A program made the position numbers and the translations under genes. Shown here in pieces: positions 1 to 37,547 of a stretch of DNA of 37,547 bases. The notes under the pieces were generated by a model. It was not told the origin of the DNA. It saw only the letters and a program-made list of their open reading frames with translations, and made no database searches. This DNA is from Bacteroidota bacterium (GTDB lineage: Bacteria; Bacteroidota; Ignavibacteria; Ignavibacteriales; Melioribacteraceae), in the NCBI GenBank assembly GCA_021812705.1, contig JAKAMT010000010.1, positions 1 through 37,547 of the forward strand, in the 5' to 3' direction. The stretch's first letter is position 1. Each line of letters opens with the position of its first letter.

Positions 1-465
1 GATTTCGGCGTTAAGGTGAACGGATACTGTTCGGATATGCAGAGAACTTTTTACATTCTGCGCGACGGAGAAAAAATTCCGCCCGCTGCGGTTCAGAAGG
101 GATTCGATGTGATTGTGGAAGCGATAGAAAAAGCGAAACAGGGCATTAAACCCGGCGAGATCGGCGAATCGATAGATAAGATTGCGAGAACTACAATAAC
201 TTCACACGGATACGATGAATACCCGTTCGGACTCGGCCATCAGGTTGGAAGATTTTCTCACGACGGAACAGCTTTGCTTGGGCCGGCCTGGGAAAAATAT
301 GCTAAGAAGCCGTTTCAAAAATTGGAGGCCGGAATGGTCTTTACTATAGAGCCGAGGCTGACCGTTCCGGATCACGGAGTGGTCTCAATCGAAGAAATGA
401 TAATTATAACTGAAAATGGATCCGAATGGTTGACCAATCCGCAAAAAAATATAATATTGGTTTAA
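1..465 (+). CDS. M24 metallopeptidase, Xaa-Pro peptidase/prolidase type (3' part; start lies left of the window)
   Basis: The reading frame is open from base 1, so only the C-terminal half of the catalytic domain is present. Five M24 metal ligands can be placed: Asp in DFGVKV at the very edge, Asp in CSDMQRT eleven residues later, His in GLGHQVG, Glu in TIEPRL and Glu in SIEEMI. The GHQVGRFSHDG context is typical of the aminopeptidase P/prolidase branch rather than methionine aminopeptidase. Members cleave the bond before proline (or hydroxyproline) in peptides using two metal ions. It sits 24 bp upstream of proline dehydrogenase on the same strand, which fits release of free proline or hydroxyproline for the enzymes downstream. 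Whether it acts on dipeptides or longer peptides cannot be told without the N-terminal domain. Confidence 0.88.
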   Translation, partial: DFGVKVNGYCSDMQRTFYILRDGEKIPPAAVQKGFDVIVEAIEKAKQGIKPGEIGESIDKIARTTITSHGYDEYPFGLGHQVGRFSHDGTALLGPAWEKYAKKPFQKLEAGMVFTIEPRLTVPDHGVVSIEEMIIITENGSEWLTNPQKNIILV

Positions 466-489
466 GAATTTTTAAGAAAGGATTTACTG

Positions 490-1419
490 ATGGGATTTTC
501 CCGTAATGTTCTATTATGGGCATCGGAAAACAGCTGGATGCGCGCCCATGTTCCAAATTTGAAATTTGTAAAAACCGCAATTAAAAAATTTATGCCCGGG
601 GAAACCGTCGAAGATGCTCTCAAAGCGGCAGCCGCATTCAAAGAATTTTCCATTCCAACCACGTTCACACGACTTGGCGAAAACATTCAGAATCTCTCCG
701 AAGGCTTGGAGGTCCGCAATCATTATATCGATTTAATTGATAAAATTGCCGAGCGCAAGCTCGATGTTGAAATATCGGTAAAGCTCACCCAGCTGGGTTT
801 TGATTCCTCCTTTGAAGAAACTCTGGAAAGATTCAAATCAATTGCGCTTAGAGCCAAAGAAAAATTAGGCAACATTGTCTGGATCGATATGGAAGGAAGC
901 GGATATACCGAGCGCTCCCTCTTTTTCTACAAAAAAATCCGTGAGCAGTTTGATAATGCCGGTCTTTGCGTTCAGGCATACCTTTATAGAACAGAGAAAG
1001 ATCTGGATGACCTGCTGAATATAAACGCCAATATCCGATTGGTAAAAGGTGCTTATAAAGAGCCGGCTGATATCGCATTCAGCTCCAAAAAAGATGTGGA
1101 TTCAAATTATCTTCACCTCTCAAAAATTTTGTTGAAGAGGAGAAGTGAAAAAGAATTCCGAATTGCATTCGCCACACATGACGAAAATTTGTGTTCGCAG
1201 ATAATTAATGAGGCAAAACACTACAGCATTTCCAAAGACCGGTTTGAATTCCAGATGCTGTATGGAATAAAACCGGTGTATCAGAAACATCTCGCGAATC
1301 ATAATTTTAAAGTGAGAGTTCTTATCAGTTACGGAAGCTTCTGGTATCCATGGTATATGAGGCGTTTAGCTGAGCGCCCGGCAAATATCTGGTTTGTTCT
1401 GAAAAATATTTTCGGCTGA
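490..1419 (+). CDS. Monofunctional proline dehydrogenase (possible hydroxyproline dehydrogenase)
   Basis: 309 residues, the usual size of the single-domain FAD-dependent proline dehydrogenases of Thermus and Bacillus type, which oxidise proline to 1-pyrroline-5-carboxylate and pass electrons to quinone. Visible family blocks are SVKLTQLG (96-103), the YLYRT strand (164-168), LVKGAYKEP (184-192), FATHDEN (227-233), FQMLYGIKP (254-262) and the substrate-carboxylate arginines R291-R292 in YMRRLAERP. An AAAGGA ribosome-binding site lies about 8 bp before the ATG. Aligned by hand to the E. coli PutA segment, the residue equivalent to Tyr540, known to discriminate against hydroxyproline, is Leu278 here (VRVLISYG). 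With the HOGA1-like and AGT-like genes that follow, this suggests the substrate may be 4-hydroxyproline. Family assignment is firm; substrate is inference. Confidence 0.93.
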   Translation: MGFSRNVLLWASENSWMRAHVPNLKFVKTAIKKFMPGETVEDALKAAAAFKEFSIPTTFTRLGENIQNLSEGLEVRNHYIDLIDKIAERKLDVEISVKLTQLGFDSSFEETLERFKSIALRAKEKLGNIVWIDMEGSGYTERSLFFYKKIREQFDNAGLCVQAYLYRTEKDLDDLLNINANIRLVKGAYKEPADIAFSSKKDVDSNYLHLSKILLKRRSEKEFRIAFATHDENLCSQIINEAKHYSISKDRFEFQMLYGIKPVYQKHLANHNFKVRVLISYGSFWYPWYMRRLAERPANIWFVLKNIFG

Positions 1420-1465
1420 TAAATTGAACTTCTAAAAATTTTGCAAATAAATCTATAAGGGAAAA

Positions 1466-2353
1466 ATGAAATTACTGAAAGGAATAATGCCTCCGATTGC
1501 AACTCCGTTTATTAATGATGAACTCGCGTTGGACAGATTAGAGAGAAATTTTTTGAAATGGAACAAGACGGATTTGAGCGGATATGTGGTAATGGGTTCG
1601 AACGGAGAGAGTGTATTTCTGCAGCGCCATGAAAAGCTTAAATTGGTGGAAGCCGCAAAAAAGTATATGAGCAGCGAAAAACTTTTGATTGCCGGAACCG
1701 GTTCCGATTCCATAAAAGAAACAATCGCCCTTTCTAACGACTGCGCCGAAAGGGGTGCCGATTTTGTTTTGGTGCTCACACCTTCATTTTACAAATCAGA
1801 AATGAAACCGTCTGCATACATAAAATATTTTAACGCGGTGGCAGACAATATCAAAGTGCCGCTCATTATTTATAATGTTCCAAAATTTACGGGTGTTGAC
1901 ATTGAAGCCGAAACCGTTGCAAAGTTGGCCGAGCATAAAAATATAATCGGAATGAAGAACAGTTCGGAAAATGTTAGACAGACAACAGAAATAATTGATC
2001 AGACTCCTAATGATTTTGTCACTATAATCGGAACCGCCTCAGTTTTATATCCCGGCATTGCTGCCGGCGCGTCGGGAGGCATTTTAGCACTGGCGAATAT
2101 AGCGCCCGATGAGTGCGTGCAGATCCAAAAATTGACAGAAGCCGGAAAACACAAAGAAGCAGTAGAACTTCAGAAAAGAATGCTTCCCGTTAATAAAGCG
2201 GTTACGGCAAAATATGGAGTGGCCGGTTTGAAAGCCGCCATGGAGATGACCGGATATTTCGGCGGTGAACCGAGATCTCCTCTTTCATCGCTCAATAACA
2301 ACGATAAGGAAAATTTAAAACAAATTTTGATTAATGCCGGACTGATATCTTAA
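1466..2353 (+). CDS. DapA-family aldolase, likely 4-hydroxy-2-oxoglutarate aldolase (HOGA1-like)
   Basis: 295-residue class I aldolase of the dihydrodipicolinate synthase family. The Schiff-base lysine is K164 in GMKNSS and the catalytic tyrosine Y136 in YNVP. The substrate-carboxylate loop reads GSNGES (44-49), not the GTTGE of DapA; human HOGA1, as I recall it, also has Ser-Asn here (77-78) plus Ser198 two residues after its Schiff-base lysine, matched by S166. The C-terminal block around 243-275 (NKAVTAKYGVAGLKAAM, then GYFGG and SPL) also resembles HOGA1 more than lysine-pathway enzymes. Expected reaction: 4-hydroxy-2-oxoglutarate to pyruvate plus glyoxylate. It lies between proline dehydrogenase and a glyoxylate-type aminotransferase, with no lysine genes nearby. 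A strong start has AAGGG just upstream. Alternative: another keto-acid lyase of the family. Confidence 0.85.
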   Translation: MKLLKGIMPPIATPFINDELALDRLERNFLKWNKTDLSGYVVMGSNGESVFLQRHEKLKLVEAAKKYMSSEKLLIAGTGSDSIKETIALSNDCAERGADFVLVLTPSFYKSEMKPSAYIKYFNAVADNIKVPLIIYNVPKFTGVDIEAETVAKLAEHKNIIGMKNSSENVRQTTEIIDQTPNDFVTIIGTASVLYPGIAAGASGGILALANIAPDECVQIQKLTEAGKHKEAVELQKRMLPVNKAVTAKYGVAGLKAAMEMTGYFGGEPRSPLSSLNNNDKENLKQILINAGLIS

Positions 2354-2385
2354 ATTGCCAGTCCGATTTTAGGAGATTTATTTTA

Positions 2386-3510
2386 ATGTCGCACAAATCG
2401 TTTCATCCGCATCATAGGATTTTAATGGGGCCGGGTCCTTCTAATGTGAATCCCAGAGTTCTTACTGCTCTCTCGCATGCCACAATCGGGCACCTGGATC
2501 CTCAATTCATTGAACTGATGGATAGCATCAAAACCCTGCTTCAGGACACTTTTAAAACTGAAAACGAAGCTACTTTTGTTCTATCCGGTCCAGGTTCTCT
2601 TGGAATGGAAGCTTGTTTGGTAAACATGATTGAACCGGGTGACAAAGTTATTGTCTGCACTGGGGGATATTTTGCCAACAGGATGATTCAAATTGTAGAG
2701 AAGATCGGCGGAATTGCAGTCCCCGTAAAAGAGAATTGGGGACGCGCAATTGATCCGCAAAAATTAGAAGATACACTTAAAGAAAATAAAGATGCAAAGA
2801 TTGCAGCGTTTGTTCACGCAGAAACTTCTACCGGCGCGCTTTCTAATATCAAGGAACTTTCAAAAATTGCGCATGCGCATAATTGCATGGTGGTAGCCGA
2901 TGTTGTTACTTCTCTCGGAGCTGCTGAAGTGCAAGTGGATGAATGGCAGTTGGATGCAGTTTATTCATGCTCTCAGAAAGGATTGGCCTGCGTCGCCGGA
3001 ATGGCTCCTGTAAGTTTCAGCGAAAAAGCGGTTGATCACATAAAAAGCAGAAAAATTCCCGTTCAGAGCTGGTTCAACGACCTGAATTTACTTACCGGTT
3101 ACTGGAGCGGTCAAAAAAGAAGTTATCATCACACTGCCCCAAGCAATCAGTACTACGGACTTCATGAAGCTCTTCTAATTCTTAAAGAAGAAGGAATAGA
3201 GAACGCATGGCGGCGGCATAAAGAGAACAGCGCAAAATTAATTTTAAGACTCAAGGATGAATTCAATCTTGAACCGATAGTGCCGGCTGGAGAAAGAATT
3301 CCACACCTCCTTGCTATAAAAGTTCCCGAAGGAATTGACGAAGCGCAGGTTAGATCGGATCTGCTGACAAAACATAATTTAGAAATCGGAGCGGGTCTCG
3401 GCGAACTCGCGGGAAAAGTATGGCGCATCGGACTGATGGGCTACAACTCAAACGAAAAGATGATCGACTATTTTATCAGCGCGCTTAAAAAAGAACTGCA
3501 CAAACATTAA
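2386..3510 (+). CDS. Class V aminotransferase, alanine-glyoxylate aminotransferase-like
   Basis: 374 residues, fold-type I PLP enzyme. The N-terminal GPGPSN motif (15-20), the acidic PLP partner D172 in VADVVTSLG, and the PLP lysine K198 in SCSQKG are all in place; the C-terminal region GLGELAGKVWRIGLMG carries the substrate-carboxylate arginine. These blocks, and SYHHTAP with NAWRRH, follow human AGT (AGXT) closely from memory. The family converts glyoxylate to glycine using alanine or serine as amino donor. It starts 32 bp after the aldolase gene with an AGGAG site, so it is probably co-transcribed and would remove the glyoxylate the aldolase makes. Serine-pyruvate or serine-glyoxylate activity is an alternative within the same family. 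No irregularities seen. Confidence 0.88.
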   Translation: MSHKSFHPHHRILMGPGPSNVNPRVLTALSHATIGHLDPQFIELMDSIKTLLQDTFKTENEATFVLSGPGSLGMEACLVNMIEPGDKVIVCTGGYFANRMIQIVEKIGGIAVPVKENWGRAIDPQKLEDTLKENKDAKIAAFVHAETSTGALSNIKELSKIAHAHNCMVVADVVTSLGAAEVQVDEWQLDAVYSCSQKGLACVAGMAPVSFSEKAVDHIKSRKIPVQSWFNDLNLLTGYWSGQKRSYHHTAPSNQYYGLHEALLILKEEGIENAWRRHKENSAKLILRLKDEFNLEPIVPAGERIPHLLAIKVPEGIDEAQVRSDLLTKHNLEIGAGLGELAGKVWRIGLMGYNSNEKMIDYFISALKKELHKH

Positions 3511-3533
3511 GATTTTTTCAAATAGGGTTTTGA

Positions 3534-3797
3534 ATGAACACAGAAGAATATAAGAAGAAGATCGTAACAAATGTTTACCACATTACCGGCGAAAGCAATG
3601 TTGCACTCCATAAACATCCAAAGCACGACGAGATTTTTTTCTGCGTGAAGGGATCCGGCACAGGCGTTTTAGACGACGGCGAAGTTGATTTATTTACGGG
3701 TCAAGAATTCATTGTCCCGGCTGGAAAAATGCATTCTCTTAAAACGGATACGGATCTGTTTGTTGCAAGCTTTCTCGTTCCGGTAGTTGAAGAATAA
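3534..3797 (+). CDS. Small single-domain cupin protein
   Basis: 87 residues forming one conserved cupin barrel. Likely metal ligands are visible: His in LHKHPKHDE (two to three histidines plus Glu) in motif 1, followed by the glycine turn of VKGSGTGVLDDGE, and His in PAGKMHS of motif 2. It lies 23 bp after the aminotransferase gene on the same strand and is probably in the same transcript. Its place inside the proline/hydroxyproline cluster suggests a role there, for example an epimerase, isomerase or ligand-binding accessory, but nothing in the sequence identifies a reaction. The ribosome-binding site is weak (AGGG). Confidence 0.85.
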   Translation: MNTEEYKKKIVTNVYHITGESNVALHKHPKHDEIFFCVKGSGTGVLDDGEVDLFTGQEFIVPAGKMHSLKTDTDLFVASFLVPVVEE

Positions 3798-3921
3798 TTA
3801 CCTCTTAAATTAATTACCATCTGCCGAAACGAGAGTTTTATTATCCTCTTTAAATTGAATTTTTTAATTCGCGCACGTGTTTACCAAATAAAATCAGAAA
3901 AAAGGCAGGAAAATTATATAT

Positions 3922-5559
3922 ATGGCAAATGCAATATTCAATCTGGCTTTACCCGCTAATGAAGAGGTGAAAACATATGCTCCCGGCACACCCGAAAGAG
4001 AAAAGCTCAAATCAAAAATTGACGAGATGGAGAAACAGGTTTTGGAAATTCCTCTTCTTATCGGCGGCAAAGAAATTTATACCGGCGACACCGCAAACAT
4101 AACTCTTCCTCACAACCACAAAAAAATTATAGGCAAATATCATAAAGCCGGACCAAAAGAAGCGCAGATGGCTATAGACGCGGCTATGGAAGCTCATAAA
4201 ACCTGGTCGGTTATGGACTGGCAGGACAGGGCGGCAATTTTTTCAAGAGCTGCCGATATGATTACTCTTACCGACTGGCGTTATACTTTAAATGCCGCAA
4301 CAATTTTAGGACAGAGCAAGAATGTTCATCAATCGGAAATTGACGCGGCATGCGAGACGGCAGATTTTTTCCGCTTCAACATTTATTATGCAAATAAAAT
4401 TTATCAGGAACAGCCGCCTCATTCTCCCCACGGAATGTGGAACAGAATGGAATACCGTCCGCTTGAAGGATTTGTATTTGCCATCGCGCCGTTCAACTTT
4501 ACAACATTCAATGCTAATCTACCGGGCGCACCGGCAATCATGGGAAATGTTTCCATTCTAAAACCGGCGGGAACCAGTGTATACTCCGCTTACTTTGTAA
4601 TGAAACTCTTGGAAGCTGCAGGGCTTCCGGCTGGAGTGATTAATTTTCTTCCCGGCAACGGCTCAACATTGGGGAATGTGCTTTTTAAAGATAAAAATTT
4701 TGCGGGGCTCCATTTCACCGGAAGTACACCGGTCTTTCAGCAGATGTGGAAGACAATTTCGGAAAATCTTCCGAACTATAAGAGCTATCCCAGAATAGTA
4801 GGCGAAACCGGGGGCAAAGATTTTGTATTCGCGCACAAGAGCGCGGAAGTAAGAGGACTCGGTGTTTCTCTAATTCAGGGAGCGTTTGAATATCAGGGAC
4901 AGAAATGTTCGGCGGCATCCAGAGCATATATACCAAAATCTATCTGGCCGGAATTAAAGGAATATCTTATTTCTGAAATCAAAAAAATGAAGACAGGCGA
5001 CCCGGCAGATTTTTCAAATTTCAGCAACGCAGTTATAGACAAAGCCGCATTCGATTCCATTAACTCTTATATAAACTATGCAAAAGAATCCAACGATGCC
5101 GAAATCATTGTCGGCGGTAAGTCGAATGACAAAGTGGGATATTTCATCAATCCCACAATAATCGTTACAACCAATCCAAAATTTAAAACGATGGAAGAGG
5201 AAATCTTTGGACCGGTACTAACCGTTTACATTTATGACGATGAAAAATATGAAGAGACGCTCCATCTGTGCGACGAGACTTCTCCCTACGCATTGACCGG
5301 GTCTATTTTTGCGCAGGACAGAAGCGCGATTGTTTTGGCAGATAAGATTTTAAAAAACGCCGCTGGAAATTTTTATATAAACGACAAGCCTACCGGAGCA
5401 GTGGTTGGTCAGCAGCCGTTCGGCGGCGCAAGAGGAAGCGGCACAAACGATAAAGCAGGAAGTTTCTTGAATTTGGTCAGATGGGTCTCTCCCAGAACTA
5501 TCAAAGAAAATTTTGTTCCGAGAAAAGATTTCCGATATCCGTTCATGATGGAAAAATAA
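3922..5559 (+). CDS. pruA: 1-pyrroline-5-carboxylate dehydrogenase, ALDH4A1 type
   Basis: 545 residues, an aldehyde dehydrogenase matching the monofunctional P5C dehydrogenases of mitochondria and Bacteroidota. Catalytic Cys329 is in QGQKCSAASR and the general base Glu295 in VGETGGKDF; PFNFT (190-194) and the C-terminal GQQPFGGARGSGTNDKAG are typical of this clade. It oxidises glutamate semialdehyde to glutamate with NAD+. The human homologue also oxidises the hydroxylated analogue to 4-hydroxyglutamate, so one enzyme could serve proline and hydroxyproline. It is separated from the cupin by 124 bp in which I see neither a gene nor a terminator, so it may be in the same operon or have its own promoter. 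A strong terminator follows. Confidence 0.95.
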   Translation: MANAIFNLALPANEEVKTYAPGTPEREKLKSKIDEMEKQVLEIPLLIGGKEIYTGDTANITLPHNHKKIIGKYHKAGPKEAQMAIDAAMEAHKTWSVMDWQDRAAIFSRAADMITLTDWRYTLNAATILGQSKNVHQSEIDAACETADFFRFNIYYANKIYQEQPPHSPHGMWNRMEYRPLEGFVFAIAPFNFTTFNANLPGAPAIMGNVSILKPAGTSVYSAYFVMKLLEAAGLPAGVINFLPGNGSTLGNVLFKDKNFAGLHFTGSTPVFQQMWKTISENLPNYKSYPRIVGETGGKDFVFAHKSAEVRGLGVSLIQGAFEYQGQKCSAASRAYIPKSIWPELKEYLISEIKKMKTGDPADFSNFSNAVIDKAAFDSINSYINYAKESNDAEIIVGGKSNDKVGYFINPTIIVTTNPKFKTMEEEIFGPVLTVYIYDDEKYEETLHLCDETSPYALTGSIFAQDRSAIVLADKILKNAAGNFYINDKPTGAVVGQQPFGGARGSGTNDKAGSFLNLVRWVSPRTIKENFVPRKDFRYPFMMEK

Positions 5560-5564
5560 ATTCA

Positions 5565-5591
5565 AAAGAGCCGGCTTAATGCCGGCTCTTT
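5565..5591. terminator. Bidirectional intrinsic terminator between pruA and MOSC/moaB
   Basis: An 11-bp perfect stem (AAAGAGCCGGC paired with GCCGGCTCTTT, loop TTAAT) lies between two convergent genes, with A-rich sequence on the left and T-rich on the right, so it can end transcription from both sides. Confidence 0.85.
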
Positions 5592-5593
5592 AA

Positions 5594-6547
5594 TTAATGC
5601 CCTAATCCATGAAGCATTAAAATCGAGTGCTCAAGAATTTTTGTTATCTCTCCCATATAATCTTCCACAGCCTTAACGCTCCCCGGCAAAGAGAATATTA
5701 AAGTTTGATCCTTAACCGCAAACAACGACCTGCTTAAAATTGCGGAAGGAATCTTCTCAAAATATTTCAACCGCGCCTGATCCATAATTCCGGGTATCAA
5801 CTTATCGGCGAATTTTTCCACAATATCGGGAGTGATGTCTCTTGGACCTATTCCGGTTCCGCCGGTGGTGAAAATTATATCGGTTTTTTCATCAACAGAT
5901 TTTTGAAGTTCCTCTTTTAATTTTGAAGCATCGTCGGGCAACAGCGAATAATCGAACTGCGTATGCCACCGTTTTCCTTCGAAATATTCTTCGAGCAGTT
6001 CTTTTATTCTCGGACCGCTTTTATCTTTATATTCGCCCGTGCTGGCTCTGTCACTCAATGTGATTATTTTAATTTTCAACGGCCGCGGCAGATACTCTAT
6101 TGCGTCCCCCTTTTTTATTGAGCCGCCTTTAATTACACGTGTAAACACACCCGATTTAGGCATAACGCACTTTCCAACTTCTACAAATATTGCGCATCCG
6201 TCGCCGTGACACATTTTTCCGATCTGAGTTAACTCAAGTTCCACACCGCCTAATTTAAAGCGGTCAAGAATGCTGACTTTCTTAAAATCTATTCCGCTTG
6301 TTGTAATGTTTTCTGCAAATTCGCCCGGCTGGAATTTTTTGTTGTCCGCATCAAGAAGAGAAAATTTTTCAATATCCTCAAGGGCCAGCATGCTTACCTG
6401 CCTGTGCCATGCGCCCGAGTGAGCGTCGCCCACAATCCCTCTTTCGTTTACCGTTACGGTCTCCTGAGGAGTTTTAACAGTTCCCTTTTCTACAGATATA
6501 TTCAGTGAAACAACGAAAATATTTTCTAAAATATTTTTATCATTCAT
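5594..6547 (-). CDS. MOSC domain-MoaB/MogA fusion, molybdenum cofactor protein
   Basis: 317 residues with two domains. Residues 1-150 are a MOSC domain, with conserved Cys in KCVMPKSGVFTRVIKGG. Residues 155-317 are a MoaB/MogA molybdopterin adenylyltransferase domain: TLSDRASTGEYKDKSGP, the MPT-binding TTGGTGIGPRDITPD, and FSLPGSVKAVEDYM near the end. The second domain activates molybdopterin by adenylylation before metal insertion by MoeA; the MOSC part may bind or transfer sulfur on the cofactor, as known for other MOSC proteins. It is the last gene of the - strand moeA-moaA-moaC unit, separated from moaC only by the inserted GIY-YIG gene. MOSC-MoaB fusions are known in some bacteria, so this is a variant rather than an error. 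Confidence 0.92.
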   Translation of the reverse strand: MNDKNILENIFVVSLNISVEKGTVKTPQETVTVNERGIVGDAHSGAWHRQVSMLALEDIEKFSLLDADNKKFQPGEFAENITTSGIDFKKVSILDRFKLGGVELELTQIGKMCHGDGCAIFVEVGKCVMPKSGVFTRVIKGGSIKKGDAIEYLPRPLKIKIITLSDRASTGEYKDKSGPRIKELLEEYFEGKRWHTQFDYSLLPDDASKLKEELQKSVDEKTDIIFTTGGTGIGPRDITPDIVEKFADKLIPGIMDQARLKYFEKIPSAILSRSLFAVKDQTLIFSLPGSVKAVEDYMGEITKILEHSILMLHGLGH

Positions 6548-6564
6548 ATATATTCCTATTATTA

Positions 6565-6590
6565 GTCATTCCCGCGAAAGCGGGAATCCA
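6565..6590 (+). repeat. Palindromic repeat, left flank of GIY-YIG gene
   Basis: Core ATTCCCGCGAAAGCGGGAAT, an 8-bp stem around a four-base GAAA loop, extended outward by GTC on the left and CCA on the right. An inverted, slightly diverged copy lies on the other side of the GIY-YIG gene at 6892-6917. The palindrome resembles dispersed REP/dRS3-like repeats known from other genomes. It has no T-run and is unlikely to be a terminator. Confidence 0.75.
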
Positions 6591-6602
6591 CAAATGTAAT
6601 CG

Positions 6603-6884
6603 CTAAAAATTTATAGACAGATCGTTCCACTCGGGATTTTGCTTTTCTATTAATTCTATTTTCCAAGCCCGATTCCATTTTTTTAATCGTTTTTCTCTAA
6701 GTATTGCTTCATGTATATCATTAGTTGTCTCATAATAGACAAGATTTTTAATTGAATACCGTTTTGTAAATCCTTCGTTCAATCCGTGCTTGTGTTCGTA
6801 AACTCGTCTTACTATATCATTTGTAACGCCTATATAGAGAGTCCCGTTTCGTTTGCTTGCCATTATATAAACATAATAGTGCAT
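6603..6884 (-). CDS. Single-domain GIY-YIG nuclease-family protein
   Basis: 93 residues consisting of little more than the GIY-YIG fold: YYVYIMAS (3-10) and LYIGVT (16-21) supply the two tyrosine strands, followed by the arginine helix (IVRRVYEHKHG) and the catalytic glutamate helix (EAILREKRLKKW). This is the UPF0213/YhbQ-like stand-alone type. It sits between moaC and the MOSC/MoaB gene, otherwise continuous cofactor genes, and has an inverted pair of palindromic repeats on its two sides. It has no obvious Shine-Dalgarno site. It is therefore likely an insertion into the operon, not a cofactor gene. Its substrate is unknown. Confidence 0.88.
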   Translation of the reverse strand: MHYYVYIMASKRNGTLYIGVTNDIVRRVYEHKHGLNEGFTKRYSIKNLVYYETTNDIHEAILREKRLKKWNRAWKIELIEKQNPEWNDLSINF

Positions 6885-6891
6885 ATTATTT

Positions 6892-6917
6892 TGGATCTCC
6901 GCTTTCGCGGAGATGAC
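6892..6917 (-). repeat. Palindromic repeat, right flank of GIY-YIG gene
   Basis: Core ATCTCCGCTTTCGCGGAGAT preceded by TGG and followed by GAC. Read on the - strand it is the same element as 6565-6590, with T/C and paired A/G changes in the stem that preserve base pairing. The two copies therefore form an inverted pair around the GIY-YIG gene, about 300 bp apart. Confidence 0.72.
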
Positions 6918-6940
6918 CTATGATCAATTATTCCAAAAAA

Positions 6941-7399
6941 TCATATTTCTTTATCGCTTTTAATTTTTTCGACGAGCCGGATCTCTCCGATCCTCATTTT
7001 TTTATCTACTGCTTTGCACATATCATAAACCGTTAGCAGCGCCGCGGAAGCTGCCGTTAGTGCTTCCATCTCGATACCGGTTTGTCCGACACATTTTGCA
7101 AAAGTTTTAACGCGCACGCCGTTTTTTTCCAATTCACATTTCACATCTAATTTTGTTATCTGCAGAGGATGGCAGAGCGGAATTAATTCGGATGTTTTCT
7201 TCCCAGCCTGTATTCCTGAAATTCCCGCAACAGTTAAAACATCTCCTTTCATCATCTCATTTTTCTTAATCAATTTTATTGTTTCCGGCTGAAGCTGAAT
7301 GAATCCCTCGGCTCGTGCAATTCTGAACTGAATCTTTTTTCCGGATACATCCACCATATCGGCTTTCCCTTTGGAATTAGTATGAGATAATTTTTTCAT
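6941..7399 (-). CDS. moaC: Cyclic pyranopterin monophosphate synthase MoaC
   Basis: 152 residues, normal length. MoaC converts the MoaA product, 3',8-cyclo-7,8-dihydro-GTP, to cyclic pyranopterin monophosphate. Signature blocks are MVDVSGK (15-21), the active-site LIPLCHPL, the GIEMEALTAAS segment and YDMCKAVDK near the C-terminus. Its start codon directly follows the moaA stop with no spacer, so the two are translationally coupled. The gene downstream in the transcript is the GIY-YIG insertion and then MOSC/MoaB. Confidence 0.96.
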   Translation of the reverse strand: MKKLSHTNSKGKADMVDVSGKKIQFRIARAEGFIQLQPETIKLIKKNEMMKGDVLTVAGISGIQAGKKTSELIPLCHPLQITKLDVKCELEKNGVRVKTFAKCVGQTGIEMEALTAASAALLTVYDMCKAVDKKMRIGEIRLVEKIKSDKEI

Positions 7400-8200
7400 T
7401 CAGCCTCCGACATTGTAAAATTTATTGGAAGTGCTCCCCACACCGCACTTCGGCTTCTGTTCCAGGGCCAGTTTTAAAGCTTGTTCGCATCCAAATTTTC
7501 TAACATCAAAAGAGAGATCGCTGAAGAGGCACGGTTTAAGAAGTCCGTCGCTCGTTAAACGCAGCCTGTTGCAGTTTTCGCAGTCGCCGCCGCTTCCTCC
7601 GTGAACAATTCCGAATTCCCCCTTCTCAATATCCATTTCATAAATAAATCTTGCGGTCAATCCGTTTGCATCGCAATATTTTTTTACGGCTACAGCATCC
7701 GGCTCATTTATCGATTTCTTAATCACGCAATTTATTTTGATGGGAAAAAGACCTGCTTCAATAGCTGCTGTAATTCCGTTAAATACATCGGTAATTTCTC
7801 CGCCGCGCGTAATAGCTCTGTATCTGTCCGGGTCAATCGTATCCAAGCTTATATTCACGCGCATGAGACCCGCTTCTTTCAATTCGCGAGCATATTTTGG
7901 AAGAAGAATCGCGTTTGTTGTCATCGAGAGGTCTTTTATCTCTTTGATCTCCGCCAGCATTCTGACCAGATTGACCGCTCCTTTTCTTGCAAGCGGTTCC
8001 CCGCCGGTAATCCGCACTTTGTTTATTCCAATCTTGACCGCACATTTTGTGAATTCCGTTATCTCCTCTAAAGAGAGAATTGATCTGTGATCGATTAATT
8101 TTATTCCCTCTTCCGGCATGCAGTAGACACAGCGCAGATTGCATCTGTCCGTTATACTTATTCTAAGATAATTTATCTCTCTGTTAAATCTGTCTAACAT
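7400..8200 (-). CDS. moaA: GTP 3',8-cyclase MoaA, short form
   Basis: 266 residues, about 60 fewer than the E. coli enzyme. The radical-SAM cluster is CNLRCVYC (C20, C24, C27) and the second, GTP-binding Fe-S cluster is CENCNRLRLT plus C224 (C207, C210, C224; CX2CX13C). The conserved double-glycine C-terminus (NVGG) is intact. The missing residues lie between RFIYEM (around 184-189) and C207, where other MoaA proteins have an additional segment of about 40 residues. The frame is clean, so this is a short variant of the kind found in Bacteroidota/Chlorobiota and not a broken gene. It catalyses the first step of molybdopterin synthesis from GTP. The start overlaps the end of moeA by 17 bp. Confidence 0.94.
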   Translation of the reverse strand: MLDRFNREINYLRISITDRCNLRCVYCMPEEGIKLIDHRSILSLEEITEFTKCAVKIGINKVRITGGEPLARKGAVNLVRMLAEIKEIKDLSMTTNAILLPKYARELKEAGLMRVNISLDTIDPDRYRAITRGGEITDVFNGITAAIEAGLFPIKINCVIKKSINEPDAVAVKKYCDANGLTARFIYEMDIEKGEFGIVHGGSGGDCENCNRLRLTSDGLLKPCLFSDLSFDVRKFGCEQALKLALEQKPKCGVGSTSNKFYNVGG

Positions 8201-9359
8201 CTACTATCTGTCCTTCCTCTATAACATTCACGCCGATTGGTATTGAGGTTATTCCGTCTGCCAGTGCTAGCGAACTAATATGGGCCGACCCGTGATATTC
8301 AACGGGCTCTATTTCTCCGTTTGAATTTATTTTAACAGGAATCCACGCGAGACGTTTATTCTTTTTTCTTTTGATCTCTTTAGCAAGTTTCATCTTGAAA
8401 ATCTTTAAGTGATTTTCATAACCGGTTGCTGCTGCTAAAAATTCTTTTACAAATATTTCGAAGCAGATAAATGACGAGACCGGATTGCCGGGCATACCTA
8501 TCACAAATTTATTTTCATCTCTTCCGAACACCGTAGGCTTGCCCGGCTGTATTGCAACTTTATCAAATAATATTTTAAACCCGTTCTTAACAAGAAGACC
8601 GGGAACAAGGTCATAATCCCCCATCGAAACGCCGCCGGTTATAATTATAAGATCATTTTCCGATTTTGCTTTCGCGATTAATTTGTTTATCGCATCTTCG
8701 TTGTCGATGGCGATTCCGTAATAATTTGATTCGCAACCAATCTGATCCAATTGTGCCAGAAGCTGATAAGAGTTTGTATTTCTTATCTGTGATTCGCGTG
8801 GGGTCTTTTCCGGTTCGATAATTTCGTCTCCGGTGGCAATAATTCCGACTTTCGGTTTTATGCACACGAGGGGTCGAACGTGCCCGCATAATGCCAGAGA
8901 AGCGATCTCTTTGGCAGTAATTTTTGTACCGGCAGAAAGAAGTTTTTGGCCGGCAACGACATCTTCACCTATCCTGCAAAGATTATCCGCTGTTTTTTCT
9001 CCCAGGAATAATATTTTATTTCCCGTCAACTCTTTTACCTCTTCAACAATAATAACGCAATCCGCGCCCTCAGGCATCATTGCACCGGTCATAATTTTCG
9101 AGCACTCATTTTTACCGATTTTCTTCTGCGGCTTGTATCCGGCCTGTATAACATCCACTACTTCCAGTTCGTTCTTGATATCTTCCCTGCGGCAGGCATA
9201 TCCGTCCATTGCCGATTTGTCGAACGGGGGCATGTTCATATCAGAGAAAACATCTTCGCGCAGAACCCGGTTAAGACCTTTTATAAAATAAACTTTCTCT
9301 GTTCCGAGTAATATCTTATTCTCTCTTATTATCTGCAGTGCTTCTTCGTATTGAATCAT
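8184..9359 (-). CDS. moeA: Molybdopterin molybdenumtransferase MoeA
   Basis: 391 residues, normal length. MoeA inserts molybdate (or tungstate) into adenylylated molybdopterin. Visible blocks: MPPFDKSAMDGYA near residue 43-55, KIMTGAMMPEGAD, GIIATGDE with a following SQIRNTNSY, TGGVSMGDYD and the C-terminal-half FVIGMPGNPVSSF. It is first in the moeA-moaA-moaC unit; 66 bp of AT-rich sequence without a visible terminator separate it from wtpC upstream, so transport and cofactor genes could be one transcript. The context next to WtpABC and a tungsten-family oxidoreductase suggests it may handle tungsten. Confidence 0.95.
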   Translation of the reverse strand: MIQYEEALQIIRENKILLGTEKVYFIKGLNRVLREDVFSDMNMPPFDKSAMDGYACRREDIKNELEVVDVIQAGYKPQKKIGKNECSKIMTGAMMPEGADCVIIVEEVKELTGNKILFLGEKTADNLCRIGEDVVAGQKLLSAGTKITAKEIASLALCGHVRPLVCIKPKVGIIATGDEIIEPEKTPRESQIRNTNSYQLLAQLDQIGCESNYYGIAIDNEDAINKLIAKAKSENDLIIITGGVSMGDYDLVPGLLVKNGFKILFDKVAIQPGKPTVFGRDENKFVIGMPGNPVSSFICFEIFVKEFLAAATGYENHLKIFKMKLAKEIKRKKNKRLAWIPVKINSNGEIEPVEYHGSAHISSLALADGITSIPIGVNVIEEGQIVDVRQI

Positions 9360-9425
9360 ATGATGGTTAAATCCTCTCGACGGTTATTTTATATTAAATA
9401 ATTTTAATCTTCTTGACAGTTAAAA

Positions 9426-10475
9426 CTAATTATAAATTTTGCAAGCGGATGCCTTAAAATTTGTCCAGATATCGTTACCTATTTCAAGATTAAGAGAGTT
9501 AACGGATTCGGAAGAGAGAAGTGCAATTAGTTCCACCTTCCCGATGTCGACTGTAACTTCGAATCCCATCTTTGCGCGCGCAATATCCGTAATCTTTCCT
9601 TTGAAATGATTCCGAGCGCTTCCTCCTTCTGATGTAATCGAAAGACTTATCTCTTCCGGATTGATTAGGAGGAATGAATCACCGTCGCCAGAATCCGTGA
9701 GTACATATATTTTAATCCCGTCGACCAAAAATTCCTTCAGGTCGCTGTCCGGAATTGAATTGACATTTCCGCGTAAAAAATTTTTTACTCCCACAAATTT
9801 AGCAACGAATTCTGATTTTGGATGCTGAAAAATTTGCTCGGGAGGCGCGACATGAACGATAGTGCCATTCTCCATGATTCCAATTTTATTTGCAAGCGAT
9901 ACAGCCTCTTCATAATCATGGGTAACGTGGACAATCGTAATTCCGGCGCGGTTTAGCTTTCTCAATAATGCGCGGAGTTCTATTTTAGATTTAGGATCCA
10001 AAGAAGAAAGCGGTTCATCCAGAAGAAAAATATCATTTCCCGCAGCCAAACTTCTGGCAAGAGAGACCCTTTGATATTCGCCGCCAGACAAAGTAGAAAT
10101 ATTGCGATCCAATTTATCAGAAATGCCGGTTTCGGAAGCTGCTTTAAGAACTTTATCTTTTATCTCTTTTTCTTTCCTGCTTCTCAATGGATAGGCTATA
10201 TTGTCAAATACATTCAAGTGAGGAAACAGATCGGTATCCTGATAAACGATGCTGATATTTCTATTTTGAATCTTCTCTTCTGTAATTTGCCTGCCCCGCA
10301 GAAAAATATTTCCCTCACTAATATCGATCAGTCCGGCAATCGATTCAAGTAACACGCTTTTACCCACGCCCGAAACACCAAGTATTACAAAATAATCGCC
10401 TGCATCTACATTAAAGGAGATATTTTTCAATTCAAAATCCCCGACTTTTAAAGATATGTTTTCAATTTTCAGCAT
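9426..10475 (-). CDS. wtpC: Molybdate/tungstate ABC transporter ATP-binding protein
   Basis: 349 residues. ATPase domain: Walker A GVSGVGKS (33-40), Q-loop IVYQDTD (77-82), signature LSGGEYQRVSLAR (129-141), Walker B DIFLLDEP (148-155), switch HVTHDYEEA (about 178-186). The C-terminal 110 residues form a TOBE-type regulatory region as in ModC/WtpC/CysA relatives. It powers import of molybdate or tungstate together with the permease and binding protein encoded directly upstream; its start codon abuts the permease stop codon. Confidence 0.92.
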   Translation of the reverse strand: MLKIENISLKVGDFELKNISFNVDAGDYFVILGVSGVGKSVLLESIAGLIDISEGNIFLRGRQITEEKIQNRNISIVYQDTDLFPHLNVFDNIAYPLRSRKEKEIKDKVLKAASETGISDKLDRNISTLSGGEYQRVSLARSLAAGNDIFLLDEPLSSLDPKSKIELRALLRKLNRAGITIVHVTHDYEEAVSLANKIGIMENGTIVHVAPPEQIFQHPKSEFVAKFVGVKNFLRGNVNSIPDSDLKEFLVDGIKIYVLTDSGDGDSFLLINPEEISLSITSEGGSARNHFKGKITDIARAKMGFEVTVDIGKVELIALLSSESVNSLNLEIGNDIWTNFKASACKIYN

Positions 10476-11261
10476 CTAACTTTTTCTCTTGATCAATCTG
10501 AGCACTATAAAAATAAGAAGACAGACTGTAACAAAAACTACAGCAGCGGGCAAAGAATATTTTAATCCATAAGATGTAAATCTTTCATATATCAGTATCG
10601 GAGCCGTCTTAGGATTATACGCTACAATTATTACCGCACCGAACTCGCTCATACCGCGAGCCCACATAAGTATAAATCCTGATAAGATTGAACGCCAGGC
10701 AAGCGGAAGAGAGACTGTAAAAAAAACACGGGCGGGAGACGCTCCTAAGGTAAGCGCAACTTTTTCTAATCTTTCCGGCACCGCGGCAAATCCATCCCGC
10801 GCGGCATTTATTAAAAAAGGGATACTTACAAACGCCATCGCTAATATTATTCCCGCCGGACTTCCTATAAATTTAATTCCGAATAATTCTCCGGCACTTC
10901 CCAAAAGGCTGTCGCGCGTAATAATACCCAGCACAGCAATTCCGGCGGCAGAATGTGGAATAATAATTGGAATGTCTATTATTCCATTCACAATACCTTT
11001 AAGAGCAAAATTTTTTCTAGCCAGCAGATAAGCCAGCGGCACAGCAAGAAAAGAGAACAAAAATGTTCCCGCCATCGAAGTCCACAGACTAAGCCAAATG
11101 CTGTCTCTTACTTCCTGACTGTAAGCCGATTCTCTAAGCGATTCCGGCGTTATATTTAAGTACATACCGGCGATAGGGGCAATAATAAAAAGGAGTGCCG
11201 CCCCTCCCAAAAAAGTAAAAACCAAACTCAGCACAGATCTGTTGTATGAAAAACTTTTCAT
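10476..11261 (-). CDS. wtpB: Molybdate/tungstate ABC transporter permease
   Basis: 261 residues with about six hydrophobic segments typical of the ModB/WtpB/CysT inner-membrane permease family. The EAA loop that docks the ATPase is visible as TLGASPARVFFTVSLPLAWRS, followed by the family block ARGMSEFGAV. It lies 5 bp after wtpA and abuts wtpC, so the three make one operon. The choice of WtpB over ModB rests on the WtpA-type binding protein beside it. Confidence 0.92.
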   Translation of the reverse strand: MKSFSYNRSVLSLVFTFLGGAALLFIIAPIAGMYLNITPESLRESAYSQEVRDSIWLSLWTSMAGTFLFSFLAVPLAYLLARKNFALKGIVNGIIDIPIIIPHSAAGIAVLGIITRDSLLGSAGELFGIKFIGSPAGIILAMAFVSIPFLINAARDGFAAVPERLEKVALTLGASPARVFFTVSLPLAWRSILSGFILMWARGMSEFGAVIIVAYNPKTAPILIYERFTSYGLKYSLPAAVVFVTVCLLIFIVLRLIKRKS

Positions 11262-11266
11262 TTAAA

Positions 11267-12223
11267 TTATTTCTTTTTCAGGGCATATTTTTTTAGTTCG
11301 CCGGGAAGATTTTTGTACAACTCACAAGCAGAAGGCACTACAGTCGGCTGCCCCATCTCGTCCATAACCTTTAATCCCTTCTTTGCATTAAGCAGATAAA
11401 GAAGAAACTTTTTTGCCAATTCGGGATTCTTAGAGTTTTTGGGAATAGTTACGCCATAAACCATAGAAGCCCCACGCTGAAAAATTTTTTCGCCGGGGGT
11501 TTTTCCGTTCAGTTCTACGGAGACTTGATTATAATAATCTTCCAGGTCCGCGCTCTTCAAATTTATTTTATCCGGAAGCGTCACGAATTTAAGTCCGTGC
11601 TGTTCTGCAACGGAACGGTACAGAAAAATATAATCCAATTCGCCGGCTTCCAGCAGGGCAAGCAGATCAACTTCCTTAGGTCTAATATATTCCTGGTTTT
11701 TAGAAGTAATTATTTCTGTAAGCCCTTTTTTGTTATAGTAGATCTCCGCCAATTTTAAGGCAAGAATTGTTCTATAACCGCACGGATCAGAGTTTGGATC
11801 CGACCTTCCAATGTTTATTTTTTTATCGAGTAGAATATTAAACCAATTGTTTTGATTGATCTCATTTGCTCTTCTCGATTTAGGAGAGTAGACTATTGCC
11901 ATCTCATTTGTAGCGAATTTCAGGTTCCAAGAAGCATATTCGGGAATAAGGAGTTGATCAATCACCATGTAATCCGCCGAGGCGAACACGTCACAATTTT
12001 TTTTCAACTCGGAAATTTTTCTGGCACATTCGCGGCTTCCGGCTATCTCCTTTAAAATTTCCACACCCGGATTTTCTTTTTTAAATCCGTCAATAATTTT
12101 TTCAAACGGAACAGTCAGGCTTCCAGCATGAAATATTGTAAGCTGGCTGCCGCTTTGCGGATAAAAGGGATTTATCCAAATAAATACAAGAAGAAGTGTC
12201 AACTTGAAATTAAATTTTAACAT
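11267..12223 (-). CDS. wtpA: Tungstate/molybdate-binding protein WtpA
   Basis: 318 residues with a signal sequence (Lys-containing start, hydrophobic run to about residue 20). The mature part begins with LTIFHAGSLTVPFEKI and contains the GRSDPNSDPCGYRT block, both typical of WtpA-type binding proteins that bind tungstate and molybdate with an octahedral site, rather than the shorter ModA. It delivers the oxyanion to WtpBC. The gene is divergent from the aldehyde oxidoreductase gene; the roughly 165 bp between them must hold promoters for both but shows no recognisable cofactor riboswitch fold. Confidence 0.92.
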   Translation of the reverse strand: MLKFNFKLTLLLVFIWINPFYPQSGSQLTIFHAGSLTVPFEKIIDGFKKENPGVEILKEIAGSRECARKISELKKNCDVFASADYMVIDQLLIPEYASWNLKFATNEMAIVYSPKSRRANEINQNNWFNILLDKKINIGRSDPNSDPCGYRTILALKLAEIYYNKKGLTEIITSKNQEYIRPKEVDLLALLEAGELDYIFLYRSVAEQHGLKFVTLPDKINLKSADLEDYYNQVSVELNGKTPGEKIFQRGASMVYGVTIPKNSKNPELAKKFLLYLLNAKKGLKVMDEMGQPTVVPSACELYKNLPGELKKYALKKK

Positions 12224-12388
12224 TACGCATCATCTCTCTAATTTTTATATGTAAAGTCTAACAATTATTATTTTCCCGTTCAACATTGATTTTATTGATC
12301 TTTCTTCACATTGGGAATCATACTTACCTTTCTTATATTTTCAAGGACATTTATAACTTTTTATAAAAAATTAATTTTGGAGACCTTG

Positions 12389-14572
12389 ATGGAAGCAAGG
12401 GAAATATTGGAAGAGAGAATATTACTTAAAGAGTTTTCGTATGATATCACTCCGATGGAGAAAGGCTATTCCGACAAAACTTTATATATCAATCTTTCAG
12501 ATAATCAGATAAGAATAAAAGATGTGCCCAAAGAGATGAAAGAAAAATTCATAGGCGGCAAAGGATACGGGCTGAGGTATCTTTGGGACGCAACCAAACC
12601 GGACACAAAATGGAACGACGCCGAAAACGAAATTGTGATTTCGGGCGGACCTGTCTGCGGAATTACACAATATTCCGGAACGGGAAAATCTTTGGTTGTT
12701 ACAATTTCTCCGCAGACAGATTCGGTTATGGACAGCAATGTGGGAGGGTGGTTCGGGCCGTTTTTAAAACTGAACGGTTTTGACGCAATAGAACTTCAGG
12801 GAAAAGCCGAACGCGATGTGGTTATTATTCTCGACGGCAGAGACGGAACGGGAAAAATCAGAATTGAAGAAGCTCCGGCCGATCCGGTAAACAGCCATCA
12901 GCTAGCCGATATGCTGACCGAAATGTACTGCCCCACAGAGCAGGATAAGATGAAAATAGCCGTCGTTTCCGCCGGCGCAGCGGCAGACCATTCATTAATC
13001 GGAATGCTGAATTTTAGTTTCTATGATAAAAGAAAAAAGCGCTCAAGATTAAAACAGGCAGGCCGCGGCGGAATAGGAACCGTGTTTCGCGATAAAAAAA
13101 TTAAAGCTCTTGTTGCATTGGTTGCAAAAGTGGAAAACGATATTAATCATGTCGTAAATATGAAAGCCATTATCGAACGCGGGCAGCGCTTCAACAAAGA
13201 GATGAAAGAATTGGATGACTTACAGTGCGAAATGAGGGCTAAAGGCACCGCCCATTTGGTTGAAGTGATGAACGATTATGATCTTCTTCCGGTAAATAAT
13301 TTTAAATTCGGAAGCAATGAGGCGGTGGTTGGTAATATAGACGGCAATACATGGAAGAAGCAGTTTGAACAGGGCTCGTTTGACGGATGCTGGCTGGGAT
13401 GCAATATGAGCTGCGCCAAAGGTGTTAATAATTATGTTTTGAGAACAGGCCCTTTCAAAGGTGAAAGCGTAATTGTAGACGGACCGGAATACGAAACCGC
13501 AGCCGGAATCGCGGCTAATTCCGGTATCTTCAGCACGGATTACACCATTGAAGTAAATTTTTACTGCGATACTTACGGAGTCTGCACAATCACCTGGGGT
13601 ACAACTGTTGCGTTCTTGATGGAATGTTACGAGAACGGAATTCTTAATCTGGAAAGAACCGGAGGCCTTAAACTGAATTTTGGAAACGCGGACAGCGCAA
13701 TGGAAATGCTGCATCAGCTTGGACGCGGTGAAGGATTCGGAAAAACCGCGGGTTTGGGCGTGCGCCGTTTGAAAAATCTGTTCATAGAAAAAGGATGGGG
13801 CGACGCTCAGTTCCTGCAAGACATTGCAATGGAAAACAAGGGACTTGAATATTCCCAGTATATGTCCAAAGAATCTCTGGCTCAGCAGGGCGGCTATGCT
13901 ATGACAAATAAGGGCCCGCAGCACGATGAAGCATGGCTCATCTTCATGGATATGGTGAACAATCACATTCCGACTTTTGAAGATAAAGCAGAAGCCCTTC
14001 ATTATTTCCCTCTCTTCAGAACATGGTTTGGTCTGGCTGGAATATGCAAACTTCCCTGGAATGACGTTGAACCCGCAAACAACGCAGAGACTGCGGAACC
14101 CGCAAAAGTCCCCGAGCATGTTGATAATTATGTAACCATTTACAACGCCGTTACAGGAAGAGATTTTACAAAAGAAAGACTCATCGAAGATTCCGAACGA
14201 GTTTACAATTTTCAGCGCATGTTCAATTTGAGAAGAGGTTACGGCGTTCGCAAGTGGGACGCACAGCCCTACAGAGCCGCCGGCCCTGTTACTGAAGAAG
14301 AATATTTATCGCGGCAGGAACGATATGATAAGCATCTGAAAGAACTCATCGGACTGGTTCCGCAAGGAATGTCGTTGAAAGAAAAGATGGCGGCGCACCG
14401 AAAATACCGCGAGAACAGATACGAACTTCTTCTTGACGCTGTTTACAAAAGAAGAGGCTGGGACGAAAACGGCGTTCCGAAAGTAGAACACTTGAAAAAA
14501 TTGGGAATGGATTTACCCGAACTGCTTGAACTTAGAAGAAAATATGAAAAAGGTGAATGGAAATTGAAATAA
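12389..14572 (+). CDS. aor: Aldehyde:ferredoxin oxidoreductase family protein (tungsten enzyme)
   Basis: 727 residues from the chosen ATG, which has GGAG six bases upstream; the frame could begin at 12311, but that adds a hydrophobic 26-residue tail with no ribosome-binding site. The N-terminal AOR domain shows FIGGKGYGLRYLW, ISGGPVCG and NVGGWFGPFLK. The Fe-S cysteines are C334, C338 and C342 (GCWLGCNMSCAKG), with a distal C553 in GICKLPW. The first pair is spaced CX3C, whereas classical AORs have CX2C. Members carry a tungsten-bis-pterin and a 4Fe-4S cluster and oxidise aldehydes to acids with ferredoxin. The neighbouring WtpABC and cofactor genes fit a tungsten enzyme. The substrate cannot be read from the sequence; the length exceeds the classical ~600-residue AORs. 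Confidence 0.93.
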   Translation: MEAREILEERILLKEFSYDITPMEKGYSDKTLYINLSDNQIRIKDVPKEMKEKFIGGKGYGLRYLWDATKPDTKWNDAENEIVISGGPVCGITQYSGTGKSLVVTISPQTDSVMDSNVGGWFGPFLKLNGFDAIELQGKAERDVVIILDGRDGTGKIRIEEAPADPVNSHQLADMLTEMYCPTEQDKMKIAVVSAGAAADHSLIGMLNFSFYDKRKKRSRLKQAGRGGIGTVFRDKKIKALVALVAKVENDINHVVNMKAIIERGQRFNKEMKELDDLQCEMRAKGTAHLVEVMNDYDLLPVNNFKFGSNEAVVGNIDGNTWKKQFEQGSFDGCWLGCNMSCAKGVNNYVLRTGPFKGESVIVDGPEYETAAGIAANSGIFSTDYTIEVNFYCDTYGVCTITWGTTVAFLMECYENGILNLERTGGLKLNFGNADSAMEMLHQLGRGEGFGKTAGLGVRRLKNLFIEKGWGDAQFLQDIAMENKGLEYSQYMSKESLAQQGGYAMTNKGPQHDEAWLIFMDMVNNHIPTFEDKAEALHYFPLFRTWFGLAGICKLPWNDVEPANNAETAEPAKVPEHVDNYVTIYNAVTGRDFTKERLIEDSERVYNFQRMFNLRRGYGVRKWDAQPYRAAGPVTEEEYLSRQERYDKHLKELIGLVPQGMSLKEKMAAHRKYRENRYELLLDAVYKRRGWDENGVPKVEHLKKLGMDLPELLELRRKYEKGEWKLK

Positions 14573-14596
14573 AAACTGAAAAATATATTTAAAACT

Positions 14597-14625
14597 AAAA
14601 ACTCCGCTTCAAGCGGAGTTTTTTT
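14597..14625. terminator. Bidirectional intrinsic terminator between aor and thiS-like gene
   Basis: Stem AAAACTCCGCT/AGCGGAGTTTT with a three-base loop, T-run to the right and A-run to the left, between convergent genes. Confidence 0.87.
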
Positions 14626-14639
14626 ATAATTTCAAATTT

Positions 14640-14849
14640 TTATCCGCCGCTTATCATGTGGATTATTTCAACATTATCGTTCTCTTTTACAGAAGCAGAA
14701 TCGAAAAATTCTCTCTTTACTAATTTTCCGTTTATCTTTACAATTAGACGGGTGAATGAAAATTTTTTCAACTTCAGCAGTTCATTGACGGAGAGAGAAT
14801 CTTTTTCAGAATCCAGGATTTCGTTCCGATGATTTAAAATAATATTCAC
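14640..14849 (-). CDS. ThiS/MoaD-like sulfur-carrier protein
   Basis: 69 residues with the beta-grasp pattern of small sulfur carriers and the obligatory Gly-Gly C-terminus (MISGG), which is adenylylated by an E1-like enzyme and converted to a thiocarboxylate. VKINGKLVKREFF in the middle and NVEIIHMISGG at the end look more like ThiS (thiazole synthesis) than MoaD. It begins directly after the thiF-like stop codon, so the two are coupled. No other thiamine gene is present; the neighbours are tungsten/molybdenum genes, which leaves open that it serves as the sulfur donor for molybdopterin. Confidence 0.83.
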   Translation of the reverse strand: MNIILNHRNEILDSEKDSLSVNELLKLKKFSFTRLIVKINGKLVKREFFDSASVKENDNVEIIHMISGG

Positions 14850-15437
14850 TTACTTATCCTTCCCAAGTAATATTTCAAGAACGACATTAGCCATCATATT
14901 CGATACAATTCCCACTCGCGGAGCTAAAGGAGGATCATTTTCACCGGTTTCGTTTGTCAGATCGCCAACAATATAAAGATTTTCATGCCGTTCAACTTTA
15001 ATCAATTCGTTTCCGCCCCACCCCGCCAGACCGACTCCGCAAACCAACGGTTTATCCGGAAATGAATCCAGAACGGTCTCGGCAATCATCTCTTTCATCT
15101 CGGCTTTATCAAACGCTTCAATTATAATATCCGCATCCTTATAAAGTTCAACTATTTCTTTTGGGCTTAGCGTTATGGTATGCGCTTCAACTTTTACGGA
15201 AGGGTTTATTTTCGAAATATTCTCTTTTAAGGCTTCGGCTTTATATTTGCCTATCTGATCATAAAAAAAATACTGACGGTTTAAATTGCTCTCTTCAATT
15301 TTGTCGAAATCGGCAATCACTAATTTTCCAATTCCAATGCGAGCCAAAGCCACAGCCGCGTTCGAACCGAGTCCGCCGCAGCCTGCAATTCCAATGCTTC
15401 TGCTTTTTAACCTGTTTTTAATCTCTTGAAAATTCAT
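14850..15437 (-). CDS. ThiF-family adenylyltransferase (short form)
   Basis: 195 residues, the short 'family 2' ThiF type that lacks the zinc-cysteine pairs and the long C-terminus of MoeB/ThiF. The nucleotide site is GCGGLGSN (19-26) and the acidic ATP/Mg block is DFDKIEESNLNRQ (43-55). It should activate the Gly-Gly end of the adjacent sulfur carrier with ATP. The two form an operon read toward the aor terminator. Role in thiamine versus molybdopterin sulfuration is unresolved. Confidence 0.86.
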   Translation of the reverse strand: MNFQEIKNRLKSRSIGIAGCGGLGSNAAVALARIGIGKLVIADFDKIEESNLNRQYFFYDQIGKYKAEALKENISKINPSVKVEAHTITLSPKEIVELYKDADIIIEAFDKAEMKEMIAETVLDSFPDKPLVCGVGLAGWGGNELIKVERHENLYIVGDLTNETGENDPPLAPRVGIVSNMMANVVLEILLGKDK

Positions 15438-15662
15438 AGCTGCATATTTTTTCCGTTAAAATATAATTAAAACGGATTCCGGCATCAAAAATTTATTCAA
15501 GGAACATTTATGCAGTCTATGCAAAACACCCTGCCCGCATCCTTTTAATTGGACAAAATGATACTTTGTTAAGAATTCGACTGATAATTTATCTTGCAAT
15601 AATTCAATTGAAAGTATTACATTGAATTGCAACATGTTGAAAAAATAATAGGCGGAGGAAAA

Positions 15663-16091
15663 ATGAAATCACTGAAAGATATATTGAGCACTCAATCTCT
15701 TTACACGGTTAAAAGCGGAAGCAACATACATGATGTTGTTTTGCTTATGGACAAACATAATATTGGAGTAGTTCCAATAATGTCCGGGGAAGGAAAGCTT
15801 CTAGGCGTATTTTCCGAGAGGGACCTTGTAAGAAGAGTAATATCAAAAGATTTGAATTTGGCGACAGCTCAAATAGACGAAGTGATGACAAAAGATTTAG
15901 TTCTCGCCGATGTCTCGGAAACACATGAACAGTGTCTACAGAAGATGAAAGACCGCGGGATCAGGCACATGCTTGTAATTGAAGGGGGCAAACTCCTGGG
16001 CATTCTTTCAATGAGAGATCTTTTGGAACTGGATCTTACCGTTCAGAGAGAAACAATAGAAGTCCTGCATAATTATATCTATTCGAAATAA
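15663..16091 (+). CDS. CBS-domain pair protein
   Basis: 142 residues made of two tandem CBS domains (about 8-66 and 72-130); FSERDLVRRV and LSMRDLLELD are the matching ligand-binding segments at the end of each. Such stand-alone pairs bind adenosine nucleotides or similar ligands and act as sensors. I place the start at 15663, where GGAGG lies four bases upstream; the in-frame ATG twelve codons earlier has no such site. The 225 bp upstream, to the divergent thiF gene, contains no other convincing gene. Confidence 0.88.
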   Translation: MKSLKDILSTQSLYTVKSGSNIHDVVLLMDKHNIGVVPIMSGEGKLLGVFSERDLVRRVISKDLNLATAQIDEVMTKDLVLADVSETHEQCLQKMKDRGIRHMLVIEGGKLLGILSMRDLLELDLTVQRETIEVLHNYIYSK

Positions 16092-16140
16092 AATTTTGGC
16101 TCGAGCAGAAATCACGCTTTATTAAATCCGCTTTCTATAG

Positions 16141-16169
16141 CCCGTCGTGCAGTAAATTGCACGTACGGG
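16141..16169 (+). repeat. Imperfect palindrome/hairpin
   Basis: CCCGTCGTGCA pairs with TGCACGTACGGG with a single bulged base around a six-base loop. No T-run follows, so it is not a standard intrinsic terminator. It lies between the CBS-protein gene and the S37 peptidase gene and may be a dispersed repeat or an RNA structure. Confidence 0.5.
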
Positions 16170-16233
16170 TAATTCTTACTTATACATTAAAAAAATTCTT
16201 TTCATATTTTTGTATATACATTAAGGACTTATT

Positions 16234-17526
16234 ATGAAAAGAGCTCGTCTGTTTTTATCTGTTTTCATCATCTTTATTTCCACACTAGCTGTAGCTCAAA
16301 ACGAAACTGCTCTTTATAAAAAGCTGAAATCTCTTAAAGAAATAACTGAAATTACGCCTGTAAAGCACGACACAATTTTTTCCGAAGCATATGAGATAAT
16401 GGTGACGCAGCCGTTGGACCACAATAATCCTTCGGGCAAAAAATTCCGCCAGAAAATATATCTCTCGCATAAAAACGATTCTGCTCCTGTCGTTTTCGTT
16501 ACAGAAGGATATGCCGCAAACAGCGGCCGTCCTACAGAGCTGGCCAAACTGCTAAACGCTAATCAGATAACTGTTGAACACCGGTACTTCGGCAAATCCG
16601 TTCCGGAAAAAATCGAGTGGAAATATCTTAACATTAAGCAGGCGGCGGCAGATCATCATCTCATAGTTCAGCTTTTCAAAAAAATATACGGCGGCAAATG
16701 GGTTAGCACTGGAATAAGCAAGGGGGGCCAGACTACAATCTACTTCAAAAGATTTTATCCTGACGATGTGGACGTTTCGGTTCCGTACGTTGCACCCGTT
16801 AATTTGTCTGCGGAGGATCCAAGAATTTATATGTTCCTCAATTCAGTAGGAACAGAAGACTGCAGGAATAAAATAATAGCCTTTCAGCGGGCGTTCCTAT
16901 CTAAGCGTGATGAGATAAAAAAATTGCTTATTCAGGATGCGGAAAAAAAGAAGATAAAATTCGCGTGGGACTATGATTTTGTTCTGGAATATATGACTTT
17001 AGAATATTCTTTTGCGTTCTGGCAGTGGGGCAGCACAAAATGCGAAGATATACCGGACGCCAATTCATCCGCAGAAAAGTTATATGATCATATGGTGAAA
17101 GCCAATCCTCTTTATTTTTTCACGGAACAGGCCATGAAAGATTTTGGACCGTTTTATGTGCAGGCTTATAAAGAGATCGGCTATTACGGCTATGATTTAG
17201 AACCGTTCAAGGATCTTCTGCAGAAAATAAAAACAGGCACCAACCGGATACTTGTACCCAAAGATGCTGACGTGAAATTCGACTGCACCGTTATGAATGA
17301 TGTGAATGAATGGATTCAGAGAAACGGTAATAATATTTTATTTATTTACGGCGGAAACGACACCTGGAACGCCACTTCCATCCAGCTTCTTGGACTTACA
17401 AATTCCATCAAGATGGTTAAGAAAGGCGGCTCGCACGGAACAAGAATAAGCAGCTTCGACGGAGAACAAAAAGAAAAAATTTTGAGTACGCTTGAAAACT
17501 GGCTCGGATTAAAAATTAAAAGATAA
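16234..17526 (+). CDS. Secreted S37-family serine peptidase
   Basis: 430 residues with a signal peptide (MKRARLFLSV.. to AVAQ, cleavage near 21-22). The rest is an alpha/beta-hydrolase of the PS-10/S37 peptidase type: VTEGY (89-93), EHRYFGKS (115-122), nucleophile Ser162 in GISKGG, and near the C-terminus the acid in GGNDTW and the histidine in GGSHGTRI. S37/S28 relatives remove tripeptides or dipeptides from protein N-termini outside the cell or in the periplasm. It stands alone, with an ATTAAGG element just before the ATG. A role in peptide scavenging would fit the proline-catabolic cluster but is not shown. Confidence 0.87.
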   Translation: MKRARLFLSVFIIFISTLAVAQNETALYKKLKSLKEITEITPVKHDTIFSEAYEIMVTQPLDHNNPSGKKFRQKIYLSHKNDSAPVVFVTEGYAANSGRPTELAKLLNANQITVEHRYFGKSVPEKIEWKYLNIKQAAADHHLIVQLFKKIYGGKWVSTGISKGGQTTIYFKRFYPDDVDVSVPYVAPVNLSAEDPRIYMFLNSVGTEDCRNKIIAFQRAFLSKRDEIKKLLIQDAEKKKIKFAWDYDFVLEYMTLEYSFAFWQWGSTKCEDIPDANSSAEKLYDHMVKANPLYFFTEQAMKDFGPFYVQAYKEIGYYGYDLEPFKDLLQKIKTGTNRILVPKDADVKFDCTVMNDVNEWIQRNGNNILFIYGGNDTWNATSIQLLGLTNSIKMVKKGGSHGTRISSFDGEQKEKILSTLENWLGLKIKR

Positions 17527-17569
17527 AACAAATCAGTATCGACACGAAACCAGAATAGACGGAGACAGA

Positions 17570-18061
17570 ATGGATCTCTTCAAAGACTTAACGCTAAATG
17601 CAATTCAGATAATACAACTAATGTTGGCCCCCGCCGTTATGATAAACGCATGCGGACTTTTGTTATTGGGCATCAACAACAAATATTCTTTAGTTGTAAA
17701 CCGCATTCGCCTTCTTAACGAGGAGAAGAGAAGATTAATGGTTAAGATAGGCGAACACGAGCCTTCATTCGAGGAAAATGTGAGACTTGAAAGCACATCC
17801 GTTCAGATTGCGGCATTGGTCTACAGAGCCAAACTTGTGCGTAATGCGGTTCTTTGCTATACCACTGCCGTGGCGCTTTTTATTTTTACTTCCCTGCTTG
17901 TCGGCATTTCTTCTTTCATGTCGATCGGCAAATTAAATTTTTTCATCATAACTGCTTTTTTGACGGGAATGATTTTTGTTTTAATTGGGATTATTTACGC
18001 GGGATTAGAGACGAAAAAGGGATACGATATAATTTCCTACGAAGTCAGAGCTCATGAATGA
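17570..18061 (+). CDS. DUF2721-family membrane protein
   Basis: 163 residues, three predicted membrane segments (about 14-36, 88-112 and 120-146) with a cytoplasmic, charged loop containing RIRLLNEEKRRLM. This layout is that of the uncharacterised DUF2721 family. Its stop overlaps the start of aat by 8 bp, so the two are translationally coupled. Function unknown. Confidence 0.75.
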   Translation: MDLFKDLTLNAIQIIQLMLAPAVMINACGLLLLGINNKYSLVVNRIRLLNEEKRRLMVKIGEHEPSFEENVRLESTSVQIAALVYRAKLVRNAVLCYTTAVALFIFTSLLVGISSFMSIGKLNFFIITAFLTGMIFVLIGIIYAGLETKKGYDIISYEVRAHE

Positions 18062-18656
18062 GGAAAAATCTTTTTCGAAAAAAGAACTGCTGAATCCGGA
18101 CAAAATGATTTTAATGTATGCTCGCGGAGCGTTTCCGATGGCGGACGAATCCGGCGAGATCAATTGGTATTTTCCGGAAGTAAGAACAATAATTCCCCTT
18201 GATGATTTTAATATTCCCCGTTCTCTCAAAAAATTTTTAAGCGTTTCCGATTTTAAATACAAAATTGATTCGGATCCGCTCGCTGTTATAAAATCCTGTG
18301 CGCACCGGGAAACAACATGGATTTCCGAAGAGCTGATCTCCGCATATAACGGACTGATTAATGCGGGCCATCTTCATTCCGTTGAAGTGTACAGAGGCGA
18401 TGAACTGGTGGGAGGATTGTACGGAGTAACATACAGAGGGGCTTTTTTCGGTGAGTCTATGTTTTCAAAAGTAGAACAAGCTTCAAAATGTGCTCTGGTC
18501 AAGTTGGTCCACAGATTAATTGAAAAAAAATATACGCTGCTTGATGTTCAATATCAGACTGATCACTTAAAGATGTTCGGGGCAAAGGAAATTCCTTTGG
18601 ATGAATTTGAAAAGATTTTATATGCATCATATAAATCCGAAATTTCATTCAACTGA
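18054..18656 (+). CDS. aat: Leucyl/phenylalanyl-tRNA-protein transferase
   Basis: 200 residues, normal length. It transfers Leu or Phe from tRNA to proteins with N-terminal Arg or Lys, marking them for ClpS/ClpAP (N-degron pathway). Conserved blocks: LMYARGAFPMAD near the start, WYFPEVRTIIPL, ETTWISEE, GGLYGV, FFGESMFS and LLDVQYQTDHLKMFGAKEIP. It overlaps the preceding DUF2721 gene. Confidence 0.95.
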   Translation: MNEEKSFSKKELLNPDKMILMYARGAFPMADESGEINWYFPEVRTIIPLDDFNIPRSLKKFLSVSDFKYKIDSDPLAVIKSCAHRETTWISEELISAYNGLINAGHLHSVEVYRGDELVGGLYGVTYRGAFFGESMFSKVEQASKCALVKLVHRLIEKKYTLLDVQYQTDHLKMFGAKEIPLDEFEKILYASYKSEISFN

Positions 18657-18771
18657 AAAGGCCATATTCCGATTCTCCCTTCCATAAATTTTGTATATTT
18701 AGACAAACGGTTGCGGAGAATTCTTCCACTTAGGTAAAATTCCGGAGATCAACCAAAGAAGGAATATATAA

Positions 18772-19458
18772 ATGAAATCAAAATTAACTTTGATTCTAAT
18801 GCTTGTCGTTTCGTCATTCGGGTATGCGCAGACGGTCGGCGGAACTTTTTATATCGGTTCCCCGCAGGGAGATTTTGGAACCAACGTAGATAACCTTGGA
18901 TACGGTTTTGAGATTCACGGAACTCTCTGGTCGCCCGGCAAAGATCGGCCGGTTACATTCGGTTTGAACGGAGGCTATCTTATTTACGGAATGAGAACAG
19001 AACGGAGACCTTTCAGTCTCACAATTCCGGATGTAGGAGTTGATGTAACAAGAACAAACAGTTTAGCCAACATGCACTTTCTAATTCAGATTAATCCGTT
19101 CGGCGGAACTGTTCAGCCATATCTCGAAGGACTATTCGGCGGGGCATATATTTTTACAACAACAGAAATAAAAAGTGTAAATCTCGGACAGGAAATTGCC
19201 TCCTCCACAAATTACGACGACTTTACATGGAGCTACGGCGCGGGCGCAGGACTTCTAATTCAGTTAAGCAAGGATTTGGGAGATGTGAAAACACTCTACC
19301 TTGACATTAAAACGAGATACCTGTACGGAACAGAAGCCCAGTATCTCACAGAAAACGGAATTGTAGTTAATCCCGCAACATATCAGGTTAATTATTTTCC
19401 AAAAAAATCCAGAACCGATCTTCTCTCTTTTCACATCGGAGTGACAGCATATTTTTAA
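18772..19458 (+). CDS. Outer-membrane beta-barrel protein
   Basis: 228 residues with a signal peptide ending at about FGYAQ. The mature part alternates short amphipathic strands rich in Tyr, Gly and Phe and ends in an aromatic residue (GVTAYF), the usual outer-membrane barrel signature. AAGAAGGAA lies upstream of the ATG. It is alone between aat and the aldolase gene. No specific function can be assigned. Confidence 0.8.
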   Translation: MKSKLTLILMLVVSSFGYAQTVGGTFYIGSPQGDFGTNVDNLGYGFEIHGTLWSPGKDRPVTFGLNGGYLIYGMRTERRPFSLTIPDVGVDVTRTNSLANMHFLIQINPFGGTVQPYLEGLFGGAYIFTTTEIKSVNLGQEIASSTNYDDFTWSYGAGAGLLIQLSKDLGDVKTLYLDIKTRYLYGTEAQYLTENGIVVNPATYQVNYFPKKSRTDLLSFHIGVTAYF

Positions 19459-19493
19459 AACAGAAAAAACAATAAATACAGAAAGGCATTAAA

Positions 19494-20486
19494 ATGACAA
19501 ATTACAAAGAGCTTGGATTAGTTAACTCAAAAGATCTTTTTGCCAAGGCAGTAAAAGGCGGTTATGCAATTCCGGCATTTAATTTTAACAACCTCGAGCA
19601 GTTGCAGGCAATAATAAGCGCCTGCGTTGAAACGAAATCACCGGTAATACTTCAGGTTTCAAGCGGAGCGCGCAAATATGCCAATCAAACGCTTCTGAAG
19701 CACCTTGCTAAAGGCGCAGTGGATTATGCTCATGAACTGGGGTATGATATTCCGATTGTTCTTCATCTCGATCACGGCGATACTTTTGATCTTTGCAAGT
19801 CGTGCATTGAATCAGGTTTTTCATCCGTCATGATAGACGGCTCGCATCATCCATACGAAAAAAACGTTGAGCTCACTGCGCAGGTTGTGGAATACGCCCA
19901 CAAATATAATGTAAGCGTTGAAGGCGAACTGGGAGTGCTAGCAGGAATTGAAGATGAAGTATCGAGCGCGGTTACTCACTACACAAAGCCCGAAGAAGTG
20001 GAAGACTTTGTTAAAAAAACCGGCGTCGATTCTCTTGCAATATCCATCGGCACTTCGCACGGCGCAAACAAATTCACGCCGGCACAATGCACGCGCAACG
20101 CAGACGGAATTTTGGTTCCGCCGCCTCTCCGCTTCGACATTCTAGAAGAATGCGAAAAAAGAATTCCCGGCTTCCCTATCGTTCTTCACGGTGCGTCATC
20201 AGTCCCCGCTGAACTGGTAAAAATCATCAACAGCAACGGAGGAAAATTGAAAGACGCGGTCGGAATTCCGGAAGAACAATTGCGCCGCGCTGCTGCATCA
20301 GCAGTCTGTAAAGTTAATATCGATTCTGACGGAAGATTGGCTATGACCGCAGCGGTTAGAAAAACATTTACCGAGAATCCCGCTGAATTCGATCCGCGCA
20401 AATATTTAGGTCCTGCCAGAGATTCTTTGAAGGAGCTTTACAAACATAAAATCATTAATGTTCTTGGAAGCGCAGGAAAAGCGTAA
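19494..20486 (+). CDS. fba: Class II fructose-bisphosphate aldolase
   Basis: 330 residues. Zinc enzyme cleaving fructose-1,6-bisphosphate in glycolysis and forming it in gluconeogenesis. Zinc and active-site blocks: HLDHGD (about 93-98), VEGELG, SIGTSHG and the phosphate-binding LHGASS, followed by KVNIDSDGR. The C-terminal insertion near GIPEEQLRRAA is characteristic of one class II subgroup. A strong terminator follows, so it is likely a single-gene unit. Confidence 0.95.
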   Translation: MTNYKELGLVNSKDLFAKAVKGGYAIPAFNFNNLEQLQAIISACVETKSPVILQVSSGARKYANQTLLKHLAKGAVDYAHELGYDIPIVLHLDHGDTFDLCKSCIESGFSSVMIDGSHHPYEKNVELTAQVVEYAHKYNVSVEGELGVLAGIEDEVSSAVTHYTKPEEVEDFVKKTGVDSLAISIGTSHGANKFTPAQCTRNADGILVPPPLRFDILEECEKRIPGFPIVLHGASSVPAELVKIINSNGGKLKDAVGIPEEQLRRAAASAVCKVNIDSDGRLAMTAAVRKTFTENPAEFDPRKYLGPARDSLKELYKHKIINVLGSAGKA

Positions 20487-20516
20487 TTCTCATCTAATTT
20501 TATCTGCAATCTATCG

Positions 20517-20548
20517 AAGGGGCTCAAATTTCAGAGCCCCTTTTTTAT
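20517..20548 (+). terminator. Intrinsic terminator after fba
   Basis: Nine-base stem AAGGGGCTC/GAGCCCCTT with an eight-base loop followed by TTTTT. Confidence 0.9.
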
Positions 20549-20652
20549 TTTTAATCCGGAAACCAATCTGTTTTGCAAACGACTAAAGATCAGACTCTTG
20601 ATTAGCGTGTGAAATTAAATTATTATTACATGGAATTTAACTCAAACAGCCG

Positions 20653-20976
20653 ATGGCAACGATAAGATCAATTATAAAAATAATTGAGTGGGAAGCAATA
20701 TTCTGGACTGCGGGGCTTATCTATCTTTTTTTTATCAATCCTTATCAGGTACAGCATTTTACACTGTGCCCTTTTCACAACTTGGGCATCACTTTCTGCC
20801 CGGGCTGCGGACTTGGAAGATCTATCTCCTTTTTTTACCATGCCGATTTTTTTCATTCGCTGAGGACACACCCGCTCGGGATAGCCGCATTCATTTTAAT
20901 TTCATTCAGGATATTCAAGCTATCTAAGAATATGATAAAAAACTTTAACAACAATAAAGAGGTAATGTATGGCTAA
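20653..20976 (+). CDS. DUF2752-family membrane protein
   Basis: 107 residues with two hydrophobic segments (about 15-31 and 72-92) and the family hallmark FCPGCGLGRS between them, preceded by CPFHNLG. This is the uncharacterised DUF2752 family. It overlaps the following TM2 gene by 8 bp; the pair recurs in Bacteroidota-type genomes, as I recall. The start ATG has no strong ribosome-binding site. Confidence 0.82.
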   Translation: MATIRSIIKIIEWEAIFWTAGLIYLFFINPYQVQHFTLCPFHNLGITFCPGCGLGRSISFFYHADFFHSLRTHPLGIAAFILISFRIFKLSKNMIKNFNNNKEVMYG

Positions 20977-21319
20977 TGTTTACGAAGTACTTCCGGAAAT
21001 TATGGGAGAAGAACAGTTTTATATTTCCAACATTATTAAGAATATGGACGACAAACAGGCCCAGCAATTTGCGAATATATATCGCACAAGGAGAAAAGAT
21101 CCGCAGACAATTTTACTGGTAACGCTCGTGGGATTTTTAGGATTGGCAGGAATACAAAGATTTCTTACCGACCAGATAGGAATGGGAATTTTATATCTCC
21201 TCACCGGAGGTATCTGCATGATAGGAACAATAATAGATCTCGTTAATTATAAAAAGATCGCGTTCGAGTATAATCAGAAAGAAGCCGCGCAGATTATGAT
21301 GATGTTCAAGACCGCGTGA
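20969..21319 (+). CDS. TM2-domain membrane protein
   Basis: 116 residues. The C-terminal half is a TM2 domain: two membrane segments with the polar turn GIQRFLTDQIGMGILYLLTGG and a following ID(L)VN. The N-terminal 48 residues are soluble. It begins inside the end of the DUF2752 gene with AAAGAGGT before the ATG. Function unknown. Confidence 0.85.
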   Translation: MANVYEVLPEIMGEEQFYISNIIKNMDDKQAQQFANIYRTRRKDPQTILLVTLVGFLGLAGIQRFLTDQIGMGILYLLTGGICMIGTIIDLVNYKKIAFEYNQKEAAQIMMMFKTA

Positions 21320-21344
21320 TGCCATAATTTGAGAAACAGCATTA

Positions 21345-21556
21345 ATGGCAGAACGCGAAACCGGAATAGTAAAACGGTTTAATACTACAAAAGGTTACGG
21401 TTTTATTGAGCGCAGTGAGGGCGGAGATGATTTTGTTAAATTCTCTTCAATTCAGCCGGAGGGATACCGCTCTCTTTAGAAGGGTCAGAAGGTTGAGTTC
21501 ACCATGAAGACGGACATAAAGGAACTCAGGATCAAGATGTAAGAATTGTGAAATAG
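21345..21556 (+). pseudogene. Decayed cold-shock (CspA-type) gene
   Basis: The frame from ATG reads [44 protein letters not shown], recognisably a cold-shock domain with RNP1 KGYGFI intact. It then hits TAG at 21477-21479, at a position where relatives have Glu or Lys. Beyond it the same frame continues KGQKVEFT, after which the correct ending (EDGHKGTQ.. to RIVK) is found only in the next frame, so a base is missing near 21512. The conserved KWFN tryptophan is Arg (CGG), and the RNP2 segment has lost a codon and its histidine. Four separate lesions argue for real decay and not a sequencing slip. Confidence 0.82.
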
Positions 21557-21579
21557 CTTAGCATTTTTGTACTTAAAGG

Positions 21580-21603
21580 AGCGGCTCTATGCCGCTTTTT
21601 TTT
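21580..21603 (+). terminator. Intrinsic terminator after the csp remnant
   Basis: AGCGGC/GCCGCT stem with loop TCTAT followed by eight T. The survival of a good terminator fits recent decay of the cold-shock gene. Confidence 0.8.
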
Positions 21604-21714
21604 GTAAAATTTTTACCGGAGTTGTGAACTAAATATATCAGTAAATCGTTTTAGAGAATATAAAAGTTATTATATTTCGCTGCGAAAAAAATGATTTATG
21701 AAAGATCATTCATT

Positions 21715-21822
21715 ATGAATAATCTAAAGAGAAATATCACATCAGATTTTGAAGGTCCGGGATCATTCCGCCTCCTGTTCAAATCCATATTCAATTCGAA
21801 TCTCCGCTGTTGTTGTTGCTAA
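21715..21822 (+). CDS. Putative cysteine leader peptide ending in four cysteines
   Basis: A 35-codon ORF (43 codons if the in-frame ATG at 21691 is used) ends ..NSNLRCCCC-stop, with codons TGT TGT TGT TGC just before TAA. It lies 52 bp upstream of cysE, in a 318-bp gap that otherwise holds nothing I recognise. Runs of the end-product amino acid just before a stop are the mark of leader peptides; polycysteine leaders are known upstream of cysteine genes in mycobacteria. Ribosome slowing at the Cys codons when Cys-tRNA is scarce could alter RNA folding around the cysE start. I see no T-run terminator between leader and cysE, so control would more likely be at translation. A TATATTT element at 21671 could be the promoter -7 box. 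Confidence 0.6.
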   Translation: MNNLKRNITSDFEGPGSFRLLFKSIFNSNLRCCCC

Positions 21823-21848
21823 CATAGCTTCATCTTCATTTAATTCTA

Positions 21849-21864
21849 TTTAAAAATTTTTAAA
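21849..21864. promoter_or_regulatory. 16-bp AT palindrome overlapping the cysE ribosome-binding site
   Basis: TTTAAAAATTTTTAAA is a perfect palindrome that runs into the cysE Shine-Dalgarno sequence (AAAGG, 21862-21866; 8 bp before ATG). It could be a protein operator or a weak RNA hairpin occluding the site; in AT-rich DNA it may also be chance. Confidence 0.35.
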
Positions 21865-21874
21865 GGTATTTGTT

Positions 21875-22738
21875 ATGGAACCAATTGAATTGGGGAATAA
21901 TTCATTTTATGATTTTGCGGAATCGCTATTGTCGAACCGGCAGACCCATGCATGTACGGCCGCATTAAAAACGGAATCGATTGAGTATCTCAACGAACTG
22001 TTAAATCTTTTATTCCCCCATTTCTCAAACAAGATTTATTACACGCCTGAAGATATACTTGCAAAACTGCGGCTTATGGAGAGAAATCTTATTTCACTCG
22101 TAAAGCAGCTAAATTCGTCATTCGGAGGGGATCCGGTTTCTCTTTCAAAAGAATTTACAATCCGGATTCCTGTTATTTACACAAACCTGCTTGCCGATGC
22201 TAAAGCAATTTTTAGCGGTGATCCTGCGGCAGAGAGCATAGATGAGGTGATAATTGCTTATCCCGGATTTGCGGCTATAGCTATTTACCGAATCGCGCAC
22301 GAATTGTATTCTTTGAAGCTTCCGATAATCCCCAGAATACTTAGTGAATATGCGCATCAATTGACGGGGATTGACATTCACCCGGGTGCTTCAATCGGTT
22401 CTCCTTTCTTCATAGATCACGGAACGGGGATTGTAATTGGAGAAACCGCAGAGATCGGAAAAAATGTAAAATTGTATCAGGGGGTTACGCTTGGAGCTTT
22501 GAGTGTAGACAAATCTTTATCACAAACAAAACGCCATCCTACGATCAAAGACGATGTCATAATTTATTCACAGGCGGTAATTCTGGGGGGTAATACGGTG
22601 ATTGGAGAAAAAAGCATAATAGGCGGCAACGCATGGATAACGCAAAGTATTCCCCCTAACTCAACCGTGTATAATAAAAGCGAGGTCCGCGTAAGAACCG
22701 GCAATGAATTTGAAAACAATTTTGATTTTATAATCTGA
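21875..22738 (+). CDS. cysE: Serine O-acetyltransferase
   Basis: 287 residues. Forms O-acetylserine from serine and acetyl-CoA, the committed step of cysteine synthesis. The N-terminal ~160 residues are helical; the C-terminal part is a left-handed beta-helix with the hexapeptide run from [12 protein letters not shown] through [17 protein letters not shown], which includes the catalytic His and Asp, to [17 protein letters not shown]. The N-terminal domain is longer than that of the short EpsC type and resembles plant- and Bacteroidota-type enzymes. It is followed 11 bp later by cysK and preceded by a polycysteine leader ORF. Confidence 0.95.
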
Positions 22739-22749
22739 AGGAGATAAAA

Positions 22750-23661
22750 ATGAAAGCGAAAAATATTCTTGAGACAATAGGGAACACCCCGCATGTGAAA
22801 GTAAACAATCTTTTCTCTGATAAAAATGAAGTTTGGATTAAATTGGAGAAAGCAAATCCCGGAGGCAGCATCAAGGACAGAATTGCGCTCTCCATGATCG
22901 AGGATGCGGAGCGGAAAGGGTTATTAAAAAAAGGAAGCATAATAGTCGAACCGACTTCGGGCAACACCGGTATAGGCCTTGCAATGGTAGCTGCAGTAAA
23001 AAAATATGAACTCATCCTGGTAATGCCGGAATCAATGTCGTTGGAGAGAAGAAAAATTATGACTTCATTCGGCGCTAAATTAGAATTGACGCCGCGTGAA
23101 TTGGGAATGAAGGGCGCGATTGCAAAAGCGAATGAGATTGCCGCCGGTAATGAAAATGTCTGGATACCGCAGCAATTTGAAAATGCTGCAAACGTGGATA
23201 TTCATATTAAAACCACAGCCCGCGAAATTCTAAATGATTTTCCGGATGGATTGGATTATCTCATAACCGGTGTCGGCACAGGCGGTCATATTACAGGGGT
23301 TTCTAAAGTGCTTAAAGAAAAATTCCCCGCATTAAAAGTAATTGCCGTTGAGCCATCCGCATCGCCGGTTATTTCAGGAGGGGCTCCCGGTCCTCATCCG
23401 CTGCAGGGGCTTGGCGCAGGATTCATTCCGGATAATCTTGATACTTCTCTGCTGGACAGCGTTATAACTATTGCAAAAGAGGAGGCTTATAAATTTGCGC
23501 AGCGGGCGGCAAAAGAAGAAGGTCTCTTTGTAGGAATTTCGACCGGTGCCGCTCTTGCAGCAGTCGATAAAAAATTAAATGAGATCGGCAGCGGCAAGAA
23601 AATTCTTACTTTTAATTACGATACGGGGGAAAGATATCTTTCGGTAGATGATCTTTTTTAA
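22750..23661 (+). CDS. cysK: Cysteine synthase (O-acetylserine sulfhydrylase)
   Basis: 303 residues. Makes cysteine from O-acetylserine and sulfide with PLP. The PLP lysine is K42 in NPGGSIKDR; the substrate loop TSGNTGIG and the PLP-phosphate loop [10 protein letters not shown] are intact. The 11-bp spacing from cysE with a GAAGGAG site marks a two-gene operon under common control. A terminator follows immediately. Confidence 0.96.
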
Positions 23662-23670
23662 AACTTCAGG

Positions 23671-23706
23671 AATCCCGCTCTATTAATTTATTTGAGCGGG
23701 ATTTTT
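23671..23706. terminator. Bidirectional terminator between cysK and marC-like gene
   Basis: AATCCCGCTC pairs with GAGCGGGATT over a 13-base AT loop, with T-run on the right, between convergent genes. Confidence 0.85.
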
Positions 23707-24344
23707 TATTTAAGCATCAGCATTTCTCTTATGATTGGCGTTAATCCGCCGAACATCAACTCAACCGCAATCATCATTACAATCAGACCCATAATACGCA
23801 TCAATACTTTATTGCCGCTGTCGCCAAGAACAGAAAGAATTTTTCTGCTTGAGACGAGCATTGCATAGGTTATAAAGAGAACCACTATCACAATTGAAAA
23901 TAGTATTCCCTTCTCTAAAATATTTCTTGAGTCGTTGAACAGCACAATAGTTACTGTGATAGTACCTGGACCGCAGATTATAGGTATGCCGAGGGGCGTA
24001 ATTGAAAAATCGTTCATAAATTCCGAATGATTTTCATCATCCTCTTTTACTTTTTTAAGTTTCGCGTTCAGCATATCGTAGCCTGACATAAAGAAGAGAA
24101 CGCCGCCCACAATTTTTAATCCGTTTACGGAGATGTGGAAGAAATCAAAAATAAAATTTCCCGCGAATGCGAAGACGACAATTATTACAAATGCGGTTGT
24201 CACTCCCTTGAAAGCGATTTTGCGCACTTCCTCCGGCTTCATCGATTCTGTGAGACTGTTGAAGAGAGGAATCACGCCGAACGGAAGAACCATCGTGAAT
24301 AAAGAAGTAAACGCCAGCAGACTGAATTGAAAAATCCTATCCAT
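23706..24344 (-). CDS. MarC/UPF0056-family membrane protein
   Basis: 212 residues with about six membrane helices and the family blocks LPFGVIPLFNSLTE near the start, LKIVGGVLFFMSGYDML, TPLGIPIICGPGTIT and RIMGLIVMMIAVELMFGG. The family is conserved but its transport substrate is not established; the older link to antibiotic resistance is not general. Single gene, convergent with cysK. Confidence 0.88.
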   Translation of the reverse strand: MDRIFQFSLLAFTSLFTMVLPFGVIPLFNSLTESMKPEEVRKIAFKGVTTAFVIIVVFAFAGNFIFDFFHISVNGLKIVGGVLFFMSGYDMLNAKLKKVKEDDENHSEFMNDFSITPLGIPIICGPGTITVTIVLFNDSRNILEKGILFSIVIVVLFITYAMLVSSRKILSVLGDSGNKVLMRIMGLIVMMIAVELMFGGLTPIIREMLMLK

Positions 24345-24362
24345 TTATCGCATCCTCTTCTT

Positions 24363-25814
24363 TTAATTTTGTTGCAGAAGTAATTCCAAATTTTCTTTAA
24401 TCACATTCCAGGCAAGCATAACATGTTTTTCTTCGGTCCTCAGCCCGGACACAACCAGTCTGATTGTAAACTTGCCGTTCAGCTTTGTATGCGTTATAAA
24501 AACTTTTCCTGTCGAATTCACATTGTTCAAAAGTTTTTCATTCAATTCATCCAATGCTTTTTCATCATTATTCCCTCCCGGCTTTGCGCGGAAGCAAACT
24601 GTGCTGAAAGGCGCAGGGGCCAGTCTTTCGAAACGGGAATCTTCATCTATCCATTTCGCAAAGAGCCGGCCGAGCCGGATATGCTCTCGCAGCCTTGACC
24701 GAAGTCCTTCAACACCAAAGTAGCGTAGAATAAACCAGAATTTTAGAGAGCGGAATCTTCTGCCCAGCTGGATCCCGTAATCCATATAATTTTCAACAAC
24801 ACCGTCTTCGGCTGTCTTTAGATATTCCGGTATTAATGAAAAAGCTTTTTTAATTATCTCCGGTTTTCTCGTGTAAAGAATGCTCAGATCAACCGGCACG
24901 AATAACCATTTATGAGGATTAACAACAAACGAATCCGCTCTATCAAGTCCGTTAAAATGTTTCTTCATTTCGGGAAGCATTGCCGTTACGCCGGCGTGCG
25001 CTCCGTCCACATGAAGCCAGATTTTTTCCCTTTCGCATATCTTCGCAATCTCATCGACCGGATCCACGCTTGTTGATGATGTAGTTCCGATTGTAGCCAC
25101 AACGCAGAAGGGAACGGCACCGTTTGCCCGGTCATCTTTAATTGCCTTTTCCAATTCTGCCGGAATCATTCTGAATTCGGAATCGCTTTTGATTTTTCTG
25201 ATTCCTTCCAATCCTATGCCGAGCGTTAAGGCGCCTTTATCCACCGATGAATGCGCGTGTTCGGAACAGTATAATTTTAATTTCGGCACTCCGCTCATGC
25301 CGTTTTTTCTGATATCAAATCCGGCAGATTCTCTTGCAGCTGCAATTGCGTGCATTGTGCTCACCGAAGCTGTATCGTATATAATTCCTTTGAACTCTTC
25401 CGGCAGATTCATCAGTTTGCGGAACCAGATAAGAACCGTTTCTTCAAGTTCTGTTGATGCCGGAGCCGATTTCCATACCATCGCGTTCACATTGAACGCG
25501 GCGCTCAGCATCTCTCCAAGAATTCCCGGCCCCGAAGCAGTCGAATTAAAATATGCCATAAAATTCGGATGCTGCCAATGCGTGGTTGCGGGCAGAATTA
25601 ATCTATCGAGATCGGCAATGATTTTTTCCATCTCTTCTCCCTCAGCAGGAGCATTTAACGGAAGTTTCGATTTTAATTCTCCCGGTTTTATATCCGGAAG
25701 AACGGGAAATGATTCAACTCCATTCAGATATTTTGCAGCCCACTCGATTAACTCATGTCCGTATTTTTTAAATTCCTCTTCCGGCATATCGCCCGGATGC
25801 TCTCTTGATTTCAT
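24363..25814 (-). CDS. Group II PLP-dependent decarboxylase (aromatic amino acid type)
   Basis: 483 residues from the ATG at 25814; a TTG four codons earlier is possible but less likely. PLP lysine K302 in NPHKWLF, stacking histidine in SEHAHSS, the acidic pair of HVDGAHAG and the substrate-entry block THWQHPNFMAYF (relatives read HP.F.A) place it among aromatic-L-amino-acid/tyrosine/tryptophan decarboxylases rather than glutamate decarboxylases. The usual Tyr of the HVDAAYAG loop is His here. Reaction would be amino acid to amine plus CO2; the substrate is not determinable. The start lies 9 bp inside or beside the end of the upstream hydrolase gene, so the two are coupled. Confidence 0.87.
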   Translation of the reverse strand: MKSREHPGDMPEEEFKKYGHELIEWAAKYLNGVESFPVLPDIKPGELKSKLPLNAPAEGEEMEKIIADLDRLILPATTHWQHPNFMAYFNSTASGPGILGEMLSAAFNVNAMVWKSAPASTELEETVLIWFRKLMNLPEEFKGIIYDTASVSTMHAIAAARESAGFDIRKNGMSGVPKLKLYCSEHAHSSVDKGALTLGIGLEGIRKIKSDSEFRMIPAELEKAIKDDRANGAVPFCVVATIGTTSSTSVDPVDEIAKICEREKIWLHVDGAHAGVTAMLPEMKKHFNGLDRADSFVVNPHKWLFVPVDLSILYTRKPEIIKKAFSLIPEYLKTAEDGVVENYMDYGIQLGRRFRSLKFWFILRYFGVEGLRSRLREHIRLGRLFAKWIDEDSRFERLAPAPFSTVCFRAKPGGNNDEKALDELNEKLLNNVNSTGKVFITHTKLNGKFTIRLVVSGLRTEEKHVMLAWNVIKENLELLLQQN

Positions 25815-25822
25815 ATTATATC

Positions 25823-26662
25823 TCAAAAATTAATTTTACGAAGCCATTCGGAAATTGTTTTCGCAAGCGCGATCCGCTTATCGGAAAACGAATGTCCCGT
25901 TTCCAAAATAATTTCCTGTAAATATTCCGCGCCGTTTTTCTTCAGAGCGCCGATTAGCGGCTTGTGATGAATGTCCATAGGCGCGGTAGTGTCGTACTGC
26001 GCGCCTATGATTAATAAATTTTTCTTCGCGAGTTTATCCAGATAGTTCAGAAGGTTCCATTCGGATTTATGCGCTATAAGTTCATTCAGCAGAGTCGAAG
26101 GCGAATCACAATTAACAAAATCCATTGCGGGCTGCATATGCTGGGCCGCGAATTGAAAAATCATGCCGCTCGATTCAATAAGTTCTCCGAATTTTCCGGC
26201 GTTGAACCCGGCCAGAAAAGCGATGTTTTTTAACGAATCATCATTGATGGAATTATGAAGCGCGGCAAAACCGCCCATGCTGTGCCCGATGAGAATAATA
26301 TTTTCTTTATCAATTCTGAATTTATCTGCTGCAACGCTGCTTCTCAAAAATTTAAGCGCTTTCGGCACATCATCAACAAGATTGCTCCACAAATAATTTC
26401 CTCCGGTTCCCCAGCAGCCTCTGTAATGAAAAACGTAAACATTAAACCCCTGCCGGCGGAACACATGCGCCAGATCGTAATTAACTTCATTGCCCGGAAA
26501 TCCGTGCAGAAGAAGAATTGTTGCGTGCGGACCCTCTCCCGAAGCCAAAAACATTGTGCCCAGGTATTTAATGCCTCCCTCCTCAAACATCGCAGGAATC
26601 ATGGTGGAGGGATATTCAGCATTATACTGTTCATCATCAATTACAGGATCAATTTGATTCAT
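25823..26662 (-). CDS. Alpha/beta-hydrolase (serine hydrolase, possible peptidase/esterase)
   Basis: 279 residues. Oxyanion motif LLLHGFPGNE, FHYRG strand, nucleophile Ser in GHSMGG, acid in GAQYDTTAP and His in ETGHSFSD. No signal peptide or membrane segment is evident, so it is probably cytoplasmic. It is transcribed with the PLP decarboxylase, whose start lies at its 3' end. The closest look is to dienelactone-hydrolase/acyl-peptide hydrolase relatives; substrate unknown. Confidence 0.85.
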   Translation of the reverse strand: MNQIDPVIDDEQYNAEYPSTMIPAMFEEGGIKYLGTMFLASGEGPHATILLLHGFPGNEVNYDLAHVFRRQGFNVYVFHYRGCWGTGGNYLWSNLVDDVPKALKFLRSSVAADKFRIDKENIILIGHSMGGFAALHNSINDDSLKNIAFLAGFNAGKFGELIESSGMIFQFAAQHMQPAMDFVNCDSPSTLLNELIAHKSEWNLLNYLDKLAKKNLLIIGAQYDTTAPMDIHHKPLIGALKKNGAEYLQEIILETGHSFSDKRIALAKTISEWLRKINF

Positions 26663-26781
26663 CGTATTCCTTTGTAATTTTCCGTTTCATTTTAGCTTTA
26701 TTACTTCAGGCAAAAATAACAATTGATGCATTAAACGGCAGGATTCATTTGTAATTATTTCCGATTCGGCGCTTCATTTCT

Positions 26782-26789
26782 TATCTTTG
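26782..26789 (+). promoter_or_regulatory. Possible Bacteroidota-type -7 promoter element for proS
   Basis: TATCTTTG matches TAnnTTTG and lies 31 bases before the proS ATG. The matching -33 TTTG is not at the expected distance, so support is partial. Confidence 0.3.
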
Positions 26790-26820
26790 CCAAACAATAA
26801 TTAACAAAAAAATATTCCAA

Positions 26821-28506
26821 ATGAGATTAAGCAAATCATTCATACCGACATTGAAGGAAGTGCCTGCAGAAGCAGTAATTCCAAGCCACATTTTAATGAT
26901 CCGTTCCGGATTGGTCCGTCAGGTTTCGGCGGGAATTTATACATGGCTTCCGTTAGGATATAAAGTATTAAGAAAAATTATGGATATAATCCGCGAAGAG
27001 ATGAACGCGATTGGCGGACAGGAATTTCATTTTCCCGGTTTGAATCCGAGAGAAATATGGGAACAGACCGGACGCGTAGAAGCATTCGGAGATATTTTAT
27101 TTCATGTGAAGAACAGGGATTATGTTCTGGCCCCGACTCATGAAGAGATAGTTGCCTATCATGCAAAAGGAAGCGTTGTTTCATACAAAGATATGCCGCA
27201 GATCTGGTATCAGATCCAGACTAAATTCAGAAATGAACCGCGCCCCCGCAGCGGCGTTATACGAGGAAGACAGTTCATAATGAAAGACGCTTACACTCTT
27301 GATAAAGACACAGAGGGATTGGATAGAGGATATGCGCTTCACGATAAAGCGTACCGCGCAATTTTTGACAGATGCGGCATTAAATATTTTGTCGTCGGCG
27401 CGTCAAGCGGTGCCATGGGCGGAAGCAAATCTGAAGAATTTATGGTTAAGAGCGCTGCAGGAGAAGACACTGTGGCCTATTGCGAAAAATGCGGTTATGC
27501 CGCAAATGCAGAAGTTGCGCAGTCCGTTGCGGTCGGCGCAGTACACCATCCGGAAAGCAAAACAATTTATGAAATCTCAACTCCCGATGTTAAATCCATC
27601 GATGAACTTTGCGCTTTCCTGAAAATTGATGAGAGCGAAACCGCAAAATCAAGAATTTATTTTCATGAGGGTAAGCCGGTATTGGTTTTGATGCTCGGCA
27701 ATGACGAAGTGAATGAAACTAAATTGGCAAATGTTCTGGGCGGCACTGTACGTCCCGCGCATCCTGATGAATTGAAGGAGATAACCGGCGCGGATGCGGG
27801 CTCAATCGGACCGATCAATTTTCCTCACAGAACTATTGCGGATAATCTATTGAAAGACGGTAATAATCTTTACAGCGGCGCCAACAAAAATGATTATCAC
27901 ATCGGCGGAATAGATTTAAAGCGCGATGCTCCTCAGATTGAATACTTTGATCTGCGCACTGCGGAAAGCGGAGAAAAATGTATCCGCTGCGGTTCCGATC
28001 TGGAAGTTTTTAAAGCTATTGAACTTGGACATATTTTTAAGCTCGGCACAAAATATTCCGAAGCACTGGGCGTAAATTTCTTGGATGAGAACGGAAAAGA
28101 AAAACCGGTTGTGATGGGAAGCTACGGAATAGGCGTTGACCGCGTGTTCGCCTGCTTCGTTGAGCAGAACTACGATGAAAGAGGAATTGTCTGGAAAGAA
28201 CCGCTGAATCCGTTCGACATTCAGCTGATCGGCTTAAACATGAAGAACGCCGCGGTGGCAGACACCTGCGAGAGAATCTATATCGATCTGATTGCGGAAG
28301 GTTATGAAGTTTTATTCGACGACAGATTGGACGCGAGCGCAGGATTTAAATTCAACGATGCCGATCTGCTTGGAATGCCGGTTCAGGTGATAGTCGGCGA
28401 GAAAAATCTCAAAGAAGGAAAAGTTGAATTGAAATACAGAAAATCGGGACAGAAGAAAATAGTCGAGCTCGCGAATCTAACGGAAGAACTTCAGCATCCT
28501 GTTTAA
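26821..28506 (+). CDS. proS: Prolyl-tRNA synthetase (bacterial type)
   Basis: 561 residues, bacterial ProS with an editing insertion. Class II motifs: motif 2 around KFRNEPRPRSGVIRGRQFIMKDAYT (about 134-158; key residues R137, E139, R149), and motif 3 in MGSYGIGVDRV. The INS editing domain, which deacylates Ala-tRNA(Pro), spans about residues 230-390 and includes VLMLGNDEVNETKL and GSIGPINFP. The C-terminal anticodon-binding domain ends at 561. Start without strong Shine-Dalgarno. A very stable terminator follows. Mischarging with cysteine is cleared in other bacteria by YbaK, which is encoded about 1.8 kb downstream on the other strand. Confidence 0.97.
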   Translation: MRLSKSFIPTLKEVPAEAVIPSHILMIRSGLVRQVSAGIYTWLPLGYKVLRKIMDIIREEMNAIGGQEFHFPGLNPREIWEQTGRVEAFGDILFHVKNRDYVLAPTHEEIVAYHAKGSVVSYKDMPQIWYQIQTKFRNEPRPRSGVIRGRQFIMKDAYTLDKDTEGLDRGYALHDKAYRAIFDRCGIKYFVVGASSGAMGGSKSEEFMVKSAAGEDTVAYCEKCGYAANAEVAQSVAVGAVHHPESKTIYEISTPDVKSIDELCAFLKIDESETAKSRIYFHEGKPVLVLMLGNDEVNETKLANVLGGTVRPAHPDELKEITGADAGSIGPINFPHRTIADNLLKDGNNLYSGANKNDYHIGGIDLKRDAPQIEYFDLRTAESGEKCIRCGSDLEVFKAIELGHIFKLGTKYSEALGVNFLDENGKEKPVVMGSYGIGVDRVFACFVEQNYDERGIVWKEPLNPFDIQLIGLNMKNAAVADTCERIYIDLIAEGYEVLFDDRLDASAGFKFNDADLLGMPVQVIVGEKNLKEGKVELKYRKSGQKKIVELANLTEELQHPV

Positions 28507-28525
28507 TCAATAGGATTTAATTTTT

Positions 28526-28557
28526 AAGGTTGTCTGTTATGAACGGACAACCTTTTT
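28526..28557 (+). terminator. Intrinsic terminator after proS
   Basis: A 13-bp stem (AAGGTTGTCTGTT/AACGGACAACCTT, one G-T pair) with a three-base ATG loop and a T-run. It overlaps the alternative TTG start of rsmI, which supports the later ATG as the real start. Confidence 0.9.
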
Positions 28558-28579
28558 GTCAATCTTCTCACGGGTGAAG

Positions 28580-29257
28580 ATGAATTCAAAATTATATATC
28601 GTTTCAACACCCATCGGCAATTACAACGACATTACGCTCCGCGCACTGAACATTCTGATGGAAACCGATTTTATAATTTGCGAGGAATTTAAAGAGGCAA
28701 AAAGATTTTTATCCCACTTTAAAATTGAAAAAGAGCTCTTCTCTATAAACGAACACAACGAAGAAGAATCGAGCCGGGAAGTTCTTAAAAAACTTAAAGA
28801 AGGAAAATCGGGCGCGTTAATATCCGACTGCGGCACGCCTCTTTTTTCGGACCCGGGAAAAATTTTGGTGCGGATGTGCATAGATGCGGGGATAGATATA
28901 GTTCCCGTGCCCGGCGCAAATTCTCTTCTTGCCGCTCTCGTAGGCTCAGGATTCAATTTAGACAAATTTTATTATGCCGGATGGCTTTCTCCCAAAAGCG
29001 AGATACGGAAGAAAGAGCTCTCTTCGCTTAAAAGTATCCGCAGCCTGATTGTTCTAATGGAAACTCCATACAGATTGAAAGCAATATTAAGTGACATATC
29101 CAAAATATTCGGCCCTAAAACGGAAACTGTATTGGCTTTTGAACTTACTCTGCCGGCGGAAAAATTTTTAAGGGGAAATGTATCTGAGATATTGAAAATT
29201 GCAGAAACAAAAAATCTTAAGGGAGAATTTGTTTTACTTGTAAATAATCAGAAATGA
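28580..29257 (+). CDS. rsmI: 16S rRNA (cytidine-2'-O)-methyltransferase RsmI-family protein
   Basis: 225 residues from the ATG. Tetrapyrrole-methylase fold: LYIVSTPIGNYNDITLRAL at the start, SINEHNEEE, SDCGTPLFSDPG and PVPGANSLLAAL, and the METPYRL segment. RsmI methylates the ribose of C1402 in 16S rRNA. Length is short of the ~280 of E. coli RsmI because the C-terminal extension is absent, a form common in Bacteroidota relatives. An upstream TTG at 28556 is in frame but lies inside the proS terminator. Confidence 0.9.
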   Translation: MNSKLYIVSTPIGNYNDITLRALNILMETDFIICEEFKEAKRFLSHFKIEKELFSINEHNEEESSREVLKKLKEGKSGALISDCGTPLFSDPGKILVRMCIDAGIDIVPVPGANSLLAALVGSGFNLDKFYYAGWLSPKSEIRKKELSSLKSIRSLIVLMETPYRLKAILSDISKIFGPKTETVLAFELTLPAEKFLRGNVSEILKIAETKNLKGEFVLLVNNQK

Positions 29258-29419
29258 GGGGTTAAATAATCGTGAGAACAAATATTAAAAAAACGGCGTT
29301 TGATAATGAAACAAGCGTCTTGAATAAAAAACCGATTTTTGATATTGTTGCTTTGTAATTGTTAAAAGGATTTAGAACTATTCCGGAAAATTTTCGGTTT
29401 AGCAGAAAAAGGAGATAAA

Positions 29420-29968
29420 ATGTTACAGGTACAGGATGTAGATTTAACGCCGAATCCACAGGCGCTTAAGTTCGTAATAAATGAAAAACTTCTGAAGAAA
29501 GAGACAAGAAATTTCAAATCGAAAGTGGAAGCGGCAAACGACCCGCTGGCTCTGGGAATTTTCGAAATCCCCGGCGTAGTTTCGGTTTTTTACATGGATA
29601 AATTTATTACGATCGAGAAAGATGCAAAAGTTGCGTGGGGACAAATTCAGCGCCCGTTCGTCGAGTTTATAAAAAATTTTGACAAAGCTCTTATACCCGA
29701 AGAAACCATTACAACCGCCGCAAATACAGAGGAAGAGACTGCGCTTCTTAAAAAAGTGAATGAAATTTTAGATCAGCGCGTTCGTCCTGCTTTAGCGGGT
29801 GACGGAGGCGGGCTTGAAGTAACTGGCATGGAAGGAATGACCTTGAAGATCCGTTACCAGGGCGCGTGCGGAAGCTGCCCCAGTTCAATCAGAGGAACTT
29901 TGGTGGCTATAGAAAACCTCCTGCGCCGCGAAGTAAATCCTTCGATAATGGTTGTCTCTGATAACTGA
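29420..29968 (+). CDS. nfuA: Nfu-type iron-sulfur cluster carrier
   Basis: 182 residues in two domains. N-terminal Nfu_N domain (about 1-90; TPNPQALKF near the start, IPGVVSVFY). C-terminal NifU-like domain (about 107-180) with the cluster-binding pair CGSC in YQGACGSCPSS and VRPALAGDGGGLEV before it. It receives and delivers 4Fe-4S clusters, for instance to radical-SAM and dehydratase enzymes. An AAAAGGAGAT site precedes the ATG. The 162 bp upstream (29258-29419) contains no gene I can support. Terminator follows. Confidence 0.93.
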   Translation: MLQVQDVDLTPNPQALKFVINEKLLKKETRNFKSKVEAANDPLALGIFEIPGVVSVFYMDKFITIEKDAKVAWGQIQRPFVEFIKNFDKALIPEETITTAANTEEETALLKKVNEILDQRVRPALAGDGGGLEVTGMEGMTLKIRYQGACGSCPSSIRGTLVAIENLLRREVNPSIMVVSDN

Positions 29969-29983
29969 AAATTTCTTTAAAAC

Positions 29984-30012
29984 AAAAAATCCCGCCGCGA
30001 GCGGGATTTTTT
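29984..30012. terminator. Bidirectional terminator between nfu and the 53-residue gene
   Basis: AAAAAATCCCGC/GCGGGATTTTTT around loop CGCGA, with A-run and T-run at either end, between convergent genes. Confidence 0.88.
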
Positions 30013-30028
30013 TTGAAGCAAAAGTTTC

Positions 30029-30190
30029 TTACTTGAGTGTATTAATTTTGCTGATGTCGTCTAGCTTTACAAACTTCTCTTGAAATTTATAGCTGTTGCC
30101 TGTTTTTACAGTCTTAATGAATTTAACATTGACGACCGAAGATTTTGCCTTTCCTTTCGCTTTATCACCGAAGGTCTGGGTTTTTGCCAT
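30029..30190 (-). CDS. Small basic protein, 53 residues, unrecognised
   Basis: An ATG at 30190 opens a 53-residue frame to TAA at 30029-30031. A strong Shine-Dalgarno AGGGAG (+ strand positions 30198-30203) is seven bases upstream, and a bidirectional terminator lies just beyond the stop, so it has the parts of a real gene. It has 13 lysines against four acidic residues (net about +9), starts MAKTQTFGDKAKGKAK and contains VKFIKTVKTGNSYKF. This is loosely like DUF4295-type small basic proteins of Bacteroidota (MAKK.. start, then KMVKSPKSGAY), reported near ribosomal-protein genes, but I cannot confirm homology. A nucleic-acid or ribosome-binding role is a guess. Confidence 0.72.
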   Translation of the reverse strand: MAKTQTFGDKAKGKAKSSVVNVKFIKTVKTGNSYKFQEKFVKLDDISKINTLK

Positions 30191-30258
30191 GGTTTTACTC
30201 CCTAAATTTTGTGGGCAAATTTAAGAAAAATCTTTTTAACTGCCAAAATGGTTCGAAT

Positions 30259-30723
30259 TCAGATCAAATCCGCATATTCCGCCTCAACAACGGACAAAAG
30301 ATCGGCGGGGACAAGCTTCAGCTGCATTCCTCTAATGCCCGCGCTGCAATAAATTCTTTCGTAAAGTTGCGCGGTTTCGTCAATATATGTCGGTAATAAT
30401 TTTTTCATTCCCACCGGGGAGCAACCGCCTCTTATATAACCCGTTAGCGGCTGGAGCTCTTTTACTTTTATCATCTCAATTTTTTTTGATCCGCTTGCGT
30501 GCGCGGCTTTTTTCAAATTCAACTCAAAATTTCCGGGAATTACAAATACCAGCAGTTCGTTGTTTTCGTTCCTTGCAACAAGCGTTTTGAAAACCGATTC
30601 AGGATCGGCGCCAATCTTACGCGCCACAGAGATTGCATCTATCTCTTCCTCATTCGACTCATATTCAAAAGTCTCATGCGGAATATTTTTGGATTCAAGA
30701 ATTCTTACTGCGTTCGTTTTCAT
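30259..30723 (-). CDS. ybaK: Cys-tRNA(Pro) deacylase YbaK/EbsC
   Basis: 154 residues, single YbaK/INS-like domain. Conserved lysine block SVFKTLVAR (with the catalytic-site Lys), ASGSKKIEMI and GYIRGGCSPVGMKK. It hydrolyses Cys-tRNA(Pro) made in error by ProS. It stands alone, with divergent spacing from the prc gene end (30751). ProS itself is nearby. Confidence 0.93.
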   Translation of the reverse strand: MKTNAVRILESKNIPHETFEYESNEEEIDAISVARKIGADPESVFKTLVARNENNELLVFVIPGNFELNLKKAAHASGSKKIEMIKVKELQPLTGYIRGGCSPVGMKKLLPTYIDETAQLYERIYCSAGIRGMQLKLVPADLLSVVEAEYADLI

Positions 30724-30750
30724 TTTATATATCGAATCGGGCCGTAATAA

Positions 30751-32823
30751 TTATCCTGCTTTCGAGAGAATAAGATCCGCTAAAATTTTTCCGCTTTCTT
30801 TCAGTTCATAGTCGTTCTCTTTTGTTTCGGGCGGAGTTACCTCTTTCTTTTCTTCGATTTTGAATCCCAATGATTTCGCACGTTCTTCTTCGCGTAATTT
30901 TCTTTTTACATCAGCTTCATCTTTTTCTTTTTTTCTAACCGCTTCATTCAATGAAATCTCTTTCTTCTCTCTGTTTTTGTTAAAATCTTCCACATCCTGA
31001 ACCAGATATTGATACTCCGGATCATTCTTAGCTCTTTCTTCATGCTCTTTTTTAATCAAGGAAATTGATTTCGACAAATCGGAATATTTTTTAAATGGTG
31101 TCGGCGGTATCTGATCGTAAGGTAGCGCGCTCGCCTGTCCGCTCTCTCCGAATTCTTTTGCGGTAAATTGCGAAGGGAAGCTGATATCAGGTTTTACGCC
31201 AAGGTGCTGTGTAGTGCCGCCGTTGATTCTGTAAAATTTTGCGATTGTTAATTTCAGCTTGCCCAATTTTTTATTGCCGATGTTGAAGGCATTGCTCAGA
31301 TCAATCATGTTTTGAACTGTTCCCTTGCCGTAGCTGTTTGACCCGACTATAACCCCGCGTCCGTAATCCTGGATTGCCGCCGCAAAAATTTCTGAAGCTG
31401 AAGCGCTGAACCGGTTTACCATAACGGTAAGCGGACCGTCCCATACTATCGACTGATCGGTATCCTGATCAATTTCAATTTTTCCGGATGCGTTTTTAAC
31501 CTGCACAACGGGGCCATCCTTGATGAACAATCCGGTTAGTTGAATCGCTTCCTGAAGCGAGCCCCCTCCGTTGTTGCGAATATCCATTATCACGCCGTCA
31601 ACTTTCTGCTCTTTAAATTTCAGAAGAATATTTTTTACATCGCGCGTAGTACTTCTGTAATCGGGCTTGCCTTTCTGCTGACCTTCAAAATCGGTATAGA
31701 ATGAGGGAAGTTTAACAACTCCGAACCGGAAACTTTTTCCGTTTTCCTGTATATCGACTATCTCATCTTTAGCTGCCTGCTCTTCCAATTTAACTTCTTC
31801 CCTTACAAGTTTAATTTCAACCGGAGAAGCATTCTGCCCCTCTTTTGCCTTTAATATTTGGAGACGCACAACAGTCCCTTTCTTGCCTCTAATAAGCTGA
31901 ATCGCATCGTCTAATTTCCAGCCGATCACATCCACCATCTCTCCGTCGTCTCCCTGCGCTACGGCAATAATTCTGTCCTCCTCGTGGATCAATTTACTCT
32001 TGTAAGCGGGCCCTCCGGGTACAATCGATGCTACAGTTGTATAATCGCCGTCCTGCCTCAATGTGGCGCCTATTCCCTCAAGAGAGAGTCTCATTGCAAT
32101 ATTAAAATTTTCGCTAGCAGGCGGGGAAAAATAATCCGTGTGGGGATCGTAAACCTGTGTAAATGAATTTATGAAGAGCGAGAAAACATCTTCGGCTTCA
32201 TACTGCAGAACAATTTTGTGATAATTGTGAAACCGTTTTGCGAGCACCTCCTTTGCGCTGTTTATCTCTTTGCCCGAAAGGACCAGGTTCAGTGCATCAT
32301 TTTTGATCCTGAGACGCCACAGCTCGTTCAGCTCTTCTTTCGTCTCCGCCCAATCGGCTTTTGCCCTGTCGGGCTGGAAAGATTCGTTAACGGTAAAATC
32401 AAAATTCTGCTTCAAAAGAAAATCGATATAAGAGATCCTTTCAGCAAGACGTTTTTTGAATACATTAAAGATTTCGTAAGCGGGATCTATGTTGCCGGAT
32501 CTCAGCGCATCATCAAGCTGATACTGGTATTTTTTAAATTGCTCAATATCACTTTTTAAAAAATATAATTTGGCGATATCGAGATTGTTCAGATAATCCT
32601 TAAAAACCACTGCCGATACAGAGTCGTTCATCGGCTGTTTTTTATAATGATAGCCCGCAAGAATATTTGTAATTACCTGGGCGCATAATTTATTCGCCAT
32701 ATCAGGCATTATTACTTTATTTGAATCAACCGAATGATCCTTATTAAGTACATCATTCGGATTCTGCGCGTTTGCCTGAACTGCAAATAGAAATACCGAA
32801 ATAAGTATTAAAAGCTTCTTCAT
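30751..32823 (-). CDS. prc: Carboxy-terminal processing protease (Prc/Tsp)
   Basis: 690 residues from the ATG at 32823, where a clean signal peptide begins (MKKLLILISVFLFAVQANAQ); the 20 codons before it are probably not translated. GGGAA precedes this ATG. Domain order: helical N-domain, PDZ (about 245-340), S41 catalytic core with Ser475 in FSASASEIF and Lys500 in SYGKGTVQ, then a charged C-terminal DUF3340-type region. Prc degrades periplasmic proteins from their C-terminus, for example cell-wall hydrolases and misfolded proteins. Single gene. Confidence 0.95.
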   Translation of the reverse strand: MKKLLILISVFLFAVQANAQNPNDVLNKDHSVDSNKVIMPDMANKLCAQVITNILAGYHYKKQPMNDSVSAVVFKDYLNNLDIAKLYFLKSDIEQFKKYQYQLDDALRSGNIDPAYEIFNVFKKRLAERISYIDFLLKQNFDFTVNESFQPDRAKADWAETKEELNELWRLRIKNDALNLVLSGKEINSAKEVLAKRFHNYHKIVLQYEAEDVFSLFINSFTQVYDPHTDYFSPPASENFNIAMRLSLEGIGATLRQDGDYTTVASIVPGGPAYKSKLIHEEDRIIAVAQGDDGEMVDVIGWKLDDAIQLIRGKKGTVVRLQILKAKEGQNASPVEIKLVREEVKLEEQAAKDEIVDIQENGKSFRFGVVKLPSFYTDFEGQQKGKPDYRSTTRDVKNILLKFKEQKVDGVIMDIRNNGGGSLQEAIQLTGLFIKDGPVVQVKNASGKIEIDQDTDQSIVWDGPLTVMVNRFSASASEIFAAAIQDYGRGVIVGSNSYGKGTVQNMIDLSNAFNIGNKKLGKLKLTIAKFYRINGGTTQHLGVKPDISFPSQFTAKEFGESGQASALPYDQIPPTPFKKYSDLSKSISLIKKEHEERAKNDPEYQYLVQDVEDFNKNREKKEISLNEAVRKKEKDEADVKRKLREEERAKSLGFKIEEKKEVTPPETKENDYELKESGKILADLILSKAG

Positions 32824-32925
32824 TAAATTCCCGATTTTTATAAGTTTCAATTTTCTTACACCAAGATACAAGTTTAGTTTCAAAAAAATTGTGCTAAATT
32901 ACTGCGGTTTAATTAGAGAACATCA

Positions 32926-33282
32926 ATGGATACTGAAAAAGTTCGCAATTATTGCCTTCAAAAAGCAGGCGTTACGGAGGGAACGCCGTTCGGAGAAGAC
33001 GTATTAGTCTATAAAGTTATGGGTAAAATTTTCTGCCTTCTAAGCTTAGACACGCCTTTTTCTGTAAATTTAAAATGCGATCCCGAATTGGCCGTTGAAA
33101 TGAGAGAAAAATATGAGTCGGTGCAGCCCGGTTATCACATGAATAAAACACACTGGAACACCGTGACCTTCGACGGCTCAGTGCCGGACAAAATTATACA
33201 GGAGTGGATAGATCATTCCTACTTAATTGTTGTTTCCGGCTTATCAAAAAAACTGAGAGCCGCGCTAAACGAAAACCAATAA
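32926..33282 (+). CDS. MmcQ/YjbR-family protein
   Basis: 118 residues. The CyaY-like MmcQ/YjbR fold shows as GVTEGTPFGEDVLVYKVMGKIF, LKCDPELA and the C-terminal block GYHMNKTHWNTV with SYLIVVSGLSKKLR. The family is thought to bind DNA or be a double-wing regulator, but function is not established. It converges on the acyl-CoA synthetase gene with only 7 bp between. Confidence 0.9.
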   Translation: MDTEKVRNYCLQKAGVTEGTPFGEDVLVYKVMGKIFCLLSLDTPFSVNLKCDPELAVEMREKYESVQPGYHMNKTHWNTVTFDGSVPDKIIQEWIDHSYLIVVSGLSKKLRAALNENQ

Positions 33283-33289
33283 TGCTTTT

Positions 33290-34978
33290 CTATTCTACGT
33301 ACAAATACCGTTTAATTTTCTGAGTCGGAGTTTTTTCAAACGGTTCGCGCTGTTCAATAACTTTATTTATTCTTGAAAAAGTATTTACTCTTTCATTTAT
33401 CTGAACGTGAAGATCGGATAAAATTTTATTTATTATTTCTCTGGCTTTGATTTCCGTCATCCGCTGTATCTTGAATTCGTTGTCGATCTCTTCATAATTG
33501 AGATAGATTTTTGCAATCAGCTGATCTCCCCTGTCAAGCACCAACGATTCAAGAGTATACGGAAATTCATTTATTATCGATTCAATCTCTTCGGGATAGA
33601 TATTTTTTCCGTTCGGACCGATGATAACATTTTTGGATCTTCCCTTAATAAAAAGGTAGCCGTCCTTATCAATCATCCCCAGATCGCCGCTTTTAAACCA
33701 GCCGTCCTCGGTAAAAACTTCTTTTGTTCTCTCGGGATCTCTGAAATATCCTTTCATAACATTCGGACCCTTAATCAATATTTCGCCTTCGCCGTTTTTC
33801 GGATCCGGATTATCAATCTTAACCTGCATCCATTTCATCGCCTTTCCGGCAGAGCGGAGGCGCACACCTTCCGGTCCCGTGCCCGTTACGAGCGGAGAAG
33901 TTTCCGTAAGGCCGTAACCGATTGCATAAGGAAATCCGGCTTCCTTTAAAAATCTTTCCACATCTGCAGAGAGCGCGGCGCCTCCGATGCAAAACATTTT
34001 CAGTTCACCGCCGAAAGTGTGCATCAATTTTTTGCCCGCAATTTTATTCAGCTTCTTTCTCACGGTCGGAATTTTATACAACCCTCTTATAACGGCATTC
34101 TTGTTGAATTCCGGTAATATTTTTGCTTTGTAAATTTTTTCGATTATAAGAGGCACCGCAAGCATAACGGTAGGTTTTACTTTTGAAAGAGCCGGCAGAA
34201 GGGCGGCGGCTGTGGGAGGCTTATCCAGATACGTTATTGATGCTCCTCTGATGAACGGCACCACAAGTCCAAGTGTAGATTCCATAGTATGAAACAGAGG
34301 AAGCATTGAGAGCATTCTTGTTTCAGAATCCACATGCACCATATCCAGTGTGGAAAGAGCATCCGAAACAACATTTTTGTGCGTAAGGATGACGCCTTTT
34401 GAGTGCCCCGTTGTACCGCTGGTGTAGAGAATTAAAGCGGGATTATCTTCCTCAACTTCATCCGGAATTATACCAACAAATTTCAACGCTGCTTCTTTAA
34501 TTTTAGCGAATTCTTTTTTGCCGCCGGATATCACTTCTTTCAGAAAATCATTTTTGGTGTCGGCCGGAATAACGGAAAAATCATCCAACAGAATTCTGGT
34601 TTGTATGGAATCTGCTTCCTCAATTTTATTGAAGTATTTAACCGAAACAAACACAGCTTTACTTTCAGAATGGCGGAGAATATGAGTCACCTCTTCCGAA
34701 TGAAATTCCGTCATTATAGGAACTGCAATCGCCCCCATTGTGGTTATTGCAAAATATGCAATTGCCCAGTTCGGCTGATTCTCACTCAATATTGCAACTT
34801 TGTCTCCGGCGATGATTCCTTCATTTTTTAAAAATTCGGAAATCGAGTCTGTTTTAGCTTTGAATTCACGATAAGTAATTTTATGCCGGTCCACAAACGA
34901 AACGCAATTATTATCCGCAAATTTTTCAGCGCTGGAATTTAACACCTGCAGAAGAGTTAGCTTTTTCAACTGATCCAT
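33290..34978 (-). CDS. Long-chain acyl-CoA synthetase / AMP-dependent ligase
   Basis: 562 residues, ANL superfamily. ATP P-loop LYTSGTTGHSKG (184-195), adenine-binding GYGLTETSP, ribose-binding SGDLGMIDKDGY and the hinge IKGRSKNVI; the final PTQKIKR carries the catalytic lysine. The set fits long-chain fatty acid ligation to CoA (fadD-like); other carboxylates cannot be excluded. The 112 bp upstream to the CDF gene show nothing else. Confidence 0.9.
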   Translation of the reverse strand: MDQLKKLTLLQVLNSSAEKFADNNCVSFVDRHKITYREFKAKTDSISEFLKNEGIIAGDKVAILSENQPNWAIAYFAITTMGAIAVPIMTEFHSEEVTHILRHSESKAVFVSVKYFNKIEEADSIQTRILLDDFSVIPADTKNDFLKEVISGGKKEFAKIKEAALKFVGIIPDEVEEDNPALILYTSGTTGHSKGVILTHKNVVSDALSTLDMVHVDSETRMLSMLPLFHTMESTLGLVVPFIRGASITYLDKPPTAAALLPALSKVKPTVMLAVPLIIEKIYKAKILPEFNKNAVIRGLYKIPTVRKKLNKIAGKKLMHTFGGELKMFCIGGAALSADVERFLKEAGFPYAIGYGLTETSPLVTGTGPEGVRLRSAGKAMKWMQVKIDNPDPKNGEGEILIKGPNVMKGYFRDPERTKEVFTEDGWFKSGDLGMIDKDGYLFIKGRSKNVIIGPNGKNIYPEEIESIINEFPYTLESLVLDRGDQLIAKIYLNYEEIDNEFKIQRMTEIKAREIINKILSDLHVQINERVNTFSRINKVIEQREPFEKTPTQKIKRYLYVE

Positions 34979-35090
34979 TTTATCTCAAAAATTAATTAGT
35001 GAAAAATACAAAATTATTTGTGATTGAAGTTTGGGAGGATCTTGATAAGAACCATTAAATGAAAGATGAACAAATTGAAATGAAAATAAT

Positions 35091-35942
35091 TTAAACAGGA
35101 TCTACATGAACAAACACGGTTTGAATCTCGTCAATTTTTTCGAGCGCATATTTTACTTCTTTGCCTATATCATGCGATAATGAAGTTGGGCTGTTCTTGT
35201 CTACCTCAATGTGAATTTCAACGTGAAACTTATCGCCGACGTAATGAGACCTGAGATCATTAATCCCTTTCACTCCTTCAATTTTTAAAGTTATTTCTTT
35301 TATCCTGGATGTAAAATCATGATCGCCCGAGCGCCCCATTAAATAGTCCAGATTTTCCCTGGCTACTTCATAACCGGATTTGAAAATGAACATAGCAACC
35401 ATAATTCCGGCAATGCTGTCTATCACTTTAAAATTAAAAGCGGCGCCAATTACTCCGACCAGCGCTATTGAAGAAGCAAGCACGTCGTTTATGCTGTCTA
35501 CTGAGGCGGCGCGTATAGCCGGACTATTGTAGGTTTTTCCTATTCTTACCTGATACCGGTTCAGAATTATTTTTACCAGAATAGTAATTAACAGAACTAT
35601 ATAAACGGAAGGGATTGTGCGGATGGTTTGCGGCTCAATAAGCCTCTTAACAGATTCTTCAATTATATTAATTCCAACCACGAATGCGAATACCGCGAGC
35701 ATGAACGCCGCAAGCGGCTGCGCCGCGTTATGACCGAACTGATGCTTCTGGTCCGGTTTGTCTGCAGATATTTTAACCGCTATTTTTATCCCGATTGAAA
35801 CAAGAATATCCGTGAATGAATTTAACGCCTCGGAGATCACCGCAATAGAGTTGGATATAACTCCAACGACTGCTTTTATTACAAACAGAAAGATGTTAAC
35901 CGCAAGAGCAGTATTCGTAGCACGCTTTAGATGGTCTGTCAT
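35091..35942 (-). CDS. Cation diffusion facilitator family transporter, manganese-type site
   Basis: 283 residues: six membrane helices followed by a soluble C-terminal domain (about 205-283, HVEIHIEVD and VFVHVDP). CDF proteins export divalent cations against protons. The transport-site residues are N41 and D45 on helix 2 (ALNSFTD) and D149 and D153 on helix 5 (SVDSIND). That N-D-D-D combination resembles the Mn exporter MntE, while zinc CDFs use His or Asp at the first position and His at helix 5. Manganese export is therefore favoured. Single gene. Confidence 0.9.
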   Translation of the reverse strand: MTDHLKRATNTALAVNIFLFVIKAVVGVISNSIAVISEALNSFTDILVSIGIKIAVKISADKPDQKHQFGHNAAQPLAAFMLAVFAFVVGINIIEESVKRLIEPQTIRTIPSVYIVLLITILVKIILNRYQVRIGKTYNSPAIRAASVDSINDVLASSIALVGVIGAAFNFKVIDSIAGIMVAMFIFKSGYEVARENLDYLMGRSGDHDFTSRIKEITLKIEGVKGINDLRSHYVGDKFHVEIHIEVDKNSPTSLSHDIGKEVKYALEKIDEIQTVFVHVDPV

Positions 35943-36009
35943 AAAATATTTTAAATTATAATCCGAGGTTAATTTGCGCTCTAAAAAAATAAATATTTAT
36001 AGAATTACT

Positions 36010-37547
36010 TCAAATTATTCTTTGCGAAATCTGCGTTCTGAACAATTCGAACGAGAGCCACCAATCCAGCTCATCGAAACTTTTTTGATTTTTTCCTGAT
36101 TTAATGCCGGTTAAAAGCGCATTCAATTTCTTTTTGTCATAAAAGCCGCACTCATTAACATCCTGTGAATTTATCCGGTCGGCAATGAACGGCGCCACTG
36201 ATAAAATTAATCTATTTTTTTCTTCGTCCACCGCGGCATTCCCGTTCATTTTTTTTCTAAAGCCATTCATTATTCTTGAAGCGAATGTTCCCCTCCCAAA
36301 AGGCTGAACATATTTTCCCTTAACCAGCGGATATTTCTGCAAACGCATTTCATTCTTCATGATTAATGATCTGAACAACTTTCCGTCTTTTCTGTTTTTC
36401 ACGGGTAAGGCAATTAGATTTTGGATTAACGACGGCTGGAGAAAAGGCATGAATGAAGGAACGATTTGATCGAGCCGGGTTTGTTCATGCGAGTAATAAT
36501 TCTTTATTCTTGTGTTTACGGCAAAGAGGTCTATCCAGTTTTCTTTTCCGATCTTACGCGGATCCGGAAGCAGTTCCAAAATCTCTTTCAACTGTTCAAC
36601 AATTCCTTTTTCCATGAGCGAGTTTATTTCTTCAGAAAAAACATCTGCGCGGTGCAAACGCAGATAATTTGCCAATAATTCTGCATCGCTGTTCACAATA
36701 TGTTTGGAACCGAGAAAAAGAAGCCGGTTAAAAAATTCTCTTCTCCAGATCTCGCCGAATCCTCCGTCAATGATAATTTTGCCCTCACCTTCTATCGCTT
36801 TGTAATTCCGAAGATGCGAAAATGATGATGCGCTGTTATTCACTACGCTCACGGCCGTATACTGACTTAATTCTTCCAGAAACAGATCCGGAGTAGGAAT
36901 GTCCAGGTTAATCTGATTATTAGAAATTGAGAAGTCTGAACAAATCTTTTCCGCAATCTCCCGGTCTAAATTTCCCGAATGTCCGAAAGTATGAGTATCC
37001 CAATTCCTTTTTTTATTATTCAGAAGAGAGCTAAAAATGACCCGCGAATCCAGTCCCCCCGAAAAACTCAACGACAGCTCATTCTTTTCGAGAGGGAAGC
37101 GGATCAGTTCTTCGAGCGCCGAATTAAAATTGAAAATCGATTGCTCATTACTGCTGACCCAGATATCAGGCGGATTATTTTTTTTATTGATCTTTTTGCC
37201 AATCAAACCGACAGAGAGGAATGTTCCGCCTGAAACGCGTTCTATATTTTTCAGAACGCTTTCCGGCGAAATTTGATTAAATAATTTCCAGCGGCTTCCG
37301 AATTGTTTGAAGTCGATTTGAGTTTCTGTGAATTTTGAAATCCAGTCTATTCTTGTGGAGAAAAAAATACCTCTTTTATTATTAACACAATAGTAAAAAT
37401 CGCGAAGGCCAATCCTGTCTGTCGCGAATTCAATTTTTTCATTGTCCCAGTTGATTAATATCCAGTGCCCGTCAATTTTAATCTCATCAAAACGGCGGGA
37501 GGCTGAAATCTGAGACCAGTCTGTTTCCGATAAAAATTTTCTCTGTT
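36010..37547 (-). CDS. Asparagine synthase-like protein (5' end beyond the window)
   Basis: The frame stays open from the right edge to a stop at 36010; an apparent start at 37206 is only an internal TTG. The visible N-terminal part (513 residues in all) resembles the glutamine-amidotransferase half of AsnB (ATDRIGLRDFYY; ERVSGGTFLSVG), but Cys2 would lie outside the window. The synthetase half has the PP-loop SFSGGLDSR, about 30 residues after the GATase part, and TFGHSGNLDREIA. Many such proteins in polysaccharide or peptide-modifying clusters are not true asparagine synthases; with nothing else to go on, the substrate is open. Confidence 0.85.
   Translation of the reverse strand, partial: QRKFLSETDWSQISASRRFDEIKIDGHWILINWDNEKIEFATDRIGLRDFYYCVNNKRGIFFSTRIDWISKFTETQIDFKQFGSRWKLFNQISPESVLKNIERVSGGTFLSVGLIGKKINKKNNPPDIWVSSNEQSIFNFNSALEELIRFPLEKNELSLSFSGGLDSRVIFSSLLNNKKRNWDTHTFGHSGNLDREIAEKICSDFSISNNQINLDIPTPDLFLEELSQYTAVSVVNNSASSFSHLRNYKAIEGEGKIIIDGGFGEIWRREFFNRLLFLGSKHIVNSDAELLANYLRLHRADVFSEEINSLMEKGIVEQLKEILELLPDPRKIGKENWIDLFAVNTRIKNYYSHEQTRLDQIVPSFMPFLQPSLIQNLIALPVKNRKDGKLFRSLIMKNEMRLQKYPLVKGKYVQPFGRGTFASRIMNGFRKKMNGNAAVDEEKNRLILSVAPFIADRINSQDVNECGFYDKKKLNALLTGIKSGKNQKSFDELDWWLSFELFRTQISQRII

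Follow-up and report, generated by a model that had tools for sequence, protein, structure and literature searches.

A conserved polycysteine leader ORF upstream of cysE-cysK in Ignavibacteria: a probable cysteine-responsive attenuator with a proposed Rho-dependent output

The cysE-cysK locus and its leader ORF

The window, a stretch of 37,547 nt from contig JAKAMT010000010.1 of a Melioribacteraceae genome (assembly GCA_021812705.1), carries adjacent genes for serine O-acetyltransferase (cysE) and cysteine synthase A (cysK), preceded by a short ORF that ends in four Cys codons. The features of the locus are:

21579–21603, forward strand: intrinsic terminator of the upstream gene (7-bp hairpin, -11.9 kcal/mol, then a T run)
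21624–21654, forward strand: promoter-like stretch, GTGAAC and TTTTAG separated by 19 nt (putative function)
21691–21822, forward strand: putative cysteine leader ORF, 43 amino acids, MIYERSFIMNNLKRNITSDFEGPGSFRLLFKSIFNSNLRCCCC-stop
21808–21819, forward strand: proposed sensor, Cys codons TGT TGT TGT TGC, adjoined by TAA at 21820–21822
21823–21874, forward strand: 52-nt gap between leader stop and cysE, a candidate Rho-loading stretch
21875–22738, forward strand: cysE, serine O-acetyltransferase (NCBIfam NF041874, TIGR01172; Pfam Hexapep)
22750–23661, forward strand: cysK, cysteine synthase A (NCBIfam TIGR01139)

Against NCBIfam, the encoded CysE scores 170.6 with the EpsC model NF041874, above the cut-off of 150, and 173.1 with the cysE model TIGR01172, under the cut-off of 210.65; CysK scores 410.8 with TIGR01139 (cut-off 350.95). 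The cysE gene starts at ATG 21875 and cysK at ATG 22750, leaving 11 nt between them, and by this spacing cysK is placed in one operon with cysE. The leader ORF contains a second in-frame ATG at 21715, which would give a product of 35 instead of 43 amino acids, and its C-terminus reads RCCCC-stop, the stop codon ending at 21822. A polycysteine ORF ahead of cysE-cysK had been described in an earlier note made by reading the sequence, and the ORF, its RCCCC-stop end and the 52-nt spacing are all confirmed here. Its run of four TGY codons is the sole one on both strands of the window, and a scan of both strands of the assembly (3,155,465 bases, 277 contigs) for TGYTGYTGYTGYTAR, that is four Cys codons followed by TAA or TAG, returned a single match, the leader ORF itself.

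The intrinsic terminator at 21579–21603 sets the leader unit apart from the genes upstream. The promoter-like stretch, approximately 30–60 nt upstream of the ORF, would argue against a leaderless transcript starting at the ORF start codon, and of 20 leader loci inspected, 16 have a GAACT box 5' of the leader, the nearest match lying 22–91 nt upstream of its start. As the earlier note had stated, the gap between leader and cysE in the window has no detectable terminator-like hairpin; Rfam gave no match at gathering score within the window. Just upstream of the leader unit, a 44-aa ORF (21345–21479) matches only the first 41 of the 66 positions of the cold-shock domain and looks truncated or frameshifted.

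Conservation of the cysteine-rich end

A search of 164 genomes of the order for this CysE gave a match in 74 (E ≤ 1e-50), and 74 upstream regions from 73 of them were judged by one rule for Cys-rich ORF ends (G113 contributed two regions; G147, with a partial match, was left out). The rule was passed by 45 of the 74 regions, or 44 after removal of L213, whose match seems to be the tail of a long ORF, 22 nt upstream of cysE; L217 was scored as leaderless on an estimated gene start, its match beginning at residue 86. In the window's family (f1), this CysE is present in 42 genomes, of which 40 carry a Cys-ending ORF in the corresponding position; these are related genomes and not 40 independent events, and the two others (L015, L016) have no leader by the rule. 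Cys-ending leaders occur in none of five regions of family f2 and in 4 of 27 of family f3, and the same rule passed 40 of 2834 control windows elsewhere in the same loci (1.4%). Together with the single match of TGYTGYTGYTGYTAR in the assembly, this difference between 40/42 and 40/2834 upholds the view of the earlier note that a chance origin is very improbable.

The last Cys codon of the f1 leaders adjoins the stop codon in 29 of 40 cases and is one codon away in nine, two codons in one and six codons in one. When leaders of different genera are compared by eye, no alignment is apparent in their N-terminal parts, and what persists is the Cys end. Since this end is kept family-wide and the rest of the leader varies freely, it is very probably a cysteine sensor. 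A look among relatives for an RCCCC-stop ORF before cysE, proposed as a check in the earlier note, was likewise rewarded, all seven genus members with this CysE having a leader that ends in three to six Cys codons (CCC to CCCCCC). Other leaders end in CICCCN, CACCCC, CCCCF and so on, and in 15 the end is GYxxTCIC-stop or a near variant. Across 17 polycysteine-type (polyC) loci the leader is 18–39 aa long and the gap to cysE has a median of 55 nt (range 47–68).

In 12 genomes of the genus the TGYTGYTGYTGYTAR-type pattern matched 20 times, against six times for the reversed pattern. Six of the 20 matches fall in genomes with this CysE, five being cysE leaders and one preceding DUF2061-cysH (G009); the leaders of L004 and L006 end in CCC-TGA and are hence missed by a TAA/TAG pattern. 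The other 14 matches, from the CysE-lacking genomes G003, G005, G007 and G008, do not resemble leaders of cysteine genes and were set aside. Three of these genomes (G003, G005, G007; 99–100% complete) have no match to this CysE, though close relatives in the same genus have one.

A short ORF with codons for the end product before biosynthetic genes, and conservation of those sensor codons, are the marks of an amino-acid leader peptide, and both are present here. From these sequence comparisons, the short ORF is almost certainly a cysteine leader that would regulate cysE-cysK.

Leader type also tracks the phylogeny of the gene. In a tree of 70 CysE proteins with five leader-type labels, 10 label changes are needed, against a mean of 35.9 for shuffled labels. 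All 23 polyC-type leaders belong to one supported group (100/98), along with 11 leaderless f3 genes; 12 TCIC-type leaders fall outside it, and four leader-plus-terminator types share a second supported group (98/93) with five leaderless genes and two that have other Cys leaders. The leaderless f3 cysE genes nested inside the f1 polyC clade (L011–L014, L180, L185–L190) suggest that cysE moved between families, the leader having been lost or left behind.

Leaders with terminators elsewhere in the class

In a class-wide search, 97 of 391 genomes matched at E ≤ 1e-40, 51 of them outside the order, and upstream regions were obtained from 40 of these 51. A looser Cys rule was passed by 13 of the 40 regions; read on the reverse strand, one of 40 passed, and among windows elsewhere the figure was 45 of 1976. 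Six are clear cases of a Cys leader followed by an intrinsic terminator (L260, L264, L265, L266, L272 and L279; -14.4 to -21.4 kcal/mol), and L296, which combines a Cys run with a terminator and a longer gap, is a possible seventh; we take L273, L276, L277, L287, L289 and L293 to be leaders with no detected terminator, or chance. In the leader-terminator cases outside the order, 9–15 codons separate the main Cys run from the stop. The leader tail pairs with the hairpin region in an antiterminator-like manner at -11.9 to -30.0 kcal/mol, these being duplex energies given without a shuffled control. L201 of f3 is built similarly, its Cys run lying 11 codons ahead of the stop and a terminator of -16.7 kcal/mol coming after. 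Of the 40 f1 leaders, 39 have no intrinsic terminator, the exception being L175 with a weak hairpin (-7.4 kcal/mol).

The terminator/antiterminator arrangement of a classical attenuator (trp/his type) is thus found between leader and gene in the six clear cases, and for the terminator in L201, and was not found between leader and gene in the window. The classical layout is present in the class; leaders of the window's family instead carry the sensor right at the stop and lack the hairpin.

Proposed mechanism and alternatives

The best explanation of these observations is a cysteine-responsive leader peptide acting as an attenuator of the cysE-cysK operon with a proposed Rho output, a reading that we consider moderately probable as a whole. 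Regulation through Rho is itself the favoured output, its basis being base composition, and our confidence in it is evenly divided. Rho-dependent termination requires no hairpin terminator, and the absence of such a hairpin therefore does not exclude transcriptional control. We envisage that the leader is translated and that, with enough Cys-tRNA, the ribosome would reach the stop and depart, exposing the C-rich, G-poor RNA of leader and gap; Rho would then load and transcription would end ahead of cysE or in its early part. Under cysteine shortage, ribosomes would stall at the last codons, queue on the leader and cover the RNA, and cysE-cysK would be transcribed. The signal in the window's leader would be its hungry Cys codons, while in the sister TCIC group the nascent peptide is probably involved.

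A C-rich, G-poor composition is what is expected of a Rho-loading stretch, and Rho is encoded in the genome. Over the first 45 nt after the stop, C/(C+G) is 0.743 in 31 terminator-less loci, against 0.500 for 22 leaderless cysE genes and 0.525 for 147 other genes (p = 9.8e-8 and 3.5e-12, respectively, values that ignore the relatedness of the loci), the controls being placed at -55 to -10 before the gene start and not after a stop codon. This excess of C over G sets in near the leader start, is broken where the Cys codons bring in G, has its maximum at +1 to +30 after the stop (0.75–0.83) and has vanished by +46. The skew is not unique to the leader, a comparable excess of C being present again within cysE, at +181 to +210 (0.69–0.71 in all terminator-less loci, up to 0.81 in the polyC set). 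Gaps after eight sulfate-operon leaders have a C/(C+G) of 0.86, and the window's own gap is mildly skewed (6 C versus 4 G). G-poor sequence could also simply keep the cysE start unstructured.

Translational attenuation, by which leader RNA would mask the cysE start until it is exposed by a ribosome stalling at the Cys codons, is an unlikely alternative in the light of RNA predictions. Although the narrow gap length of the 17 polyC loci would suit such a mechanism, and a stall simulation opened the start to some degree in 5 of 41 loci (z > 1; strongest in L251 at 5.2, L051 at 3.3 and L006 at 2.3), the simulated ribosome overall frees the start no more than in shuffled leaders (mean z 0.08, 41 loci; -0.40 for the window). 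Likewise, the Cys zone is predicted to pair with the cysE start region no better than shuffled sequence (mean z 0.09, 34 loci), and the fold energies of terminator-less leaders, as a group, scatter around those of shuffles; a masked start of the mycobacterial type that is opened by stalling did not emerge from these predictions. The translational route suggested in the earlier note, through an AT palindrome at the ribosome-binding site, is not supported by the same pairing and stall predictions, and no such palindrome was seen by eye at that site in the relatives viewed. An anti-RBS element, formed by the UGU/UGC run and AACAA close to the start of cysE, was considered and rejected on the duplex and stall predictions.

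Nascent-chain arrest would place the sensor in the peptide, the leader end binding or sensing cysteine inside the ribosome tunnel and hungry codons playing a secondary part. We regard this as distinctly improbable for the window's leader, whose group has no conserved residues besides Cys and whose polyC ends differ in length and in neighbouring residues. Arrest peptides such as TnaC show constraint on the peptide at the leader end, and a pattern of this kind is found in the 15 TCIC-type f1 leaders: Tyr is at -7 in all 15 (8 TAT, 7 TAC), Cys at -3 and -1 in all 15, Thr at -4 in 13 and Gly, by three codons, at -8 in 12, with positions -16 to -9 varying among five to nine residue types, although the 15 genomes are related and L022 and L208 are near-identical in their last codons. 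Conservation of GYxxTCIC-stop with synonymous codon variation suggests the hypothesis of nascent-chain arrest in this sister group. A TCIC leader pattern run over 79 family genomes matched in 55 and was too noisy for use.

That the ORF regulates nothing, being of chance origin or encoding a small Cys-rich protein that has a function of its own, is very improbable, for while short ORFs are common and four adjacent thiols could bind metal, the Cys end recurs in 40 of 42 genomes against 1.4% of control windows, polyC leaders range over 18–39 aa with N-terminal parts not alignable by eye, and none of five leaders tried had an NCBIfam match.

Leaders and riboswitches of sulfate assimilation operons

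CysH was found in 14 of the 164 genomes of the order, at 15 places, of which 14 were scanned (L257, at a contig edge, was left out, and L255 offered 292 nt of upstream sequence only); the window's own genome has no CysH match. By eye, 12 operons (L051, L221, L250, L251, L052, L053, L252, L055, L254, L054, L258 and L256; L249 is the same operon as L221) have a first leader with Cys and/or Met codons and then an intrinsic terminator. At nine sulfate loci (L051, L221, L250, L251, L052, L053, L252, L055 and L253) there is then a second leader that has no hairpin and ends in CCC to CCCCC, that of L253 coming from the leader scan. Of 12 sources given to Rfam, L253 not being among them, four have a SAM riboswitch (RF00162) after the first leader:

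L054, 1075–1189: SAM riboswitch RF00162
L256, 1084–1182: SAM riboswitch RF00162
L258, 2506–2605, minus strand: SAM riboswitch RF00162
L254, 2293–2404, minus strand: SAM riboswitch RF00162

The second polycysteine leader and the SAM riboswitch occur together in none of these 12 sources, and both use the same slot. One of the nine second leaders lies 143 nt before a sulfate-binding protein gene, and the leader of L221 is followed first by a gene for a sulfate ABC transporter substrate-binding protein (NF008022).

Some first leaders mix Met and Cys codons (oriented positions L053 876–938, L221 about 1180–1275, L054 910–998 and L254 1113–1208), that of L221, MKQNKVNSAINTMMMAMCMCMNTYPPAEEIA, being an example; followed as they are by a terminator and an apparent antiterminator, they may be combined Met/Cys attenuators. 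A TTGACA-like / TTTGCA promoter-like pattern also recurs by eye just before the first leader in L221, L250, L251, L053 and other sulfate loci.

Comparison with known systems and implications

The response of TnaC, the leader peptide of the E. coli tna operon, is to excess tryptophan, and it induces a catabolic operon. The proposed mechanism resembles it in that a ribosome held at the leader end would cover an adjacent Rho-loading site, and differs in that cysteine shortage would switch on biosynthesis; the two have no sequence relation. A link between uORF stalling and Rho-dependent termination is also described, in the cited excerpt, for E. coli toiL-topAI (PMC12121999), which there differs in acting by start-site masking and in sensing antibiotics.

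Likeness to known polycysteine leaders, claimed in the earlier note, is evident, the window leader resembling those of Actinobacteria. Polycysteine leader ORFs with no terminator hairpin are reported in Mycobacterium, Propionibacterium and Bifidobacterium, with a Rho-dependent route suggested, in excerpts of PMC1262725. Excerpts of three further papers report cysteine-responsive attenuation in M. smegmatis, and describe the mycobacterial leaders as leaderless short ORFs acting by translational attenuation (PMC9031893, PMC13236596, PMC9094748). As far as these excerpts go, the systems share a run of Cys codons near the stop, a position before cysteine genes and the lack of a terminator hairpin, and the Ignavibacteria side is distinguished by its C-rich gap, tandem leaders and TCIC variants. 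The phylum is another one, and no sequence relation was seen. In the excerpt of PMC8632094, uORFC-8-2 of Rhodobacterales, before cysS, shares with the window leader tandem Cys codons read as hungry codons; unlike the terminator-less window leader it ends in an intrinsic terminator and controls cysS, a design to which the six clear leader-terminator cases of the class are, on that description, nearer than the window leader is. Leader-like sORFs appear in the excerpt on Bacteroides thetaiotaomicron (PMC7366714), and, according to that of PMC2965389, it is a recognized theme that attenuators of different kinds replace one another ahead of a single gene.

In agreement with the earlier note, no description of a cysteine leader in Ignavibacteria was found among the open-licence papers listed, and the system reported here is a well-conserved amino-acid leader system, of a kind for which those papers yielded none in the phylum. 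Tentatively, and as a rather unlikely reading when taken whole, Ignavibacteria may possess layered cysteine control, in which leaders with no hairpin, and with their Cys codons adjoining the stop, gate Rho-dependent termination of cysE-cysK and of sulfate assimilation and are able to take the slot of a SAM riboswitch, one branch having turned its leader into a cysteine-sensing arrest peptide (GYxxTCIC-stop). In related groups one kind of sensor is coupled with hairpin terminators, with a hairpin-free output and with a conserved peptide motif, so that changes of attenuator output under a retained sensor become testable. Exchange of a SAM riboswitch and a polycysteine leader before the same sulfate operon makes it similarly testable which sulfur signal is read, and GYxxTCIC-stop offers a compact candidate arrest peptide for cysteine.
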